Of a DNA stretch of 26,100 bases, positions 1 through 26,100 are shown piece by piece (within the stretch, counting starts at the first letter, position 1; every line of letters begins with the position of its first letter). A program made the translations under genes and the position numbers. This stretch comes from a virus: the IMG/VR virus record IMGVR_UViG_3300017750_000097, positions 1 to 26,100 of that record, one strand, 5' to 3'. The notes under the pieces are model-generated. The model ran no database searches and was not told where the DNA came from. It saw only the letters and a program-made list of their open reading frames with translations.

Positions 1-188
1 GTAATAGCAGAACTTCCGGTATTTGAAGCATCTACTTCAATCAAAATAGAATTCACATCTGTGCTTCCATCGTTTGCAGTATAAATCATTTGTGGGCCCG
101 TATGATTATCAGTGGCACTGCCGGTCACTTGATAATATTCACCAGCTCCTACAATTGTTGCAAAACTATTTTTAAAGTTATTTGCCAT
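1..188 (-). CDS. Small structural-type protein, 3' end outside the window
   Basis: The frame opens at ATG 188 and stays open to base 1, so 62 codons are visible and the C-terminus is missing. The protein begins MANNFKNSFATIVGAGEYYQ and continues with a Thr/Ser/Asn/Gly-rich, beta-type sequence without charged clusters or membrane segments. Small proteins of this style are common beside tail fibre genes of marine T4-like phages, so a minor virion role is inferred; I do not recognise a named family. An AAAGGAA ribosome site lies just upstream of the ATG, and a perfect late-promoter box (TATAAATA on the minus strand, 211-218) sits in the gap between this gene and the fibre gene upstream, implying late expression. 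Confidence 0.7.
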   Translation of the reverse strand, partial: MANNFKNSFATIVGAGEYYQVTGSATDNHTGPQMIYTANDGSTDVNSILIEVDASNTGSSAI

Positions 189-210
189 TATTCCTTTTCC
201 TTTATAGTTC

Positions 211-218
211 TATTTATA
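211..218 (-). promoter_or_regulatory. T4-type late promoter box TATAAATA
   Basis: A perfect TATAAATA on the minus strand lies in the 36-base gap between the fibre gene (stop at 225) and the next gene (ATG at 188), leaving 22 bases to the start codon. In T4-like phages this octamer is the whole late promoter, read by the phage late sigma factor gp55. Position, orientation and spacing support the call. Confidence 0.7.
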
Positions 219-224
219 TTATTT

Positions 225-1331
225 TTATCCCAAAGCAACAGACATTGCAATAGAAAATCCTTCTGTCCCAAATGGTGTACTTCCTGCAATTGAAATATTT
301 GAACCTGCAACAATGCTTCCACCTACATACAAATCTTTCACAACACCAGCACCACCAGCAACAGTCACAGCTCCAGTAGTTGAAGATGTTGATTGACCTG
401 TTCCACTCACCACAAGATTATCGGTAACTGTCACATCATCACCAAATGATGCATCACCAGTAACATTTAAAGTTTGTGTTACTCCTAGAGTTGTCGAGAT
501 AGTTGCAGCACCTGTGACTGCAAGAGTAGTTCCATCATAAGTTAGACCAGCACTATCTTCTAATTCACCAGCAGTCCCTGCTAAAAGAATTCTACCAGAA
601 GTTAAATCTGAAACTTTTGCACTTGCAAAAGTTGCTGCTGTCCCTACTGAAAGATTCGTTGTTGTAAGAGTTGAACCGGAGAAAGTTAAATCAGTATCTC
701 CAGCAAGAAGTCCAGCTGTTCCAGCAATAGGTATTTGTCCAGAACTAATATTAGAAACTTTTGCAGTTGCAAGAGTTGCTTCTGTTCCTACCGAAATATT
801 TGCAGCTGTTAATGTAGTTCCCGAAAATGTTAAATTTGTATTGTCTTCTAATGCACCATCAGTACCAGATATTACAAGTCTACCGGATGTTAAATCAGAA
901 ACTTTTGCACTTGCAAGAATTGCTTCTGTTCCAATATAAATGTTTCTCCAATTTTTTGTTGAAGAACCAATATCTTTTGCATTCGTAGCTTCTGGAATTA
1001 AATCACTCTCTAAAGTTGCATTAACAGTAATTCTATCACTTGCAGCATTATCTCCAATTGTAATTAATCCACCTATTGTGAGATTTCCCGTAATATCAAC
1101 ATTACCACCAAAAGTTGCATTACCAGTAAAATTGTGTGTACCATTTATAATGTTGTTTACATCAGTAACAAGTGCTTCTAAAGCAGTTTCGACAGTTGTG
1201 TATGTAGAAGCTCCAGAAGGAACACTACCAGTAATACCAGCACTAATATCACCAACATCAGTAGCTAACTCATTAAATTCAACACGCCATTGTTCAAATG
1301 TAAAATTAGAAGTTGCGTTTCGGATTGCCAT
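225..1331 (-). CDS. Tail fibre-like structural protein with 48-residue repeats
   Basis: The 368-residue product has a helical N-terminus (residues 1-33, with FEQWRVEFNELATDVGDI) of the kind that opens many marine T4-like fibre proteins and presumably anchors the fibre. Residues 65-132 are beta-rich and end in a fibre-type motif around SSTKNWRNIYIG. Three tandem 48-residue repeats follow (134-181, 182-229, 230-273), each starting GTxA followed by AKVSxxxSG. The C-terminal part contains STTGAVTVAGGAGVVKDLYV, also frequent in phage fibres. Gly, Thr, Ser, Ala and Asn dominate, as in triple-stranded beta fibres. The start codon overlaps the stop of the upstream 78-residue gene by one base, so translation is probably coupled. 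A role in receptor binding or fibre length is inferred. Confidence 0.8.
   Translation of the reverse strand: MAIRNATSNFTFEQWRVEFNELATDVGDISAGITGSVPSGASTYTTVETALEALVTDVNNIINGTHNFTGNATFGGNVDITGNLTIGGLITIGDNAASDRITVNATLESDLIPEATNAKDIGSSTKNWRNIYIGTEAILASAKVSDLTSGRLVISGTDGALEDNTNLTFSGTTLTAANISVGTEATLATAKVSNISSGQIPIAGTAGLLAGDTDLTFSGSTLTTTNLSVGTAATFASAKVSDLTSGRILLAGTAGELEDSAGLTYDGTTLAVTGAATISTTLGVTQTLNVTGDASFGDDVTVTDNLVVSGTGQSTSSTTGAVTVAGGAGVVKDLYVGGSIVAGSNISIAGSTPFGTEGFSIAMSVALG
513..932 (-). repeat. Three tandem 144-base units inside the fibre gene
   Basis: The three units encode residues 134-181, 182-229 and 230-273 of the fibre protein, with an exact 48-residue period; the third is shorter or diverges at its end. 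The shared core is AKVSDLTSG or AKVSNISSG followed by xxxAGTAGxLxD. The DNA copies differ at many third positions, so the duplication is not recent. Confidence 0.75.
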
Positions 1332-1567
1332 TAATTTCTATCCATTAATTTTTGAAGAAGAATTTTTATCTCTTGCATATCAGACTTTAAATCATCAATG
1401 TCATGTATAGCATGTTTTAAAGATTCACTTTCTTGCTTACTTTTATTTACTCTTTTCATATAAGAAACATATGCTGTTTTATCAGTATTAACAATTGCTG
1501 TTGTTTCTGTATTTCTTACAAGAGAAGAATGTCCTTCTACTTTTATTAGATTAGATTGCTGATTCAT
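1331..1567 (-). CDS. Small coiled-coil protein between large fibre genes
   Basis: The 78-residue product has a polar N-terminal half (IKVEGHSSLVRNTETTAIVNTDKTAYVSYMKR) and a C-terminal half with a clear heptad pattern of Ile/Leu (about residues 48-76, LKSDMQEIKILLQKLMDRN), which predicts a coiled coil. Small proteins of this design sit at the same place, between the large DUF4815-type gene and a fibre gene, in marine T4-like phages; their function is not established. The ATG overlaps the stop of the 2081-residue gene in an ATGA arrangement and its own stop overlaps the next ATG by one base. It may be a chaperone or connector for the neighbouring fibre, which is inference. Confidence 0.8.
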   Translation of the reverse strand: MNQQSNLIKVEGHSSLVRNTETTAIVNTDKTAYVSYMKRVNKSKQESESLKHAIHDIDDLKSDMQEIKILLQKLMDRN

Positions 1568-4500
1568 AAGGCTAATGCAAGTGTTCTTAAATCTTTAATT
1601 CTTGGTGGATATGCAGGATTAGTTCCCTTCATTACAATCTTTATTTGAAAAGAAGTAAATTCTGGTATTCCAGATTCACTAAATTTATATTCTGAAAAAT
1701 CAGTTCTAAAGTCTGCATTATATGGCGACTGTGAACGATTTGAATTTGGTGGAGGAACAATATCTGCATTCAATTTTACATAAGGTATTTCTCCCATTCT
1801 TAAAGAATCCTCTGGAGATTTTACTTTTCTAAATACTTCAATTTCAGATTCTGGAGGAACTGAAGCTGAAAGTCTTACATCAAGAGCTGTAGAAGGATTG
1901 TTTAAAACAATTTCTTTTGTTAAATATTTTGCAAGAGCACTTCCACCTTGTGCATTTGTTTCTGGTACAAATTGGTCATCTAAAAATGCAGTAATAGATT
2001 TACTATTAGTTAATGTTATTGAAGATGTAAATGTTATACTACTTTCACTTGAAGAAGTTGAAATAGTAAATGCAGTTGTAATATTACCATCAAAGGTAAC
2101 TGTTAAAAGTTCTTCTTCACTAGCAGTCAATATTCTATCTAAAGTATATGTTGTTGCCGGTGTACCAGAAGAAGCAGTTGTTGTATCTAATACTTTATTT
2201 GCAGTAAGATTGTTTATTCTATTGTTTACAGCAAGAACAGCCACTTGATTTAAATCTAAAACTGGACTAGTATTCTCATCAAATGTTGTCATAGAAATTC
2301 TATAAACAAATGATTTAGTATTATTTAGGTATGTAGTCTCATTAATTGCAGATAAAATAGACCTATTAGAAGTATAATAATAACTTTCATTTGGAATCAA
2401 TGTTCTAAATGATGTATCAAAAGTATATGGTGTTTCAGAGCCTTGGGGAGAACGTGCTGATGTAGTTTTTACACTATGATTTAATTTTCCAGTATCATAA
2501 GTCATTTGACCAATGACAGGCCTAATTAATTGGAAATTATTTTCTCTTGTTGCTGTTATATTAGAACCACCCACTCTTCCAGATGCAGTTGCAGCTGCAC
2601 TGTTTTTTGCAGAAATAGTATAAGAATCTGCTGTTACATTACTAATATCAAAAGTTCCTTCTAAATTTGTAGAAGCAATACCATTGTATGTATTTGAAGC
2701 AACATTTGCAATTGTAACTTTACTTGGAGATGCAAAATTCATTCCATGATTTTTATGATGCACTCTTACAATATTTGGATTAAATCCAAACTTTGTTCCA
2801 GTACCTGCTGAACTACTTGTTTCAAATGGATTGTTATCTAAAGTATCAACAGGAATTACTGTATTTTGAAGGTCAATATTTCCAGTTGTGGCTGTTGTAA
2901 ATTTTGCTTTATATATGGTAAATTTCAAATCTTCATATTGGTCTTCTGTCCATACAGAAGCATTCTGTGACCTAAACAACGAACCTAGTAATGGTTGCTG
3001 AGTAATTCTTTGTGTTGTTCCTAATTGATTTTGACCCAATCTTGAAACCCAAGCTTCATAATCTGTATTATCTGGTTTTAACACAATTGAATATTCTTTA
3101 TTCGGCATCAAATAAATTGGACTAGGAAATGTTACAGTTGTAACTGCTGATGCATCTTCAGAAACATTTACTTGAGAAGATTCCAATGTTACAGAACTAA
3201 AAGGAACTTTAGCCTTTGTAGGTCTACCACCATTTGTTGGCGTCATATAAATTTCAATTGGAAGTGTATCATGTTTCTTTTTAAAATACAAATCAATTTT
3301 AGTAACAAAGGAACCAGATGCATCACCAGGCTGACCATTTAAGAATGTTTGTGCAAGTGGATCTCTGTTTCTAACTGGCGGTGGAGGAGGTGGCCAAAGA
3401 AATCTATTTATACCAGCAAGATTACCAGCATTATTCTGTATATTATCTCTATTTTGATTTATATTAGTAGAATTATCTCTTACTCTTTGAGATAAATTAT
3501 CTATCAACCCTTGTTGTGTTTCATTAGTTTCTTCTAAGTTGGTTATAGATTCTATAATACCATCTGCTGATGCATTCACACTAATATTATCAATAGTAGT
3601 TCTAGTATCAGTTTCTGTGACTGAAGTTTTATTTATTTGTGGAACTCTTGTGGATTGCACAGTTTCTTGTGTAGTAACTCTCAATCCTCTTGCAGTATAA
3701 GTTGCATCAGCAAAAGTTTCTACTTCATCATCAGTTAAAGATGTTCCAGTAGAATTTGCTGATGAACTAGTTAATCTAAATACTCTGTCACCTGTTCTAA
3801 ACTTAGGATTACCAGAAGCATTTGGGTCTGGAATAGTAAATGTTCCTGTGAGCTTTCCAGATGCATCTGTTGTTCCAACTCCTACTGTAGTATTATCAGT
3901 TGTTACTCCAGAAACAGTACAGAATGATGAAACTGGTTCTTCATCAAAGAATGCAAACAATCTTGTATTAGGTTTCATTCTTGTTGCAGTAAAAGTAAGT
4001 GTTCTAGTACGCATGAATGAAGCTAAACTAATATCAACAACTCTTTCACCAAAACTTTGTTGTTGAGTTGTAAACCCTCCAAGAGTTCTACCAGTTCCAG
4101 CTCTTGTTCTAGTTTCAGTGCTTCTTTGAATAGTGGTTTCTACTTCTACATCGCCTGGAGATATTTGTGTATCATTTGTTGTTCCGAAATCTGTTGTCTC
4201 CCAGCCATTCCAAACTGTGCCTAGATTGCCCTGACTATCACCTAACTGTGTCACAGTATCAAATAAAGCATCATTAGTAACATTTAAAGTTTCTCTTTGT
4301 GTTTGATCTCTCCAATCATCCAAATCTGGGTCAAGTTCAATTGCACCCACATATTGAAAAACTAAAAACGGATTACAGTTAACAGCTTTAGATGCAAATA
4401 AATTTTGTGCTAAATTTGCATGAGTATATGGAAGAGTAATTAGTTTACCTGTTTTTTGATAACCATTAGATGTTCTAGTAGAATCTGTAGTATTAATTTC

Positions 4501-7500
4501 TTCTAGCTCAACAAATTTTTCAGCAAAAGGCGGTCTAAGTTCTCCCTCCGTCATATCTATTGAGCATTGATGGTCAAATGCAGTTGTCTCTGCTATATTA
4601 TGCCCCTCAAATGTATCAACTAATATTCCGTTTTTAAATCTACTATTACCCGATGAATCTAAAACTTCTGAATTTAAAGCATTTTGCTCTAGAAAAGAAA
4701 GTTGAGTATAATATTCTACATTCCTCAATCTCTGCTCTAATCTACCAATATCTCGCATGGTATATCTGCGATTATTAATTGGTGTAATCTTTACATTATT
4801 AGTAGTGAATGTATAAGGTGGTATATAAAGATAATATAAGTTCATTACATTATCTAAAGGTTTAGGTCTTTGTGGGTCAAGAGATGGAACACCTTTTGAA
4901 GCTTTAAACTGGCCATGAATATTAATACCAATAGAATCAATTCTTGCAAGATAAAATTCAAAATCACATATAAAATCACTTCCAGGCTTTGGAGTATTCA
5001 CAGGGGAACCATTAGTACCATCAAAATCTTTTGCCCCTGTTGCATCACCATCAAATCCGATAACATGAGAATCATCACTTACTCTTGGTCTAAAATCAAT
5101 ACAATCTCTGAGATTTAATGTTCCTTTTGTTGAACTACTAAATGTTGGTATTGTTGTGTAATCAATAGAATAACTATCAACTGAAAAATAATCTCCAGCA
5201 CCATGAGTAAAATGGTCAAAATTAATTAGTAAAAGTCCAGTAGGAACTTCTGCTCCGGGCTTTAAATTTATTCTTGCTATATCATAATAACTTTCACGTT
5301 GACCGTCATCAAAGTCAAATCTGCTAGTAATATCAGTATCAGAAGTTGTTGCAGAAGTTGCAAAATCAGCAGACATATGAACTGAATTTAATTTAAATCC
5401 ATCTGCTTTTCCTAAACTTATGGAAGAACTTTGAACAAGAATTTTATTATTTGCAGTATTCGAAGCCCCTGCTGTTCCTATAGATGTTGTTGCTCCTGAC
5501 TGAAGATTTTTAGATTTTTCTTGAGTAACAGACCTTGTAATTGTTGCTGTAAATTTAACTTTTGCACCATTAAAATTTGCAGAAGTGGTTGGCATAGTAA
5601 TTGTTATAGTATTTCCAGATGGATTACCACCAATAGAAACTGAACCTAATGTAGATGTAGCAGCACCTGTTGTTAAGTTTATTATATCACCTACTGTTCC
5701 AGATGATGCACCAGCAGTCATAATAGAAAGAGTGTAATCAATAGGTGAATAAGCTACAAAAGTTTCGTTTGAACTAGCAGAAAAAGAAACTTGTCCGTTA
5801 CTACCAATTGTGCCAACAAATGTTCTTCTAACTTTATGTAATGTATCGGCAACACCACTATTAACAGTTGTTTTTAATGTTTTTATTACTCTTTGTGGAA
5901 GTTTATATATTGGACATGTTGTGTCTAAACTATCTAAAGTTGCATTTGAGTTTGTTAATACCGTATCTGCTGTAAAAGTAGGAGAACCAGCCATTGCAAC
6001 TTGTTTAACATCTTTAAATGTGAATGGATTTGATACAGCAGTAATGGATGCTTTTGCACCCCTTGTTAATACTGGAGTTATAACATTACTAATAGTTTCT
6101 CTTCCAGTAGAATCAAATACAAAAGTATTTTCATCAGCTGTTGATGTTACAAAATTCCCTTTTACATTTGAAAGAATATATACTCCGGCTCCACCAGTAG
6201 ATGCATTTGAAACACCTTCAATTACACCAGAAGCACCAGTTGAAGGCTGTGTTAATATTTTTCCTTTGACAGAGTTAATATTAAAAGTTATTGTAGAATC
6301 ATTTTCATCTTGTCCAGCTGTAACTTGAGCAACTGTGAGATGTGTAAAAAACTTAATATCAAATAAACCTAGTTTATATACCGATGTTGCATTTGATGCT
6401 GATGCCCCAACAGTTCCAGAAACAAATTCAAAGTATCTAGGTCTAGCTGTTCCAATTGTATTTAATCCTGTTCCAGTACCAGCATTTGCTGTTCCTCTTG
6501 TTGATGTTGCTGCCTTAAATAAAGTTAATTCTTTATATGTTTCTGTCTCTCCAGTGTTTACAGATAAATCTGGAGAACCATAAATCTTTGTAACATTTGT
6601 AGAGTTGCCTAAAGATAAACGTGTAACTGAGTTTTGAATAGTTTCAAAATCTCTACCTTTTGAAACAGTAACAAATCTTTGAGAAGTTGTTTCGTTTTCA
6701 TACCCTTCAACATATGCTTTGCCTGGGCTCATTCCAACTGCAAGAAGTCCATCTGATTCTGCTTGCGTGTAAATTCTTTCAAATTTTGAATCAGAATCTG
6801 CACTATAAATACCACGATTATTTCCATTTTTTCTGTGTTCACGAATATCAATTTCAAAGTTTTTAATTACATAATTTCCACTTTCATCAAATGTTCTTCT
6901 AGCTAATGTTTCTTCTAAAAGATTGTAATCTGGTCTATCAACTATAATTTCTTTTTCACCAGTATTAACTTGTAACAATTCTACAAAATCTGTATCATCC
7001 GTATCACTAATTGATTTCTTAGCTAGTGCTAAAGAAATAGAATATCTATCTGCCCCAGGCGCATTTAAATTTGAAGTTCCTGTTGCGTTATCGTTTAAAG
7101 ATGGGTCTGTAAAAGAATTTACAAAAGACTGAGTAATTAAAAATCCAATTTTATATGATGGAACATTGAAATATTTGTCTAGTATTAAAGTTTCAGAAGT
7201 ATTCTTAACAAAAAATCCATTTATAAAAAATACACCTTCTTCAATTGTAACAGCAGAACCTTGACCAGCAACTGGAAGAATTGCATTTAAATTTGTTGCT
7301 TCAACTTGTAATCCACCAGTAAGTGTTGTTCCACCTGACAGAACACAAGTAATAGTTTCATTTGCTGCAAACCTTGCAACATTATTTGTGGTATCTGAAC
7401 CTTCATATTGAACAAAAATTGTTGGAGGGTCTGTAGTAGTAGCATCAGCAGTATTCTTAATTACAGCAGTAACACCATTTGCACCAGTTAATTTTGCATC

Positions 7501-7809
7501 AATTAAATCTGAAAGAGCAGTAATATTTTCAGAAGGAAAATCTAATTTTCCAGTAGATGTTCCTTTCTTTTGTAAACGTACATATTCATATGTTGTATTA
7601 ACAGTGATAGTGCCTGGTATTACCATTGAACCATCTTTAAAGATGTGTTCACCAAAACTACCTAATTGATTTTGAAGTATGCTTTGAAGCTGTGTTAATT
7701 CTCTTGCTTGAATTGCATATGCAGGCCTAAAAAGAATTTTATAAAACTTTTTTAAAGCATCATAATCATCATTATAAGGTTGTACATTAAAATTAGACGT
7801 TGTGGGCAT
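1564..7809 (-). CDS. Giant DUF4815-type virion structural protein (2081 aa)
   Basis: The N-terminus (about residues 5-70: FNVQPYNDDYDALKKF, then ARELTQLQSILQNQLGSFGE, then DGSMVIPG) is the hallmark of the DUF4815 family, found in large tail or baseplate proteins of marine T4-like phages. The middle is long and beta-rich. Around 1410-1465 an Asn/Gln-rich heptad region predicts a coiled coil, ending in FLW followed by six prolines (1473-1478), then RDPLAQTF, after which a second set of beta domains runs to the C-terminus. The gene follows gp8, where T4 carries gp9, gp10 and gp11, so a baseplate-peripheral or fibre-attachment role is likely; equivalence to gp10 is not shown. No frameshift was seen. 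A GATAAATA late-type box at 7843-7850 precedes it. Confidence 0.85.
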   Translation of the reverse strand: MPTTSNFNVQPYNDDYDALKKFYKILFRPAYAIQARELTQLQSILQNQLGSFGEHIFKDGSMVIPGTITVNTTYEYVRLQKKGTSTGKLDFPSENITALSDLIDAKLTGANGVTAVIKNTADATTTDPPTIFVQYEGSDTTNNVARFAANETITCVLSGGTTLTGGLQVEATNLNAILPVAGQGSAVTIEEGVFFINGFFVKNTSETLILDKYFNVPSYKIGFLITQSFVNSFTDPSLNDNATGTSNLNAPGADRYSISLALAKKSISDTDDTDFVELLQVNTGEKEIIVDRPDYNLLEETLARRTFDESGNYVIKNFEIDIREHRKNGNNRGIYSADSDSKFERIYTQAESDGLLAVGMSPGKAYVEGYENETTSQRFVTVSKGRDFETIQNSVTRLSLGNSTNVTKIYGSPDLSVNTGETETYKELTLFKAATSTRGTANAGTGTGLNTIGTARPRYFEFVSGTVGASASNATSVYKLGLFDIKFFTHLTVAQVTAGQDENDSTITFNINSVKGKILTQPSTGASGVIEGVSNASTGGAGVYILSNVKGNFVTSTADENTFVFDSTGRETISNVITPVLTRGAKASITAVSNPFTFKDVKQVAMAGSPTFTADTVLTNSNATLDSLDTTCPIYKLPQRVIKTLKTTVNSGVADTLHKVRRTFVGTIGSNGQVSFSASSNETFVAYSPIDYTLSIMTAGASSGTVGDIINLTTGAATSTLGSVSIGGNPSGNTITITMPTTSANFNGAKVKFTATITRSVTQEKSKNLQSGATTSIGTAGASNTANNKILVQSSSISLGKADGFKLNSVHMSADFATSATTSDTDITSRFDFDDGQRESYYDIARINLKPGAEVPTGLLLINFDHFTHGAGDYFSVDSYSIDYTTIPTFSSSTKGTLNLRDCIDFRPRVSDDSHVIGFDGDATGAKDFDGTNGSPVNTPKPGSDFICDFEFYLARIDSIGINIHGQFKASKGVPSLDPQRPKPLDNVMNLYYLYIPPYTFTTNNVKITPINNRRYTMRDIGRLEQRLRNVEYYTQLSFLEQNALNSEVLDSSGNSRFKNGILVDTFEGHNIAETTAFDHQCSIDMTEGELRPPFAEKFVELEEINTTDSTRTSNGYQKTGKLITLPYTHANLAQNLFASKAVNCNPFLVFQYVGAIELDPDLDDWRDQTQRETLNVTNDALFDTVTQLGDSQGNLGTVWNGWETTDFGTTNDTQISPGDVEVETTIQRSTETRTRAGTGRTLGGFTTQQQSFGERVVDISLASFMRTRTLTFTATRMKPNTRLFAFFDEEPVSSFCTVSGVTTDNTTVGVGTTDASGKLTGTFTIPDPNASGNPKFRTGDRVFRLTSSSANSTGTSLTDDEVETFADATYTARGLRVTTQETVQSTRVPQINKTSVTETDTRTTIDNISVNASADGIIESITNLEETNETQQGLIDNLSQRVRDNSTNINQNRDNIQNNAGNLAGINRFLWPPPPPPVRNRDPLAQTFLNGQPGDASGSFVTKIDLYFKKKHDTLPIEIYMTPTNGGRPTKAKVPFSSVTLESSQVNVSEDASAVTTVTFPSPIYLMPNKEYSIVLKPDNTDYEAWVSRLGQNQLGTTQRITQQPLLGSLFRSQNASVWTEDQYEDLKFTIYKAKFTTATTGNIDLQNTVIPVDTLDNNPFETSSSAGTGTKFGFNPNIVRVHHKNHGMNFASPSKVTIANVASNTYNGIASTNLEGTFDISNVTADSYTISAKNSAAATASGRVGGSNITATRENNFQLIRPVIGQMTYDTGKLNHSVKTTSARSPQGSETPYTFDTSFRTLIPNESYYYTSNRSILSAINETTYLNNTKSFVYRISMTTFDENTSPVLDLNQVAVLAVNNRINNLTANKVLDTTTASSGTPATTYTLDRILTASEEELLTVTFDGNITTAFTISTSSSESSITFTSSITLTNSKSITAFLDDQFVPETNAQGGSALAKYLTKEIVLNNPSTALDVRLSASVPPESEIEVFRKVKSPEDSLRMGEIPYVKLNADIVPPPNSNRSQSPYNADFRTDFSEYKFSESGIPEFTSFQIKIVMKGTNPAYPPRIKDLRTLALAL

Positions 7810-7842
7810 TATAACATTCCAGTTGTTTAATTATTCTTTTTA

Positions 7843-7850
7843 TATTTATC
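7843..7850 (-). promoter_or_regulatory. Late-promoter-like box GATAAATA
   Basis: The octamer has the ATAAATA core with G at the first position. It lies in the 42-base gap between gp8 (stop at 7852) and the DUF4815-type gene (ATG at 7809), with 33 bases to the start. Marine T4-like phages tolerate variation at the first base, but this is weaker than the exact boxes elsewhere in the window. Confidence 0.5.
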
Positions 7851-7851
7851 G

Positions 7852-9405
7852 TTAAAATTCTATTGTTATCTTAACATCTTCTGTTTGGTCTGCAGCTCTT
7901 GAAATAGGTCTTCTATTTTCTATGTATAAAATATTTCCAGAGTCTGGTTGTAATTCTGGATTTGCATATCCAGTGGCACTAAATGTAATGGTATTGCCAC
8001 CAGCTAACGTAACTGTATTTGCATCGCCTGGAACATCTGATGGTGTTCCTTGTGCATTTGAACTAGCACCAGTTATTTGATTTGCACCACTAAATGCAAC
8101 ATATTTATTTACTGTTCCAGATGAATTGCTTGTTCCGTATGTTGGATGTTTTTCTTGAACATAATATAATACATTATTTACGGAATCCCATTCTACTACT
8201 CTACCTACAGCCCCAGTTGTTGCTTGTGTAATTTGTTCGTCTGGTATAAAATTAGTTGATGAAGGAGAGCCAATATACAAAGCATATGTTTGTCTCCTTG
8301 TTGTTTCAGTTGCCACTGTAGTTGTTCCATAATTAAATGGGTCAACCATAATACCCAATTGTCTAAAATCGTTTGCCACAGTAATATCATCACCTTCTGA
8401 TTGAAGAAGTTTTGCGTTTACCATTACAAAATGTGCTCCTAATTCATCTATTGCATCTTTACCATGACCATCTCTTGGTGGAATAATTGGCTCAACTTTA
8501 CCGTCAGTTCCTGACCCAATAGTGGTTGTAGAACTTAAAGCAGAGTCTGTATATACATTAGCTAAATCTACAAATCCATAGGTATATCCAGTTCCAGCAG
8601 CATGAATATCAGTGTTAGTTGAAGAGCCCGAACTAAAAGCTTGTATGGAACTTCCACTTACAACAATTTTTGCAATCCCATTAGAACCATCACCATTAAT
8701 AGGAGAATAATAAGTTCCATCTGAATAACCATTTCCACCTGTTACTCTTAATACTTCTATGTTTCCTGCAACAGCAGCATTTGAAACAGTAGTGTCTGTT
8801 GTCACAGGAATAAATGTTGTAGTTAAAAATTTATCTATCTGATTAACAGAAAGAGTAAACATATATTTTAAATAATATCCACCTTGAACAAAAGGAGTAT
8901 TAGATGTAGAAGACGGTTCAGCACCACTATATGCAGTTCCACCATTATTATCTAAAACTTTATACACTTTGTATTCAGATGTAATAAAGAAATAAGTAGA
9001 AGACCAAAGAGCTGTTTCACCGCTTGTAGAAGGATTTCCAGCAGTATCTAATCCAGAAGGAGGGCGTACATCATGTTGATACATGTCATAGGTTGTATTG
9101 TTTGTCCAGTTTCTTCTTGGTGCAACAAAAGTAACATCTGATTCTGTAATTCTTTTTGCTGCTAACATTGAATCCCAATTGTAACTTTCTCTTGTTACAT
9201 CATCTTGAGGAACAGGAGGAACACTATCACTTACTGAATTGACAACACCATAATTGTCACCATCAATGTATGAATTATTTTTTCCAATAAAAAGATAATA
9301 ATTAGAATCTAATGCTTCACTACCACTTGCACCAGTTTCATTAAAAGATTCTTTAAATTGTTTTGCATTGTGCATTCTAAATTTTTCTGTGACTATAGCT
9401 GACAT
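7852..9405 (-). CDS. 8: Baseplate wedge protein gp8
   Basis: The 517-residue protein matches T4 gp8 at both ends and in the middle. The N-terminus AIVTEKFRMHNAKQF corresponds to AIVTSKFRTEKMLNF of T4; an internal SML...PRRNW motif (near residues 80-100) corresponds to SMLDAVIPRRDW; and the C-terminus IENRRPISRAADQTE corresponds to MENRPPIIMAMDQTE. T4 gp8 is 334 residues, so this version carries about 180 extra residues, mostly Gly/Ser/Thr-rich sequence in the middle and second half. In T4 the gp8 dimer sits in the baseplate wedge with gp7, gp6 and gp10. Position after gp6 and gp7 fits. T4 comparisons are from memory. Confidence 0.9.
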   Translation of the reverse strand: MSAIVTEKFRMHNAKQFKESFNETGASGSEALDSNYYLFIGKNNSYIDGDNYGVVNSVSDSVPPVPQDDVTRESYNWDSMLAAKRITESDVTFVAPRRNWTNNTTYDMYQHDVRPPSGLDTAGNPSTSGETALWSSTYFFITSEYKVYKVLDNNGGTAYSGAEPSSTSNTPFVQGGYYLKYMFTLSVNQIDKFLTTTFIPVTTDTTVSNAAVAGNIEVLRVTGGNGYSDGTYYSPINGDGSNGIAKIVVSGSSIQAFSSGSSTNTDIHAAGTGYTYGFVDLANVYTDSALSSTTTIGSGTDGKVEPIIPPRDGHGKDAIDELGAHFVMVNAKLLQSEGDDITVANDFRQLGIMVDPFNYGTTTVATETTRRQTYALYIGSPSSTNFIPDEQITQATTGAVGRVVEWDSVNNVLYYVQEKHPTYGTSNSSGTVNKYVAFSGANQITGASSNAQGTPSDVPGDANTVTLAGGNTITFSATGYANPELQPDSGNILYIENRRPISRAADQTEDVKITIEF

Positions 9406-9421
9406 TTTTTATGTTACCTTT

Positions 9422-10657
9422 TTAAATAATATTAATTGTTCCAACCATTGCAACTGTTACTGTTGATTGATATACTAAAGTTGTGTCAGACGGAACCATT
9501 GGAACTATAAACTTTATTATTCCTGTTGATGGAGAACTTATTCCTTCTGTTACAGCAGCACCATCACTTGATACTCTTATTTGCATCGGCTCTGTTGAAT
9601 TAAAAGATGAATTATCAAATATATATGTAAACCCACGATATAAATTAAATACTGGATTATTATCTGTTGCAGTTATTCCTGGCCCAGTAAATCTATATCC
9701 GTTTGTAGAACTAGCAGTGTTTGTAGTATACAACAAAGTTGGTGAAGGAGAAGAGTAATTAGTAACAGGCCCATCACTTATATCTGTTAAAACTTTATGC
9801 CATGCACCTCCATGTGCATAATACAATGCTCCTGTCCCATGCACATGAGCAACCATTCCATGATATGTTGATGCACTAGGCAACTCTCCTTCAACTGAAT
9901 ACACATTAGAATACTTAATTTTATTTGAACCAAAGTCTACATCAACTGTTGGTGTAATAGTAATATCACCAGAAGTATTTGTAATTGCATTACCATTTAC
10001 ATCAAGATTTCCACCAAGCTGAGGAGTAGTATCTTCTACCACATTTGCAATTCTAGCAATTGTTGCAGGAACAAATTTAGATGTTCCATCCCATGCTAGA
10101 ACTTGATTAGATGTAGGAGCAGATGTTGTAATATCTACATCAGACATATTATCAATAGAAATTGTAATAGTGTTTCCAGATGCTGCAATTGTTTTATTTG
10201 TAAGTGTTTCATTTCCAGCTAATGTTGCAAAACTTCCATCACTTAATGCAGAATTGAACTGTGCAGTTGTTCCAATAAGAGAAGTATTACTATCTGCTAA
10301 ATCAAATGTAATTGTATTACTGTCTGTATTAATTACTTTATTTGTGAGAGTAACTGCCCCTACGTCTGTTACAAAATTTCCATCACTCATCGCACTATTA
10401 AATTGTGCAATAGTTCCGGTTACAGATGCTTCGGACAAATTAACCGTAAGTGTATTATTGCTTGAATTGATAGTTTTATTAGTAACAGTTTGAGTTGCAT
10501 CTTTTAATACAACAACATCAGAAGTTAAATTAGTACCATTACCAAGTAATGTATAAAGTTCTGAAAAGTTACTATTTACTTTTGCAGCACCAGCTCTTAG
10601 GTCATCACCAGTGCCGTCATTTGCTGTACTGCCTCTACCAATAGACTGATAAGCCAT
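9422..10657 (-). CDS. Repetitive fibre-like virion protein between gp7 and gp8
   Basis: The 411-residue product starts with MAYQSIGRGSTANDGTGDDL and VNSNFSELY, a common N-terminus in marine phage fibre-type proteins. Residues 58-165 contain three related units of about 46-48 residues, each built on TxTNKxI and, in two, AQFNSAxSDGxF. Then come PTSNQVLAWDGTSKFVPA (about 181-198) and VVEDTTPQLGGNLDVNGN (206-223), modules seen in many phage tail proteins. The C-terminal ~110 residues (YRFTGPG, YRGFTYIFDNS, EPMQIRVS, YQSTVTVAMVGTI) resemble a cupredoxin-like domain in which the usual His and Cys positions appear replaced. A perfect TATAAATA box lies 29 bases upstream. It is probably an accessory baseplate or fibre component. 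Confidence 0.8.
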   Translation of the reverse strand: MAYQSIGRGSTANDGTGDDLRAGAAKVNSNFSELYTLLGNGTNLTSDVVVLKDATQTVTNKTINSSNNTLTVNLSEASVTGTIAQFNSAMSDGNFVTDVGAVTLTNKVINTDSNTITFDLADSNTSLIGTTAQFNSALSDGSFATLAGNETLTNKTIAASGNTITISIDNMSDVDITTSAPTSNQVLAWDGTSKFVPATIARIANVVEDTTPQLGGNLDVNGNAITNTSGDITITPTVDVDFGSNKIKYSNVYSVEGELPSASTYHGMVAHVHGTGALYYAHGGAWHKVLTDISDGPVTNYSSPSPTLLYTTNTASSTNGYRFTGPGITATDNNPVFNLYRGFTYIFDNSSFNSTEPMQIRVSSDGAAVTEGISSPSTGIIKFIVPMVPSDTTLVYQSTVTVAMVGTINII

Positions 10658-10686
10658 ATCTGTCTGCTCCTAAAATTCTTTTATAC

Positions 10687-10694
10687 TATTTATA
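10687..10694 (-). promoter_or_regulatory. T4-type late promoter box TATAAATA
   Basis: An exact minus-strand TATAAATA overlaps the stop codon of the gp7-like gene (10690-10692) and lies 29 bases before ATG 10657. It would start a late transcript for the fibre-like gene, gp8 and genes beyond. Confidence 0.7.
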
Positions 10695-13600
10695 CACTAT
10701 CATCAAACGTAAATGTAGTATTTCTATCGAAAGTAATTCCTAGTTCACTAAACCTTGCAATTGTTGCAGCATCCAAAGTTCTTGACCGTTTTCTTAATAT
10801 TATCTCGCCTGGAGGCGGAACATTTATTTGTGTTGCATATGCTGAATCTGGAATATCAAATATGTCAGACTTTAAAAAACTATTTGATGGAGAAAATATT
10901 ATTTGTTTGATAGAATAATATCCAGAACCTGTTCCACCTAATTCAGTTCCTAATATATATTTTGTGCTAGAATTAGGCTGATAATATCCTTGTTGAAAAA
11001 AGGAATCATCTGTTGTAGTCAATATCGTTTCACCATTCCATTGAATTATATTTGAATATTCCCCACCCGATATTTGAAATCTAAACCAACTGTGTTGTGC
11101 AACTGGAAAAGTTGTTGTACTAAAAATAAACCCCGAATCTGTATTAATATTATCCTCTAAAATTATTTTTCCAGTATCACCATATAAATTTATATCATAC
11201 AAATCACCTTCTTCTAATTTCATATAACCAACATCACATACATCAGTAATTTTTATATCTCTAAATTGTCCTATAGTATAATATTCTCCATCAACTATAC
11301 TTTTATTTAGTTCTGTTATTGATTTTGTTCTATTTAATCCATACCAATTTGATGCAACATCAGAAGAATCTAACCTTGGAACAGCAAATGCATAAATAGG
11401 TAGATTAGCTAATGTTCCATATTTCCTCTTTAATGCAGAGCGTGCTGTCTTCATTTTTACACTTACATCACTTGTAAGTGTAACAGCTCTCAAAATTGCT
11501 TCACTTATGAGTTTACCAGATTGGTCTTCAAAAACTATTCTACCACCAGATTCTAGATTAATACTTTCATTCCTAATATCACTCAATGTTCCTGCAACAT
11601 TTGCAGGAGAGCCAACTACTCCTTGATGTATCGTTCCTAGTCTTCTTCCAAAAACAGAACCAAAAATAATAGCACCAAAGTCTGCGCCTGGAAATCCTCC
11701 AAGAGATGTTGTTGTTCTTGTAATAGAACCAGATACAGAATTAGAAATAATAATTTCACCAAAGACATTCCATCCAGCTGGATGAATTGCTCTCTTTACA
11801 CTATTTCTCCATACATTAATTGATTGGCCAATTTTAACCACATAAGAATAATCTTGATAATAATTACTATCTTGTATTCTGTTTGAAACTTCAGAAATTT
11901 TACTTCTATCAGTTACATATCTTCCAGAGGTTGTAGCAACTGCACCAATCGTTGCTCTTAATGATGCAGGATTAGCAAAATGAACTATTGCAGTTGCACT
12001 AGAGGAAGTTGTTATTTTATCATTTGCAGGAAAACTTGTTGCAGTTGTTGTGACTTGTAATATACTTAATGAAGAATTATAATTTGATATTGTTCCTGTT
12101 GCCCCAGAAACTGAAGTAAAGGAATCACCCACATTAATACTTCCTGTCACATTCTTAACAAACATATTTACGGGAAGAGTGACCGTAGGAACTGTATCAT
12201 AATTTAAACCAAAACTTAGCATTGATACACCATTAACAGAGCCAATGCCTGGGCTTTGATTAGAAATCGCAACTAGAGAAGCACCTGTTCTTCCATCAGC
12301 AGTTTCTTGTATGCTTACCGTTGGAAGACTTGTATATCCTACACCTCTATTTGTTAAAACAACTTTTCTAATTTCATTACTTTCATTTGGAACATTTAAT
12401 CCAGCTGTTCCGAAAGTTCCGTTATTAGGAAAGTTTTCAATAATAATTTCATCAGCAGTTTCTGATAATAGTTTATTGTTTTGATTTTCTTGAAGGTCTA
12501 ATTGAATATTTGTATCAACAGAAAAAGTAGTATTTTCAAATTGTAAAACATCACTGGAACTAACAATACCATTTTCATTTTCATTTACAATTTTTGCATT
12601 TGGATTATCTTCTAAAATTATTGTTCCATTTGTTTCAAGAAGAACTGCGCTAGGGTCATCAACTCCTCCTGTTCCAGTTTCTGCTATTATATTAGAAATA
12701 TCTGTACTAATATTGTCAGGAAAAGCAAAATCTTCTAAAAGAAAAGAGCCTCCTACAATACTTACTTTACCTCTAGCATCTACACCATTTGTATTAAGAT
12801 TATTAAATATAACAGTATCATTTACTTGATAATTCTGTCCACCATTTAAAACTAAAACTTCATCAATTGAACCAGAAGATACATCAGTAACTACACCAGA
12901 ACTTGCTCCATTTCCTATATTTTGAAAAACTAATTTATCATCTCTTACATAATTAAATCCTCCATTTTCTACTTGAACACCTGTGACTATACTTTTAATT
13001 GTAGAGCTAATTTCTAAATCTATAGTTGGGTCTATTCCATATAAAATTTCATCAACAGCAAAACTGCCTTGTATAGATTCTATGTCAACAGTTAATTCAG
13101 TAACTACAGTTGTACCTTCACGAAACCTTGTGACATTTGTAACATATATACTAGATTTTATTTCATCAGTTGATGTTAATGTATAAACTGTTTGGCCCAC
13201 AAGATTAATAAAATCTGATGTACCATTTTCTACAACTCTGATGACTGTATCTTTTGACCACTGCCCATCTGATAATTTTATTATACGTTCTCTTGGATAT
13301 ATTATTTCAGCAGTTTCATCAAAAAGAGCTCTGAAAAATAATTTATGTGCATTTGCAGTTCCTTTTGCACTATATAAATCTTTTATATTTTTTACTAGCT
13401 GTCTTTTTAAAATATCTTCAGCAAGAGTATTTGGTATTGCTTCTAAAAATCTATCTCTAAACTTATCAAGTAAAGAAAAAATAGTTGTGTCTATATCAGA
13501 CAAAGAAATAAATTGCTGTATTCCTTGAACTGGATTTGTAAAATATGAAGTAATAGTTGCTTCTGCATTAGAAGTTTCCCCAACTATCCTCTCACCAATT

Positions 13601-13959
13601 ACAAACCCACTATTAGATGTGATATATAAACTTTGATTAGTATCAAAACTTTGAACTAATACTGTAGCAGTTGCATTTGAAGTTTGTCCACGAATAATCT
13701 CATTATTAATAAAATTACTTGTTGAAGTTTCTAATAATATATTTTCAAAATTTTCATCAAGAACAAAATTTATAGAATTTGTTTCTTGAGTTAAATAGTG
13801 ATTTGTTCCATTAATAACTATCTTAGCAGATTCAAGATACTTATAATATGCTTCAATAAATTCTATGTAAACAGGATGGTCAACTTGTATAAAATCTGGA
13901 AGATTATATTTTACAGTAGACTTTATAGATTTTTTAAATTCTTTATTACTTTCTAACAT
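10690..13959 (-). CDS. 7: Baseplate wedge protein gp7-like
   Basis: The 1089-residue protein carries the core motifs of T4 gp7. HPVYIEFIEAYYKYLES (28-44) resembles the EAYIQYLS region; LYSAKGTANAHKLFFRALFD (195-214) resembles FYSTKGIEASYKFLFKVLYN; and YVVKIGQSINVWRNSVKRA followed by HPAGW (about 700-727) resembles the KSNLPSSRWKSDVIRFVHPVG region. In T4 these lie close together near the C-terminus. Here about 500 mostly beta-type residues with NGGxxY motifs separate the last two, and the large T4 N-terminal domain is absent. In T4, gp7 holds the wedge around gp6 and gp25. Position directly after gp6 supports the assignment. The ribosome site is weak, and 13 bases separate it from gp6. Confidence 0.8.
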   Translation of the reverse strand: MLESNKEFKKSIKSTVKYNLPDFIQVDHPVYIEFIEAYYKYLESAKIVINGTNHYLTQETNSINFVLDENFENILLETSTSNFINNEIIRGQTSNATATVLVQSFDTNQSLYITSNSGFVIGERIVGETSNAEATITSYFTNPVQGIQQFISLSDIDTTIFSLLDKFRDRFLEAIPNTLAEDILKRQLVKNIKDLYSAKGTANAHKLFFRALFDETAEIIYPRERIIKLSDGQWSKDTVIRVVENGTSDFINLVGQTVYTLTSTDEIKSSIYVTNVTRFREGTTVVTELTVDIESIQGSFAVDEILYGIDPTIDLEISSTIKSIVTGVQVENGGFNYVRDDKLVFQNIGNGASSGVVTDVSSGSIDEVLVLNGGQNYQVNDTVIFNNLNTNGVDARGKVSIVGGSFLLEDFAFPDNISTDISNIIAETGTGGVDDPSAVLLETNGTIILEDNPNAKIVNENENGIVSSSDVLQFENTTFSVDTNIQLDLQENQNNKLLSETADEIIIENFPNNGTFGTAGLNVPNESNEIRKVVLTNRGVGYTSLPTVSIQETADGRTGASLVAISNQSPGIGSVNGVSMLSFGLNYDTVPTVTLPVNMFVKNVTGSINVGDSFTSVSGATGTISNYNSSLSILQVTTTATSFPANDKITTSSSATAIVHFANPASLRATIGAVATTSGRYVTDRSKISEVSNRIQDSNYYQDYSYVVKIGQSINVWRNSVKRAIHPAGWNVFGEIIISNSVSGSITRTTTSLGGFPGADFGAIIFGSVFGRRLGTIHQGVVGSPANVAGTLSDIRNESINLESGGRIVFEDQSGKLISEAILRAVTLTSDVSVKMKTARSALKRKYGTLANLPIYAFAVPRLDSSDVASNWYGLNRTKSITELNKSIVDGEYYTIGQFRDIKITDVCDVGYMKLEEGDLYDINLYGDTGKIILEDNINTDSGFIFSTTTFPVAQHSWFRFQISGGEYSNIIQWNGETILTTTDDSFFQQGYYQPNSSTKYILGTELGGTGSGYYSIKQIIFSPSNSFLKSDIFDIPDSAYATQINVPPPGEIILRKRSRTLDAATIARFSELGITFDRNTTFTFDDSV

Positions 13960-13972
13960 TTACAAAATCCAG

Positions 13973-15913
13973 TTAATAAGAAGATGAAGAAGAACTAGAA
14001 CTTGAGCTCGATGATGAAGTGGTTCCTGTTATATAATTTCTTACATCAACAATAGAGTTCGCAAAAAGGTCGCCTTGTGTAATATTTAAAGTTGAAAATA
14101 AACCTGAGAATGAACTTTGTGCTGTTGTTTGTTCAAAATTATCCACAATTCCAGATACAATAAGATTAGATAAATCAATTGTAATAACTTGTTCTCTTGT
14201 AGGAACAACATCGTTTGAATTAGGTATAGCTAAAATTCTAATAGTTCCATCAGTATTAGAAACTGATGTAATATTTACAGAAGATATAACAAGTTTTCCA
14301 GTTAAGTAATCTACTGTTCCAAACAAACTGTTCGTATATGTTTTAGTTGTTCCAACTAAATTATATAATCTAAGATTTCCTTTACCATCATCATCTATAT
14401 AATGGTCTATAGTTGAGCCTGTGACTTTAAAAGGTGTGGATGTTATTACAGAAGTGTGCCCTTCGTGTGGATTAAATAACGCATTATGAAAATTAATTGT
14501 ATATGACTGAGCTGTAGACAAAGTTGGAGAAATAGAAGTTGACATATTTAATCTAATAACATTAGAAAGAATAGAATCATCACAGTTATCAATCAATCTG
14601 CTAACTTCTGAAAATCTAAACATCTTATCAAACATTTCTAAATCACTTACAACATAGCTTGTAATTTTATCTTGCACCCCTTTAACTAATTGTGTAGAAG
14701 TTTTAGAAGTTAAGTTTTCATCATATCTAAAAACAACATCCATTAATACAGAAACTATTTTTGGGTCAACAATCACCGGCTGAGTTGAAATTACAGAATA
14801 ATCTTTTAATGAATCAACTACAATTTGCTTTTGAGATTCAGTCAATCCCGTCCCACTAAAGGGTTTTACCCCTATATAAATTTTTCCATAGTTGGGAGGG
14901 TCATTATCTTCACCTCCCCAAACTTTTACTGATTGAGCATTAGCATAAACTTTTGGAACTAATGTTCTATAATCTTGTGCAGTAACTGCTCGATTTTGAG
15001 ATGCATAATTTAAGGGAGCAAAATATTTTATAGATTCAATTGTTTCTGGAAATGCACCACCTGCTGCAGCAGCAACAGTTGAAACTGTAACATTTGTAAC
15101 ACCATCAACAGCTGTTGTGGTAAAATTGCTAGCACTATTTGGTTTCTCTTCATTACAAATAATATATTCTAATGTAACTATATTACCATCAGATAATTTT
15201 TTACCTATTACCCCATCACCAAAATATATTTCAAAAAAACCATCTTCTACTTCTTGTAAAAAATAAACTTCTGATATATCTGTAACTTGACTTATATCAG
15301 TTGCATGTTTATATGTTCTAATATTAGTATCAGTTGCTGATGTTTTAACGCTAACTGCTAGAGTTGTAGTATCAGCTAAGTTATCTGTTAATAAAAACTT
15401 TTGATTTATATTTTTAGTATTAACAACATATTCTGTTTTTATAGATGTTCCTTCATATATTAAAATATTATTAAATGTTAATACTCCAGCATTTATATTA
15501 GTCGAATAATCTTGATTTGTTATAAACGCAAATGATTGACCGTCAATGTTTGTTTTAAAAACCTGACCTTTTGACATTGATGCTGTTGTTTTTGTTGTAT
15601 TATTCAATGTAACATTTACACTTGCAACAGCAGAGCGAGAAGACCTTGGAACGTAACCTAAAGCTTTAGACTGTGACACCACAGATGAGCGTAAAATTGC
15701 ACTGTCCAAAAAAGATTCATTGACAGCCATGTTTAAATTATATGCTAAATAATGTGTGTTGTAAGCCAAGGTATCTAACAATATATTTAATCCAGAACCT
15801 TCAAAATTATAATCTGTAAAAGTATCTTGACCATTTAAAAATATTTTTAAATTGGTTTTTATGTCATCAAAATCTAATTCTGTAACTCTTAATTTAGATG
15901 AATTAACTGCCAT
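13973..15913 (-). CDS. 6: Baseplate wedge protein gp6 with poly-serine tail
   Basis: The 646-residue protein is close to T4 gp6 in length (660). Its N-terminus (KLRVTELDFDDIKTNLKIFL, then NILLDTLAYNTHYLAYNLNM, then ESFLDSAILRSSVVSQSKALGY) is typical of gp6. In T4, gp6 dimers form the inner ring that joins the six wedges and drives the sheath contraction switch. The region around AVTAQDYRTLVPKVYANAQSVKVWGGEDNDPPNYGKIYI fits the conserved gp6/gpJ-type core. The C-terminus ends in thirteen serines and a tyrosine, written with mixed codons (TCA, TCG, AGC, AGT, TCT), so it is not a simple DNA slippage tract. The gene starts two bases after the gp25 stop. Confidence 0.92.
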   Translation of the reverse strand: MAVNSSKLRVTELDFDDIKTNLKIFLNGQDTFTDYNFEGSGLNILLDTLAYNTHYLAYNLNMAVNESFLDSAILRSSVVSQSKALGYVPRSSRSAVASVNVTLNNTTKTTASMSKGQVFKTNIDGQSFAFITNQDYSTNINAGVLTFNNILIYEGTSIKTEYVVNTKNINQKFLLTDNLADTTTLAVSVKTSATDTNIRTYKHATDISQVTDISEVYFLQEVEDGFFEIYFGDGVIGKKLSDGNIVTLEYIICNEEKPNSASNFTTTAVDGVTNVTVSTVAAAAGGAFPETIESIKYFAPLNYASQNRAVTAQDYRTLVPKVYANAQSVKVWGGEDNDPPNYGKIYIGVKPFSGTGLTESQKQIVVDSLKDYSVISTQPVIVDPKIVSVLMDVVFRYDENLTSKTSTQLVKGVQDKITSYVVSDLEMFDKMFRFSEVSRLIDNCDDSILSNVIRLNMSTSISPTLSTAQSYTINFHNALFNPHEGHTSVITSTPFKVTGSTIDHYIDDDGKGNLRLYNLVGTTKTYTNSLFGTVDYLTGKLVISSVNITSVSNTDGTIRILAIPNSNDVVPTREQVITIDLSNLIVSGIVDNFEQTTAQSSFSGLFSTLNITQGDLFANSIVDVRNYITGTTSSSSSSSSSSSSSY

Positions 15914-15915
15914 TT

Positions 15916-16386
15916 TTATATTGCTCTTTGTATAATGGTTTCATATTCTATTAAATCTGTCACTGCATTTTTAATATAAAATTCTATTTTTATTCTAATC
16001 TCATTCGATTGGTCTCCAAAAAAATCTTTAGCTTCTCCAGAGAATGCTTCAACTTTTTCAAGAATAATTCTTGGTTCATAATTTTTTAATGTATCTATTA
16101 TTCTATTTTCCATAACATTTAAAGAAAATGTATCATTAGGTTCAAACAAATTATCATTAATAGATGCACCTATTTCTGGATGAAAAGGCTTTTCATGCTT
16201 ACCATGAAGATTTAAATTAATCAAATTCCTTACACTTCTTTTGATTGCCGATATGTCAGAAAGAGTAGAAACATCTTTTTTAATTGGATGCAAAGAAAAA
16301 TTTAAATTTAAATCTTTGTAAATCTGTGCTGACCTATCTGATAAATTATTAGACTCTGCATCATATTTACTGGTAGCTACTGTCAT
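15916..16386 (-). CDS. 25: Baseplate wedge protein gp25
   Basis: The 156-residue product matches the gp25/GPW family. It has IYKDLNLNFSLHPIKKDVSTL (22-42), SVRNLINLNLHGKHEKPFHPEIG with an acidic NDNLFEP after it, and a C-terminal domain with the YEPRIILEKVEAF pattern. T4 gp25 has 132 residues. In T4 and in type VI secretion it forms the wedge core with gp6 and nucleates sheath polymerisation. The start codon is ATG 16386 with an AGGGAA ribosome site. An AATAAATA late-type box at 16410-16417 lies in the 31-base gap upstream. The gp25-gp6-gp7 order matches wedge assembly partners. Confidence 0.93.
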   Translation of the reverse strand: MTVATSKYDAESNNLSDRSAQIYKDLNLNFSLHPIKKDVSTLSDISAIKRSVRNLINLNLHGKHEKPFHPEIGASINDNLFEPNDTFSLNVMENRIIDTLKNYEPRIILEKVEAFSGEAKDFFGDQSNEIRIKIEFYIKNAVTDLIEYETIIQRAI

Positions 16387-16409
16387 ATTTTTTTATTCCC
16401 TATTAAATA

Positions 16410-16417
16410 TATTTATT
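16410..16417 (-). promoter_or_regulatory. Late-promoter-like box AATAAATA
   Basis: The octamer keeps the ATAAATA core with A in first position. It lies exactly between the stop of the small unknown gene (16418) and ATG 16386 of gp25, 23 bases before the start. It would give a transcript for gp25, gp6 and gp7. Confidence 0.5.
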
Positions 16418-16690
16418 CTAAGAAATCCATCTAACATTATTGTGCCAAGTATTATTATTAAAATGTGCATTTAATTTATCTATTTGGTCTTCATAGTAAT
16501 ACTCATTTCCTTCTTCATCCATTTCACCTATAATTATTCCGTTAAGACAGCTTGCCATAAACTCTGCATTCTCTATACAGAAAGCAGGAAATGTTCCACC
16601 ATATCTCTTGCCTGTAACTATATCCTCAAGTATAATAATGTAATTAAATCTAGGACGTTTAGGAGGTCTTTTTATACGTTCTTTTATCAT
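16418..16690 (-). CDS. Unknown small protein between gp5 and gp25
   Basis: The product has 90 residues from ATG 16690, or 92 from ATG 16696. The second ATG is preferred because AAAGGA lies directly against the first one but six bases before the second. The N-terminus is strongly basic and proline-rich (IKERIKRPPKRPRF), followed by a beta-type stretch (NYIIILEDIVTGKRYGGTFPAF), a helix (CIENAEFMASCLNG) and an acidic, Tyr-rich C-terminus (EEGNEYYYEDQIDKL). No membrane segment or known motif was seen. It sits four bases after gp5 and is therefore co-transcribed with hub genes; a tail-assembly role is possible but not shown. Confidence 0.75.
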   Translation of the reverse strand: MIKERIKRPPKRPRFNYIIILEDIVTGKRYGGTFPAFCIENAEFMASCLNGIIIGEMDEEGNEYYYEDQIDKLNAHFNNNTWHNNVRWIS

Positions 16691-16700
16691 AATCATTCCT

Positions 16701-17885
16701 TTAGTTTAATTGAATGGTTGGAGCATCCATGTCTATTCCTGCACCACTTTGAAGCTTCCTATTTCCACTGACTGATGTAGATTGTTTACCCCCATAAGTT
16801 TCTTTTACATCACCACTTGTAGTTTCAGTTTTCTTTACATAATTTTCTTCTGTATCTCCTTCAACCGTTTCAATTCTTTTTGCTGAAACTTTTGTGTTAT
16901 GTGTATGTTCTTTTTTCTTGGTTCCATATTCTTCTGTAACATTTCCTTTAATAACTTCTTTTTTATCACCATCAACTTGAATGTCCCAATTACCTTTAAT
17001 ATAAGTTCTACAATCAGCATCAACTGTAAGATTTACATTACCTTTAACATATACATAATCGTTACCGTGAACAATTGTATAATTATCTTTTATAACTCTT
17101 GTTACTTTATTTCCATCTGCATCTATTTCTTCAAAAGTTCCTGTTCTATGTTTTCGATATAATCTTTCAGCAAATGGTGTATCATCTATTTCAAAGATAT
17201 GTCCAGACTCTGATTCATAAACATCATTATAAGGATACTCTGGATTTCTTCTATTTGATGCACTTCTTGATGATAATGTTTCTACGTTTGTTGTGTTTGT
17301 AGCAGACTTTCCTCTTTCAGTTGGGTCTATTGTTTTTAATTCATTCCAAGCTGATTCTTTATCGTTTGCAACTTTAATTTCTTTAGATGCTTTTCCATCT
17401 CTTGCTGCAATTTCATCATGTGGTTTATATTCAGTTTGGTCTATAGATTTTTCACTTCTAGCTAATCTAGAAGTGTCAGGTTCATCTATTCTATTTGGAT
17501 GAGATTTACCATAAGGAGAATCCCAACCAACATTTAAGTCTCCATTTGGGTCATTAAACCCTTTTGTACTGTCTGGAGATTCAATAGGATAGCCGGGAAT
17601 AATCCCTGTCACGATAGGTTCCTGCATGAATGCTGGGTCTTTCCAGAAACCCATAACCCACATGCCAGGCACCAGATTATGAAGTGCTCCGTAAGGAGCA
17701 GTAGGAGGTAGGATTACATGAGCCCAAGGTAGGTCTTCTGTAGGTATATCATCTTTGTTTTCTGTATGATAACCTAGACACCTAACTCTAACCCTTCCAA
17801 TTTTATCTGGGTCATTACGATCTTCAATAACACCAATCCACCAGACAAAACCATCTCGGCCCATAAAATGAGAAAAGTTGTTCAT
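16701..17885 (-). CDS. 5: Baseplate hub / central spike protein gp5-like, no lysozyme domain
   Basis: The N-terminal OB-fold region (GFVWWIGVIEDRNDPDKIGRV, then LPWAHVILPPTAPYGALHN, GMWVMGFWKDPAFMQEPIVTG) is typical of gp5/VgrG hubs. A polar linker follows (about 110-240). The C-terminus is a triple-helix needle with short repeats such as YVYVKGNVNLTVD, YIKGNWDIQVDGD and VIKGNVTEEYG, as in the T4 gp5 beta-helix. T4 gp5 has 575 residues with a lysozyme domain of about 170-180 residues in the middle; here no lysozyme catalytic motif is seen and the length is 394, which is what removal of that domain would leave. The start is ATG 17885 with AGGGAG eight bases upstream; the codon before it is TTG. 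The product pierces the outer membrane and carries the PAAR tip encoded next door. Confidence 0.88.
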   Translation of the reverse strand: MNNFSHFMGRDGFVWWIGVIEDRNDPDKIGRVRVRCLGYHTENKDDIPTEDLPWAHVILPPTAPYGALHNLVPGMWVMGFWKDPAFMQEPIVTGIIPGYPIESPDSTKGFNDPNGDLNVGWDSPYGKSHPNRIDEPDTSRLARSEKSIDQTEYKPHDEIAARDGKASKEIKVANDKESAWNELKTIDPTERGKSATNTTNVETLSSRSASNRRNPEYPYNDVYESESGHIFEIDDTPFAERLYRKHRTGTFEEIDADGNKVTRVIKDNYTIVHGNDYVYVKGNVNLTVDADCRTYIKGNWDIQVDGDKKEVIKGNVTEEYGTKKKEHTHNTKVSAKRIETVEGDTEENYVKKTETTSGDVKETYGGKQSTSVSGNRKLQSGAGIDMDAPTIQLN

Positions 17886-17911
17886 CAAAAAAACTCCCTA
17901 TTATGAACAAC

Positions 17912-17919
17912 TATTTATC
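17912..17919 (-). promoter_or_regulatory. Late-promoter-like box GATAAATA
   Basis: The ATAAATA core on the minus strand overlaps the end of the PAAR gene and lies 26 bases before ATG 17885 of the gp5-like gene. First base is G rather than T. Confidence 0.45.
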
Positions 17920-18250
17920 AGTTTGCGATTACATTTCCACTACCAGATGAAATTGGTGCAGCCCATCCAGCAGTTCCAACTGTACTATCTCCAAGTCTAG
18001 CAATAGATGCACCGTTTACAAAAACTGTACCACTTCCAGAAACAATTGTTGCTGAAGGATGATGCCCGTCTGTTATTACTAGAGGATCACCAATCCTTGC
18101 AACAGATGCACCATTTGCAAATACGTTACCACTTCCAGAAGTAATAGTTCCAGTAACGCCTGGCAAAGGTTGTGTTCCAGATGCTCCAGAGTGATCTGCT
18201 GGACATGTGGCTGCCGAAGTTGGATCTCCAATTCTTGCTACACTAGGCAT
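17918..18250 (-). CDS. PAAR-domain spike tip protein
   Basis: The 110-residue protein consists almost wholly of PAAR-type motifs: VARIGDPTSAATCPADHSGASG (as two parts, residues 4-25), SGNVFANGASVARIGDP (about 40-56), DGHHPSATIVSGSGTVFVNGASIARLGDS, and a final SGSGNVIAN. PAAR proteins form a small cone that binds a metal through His/Cys residues (here C16, H20 and the HH pair are candidates) and caps the spike needle; T4 has gp5.4 in this role. Adjacent placement to the gp5-like needle gene supports this directly. The start overlaps the end of the upstream 501-residue gene by eight bases, so translation is probably coupled. Confidence 0.92.
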   Translation of the reverse strand: MPSVARIGDPTSAATCPADHSGASGTQPLPGVTGTITSGSGNVFANGASVARIGDPLVITDGHHPSATIVSGSGTVFVNGASIARLGDSTVGTAGWAAPISSGSGNVIAN

Positions 18251-19748
18251 CTAATAAATTCCATAACGAATCTTTTGCTATGTTAATTGGAGAAACATTT
18301 CCATAATTAAATATTCCCGTTCCTAATCTTTGTGACAAAATGCCTCTTCTAGTTTCATCAATTTCTATTGTTTTAATTGCATTATCTAAAGCTGTAATTG
18401 TGGAAGTTAATGTAGAAAGTAAAGTATTCAATCTATCAATACCATTCGGATTTTCTAATCCATTAAGTCCAATAATTGCTTCTGAATAACTAGCTGACCT
18501 TGTTTCACTATCAATTGATGTTGTTTTTATTTCGTCTCCATTGTCATCTAAAAGAACAACTCCATCTGCATTAGTTTCTTTTAAAGTAAATAAAGTTGTT
18601 TTATCTTTTGACACAGTATGTAATGCATCTAAGAAAGTATTTCCACTTGAAAAAACTCCAGAACTAATCTCTGGAAACATGGCTGTTGTAGTAATTAAAG
18701 TATGCAAAGTTGTTAATACTGGATCTTTGAATCCAAGTGTTTTTTGTTCTGCTGTTGGAAGAGCTTGAAAATAACTAATTGCAATTGATGCCTTTCTAAC
18801 CAATGACTGCATATTCTGAATAATACCATTAATAATATTAGAAGGATTTGATGTATCTCCAAATATAGAATTATGATTGTCTGTATATTCTGTTACTTTT
18901 GTTTGAACAGTATTATTAATTGTATTTACATTTGTTGTAATATCAATGGATGATTTATGCACTGTTTGAGAACCAGCTGTTCCATCATGACTTCTCAAAG
19001 AAAGAACTTTTATTTGCCCTGGCATATTTAAGCTTGAGTTCGTACTTAAAAATGTTCCATCAGTGGGAACAGAATTTCCATTTGATGTTTCTACCATTCC
19101 AGTTGTAACCATCACTGGATTTTGTTCTCCACCCAAAACTACAGATATTTGGTCATTGTAATAATTTGCATCAGATGTATCAGTATTATCTGAGAGCTCA
19201 AAACTTCCAGTGTGAGGATGAACTACAACAATATTATCTCTAATATCATATACCGTACCAATAGTAAATGTAGGAGGAACATGCTGAGGGGGGTCACTAA
19301 CAGGGTCTGGCTCAACATATGCTCTAGAAGTTCTTTGATAAATTCTAGAACCTCTTGTGATTCTAGGAAACACATCATAGTTTACAGCATCAATGTCAGC
19401 TTGGTCTAATTCTAATCTTGTAAAATTATTTATTTTGGGAAGTAATTTATCTAAACTTTTTGGATTACCAGACCTTAAAGTGTCAATTACTATTTTAAGT
19501 TCTTGCACACCTATTATAAATTCATCCCACTTTAAATCTATTCTACTTCCTATAGAACCATCTTCACTTTCATTTGGTTTTGTTTTGGTAACAACTCCAT
19601 CAGTTGTAGAAGATGAAACTGAATCACCAGAAAGTTCGCTTATGTTTGCAGCTAGTGTAATTGAATCACTGAGAAGTTCATGATATAAATCTAGCTTAGC
19701 TTGTATTAATGCAGGCTGTGCATTTACTATATCAAAATTATGTGACAC
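18243..19748 (-). CDS. Unknown protein upstream of the PAAR gene, likely tail-associated
   Basis: The 501-residue product starts at GTG 19748, directly after the pyrF stop, with AAGGA about nine bases upstream; no in-frame ATG fits better. The N-terminal part is helical (ALIQAKLDLYHELLSDSITLAANISEL). A middle part (about 165-280) is beta-rich with TVYDIRDNIVVVHPHTGSF and ISVVLGGEQNPVMVTTGMVE, which resembles a small barrel. The C-terminal half is again largely helical (MQSLVRKASIAISYFQALP, TLLSTLTSTITALDNAIKTI). I do not recognise the family. Overlap with the PAAR gene and the following gp5 gene suggest a hub or spike-related structural protein; this is inferred only from context. Confidence 0.8.
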   Translation of the reverse strand: MSHNFDIVNAQPALIQAKLDLYHELLSDSITLAANISELSGDSVSSSTTDGVVTKTKPNESEDGSIGSRIDLKWDEFIIGVQELKIVIDTLRSGNPKSLDKLLPKINNFTRLELDQADIDAVNYDVFPRITRGSRIYQRTSRAYVEPDPVSDPPQHVPPTFTIGTVYDIRDNIVVVHPHTGSFELSDNTDTSDANYYNDQISVVLGGEQNPVMVTTGMVETSNGNSVPTDGTFLSTNSSLNMPGQIKVLSLRSHDGTAGSQTVHKSSIDITTNVNTINNTVQTKVTEYTDNHNSIFGDTSNPSNIINGIIQNMQSLVRKASIAISYFQALPTAEQKTLGFKDPVLTTLHTLITTTAMFPEISSGVFSSGNTFLDALHTVSKDKTTLFTLKETNADGVVLLDDNGDEIKTTSIDSETRSASYSEAIIGLNGLENPNGIDRLNTLLSTLTSTITALDNAIKTIEIDETRRGILSQRLGTGIFNYGNVSPINIAKDSLWNLLDA

Positions 19749-20378
19749 CTATTCATCCTTATGATTTAAAAAACTTCTACCCATAACTAAATAATCTGCA
19801 CCATGTTCAATTGCATATTCTGGTGTGGAAACTCTAATTTGATCTTGAGAATTAAATACATCATGTCTTATGCCCGGACATATTTTTTTCAATCCATGAG
19901 AATCCGGCACATCTTTTTCTAGCAATATTAAATCTTTAGGTGAACATATCATTCCCCAAAAATTATATTTTTTCATTATCCAGCTGGATCTTTTATAAAC
20001 ATTAAAAATACTTTGCTGAAAAACAGACCGCACATCATTATGTGACCAACTAGTTAAAAAAGTAACACCAAGTAGTTTTATCTTGTCTGCATACTGAGAT
20101 ATTGCTTCAATTGAATCTGCACTATTACTCATGTGAACTGTTATCATTTCAGCTCCAGAATCAATAGCACTTTCAATAACAGAACACATTGTATTTGGTA
20201 TGTCGAACAATTTATAATCACAGAATATTTTATTATATTCTTTACCAATATAAGGATATAATGTATGGTTCATTTTAAACCCATACACTTGATTGCAGTA
20301 TCTTGCAATAATATCTCTTGCCATAGGAGCTGACATATTATCAAGTGCAACTATAATTTTAGATTCATAATCTTTCAT
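19749..20378 (-). CDS. pyrF: Orotidine-5'-phosphate decarboxylase
   Basis: The 209-residue protein catalyses OMP to UMP, the last step of de novo pyrimidine synthesis, in the cytoplasm. All hallmark residues are present: D13 in IVALDN, K35 in GFKMN, the catalytic D54-K56-D59 of CDYKLFDIPNT, the PGIR motif (168-171) and the phosphate-binding GADYLVMGRSF (193-203). Length is slightly below the bacterial norm of about 230-245, with a short loop 110-140 rich in aromatic and basic residues. The start ATG overlaps the MazG-like gene's stop (ATGA), and the 501-residue gene follows at once, so it is expressed with baseplate genes. UMP supply for phage DNA synthesis is the expected role. A related decarboxylase of the same fold (such as KGPDC) is less likely because of DIPNT and PGIR. 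Confidence 0.88.
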   Translation of the reverse strand: MKDYESKIIVALDNMSAPMARDIIARYCNQVYGFKMNHTLYPYIGKEYNKIFCDYKLFDIPNTMCSVIESAIDSGAEMITVHMSNSADSIEAISQYADKIKLLGVTFLTSWSHNDVRSVFQQSIFNVYKRSSWIMKKYNFWGMICSPKDLILLEKDVPDSHGLKKICPGIRHDVFNSQDQIRVSTPEYAIEHGADYLVMGRSFLNHKDE

Positions 20379-20653
20379 TTTATTAATTCACTCCATATTT
20401 TTAATTTAGCTTTTTTAGCAATAACACGTTTTTCTAATTCATCCCAATTAGTAATGTTATGCTCTACCATCAATCCAATCATACACAAAACATCACCAGC
20501 TTCTTCAATTAATTTAATTCTTTGCTCTTCTTCTATTTCACTTTTTAATTCATATCTCCTTAGTATTTTGCTACATCTCTGTGTAAGTTCACCACACTCT
20601 TCAGCAGTTAATATCATTAACTGCTGTAATTCATTAATAGGACTATTTTTCAA
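20375..20653 (-). CDS. mazG: MazG-like nucleotide pyrophosphohydrolase
   Basis: The 92-residue all-helical protein has the metal-binding pattern of the MazG family: EECGEL (E19, E22) on one helix and EEAGDVLCMIG (E51, D54) on the next. These enzymes hydrolyse NTPs or dNTPs to monophosphates and pyrophosphate; phage versions are proposed to alter (p)ppGpp levels or the nucleotide pool. The frame begins with TTG 20653, seven to eight bases after GAGG, which overlaps the stop of the holin-like gene; the first ATG would be residue 13, still before the active site. The ATGA overlap with pyrF suggests coordinated expression of two nucleotide-metabolism genes. Confidence 0.85.
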   Translation of the reverse strand: MKNSPINELQQLMILTAEECGELTQRCSKILRRYELKSEIEEEQRIKLIEEAGDVLCMIGLMVEHNITNWDELEKRVIAKKAKLKIWSELIK

Positions 20654-20659
20654 ATTACC

Positions 20660-20932
20660 TCATTTAGTAACTGAACCTTGCTTTCTATCTAAAATTTCTT
20701 TTAATAGAAATGTGTGCTCATTAAATACATTTTTCATATCACCCAAAATTTTATTTGAATCAGTAAGCAATTCTCTTAATGCTCTATCTGATTCGCTATC
20801 TTTATCCATCCATAATTTTCTCTCTATTTCATGCCTCTCACTTAAATATTTTATATACCAGAAACAAGCTACTAGCGCTGTGATGGTGCCGCCGACATCT
20901 ACTAACTGTTTAATCATGTCTGCTGTTTCCAT
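20660..20932 (-). CDS. Small one-helix membrane protein, holin-like
   Basis: The 90-residue protein has one hydrophobic segment at about residues 10-31 (LVDVGGTITALVACFWYIKYL), followed by a long charged helical domain (ERHEIERKLWMDKDSESDRALREL and on) with a likely coiled coil. This layout, a short N-terminal membrane anchor and a cytoplasmic charged helix, resembles BhlA/UviB-type holins and other small phage membrane proteins, so a lysis role is possible but unproven. AAGGAG lies about ten bases before ATG 20932. The next gene starts seven bases after its stop. No endolysin is visible in the window. Confidence 0.65.
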   Translation of the reverse strand: METADMIKQLVDVGGTITALVACFWYIKYLSERHEIERKLWMDKDSESDRALRELLTDSNKILGDMKNVFNEHTFLLKEILDRKQGSVTK

Positions 20933-20959
20933 AAAATAATACTCCTTTATGAAAGTTAT

Positions 20960-21334
20960 TTAACGCCGCATAGATGCAAGGTCTTTAGCGACATTATTAT
21001 TTATAACAGGAACACTATTTGACTTATGCATTGTGCCTATTCCTTTAATAATTTTTCCCGTATAAATTTTTGAATTGGTTGTATTTTTATTATCATGATG
21101 TTGTCCCAAGGTATTCATACTTGGTACAGAAGATTCTTCTCTTCTATATAAAGGCTGTTCTTCTGGAGTAGGTGCTTTTCTTTTCTTTGGCTTATACTTT
21201 CCATACTTATATGCAACATATTCATCAAATGATTTCTGAAGAAAATGCATTCCCATTTGCCGCATTTCTTTATTATAAACTTTATGCTCACGTTGCAACT
21301 TATTTTTATCCACATCGTTTATTTTTCTTATCAT
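20960..21334 (-). CDS. Conserved-type unknown basic protein
   Basis: The 124-residue product is strongly basic, with an N-terminal helix (KNKLQREHKVYNKEMRQMGMHFLQKSFDEY), a lysine-rich stretch (YKYGKYKPKKRKAP), a polar linker and a C-terminal motif (YTGKIIKGIGTMHKSNSVPVI, ending AKDLASMRR). The C-terminal motif is one I associate with unknown proteins of marine T4-like phages; no function is known to me. A strong sigma70-type promoter (21379-21407) directly upstream marks this as a possible early or host-transcribed gene, unlike the late genes downstream. A TATAAATA box for the following gene lies inside its coding region. Confidence 0.8.
   Translation of the reverse strand: MIRKINDVDKNKLQREHKVYNKEMRQMGMHFLQKSFDEYVAYKYGKYKPKKRKAPTPEEQPLYRREESSVPSMNTLGQHHDNKNTTNSKIYTGKIIKGIGTMHKSNSVPVINNNVAKDLASMRR
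20998..21005 (-). promoter_or_regulatory. Possible late promoter inside the upstream gene
   Basis: An exact minus-strand TATAAATA lies within the 3' part of the 124-residue gene, 65 bases before ATG 20932. There is no other late-type box for the run holin-like, mazG, pyrF, 501-residue gene and PAAR, so it may serve them. In AT-rich DNA a chance match is possible. Confidence 0.4.
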
Positions 21335-21378
21335 AATATAGTCTCTATATAAAGTTATCTACTAAAACCTACACTGCT

Positions 21379-21407
21379 AATATACCTCTATAGAATAGCA
21401 TTGTCAA
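21379..21407 (-). promoter_or_regulatory. Sigma70-type promoter TTGACA-17-TATATT
   Basis: On the minus strand TTGACA (21402-21407) and TATATT (21379-21384) are separated by exactly 17 bases. The expected start near 21372 leaves a leader of about 38 bases to ATG 21334. It overlaps the end of the 127-residue gene. This is a near-consensus host-type promoter within a region otherwise served by phage late boxes. Confidence 0.75.
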
Positions 21408-21787
21408 GTTCTTTTTGGCAGTCCCTCCTTTATTTCTAATCTCTCTTGCTCCTGAGATTTTTCCCAAGGCAAAGGATTCCAGCCGAGTTCTTTTAAGTCA
21501 TCAATAATCCAATCTGTAACCGCACCTTCATTGACAAATCCTTCTTTTGAAAACAAAGAGCTTGAAAAATACCAATCAAGATAATCTCCTTCACCATTCA
21601 TCTGTGCAACTAAACTTCCTGCATATCTCCATGAGCAATGCCATGCTTGGACAGAATCATCTTTTACCCATTGCATGTTGCAGAGAGCTGCATACAAGTT
21701 TTGTGCATAGATTTCATTAGTTCTAACTTTCTGTTTTATTTCTTTGGATTCTAATAAATCATCTTCAAGGTCATTATGTCTTATCAT
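21404..21787 (-). CDS. Conserved-type unknown acidic protein
   Basis: The 127-residue protein has an acidic helical N-terminus and a core with many Trp and Tyr: YAQNLYAALCNMQW, AWHCSWRYAGSLVAQMNGEGDYLDWYFSS, EGAVTDWIIDDLKELGWNPLPW. This core is recurrent in unknown proteins of marine phages; I know of no assigned function. No membrane segment or catalytic motif is clear. The ATG overlaps the stop of the putative lipoprotein gene by four bases (ATGA), suggesting translational coupling. The end of the gene contains the -35 element of the promoter for the next gene. Confidence 0.8.
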   Translation of the reverse strand: MIRHNDLEDDLLESKEIKQKVRTNEIYAQNLYAALCNMQWVKDDSVQAWHCSWRYAGSLVAQMNGEGDYLDWYFSSSLFSKEGFVNEGAVTDWIIDDLKELGWNPLPWEKSQEQERLEIKEGLPKRT

Positions 21788-22077
21788 ATACTGCTATTAA
21801 AATAGAAGAACCACCCACTTGATTTATTGTCTGTAGAATTGTCAATCGTAGTATTATCATTTGCAGATGCAGTAGCTGTTGCAGAAGAATTATCATTCAT
21901 TACAATAGTTGTGTTATCTGCATCATTTGAATTAATATTGTTTGTATTAATGTTTTCAATATTAATATTAATTGGTGGAATCTTTTCCACATGTCTTCCT
22001 CTACTGTCTTCTACACCTTCATAGCTGCAACTTGCAGGAACAATAAACATGAATGCAGTTAAAATTATTTTTTTCAT
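21784..22077 (-). CDS. Putative secreted or lipoprotein, Asn-rich
   Basis: The 97-residue product starts with a signal peptide-like segment (MKKIILTAFMFIVPASC): two lysines, a hydrophobic stretch and a cysteine at 17 preceded by P-A-S, an imperfect lipobox. The mature part is low-complexity, rich in Asn, Thr, Asp and Ser, with INIENINTNNIN, then repeated Asn/Thr/Ala segments, and ends SSGWFFYFNSSI. Such short phage lipoproteins can be outer-membrane spanins or surface exclusion proteins, but neither is shown and no inner-membrane spanin partner was found. AGGAAAAG precedes the ATG. The gene follows the 356-residue gene by ten bases, within its late transcript. Confidence 0.65.
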   Translation of the reverse strand: MKKIILTAFMFIVPASCSYEGVEDSRGRHVEKIPPININIENINTNNINSNDADNTTIVMNDNSSATATASANDNTTIDNSTDNKSSGWFFYFNSSI

Positions 22078-22087
22078 TTTTCTTTTC

Positions 22088-23158
22088 CTATTTTAGTTTG
22101 TCAATTATTTTTGGAAGTAACTGATGAGAATCAGTTGCAATCTTTACTGGAAACTTAAAGTTATTTCTTCTGATTACTTCTTCCAATGAAGGAAGCTCAT
22201 AGTCATCAATGGTAAAGTATGCATCATCTGGGTCACCAGAAAAATGCATGATAAAATCTTCTTCCATATGGTCTTCAATATAGACTGCAACAATTTCAAA
22301 GTTGCCCATCACAAGCTCATCATAAGATTCTGCAACAGAATTCCAACTACTGCTTTGCTTCCTTGCCCAACCTATGTACATCTTTGCAAACACATCCTTG
22401 TGTTTCTTTAAAATCTTTTCTGTACCGTCAATATATTTCTTGATAAAATCTCTTTTAATGCTTCCATTTACCAGAGGAGAAGAAGTGTCTATTGCACGCT
22501 CAACATATTTCTTTTCATCACCAATACTCTTTTTTCCCAATGCAACAAGATTGTTGATAATTGATTTTCTGAATGTTAGCAAGTCCATCCACATTTTTTT
22601 GTATGCAGAACTTCTTACAACATCGTCATAGTCATATGCAAATGCAAGTTCGCTCTTCGGCCCAAGGTCTACTAGTCTTCTTCCTTGCTTGTCTACGATG
22701 CTCATGATGTCTGTGCTGCCTCCTGCATAGACATTTCCTTTAAGAATCGAATAGACACCTCCACCTCCATGCACACCGGATGTCATTCTTCCTTCTTCAT
22801 CTGTAGTATATACAGAAACTTGCTTGCTTTTCTTACTCTGCAACTTCATCAAATTCTCAAGGTTCTCTGGACTGCTTGCATGTATTCCATAGGTCACCAC
22901 TGAACCTACTACACGCTCAATCATTGCCGGAACCAGAGGAAGCTGATATCGAAAATCATCATCTGGAATTAGATAATACATTTTGTCTGCTTCTGGATTG
23001 TCACCTTTCAATGCTGCAAAAACTGATTTCTTTAAAAAGAAGTCATTGATTTCTTTATAAGGCAACGTAAACAAATGGTCAAAAAGGCTGCGAGTCCATT
23101 TAACCTTTTCAGACAAAACAAAATTATTATTATATTCCCAGAAGCTATGCATGTTCAT
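22088..23158 (-). CDS. Unknown 356-residue protein divergent from the transporter
   Basis: ATG 23158 is chosen because a strong AGAGGA site lies just upstream and a late box sits before it; a longer open frame to 23275 would run over the promoter and the transporter gene. The protein starts MNMHSFWEYNNNFVLSEKVKW, has a mixed helical and beta sequence, a glycine loop (VHGGGGVYSILKG, about residues 140-155), helical middle regions rich in Lys (KKYIDGTEKILKKHKDVFAKMYIGWARKQ) and an acidic beta-type end (FSGDPDDAYFTIDDYEL). No membrane segment and no known domain were recognised. It is the first gene of the leftward late transcript; base composition looks less AT-rich than in the baseplate block. 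Confidence 0.8.
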   Translation of the reverse strand: MNMHSFWEYNNNFVLSEKVKWTRSLFDHLFTLPYKEINDFFLKKSVFAALKGDNPEADKMYYLIPDDDFRYQLPLVPAMIERVVGSVVTYGIHASSPENLENLMKLQSKKSKQVSVYTTDEEGRMTSGVHGGGGVYSILKGNVYAGGSTDIMSIVDKQGRRLVDLGPKSELAFAYDYDDVVRSSAYKKMWMDLLTFRKSIINNLVALGKKSIGDEKKYVERAIDTSSPLVNGSIKRDFIKKYIDGTEKILKKHKDVFAKMYIGWARKQSSSWNSVAESYDELVMGNFEIVAVYIEDHMEEDFIMHFSGDPDDAYFTIDDYELPSLEEVIRRNNFKFPVKIATDSHQLLPKIIDKLK

Positions 23159-23174
23159 TATTCCTCTTTTGGAA

Positions 23175-23182
23175 TATTTATA
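23175..23182 (-). promoter_or_regulatory. Late promoter, leftward half of a bidirectional element
   Basis: Minus-strand TATAAATA, exact, lies 16 bases before ATG 23158. It shares the palindrome TATTTATAAATA (23175-23186) with the rightward box. The leader would be only about ten bases and would begin near the AGAGGA ribosome site. Confidence 0.65.
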
Positions 23183-23186
23183 AATA
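23179..23186 (+). promoter_or_regulatory. Late promoter, rightward half of a bidirectional element
   Basis: Plus-strand TATAAATA, exact, lies 31 bases before ATG 23218 of the SbmA/BacA-like gene. It overlaps the leftward box by four bases, so both cannot be occupied at the same moment. Confidence 0.7.
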
Positions 23187-23217
23187 GTGAATCCCCTATA
23201 AAATAAAAAAAGGCAAC

Positions 23218-24201
23218 ATGTTTCGATTCTTTCTTGACGTAAAAAAATACGGATGGTGGAGCATCCTTGGTACATTGATTATCATTGCCGCCATGTGGAG
23301 CACCGTACAACTTGATGTACGGATTAATGAATGGTTTGGTGCATTCTATGATGCACTACAGAAAGCACTGACTACACCAGGCTCAGTGACTCTGACGGAA
23401 TACTATGGATACATGCTGGACTTTGGATACCTTGCAGGAATCTATATTGCAATCAATGTGGTATTCAATGGATTTCTGGTGAATCACTGGACATTCCGAT
23501 GGCGACAGTCCATGGCTGACTACTATATGGAAAACTGGAAACATGCAAGACACATTGAAGGAGCATCCCAGAGAGTGCAAGAGGACACGCTAAAGTTTGC
23601 AAGAATCATGGAAGACTTAGGAATCGGACTGCTGGAATCCGTGCTGATGCTGATTGCTTTCATTCCAATACTCTATGGATTGAGTCAGAGTATTACAGAA
23701 CTTCCCTTTGCTGGAGAGGTAGACCACGGACTAGTTTGGATTGTGATACTGACTGCCCTTGGAGGAACTGCTGTGCTGAGTGCCGTGGGTTCAAAACTCC
23801 CAGGCATTGAGTATGATATTCAAAAGGAAGAAGCTGCATATCGAAAGGAACTGGTACTAGGAGAAAACAGTAAGAGCCGTGCAAGAGTTGCACTTGTGAA
23901 TGAATTGTTTGATGCCGTGAGAACGATTCACTTTCGCTCCTATCTGCATTACTTCTATTTCAATATTGCAAAGTGGAGCTACCTGCAAGGAATGGTGATT
24001 GTGCCTTATGTTGCACTGGGGCCAACCATTATTGCAGGAGGAATCACTCTGGGAATTGTATCACAAACTGTTCGTGCATTTTCAAAGGTTGCAGAAAGCC
24101 TCCAGTATATTATTCGGAGTTGGCTAAAGATTGTGGAACTGGTATCAGTCTATAAACGATTAAGAGAGTTTGAGAAGGAAACCATTACTGCTCAGATTTA
24201 A
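23218..24201 (+). CDS. sbmA: SbmA/BacA-family peptide transporter
   Basis: The 327-residue protein aligns by eye with E. coli SbmA (406 residues) from SbmA position ~85 to near its end. Shared motifs: WWSILGTLII (13-22), FRWRQSMADYYMENW (93-107), HIEGASQRVQEDT (112-124), EAAYRKELVLGE (205-216), FRSYLHYFYFNIA (239-251), IIAGGITLGIVSQ (271-283) and VYKRLREFE (311-319). Hydrophobic segments lie at about 15-33, 66-88, 137-157, 169-191 and 256-283. SbmA/BacA are proton-driven inner-membrane importers of peptides such as microcins and Pro-rich peptides; BacA also affects lipid A and, in mycobacteria, a related ABC protein takes up vitamin B12. The first ~80 residues of SbmA (the first membrane helix) are absent. 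A late promoter and AAAAAAAGG precede the ATG. Codon use (many CTG, GTG) is less AT-rich than its neighbours, suggesting acquisition. Confidence 0.9.
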   Translation: MFRFFLDVKKYGWWSILGTLIIIAAMWSTVQLDVRINEWFGAFYDALQKALTTPGSVTLTEYYGYMLDFGYLAGIYIAINVVFNGFLVNHWTFRWRQSMADYYMENWKHARHIEGASQRVQEDTLKFARIMEDLGIGLLESVLMLIAFIPILYGLSQSITELPFAGEVDHGLVWIVILTALGGTAVLSAVGSKLPGIEYDIQKEEAAYRKELVLGENSKSRARVALVNELFDAVRTIHFRSYLHYFYFNIAKWSYLQGMVIVPYVALGPTIIAGGITLGIVSQTVRAFSKVAESLQYIIRSWLKIVELVSVYKRLREFEKETITAQI

Positions 24202-24217
24202 GGGGGGGTATATATAA

Positions 24218-24225
24218 TATAAATA
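24218..24225 (+). promoter_or_regulatory. T4-type late promoter box TATAAATA
   Basis: An exact plus-strand TATAAATA lies in the 57-base gap between the transporter (stop ending 24201) and the next gene (ATG 24259), 33 bases before the start. It gives the small membrane protein, and anything downstream, its own late transcript. Confidence 0.75.
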
Positions 24226-24258
24226 CTCCTATTATCTATTTAAAAGGAGACATGTCAT

Positions 24259-24480
24259 ATGATAGATAAAGTAGTAGGCTGGATTCGTAGCCTAACAGAA
24301 GTAGGACTTGCAATTATTGCACTAGGAGTTGTTCTTCAGATTATCTTTGGAGCTGCTGTTCCGTTTCTAGGAATGGATATTGTGGGTTCAGTGGTAGAGA
24401 TTGTGAAGCAACTTGGAAGCGAAGGATTGATTGGGCTTGTTGCAATTTGGGTTCTCTGGGGAATCTATACAAAGAAGTGA
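24259..24480 (+). CDS. Small two-helix membrane protein
   Basis: The 73-residue product has two hydrophobic segments, about 13-36 (VGLAIIALGVVLQIIFGAAVPFLG) and 51-69 (LGSEGLIGLVAIWVLWGIY), joined by DIVGSVVEIVKQ. It ends in TKK. I associate this type with small proteins of marine T4-like phages, some found in virions, but the function is unknown; a holin-type role is also conceivable. AAAAGGAGA lies eight bases before ATG 24259; an earlier ATG at 24252 opens only a five-codon frame that overlaps the start. It has its own late promoter and is followed by the candidate structured RNA. It may assist the transporter, which is speculation. Confidence 0.78.
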   Translation: MIDKVVGWIRSLTEVGLAIIALGVVLQIIFGAAVPFLGMDIVGSVVEIVKQLGSEGLIGLVAIWVLWGIYTKK

Positions 24481-24606
24481 ATATAGAAAATAGTGTGTCA
24501 TGGAGGACGCACACATACTTTGAGCACTTAGAATTCTCTTATGTGAGGTAATCTCTAGGTTCCTTAGAATCCGTATAGATTGCAGCCACGGCTCATGTTT
24601 TTGGGG
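24481..24606. other. Gene-free stretch between the membrane protein gene and the RNA candidate
   Basis: No open frame with a ribosome site was seen. A small hairpin GTGTGTC/GACGCAC (24494-24500 with 24507-24513, one G-U pair) lies near the start. A near-repeat CTTAGAAT(T/C)C occurs twice (around 24527 and 24563). No promoter was clear. Confidence 0.5.
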
Positions 24607-24725
24607 GGTATGCTCTTTGCTTTTGCAAACTGTATACCACAGGGTAAAAATACACAGAATGCTCTGAAGGGGCAGCTAGAGTGAATGCCACGGGCCTCCA
24701 GTGTTGCAAAGAGCATACCGTTTTT
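24607..24725 (+). ncRNA. Candidate structured RNA or complex terminator
   Basis: Two perfectly complementary 14-base arms (24607-24620 GGTATGCTCTTTGC and 24706-24719) enclose 85 bases and are followed by five T at 24721-24725. Inside are TGTAT/ATACA (24631-24635 with 24650-24654, extended by ACC/GGT) and a second helix CTGAAGG/CCTCCAG (24664-24670 with 24695-24701, one mismatch) capped by GGCA/TGCC (24671-24674 with 24686-24689). The 5' arm can instead fold locally: GGTAT with ATACC (24634-24638) and TTTGC with GCAAA (24625-24629). The U-run follows only in the plus direction, so RNA from the transporter side is favoured. I could not match it to a known riboswitch, ribozyme, tRNA or 6S RNA. 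Confidence 0.55.
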
Positions 24726-24924
24726 AGTAAACCTCTTCTTCCTCTAGTAGTTCATTACACTCAGCCATGTCCTTGACATCAGCCTCTGACATGTAACTCA
24801 ACGCACAACTCAAAACATGTTCACTAGTCAGCACACCTTCTTCAATCAGTTCTAGAAGTTTATTCGTAGTTGCTCGAGCACTGCTCATATAGTCTCCTGC
24901 TGTTGTAAATTTTAAATCGTTCAT
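24724..24924 (-). CDS. Small acidic unknown protein
   Basis: The 66-residue product starts MNDLKFTTAGDYMSSARATTNKLL and continues LIEEGVLTSEHVLSCALSYMSEADVKDMAECNELLEEEE. This helical, acidic protein with a SYMSEADVKDMAE motif is of a kind I recognise from marine T4-like phages, without known function. ATG 24924 is preferred; the frame also opens at GTG 24948, but that start lies in a hairpin (24940-24976). The ribosome site is weak in both cases. The gene is second in a small leftward unit behind the 43-residue gene and its regulated sigma70 promoter, and its 3' end faces the structured RNA. Confidence 0.75.
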   Translation of the reverse strand: MNDLKFTTAGDYMSSARATTNKLLELIEEGVLTSEHVLSCALSYMSEADVKDMAECNELLEEEEVY

Positions 24925-24939
24925 AATGTACCAGATAAA

Positions 24940-24976
24940 TGAGAGCACCCACTGGTGAGGATTCTGAGCACTCTCA
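24940..24976 (-). promoter_or_regulatory. Leader hairpin before the 66-residue gene
   Basis: In minus-strand RNA the arms at 24966-24976 and 24940-24950 form 11 consecutive pairs, three of them G-U, around a 15-base loop. The opposite strand would have A-C mismatches at those places, so the hairpin suits the minus transcript. It lies between the 43-residue gene and the 66-residue gene. Confidence 0.4.
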
Positions 24977-24984
24977 GGTATTAT

Positions 24985-25116
24985 CTAGACTACTGTAGCC
25001 TTCTGACGTGCTACCTCTGCTTTCAACTCAGCAATCCTTGCCTCAAGTACAACCACATTACGTCTTGCAATCTCAGCTCGTGCTCGTGCTACAGATAATC
25101 GTTTTGAACTTTTCAT
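24985..25116 (-). CDS. 43-residue basic helical protein
   Basis: A short frame from ATG 25116 to TAG 24985 encodes MKSSKRLSVARARAEIARRN followed by VVVLEARIAELKAEVARQKATVV. The whole protein is alanine-, arginine- and leucine/isoleucine-rich with a heptad-like pattern from about residue 8, predicting a single amphipathic helix or coiled coil. GAGAGA lies about eight bases before the ATG, and a near-perfect sigma70 promoter with an overlapping inverted repeat is 70 bases upstream. The combination of ribosome site, promoter and coding-like composition supports a real gene. It could be a small host-takeover or nucleic acid-binding protein; no family is recognised. Confidence 0.65.
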   Translation of the reverse strand: MKSSKRLSVARARAEIARRNVVVLEARIAELKAEVARQKATVV

Positions 25117-25180
25117 ATTGTGAATCTCTCTATTGAGAATTGAAAAATAGTGATTAGTCATTCATCACCACTGAAAGAAA

Positions 25181-25207
25181 CTCTAGTATACCCTATGCAT
25201 ACTAGAG
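25181..25207. promoter_or_regulatory. Operator-like perfect inverted repeat
   Basis: Arms CTCTAGTAT (25181-25189) and ATACTAGAG (25199-25207) are exact inverted copies nine bases apart, centred about two helical half-turns from each other. The repeat covers the whole spacer and most of the -10 element of the promoter at 25185-25213, the classic position for a repressor. Confidence 0.55.
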
Positions 25208-25213
25208 TGTCAA
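25185..25213 (-). promoter_or_regulatory. Sigma70-type promoter TTGACA-17-TATACT
   Basis: On the minus strand TTGACA (25208-25213) and TATACT (25185-25190) are 17 bases apart. Transcription would begin near 25178 and enter the 43-residue gene and then the 66-residue gene. This is typical of strong early phage promoters read by host RNA polymerase. Confidence 0.8.
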
Positions 25214-25252
25214 GACTTTTTTTCACATTCAGCCCAGGGGCTAAGCATGCTT

Positions 25253-25528
25253 TTAGTCTACTGCATGATACCTTACATGAGTAGTCAGCCCCTTGTCACT
25301 CCATTCCTTGGCTACTGAATCGGGGTTTCCATTAACCTCAGTGTAACCCACTGTTGCTTCATAACCCCACACAGGGTAGGTCTTAGCACTCCAGCCGTAC
25401 CCATAGGTTTTCCACCCTGTTCTGTACTTAGAAATTAGGTGTTTCTCAACTCCAGCTTTGAGCAGTGGAGATTTAGTCTTGGAAGAAACAGTGATGGAAT
25501 AGAAGTCAAACGTGTTAAGGGCACTCAT
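25253..25528 (-). CDS. Unknown 91-residue protein
   Basis: The product begins MSALNTFDFYSITVSSKTKS and is beta-type with many aromatic residues: YRTGWKTYGYGWSAKTYPVWGYEATVGYTEVNG, then SVAKEWSDKGLTTHVRYHAVD. No membrane segment, cysteine pair or catalytic motif is clear, and I do not recognise the family. AGAGA lies about seven bases before ATG 25528, and a TTGACA-17-TATACT promoter is 45 bases upstream, so it is probably an early gene that acts on the host. A short AGCC/GGCT hairpin after the stop lacks a T-run and is unlikely to end transcription. Confidence 0.75.
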   Translation of the reverse strand: MSALNTFDFYSITVSSKTKSPLLKAGVEKHLISKYRTGWKTYGYGWSAKTYPVWGYEATVGYTEVNGNPDSVAKEWSDKGLTTHVRYHAVD

Positions 25529-25572
25529 AATGATCTCTGTAGAAGTTCTTGTTACTCACTCAATACAAGAGT

Positions 25573-25601
25573 AGTATACCAAGTGCTGGAGTCAATGTCA
25601 A
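25573..25601 (-). promoter_or_regulatory. Sigma70-type promoter TTGACA-17-TATACT
   Basis: On the minus strand TTGACA (25596-25601) and TATACT (25573-25578) are 17 bases apart. Transcription would begin near 25566 and reach ATG 25528 after a leader of about 38 bases. Its hexamers and spacing equal those of the promoter at 25185-25213, but it lacks that promoter's inverted repeat. Confidence 0.8.
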
Positions 25602-25640
25602 GAAAAAAATTCAAGAAAAATAAAAAAGTTTTGTGTCATT

Positions 25641-25705
25641 TCTGTGTCACAAATCAAGAAGTGTACCACGTTACATCTCTGTGACATGTGTCAAAAAGTG
25701 TACCA
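25641..25705. repeat. Two 28-base direct repeats, 37-base period
   Basis: Copies at 25641-25668 and 25678-25705 match at 22 of 28 positions by eye, starting TCTGTG and ending AAGTGTACCA with one variable base just before. The second contains the inverted pair TGACA/TGTCA. A shorter relative, AGTGTGCCA, occurs near 25739. Possible protein-binding sites. Confidence 0.55.
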
Positions 25706-25790
25706 TTTCAGTTTGGTATGGCATTTGCAAATACAATTAGTGTGCCAAAGAAAAAACTTGAAAAATTTCGTGGGCACGGGTAAAGATGTC

Positions 25791-25820
25791 ATGAGCATCC
25801 GTAGAATTCTATGAGCATCC
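25791..25820. repeat. Direct repeat ATGAGCATCC x2 flanking AGAATTCT
   Basis: Two exact 10-base copies (25791-25800, 25811-25820) are separated by ten bases that include the palindrome AGAATTCT. A period of 20 bases puts them on nearly the same face of the helix. Confidence 0.5.
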
Positions 25821-25866
25821 AGTGTTCTCTAGCCTTTAAACATATATCATAACATAAAAACATTTT

Positions 25867-26100
25867 CTACGCATCTTCTATTTTATACCCATGCATACTC
25901 AGAAACTTTTCAAAGGAAATATTTTTTGTATACTTACTTTGATACAAAAGATGTAATGCAGTGCTCACAATTTCTGATGGATACTCCTTACGTTTAATCG
26001 AATACCCAGAAGCTTCATCCTGTGAAAAGTGTTTTTCAATTATCTCCTTTGCATAGTAATAATCCCTATCTTTTCTTATTTCATTCTTCAGTTCAATACA
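25867..26100 (-). CDS. C-terminal part of an unknown protein, 5' end outside the window
   Basis: The minus-strand frame is open from base 26100 to TAG at 25867-25869 and gives 77 residues. They include ELKNEIRKDRDYYYAKEIIE, then KHFSQDEASGYSIKRKEYPSE, and end FEKFLSMHGYKIEDA. The sequence is mainly helical and charged with many Tyr and Lys, and codon choice looks normal for the window. No family is recognised from this fragment. It ends just left of the 338-base control region and lies in the same orientation as the other small early-type genes. Confidence 0.65.
   Translation of the reverse strand, partial: CIELKNEIRKDRDYYYAKEIIEKHFSQDEASGYSIKRKEYPSEIVSTALHLLYQSKYTKNISFEKFLSMHGYKIEDA

Follow-up and report, generated by a model that had tools for sequence, protein, structure and literature searches.

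In a contig of a marine T4-like phage we found an intact gene of the SbmA/BacA family, and we see about an even chance that its product is a complete minimal SbmA-like peptide transporter (SLiPT) that works as a proton-coupled nutrient importer, with a substrate that we infer. The gene lies in the window, by which we mean the whole stretch of 26,100 nucleotides analysed here (positions 1 to 26,100 of IMG/VR record IMGVR_UViG_3300017750_000097). The family, the six-helix core fold, the full glutamate ladder, the phage setting, the recurrence among viral contigs and purifying selection in relatives are results of the computation; the gene itself is described as follows.

23218 to 24201, plus strand: sbmA-like gene of 327 aa with an ATG start, a short SLiPT without the N-terminal TM0 region and with the TM1-6 core complete.

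The reading frame is intact over its 327 codons, and a sequence check confirmed the family motifs that the earlier note had quoted from it. The SbmA/BacA-like identity proposed in that note also held, no other transporter family giving a better match: the best Pfam family is SbmA_BacA (PF05992; E 3.8e-128, 427.9 bits against a cut-off of 24, residues 9-321 on positions 2-313 of a profile of 315), and ABC_membrane_2 is a weaker match (E 2.5e-11). The top match in the PDB is SbmA (7p34; E 3.7e-93, query residues 2-321 on chain residues 74-392), with Rv1819c (6tqe) far lower at E 1.4e-8. A Pfam scan found no ATPase domain in it or in nine other window proteins, and an ABC transporter of the YddA/BclA kind was ruled out by this result together with the presence of equivalents of SbmA E203 and E287. 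The protein passes the NCBIfam model PRK12369, 'putative transporter' (403 bits against a cut-off of 385, covering 1-321 of 326 positions), and falls below the cut-off of the SbmA model PRK11098 (397 bits against 492), scores that place it formally in a short sister type and not in SbmA sensu stricto. Relatives in the viral loci L004, L032 and L040 exceed the PRK12369 cut-off as well; for L004 and L040 the PRK11098 score is the slightly higher of the two, yet it stays under that model's cut-off.

We built an AlphaFold2 monomer model of the window protein from 40 aligned sequences of viral and bacterial relatives; its mean pLDDT is 85.9. Comparison of such a model with SbmA had been proposed earlier as a check, and it puts the TM1-6 core in the SbmA fold: the best Foldseek fit of the monomer is the SbmA cryo-EM chain 9g3g (TM 0.91 by query length, 2.5 A over 319 columns), and 6tqe follows at TM 0.76 and 21% identity. 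The viral structures in BFVD contained no close SLiPT, their top match being an ABC transporter at 12% identity. As described in the accessible part of PMC13316013, the SbmA protomer has eight helices (TM0a, TM0b and TM1-6), its proton pathway is formed by six glutamates (E193, E203, E269, E276, E287 and E378), its gates include Y368, L349 and Y285, and TM0a/b change minimally between transport states.

23581 to 24138, plus strand: span of the six glutamate-ladder codons, placed by alignment to SbmA, with the ladder list from the accessible part of PMC13316013.

The proton-coupling glutamates, which the earlier note had singled out, are all there: in the alignment E122, E132, E198, E205, E216 and E307 of the window protein correspond, in this order, to the six ladder residues of SbmA. 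Each ladder position is a glutamate in 50-52 of 52 viral rows and in all 80 bacterial rows (the best 80 of 586 relatives); where it is missing, the viral gene is partial and the alignment has a gap. The gate residues Y368 (a Tyr here too) and L349 are retained, and Y285 is replaced by Leu214. The Y368 position is Phe in 10 of the 52 viral SLiPT rows and in none of the 80 bacterial rows (best 80 of 586). The window protein begins at SbmA residue 74, so TM0a and TM0b are absent and the eight-helix arrangement is incomplete. A long form, the E. coli plasmid SbmA of locus L134, has two hydrophobic segments (5-35 and 50-81) ahead of this start point, which in our reading are TM0a and TM0b. The missing TM0 bears on whether the protein is SbmA proper, not on its fold or mechanism, and it is typical of the short type.

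By comparison of the sequences, the short form is normal, being shared by many bacteria, and the phage did not shorten SbmA. The earlier note had read a loss of the first ~80 residues as a compact version; about 75 residues are absent, but the best 80 of the 586 bacterial loci encoding a relative, which are top matches to a short query and not a random sample, are equally short. All 80 measure 329-335 aa from the aligned start, 78 have an in-frame stop no more than 10 codons upstream of it, and the short form has an NCBIfam model of its own, PRK12369. Wider bacterial samples include both short and long lengths, with the long forms in more distant relatives. In a 91-row tree the long SbmA/BacA forms make up two separate clades, one of 20 rows that includes E. 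coli plasmid SbmA (98/98) and one of 4 rows (100/98), and the phage, SAR11 and HIMB30-like proteins fall outside both. This tree left out 27 of the 51 viral loci (near copies or partial genes), 60 of the best 80 of 586 bacterial loci, rows below 38% identity or of ABC length, the duplicates L139 and L169, and the long branches L143, L151, L154 and L198. A truncated SbmA was rejected on the short form of those 80 bacterial loci and on the separate long clades.

The window record carries T4-like baseplate genes, one gp6-like (E 8.7e-176) and one gp5-like (E 1.3e-84), and the closest relatives of its gp6 are in Methylophilales phage Melnitz (51.6%) and the Pelagibacter phages Mosig (48.0%) and HTVC008M (45.7%). 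The T4-like assignment rests on these two genes, since L002, the window phage's own record, is a fragment that has no match to gp32, gp23 or terminase. That the gene is phage-encoded, as the earlier note supposed while naming a misassembled bacterial segment as the danger, is upheld by its joint with phage genes in three further IMG/VR contigs: L002 (99.97% identical to the window over 12.6 kb), L003 (99.93% over 10.7 kb) and L200, at whose end the first 75 residues of an sbmA-like gene (98.7% identical) stand with the neighbouring phage genes. On these three contigs we rejected a chimera or host contamination. The genes on either side are the following.

22088 to 23158, minus strand: divergent phage gene of about 356 aa and unknown function, which shares the promoter palindrome described below and has relatives in contigs L202-L204.
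24259 to 24480, plus strand: hydrophobic phage protein of 73 aa and unknown function, downstream of sbmA, with relatives in viral stretches.

The relatives of the divergent gene are 62-64% identical and lie in L202, L203 and L204. About 3.1 kb ahead of the gene is covered in L202 and L203, and sbmA is absent there, so the site is variable; L204 has only 109 bases at this place. A relative of the 73-aa protein is encoded in 220 viral stretches, the best 80 of which were kept as loci, and the protein has no Pfam or PHROG family. INPHARED gave no match for it, which a low-complexity filter may explain, nor for the divergent gene, and Rfam gave none in the window. One of the PHROG matches is to family 11436, of unknown function (E 5.8e-13). 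The contig ends 1.9 kb beyond the sbmA-like gene. Its GC3 is 0.41 and that of the divergent gene 0.33, against 0.10-0.17 for seven large genes, structural or neighbouring, and because GC3 is raised in this way the data suggest that 22000-26100 is a stretch of newer, recently acquired genes. GC over 22000-26100 is 0.37-0.43 against 0.27-0.39 elsewhere in the window, with GC3 of 0.30-0.46 in five genes there or adjoining. Further from sbmA, on the minus strand at 19749-20378, the window has an orotidine-5'-phosphate decarboxylase-like gene (98 bits against the TIGR01740 pyrF cut-off of 92.3, and under the cut-off of PRK00230); it has a relative in L013 at 667-1284 (108.8 bits), and the region shows DNA similarity to L008 and L013.

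The gene recurs. We scanned 2.9 million viral contigs for exact peptide patterns taken from the window protein, a method that finds near relatives only, and obtained 51 viral loci at 57-100% identity, two of which are the window phage and 49 of which are further contigs at 57-80%. All 51 are free of internal stops; six of them run off the end of their contig. Marker tests covered 50 carrier records for gp32 and terminase (L003 left out), 31 for gp23, and 14 control genomes. T4 gp32 was present in 28/50 carrier records and gp23 in 4/31, against 0/14 controls in each case; terminase was present in 4/50, with 6/14 controls positive too, and at least one of the three in 30/50. The 20 records without any of these T4 markers include L002 and the large contigs L022 and L029, and many are short. 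Distances to gp32 were computed for 27 loci (L026 left out): sbmA stands 0.6-1.7 kb behind the gp32 match on the same strand in 16, ahead of gp32 by 2.5 kb in 4, and ahead by 4.6 to 50 kb in 7. In L004 a gp55-type late sigma factor is followed by a gp47-type (SbcD-like) gene and then by sbmA, with a gp46-type (SbcC-like) gene 2.6 kb downstream. L032, a contig of 376 kb with gp23 and terminase matches, has its SLiPT near YqiJ-like and flotillin genes (10001-15067). The gene is an auxiliary gene in the sense of a bacterial-type gene stably kept in phage genomes.

The only INPHARED matches of the sbmA-like gene number four: two are short records without annotation, and two belong to the mislabelled MD-2021a assembly. 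We did not take these 'phage' matches as evidence. The MD-2021a record L133 (CAKLQH020000002.1, 'Acinetobacter phage MD-2021a') has gatA, gatB, threonine dehydratase and housekeeping genes around sbmA and looks like a piece of bacterial chromosome. We found no report of a phage-encoded SbmA in the open-access literature searched; in term searches, SbmA and BacA had zero occurrences in PMC7029224 (pelagimyophages) and PMC9004378 (Melnitz), and the words 'phage' and 'virus' were absent from the accessible part of PMC12003926.

In the 91-row tree the window gene falls in a clade of 19 rows (100/99), 16 of them viral; the 3 bacterial ones come from HIMB30, a gammaproteobacterial MAG and a Burkholderiaceae MAG. 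A second viral clade (100/100) holds 8 viral rows, and L032 groups with SAR11 rows (95/92). The AU test rejected a single viral origin when all 25 viral rows were taken together (p 1.4e-12) and again when L032 was left out and the two main groups were joined (p 1.4e-5). Because of this rejection phages probably acquired the gene at least twice, which is the simpler reading of the tree and not proof, since a viral clade would likewise be split by transfer from phage to bacteria. The 16 viral rows around the window were not rejected as one group (AU p 0.116); inside the clade, transfer may have run in either direction. The window gene was probably acquired from a proteobacterium. Relatives at 73-75% occur in 4 of 194 sampled genomes of HIMB30's order and in 1 of 399 from the order to which the Burkholderiaceae MAG belongs. 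Related phage copies are under purifying selection, which was measured on relatives, 4 of the 20 phage pairs, including both with the window gene, being saturated at synonymous sites. Fourteen of the 16 unsaturated pairs gave dN/dS of 0.02-0.09 (with less certainty for 4 of them, whose dS is >1), one close pair gave 0.30, and one pair gave 0 with no amino-acid change.

The motif TATAAATA, which we take to be the T4 late-promoter core consensus, occurs 8 times in the window where 4.2 are expected, and 8 was reached in 6 of 100 shuffles. Five of the 8 sites lie 10-45 nt ahead of a start codon (P 6.7e-8, with the distance range set after the sites were seen). The signals around sbmA are these.

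23175 to 23186, no strand assigned: perfect palindrome TATTTATAAATA of 12 nt, made of back-to-back T4-late-type motifs, the plus copy at 23179-23186 (sbmA) and the minus copy at 23175-23182 (divergent gene).
23208 to 23213, plus strand: ribosome-binding-like AAAAGG in the sequence ahead of the sbmA ATG.
24218 to 24225, plus strand: second TATAAATA late-promoter motif, 34 nt before the 73-aa gene.

The plus copy of TATAAATA ends 32 nt before the sbmA start, and the ATG of the divergent gene at 23158 is 17 nt from the motif. The palindrome could fire T4-type late transcription both ways. Judged by its sequence, sbmA of the window phage probably has a late promoter. The late expression that the earlier note envisaged is thus a probable prediction for this phage, but it is not general: of the 51 viral loci, 47 include the gene start, and among these an exact TATAAATA within 90 nt upstream was found only in L002 and L003, which are the window phage, and we rejected late expression as common to the carrier phages. 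In all five of L024-L028 a sigma-70-like promoter (TTGACT-17-TATAAT) stands instead, 27 nt before the ATG, and the timing is therefore predicted to be phage-specific. An exact TATAAATA lies within the same distance upstream in 3 of 80 bacterial loci (best 80 of 586).

The neighbours of sbmA bear on its cargo. In L028 (7248-13222) it stands between a xanthine/uracil permease (PF00860, E 1.8e-52) and a PLP-dependent decarboxylase; T4-like gp59 and gp32 and a class II (Asp/Lys/Asn-type) tRNA-synthetase-like protein are also nearby. In L022 (1604-7130) PurA, PurT and a PnrA-like nucleoside/substrate-binding protein are near the gene, which adjoins matches to a PHROG 'ferredoxin' family (E 5.6e-102) and to phage-type adenylosuccinate synthetase (E 2e-123). 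L013 (11621-13843) has ribulose-phosphate 3-epimerase and phage-type adenylosuccinate synthetase near sbmA, L033 and L040 have sugar and oxygenase genes, and the three neighbours scanned in L031 gave a DUF932 match alone. On the Vibrio plasmids L137 (3305-12780) and L138 (3283-12714) a short SLiPT stands between a pitrilysin/insulinase-family peptidase and, in this order, ExbB, ExbD, TonB and FhuF, alongside a TonB-dependent receptor and adjoining parA/parB. This cluster of outer-membrane uptake and peptide-cutting genes is a candidate peptide or siderophore import system, and its gene order is as expected for importing pieces of peptide cargo. The bacterial loci L059 of SAR11 (NDUS4-type subunit, GlpX and RecJ-like genes) and L053 of HIMB30 (phosphoglucose isomerase, a dehydrogenase and a hydrolase) are uninformative on peptides. 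Among the roles that had been suggested earlier, nutrient uptake fits the neighbourhoods best; for a change of envelope lipids or the blocking of competing phages the computational analysis found nothing in favour. From the phage and Vibrio neighbourhoods we therefore infer import of a peptide or peptide-like nutrient, with a cofactor or siderophore as the main rival cargo. Two copies of the protein would form a homodimer in the host inner membrane, where protons moving down the glutamate ladder would drive alternating access and carry periplasmic peptides or peptide-like compounds into the cytoplasm without ATP. Its transcription in the window phage is probably late, together with that of the virion genes, and import would then supply amino acids, nitrogen or a bound cofactor while virions are made.

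Several observations speak against this reading: the short type is named only 'putative transporter', the Y285 gate residue is Leu214, the SAR11 and HIMB30 neighbours say nothing on peptides, predicted timing differs between phages, and with fhuF in the Vibrio cluster iron or siderophore import is possible. A carrier with the same SLiPT mechanism and a non-peptide or mixed solute, such as a cobalamin-like cofactor, a peptide siderophore or another hydrophilic metabolite, is rather unlikely, though the likeliest of the alternatives. Its precedent is the ABC relative Rv1819c, which according to the accessible parts of PMC10960864 and PMC13316013 imports cobalamin and unrelated hydrophilic compounds, and the Vibrio short forms adjoin TonB-system genes and fhuF; Rv1819c, however, belongs to the ATP-driven branch, whereas the phage protein has a complete SLiPT ladder, and the peptidase of the Vibrio cluster points to peptides. 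The same uptake might protect the infected cell, if antimicrobial peptides were pulled from periplasm to cytosol and degraded before they damaged the membrane, and several pathogens and symbionts need SbmA/BacA or BclA to survive host peptides (accessible part of PMC12003926). We regard protection as distinctly unlikely, since uptake by SbmA can also sensitise a cell, and no peptide-defence gene was recognised among the scanned neighbours of phage sbmA, many of which are without a known family. Still less probable is a manipulation of the host other than feeding, through bacteriocin sensitivity, a change of the proton gradient that times lysis, or an envelope change against other phages. The late-promoter motif of the window phage and a ladder that marks a proton-coupled carrier would suit it, but in other phages the gene adjoins genes for replication or recombination, or has a sigma-70-like promoter, which is unlike a lysis-timing gene, and the scan of neighbours turned up no recognisable exclusion or lysis gene.

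The remaining alternatives take the gene to be of no use to the phage or no part of it. A recently captured bacterial gene carried as a non-adaptive passenger would account for the GC3 of 0.41 against 0.10-0.17 in large structural genes and for the absence of sbmA at the site in L202 and L203; we think this very improbable in view of the 51 loci free of internal stops, a dN/dS that stays under 0.1 for 15 of the 16 unsaturated pairs among related phage copies, a similar position behind gp32 in 16 loci and the rejection of a single viral origin. That a bacterial fragment was misassembled into a phage contig, or misclassified as one, is scarcely credible: the gene does stand near the contig end (1.9 kb away), where GC is higher, and its INPHARED matches are only unannotated or mislabelled records, but the joint recurs in three other contigs, phage genes stand on both sides, and relatives lie among T4 core genes.

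An intact copy of the same carrier is maintained in several phage lineages, which makes the biology more interesting than a single odd gene would. The recurrence of an intact SbmA-family importer in marine T4-like phages suggests that the phages cause infected cells to import peptides or similar small molecules. We put forward more tentatively, at somewhat less than an even chance, that such phages have at least twice independently made a TM0-less SLiPT a standard infection gene, so that dying cells take up dissolved peptides whose nitrogen and carbon pass into virions; the marine peptide cycle would then have a branch under viral control. If nutrient import is the right reading, phages steer which organic nutrients an infected cell imports and not only what it makes, with a carrier that needs a proton gradient only; marine virus-host models would gain a phage-encoded peptide importer, and selection for such uptake genes in virus genomes would be explained.

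Among known systems, the short bacterial proteins of PRK12369 / NF009036 have the same length, start point and complete ladder as the window protein, which passes their model's cut-off; identity is 73-75% to HIMB30 and its relatives, 71-73% to the Burkholderiaceae MAG, 62-65% to SAR11 and 52% to Vibrio. Unlike them, the window gene is carried by a phage, has a late-type promoter ahead of it and sits in a mostly viral clade (16 viral and 3 bacterial rows). SbmA and BacA of E. coli and rhizobia (PDB 7p34, 9g3d-9g3g) share with it the TM1-6 core, the six ladder glutamates, the gates Y368 and L349 and the lack of an ATPase, whereas the window protein, at 47% identity to E. coli SbmA, has no TM0 region, has Y285 replaced and falls below the SbmA equivalog cut-off. 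A role of TM0 as a scaffold in transport is only suggested in the accessible part of PMC13316013, and natural TM0-less SLiPTs are test material for whether that scaffold is needed. The type IV ABC importers YddA, BclA and Rv1819c have the transmembrane fold in common with the window protein (6tqe) but carry an ATPase, and YddA is described in the accessible part of PMC13316013 as being without equivalents of E203 and E287, both of which the window protein has. The xanthine/uracil permease and the PnrA-like binding protein are also uptake functions found beside a phage SLiPT, but they belong to different families.
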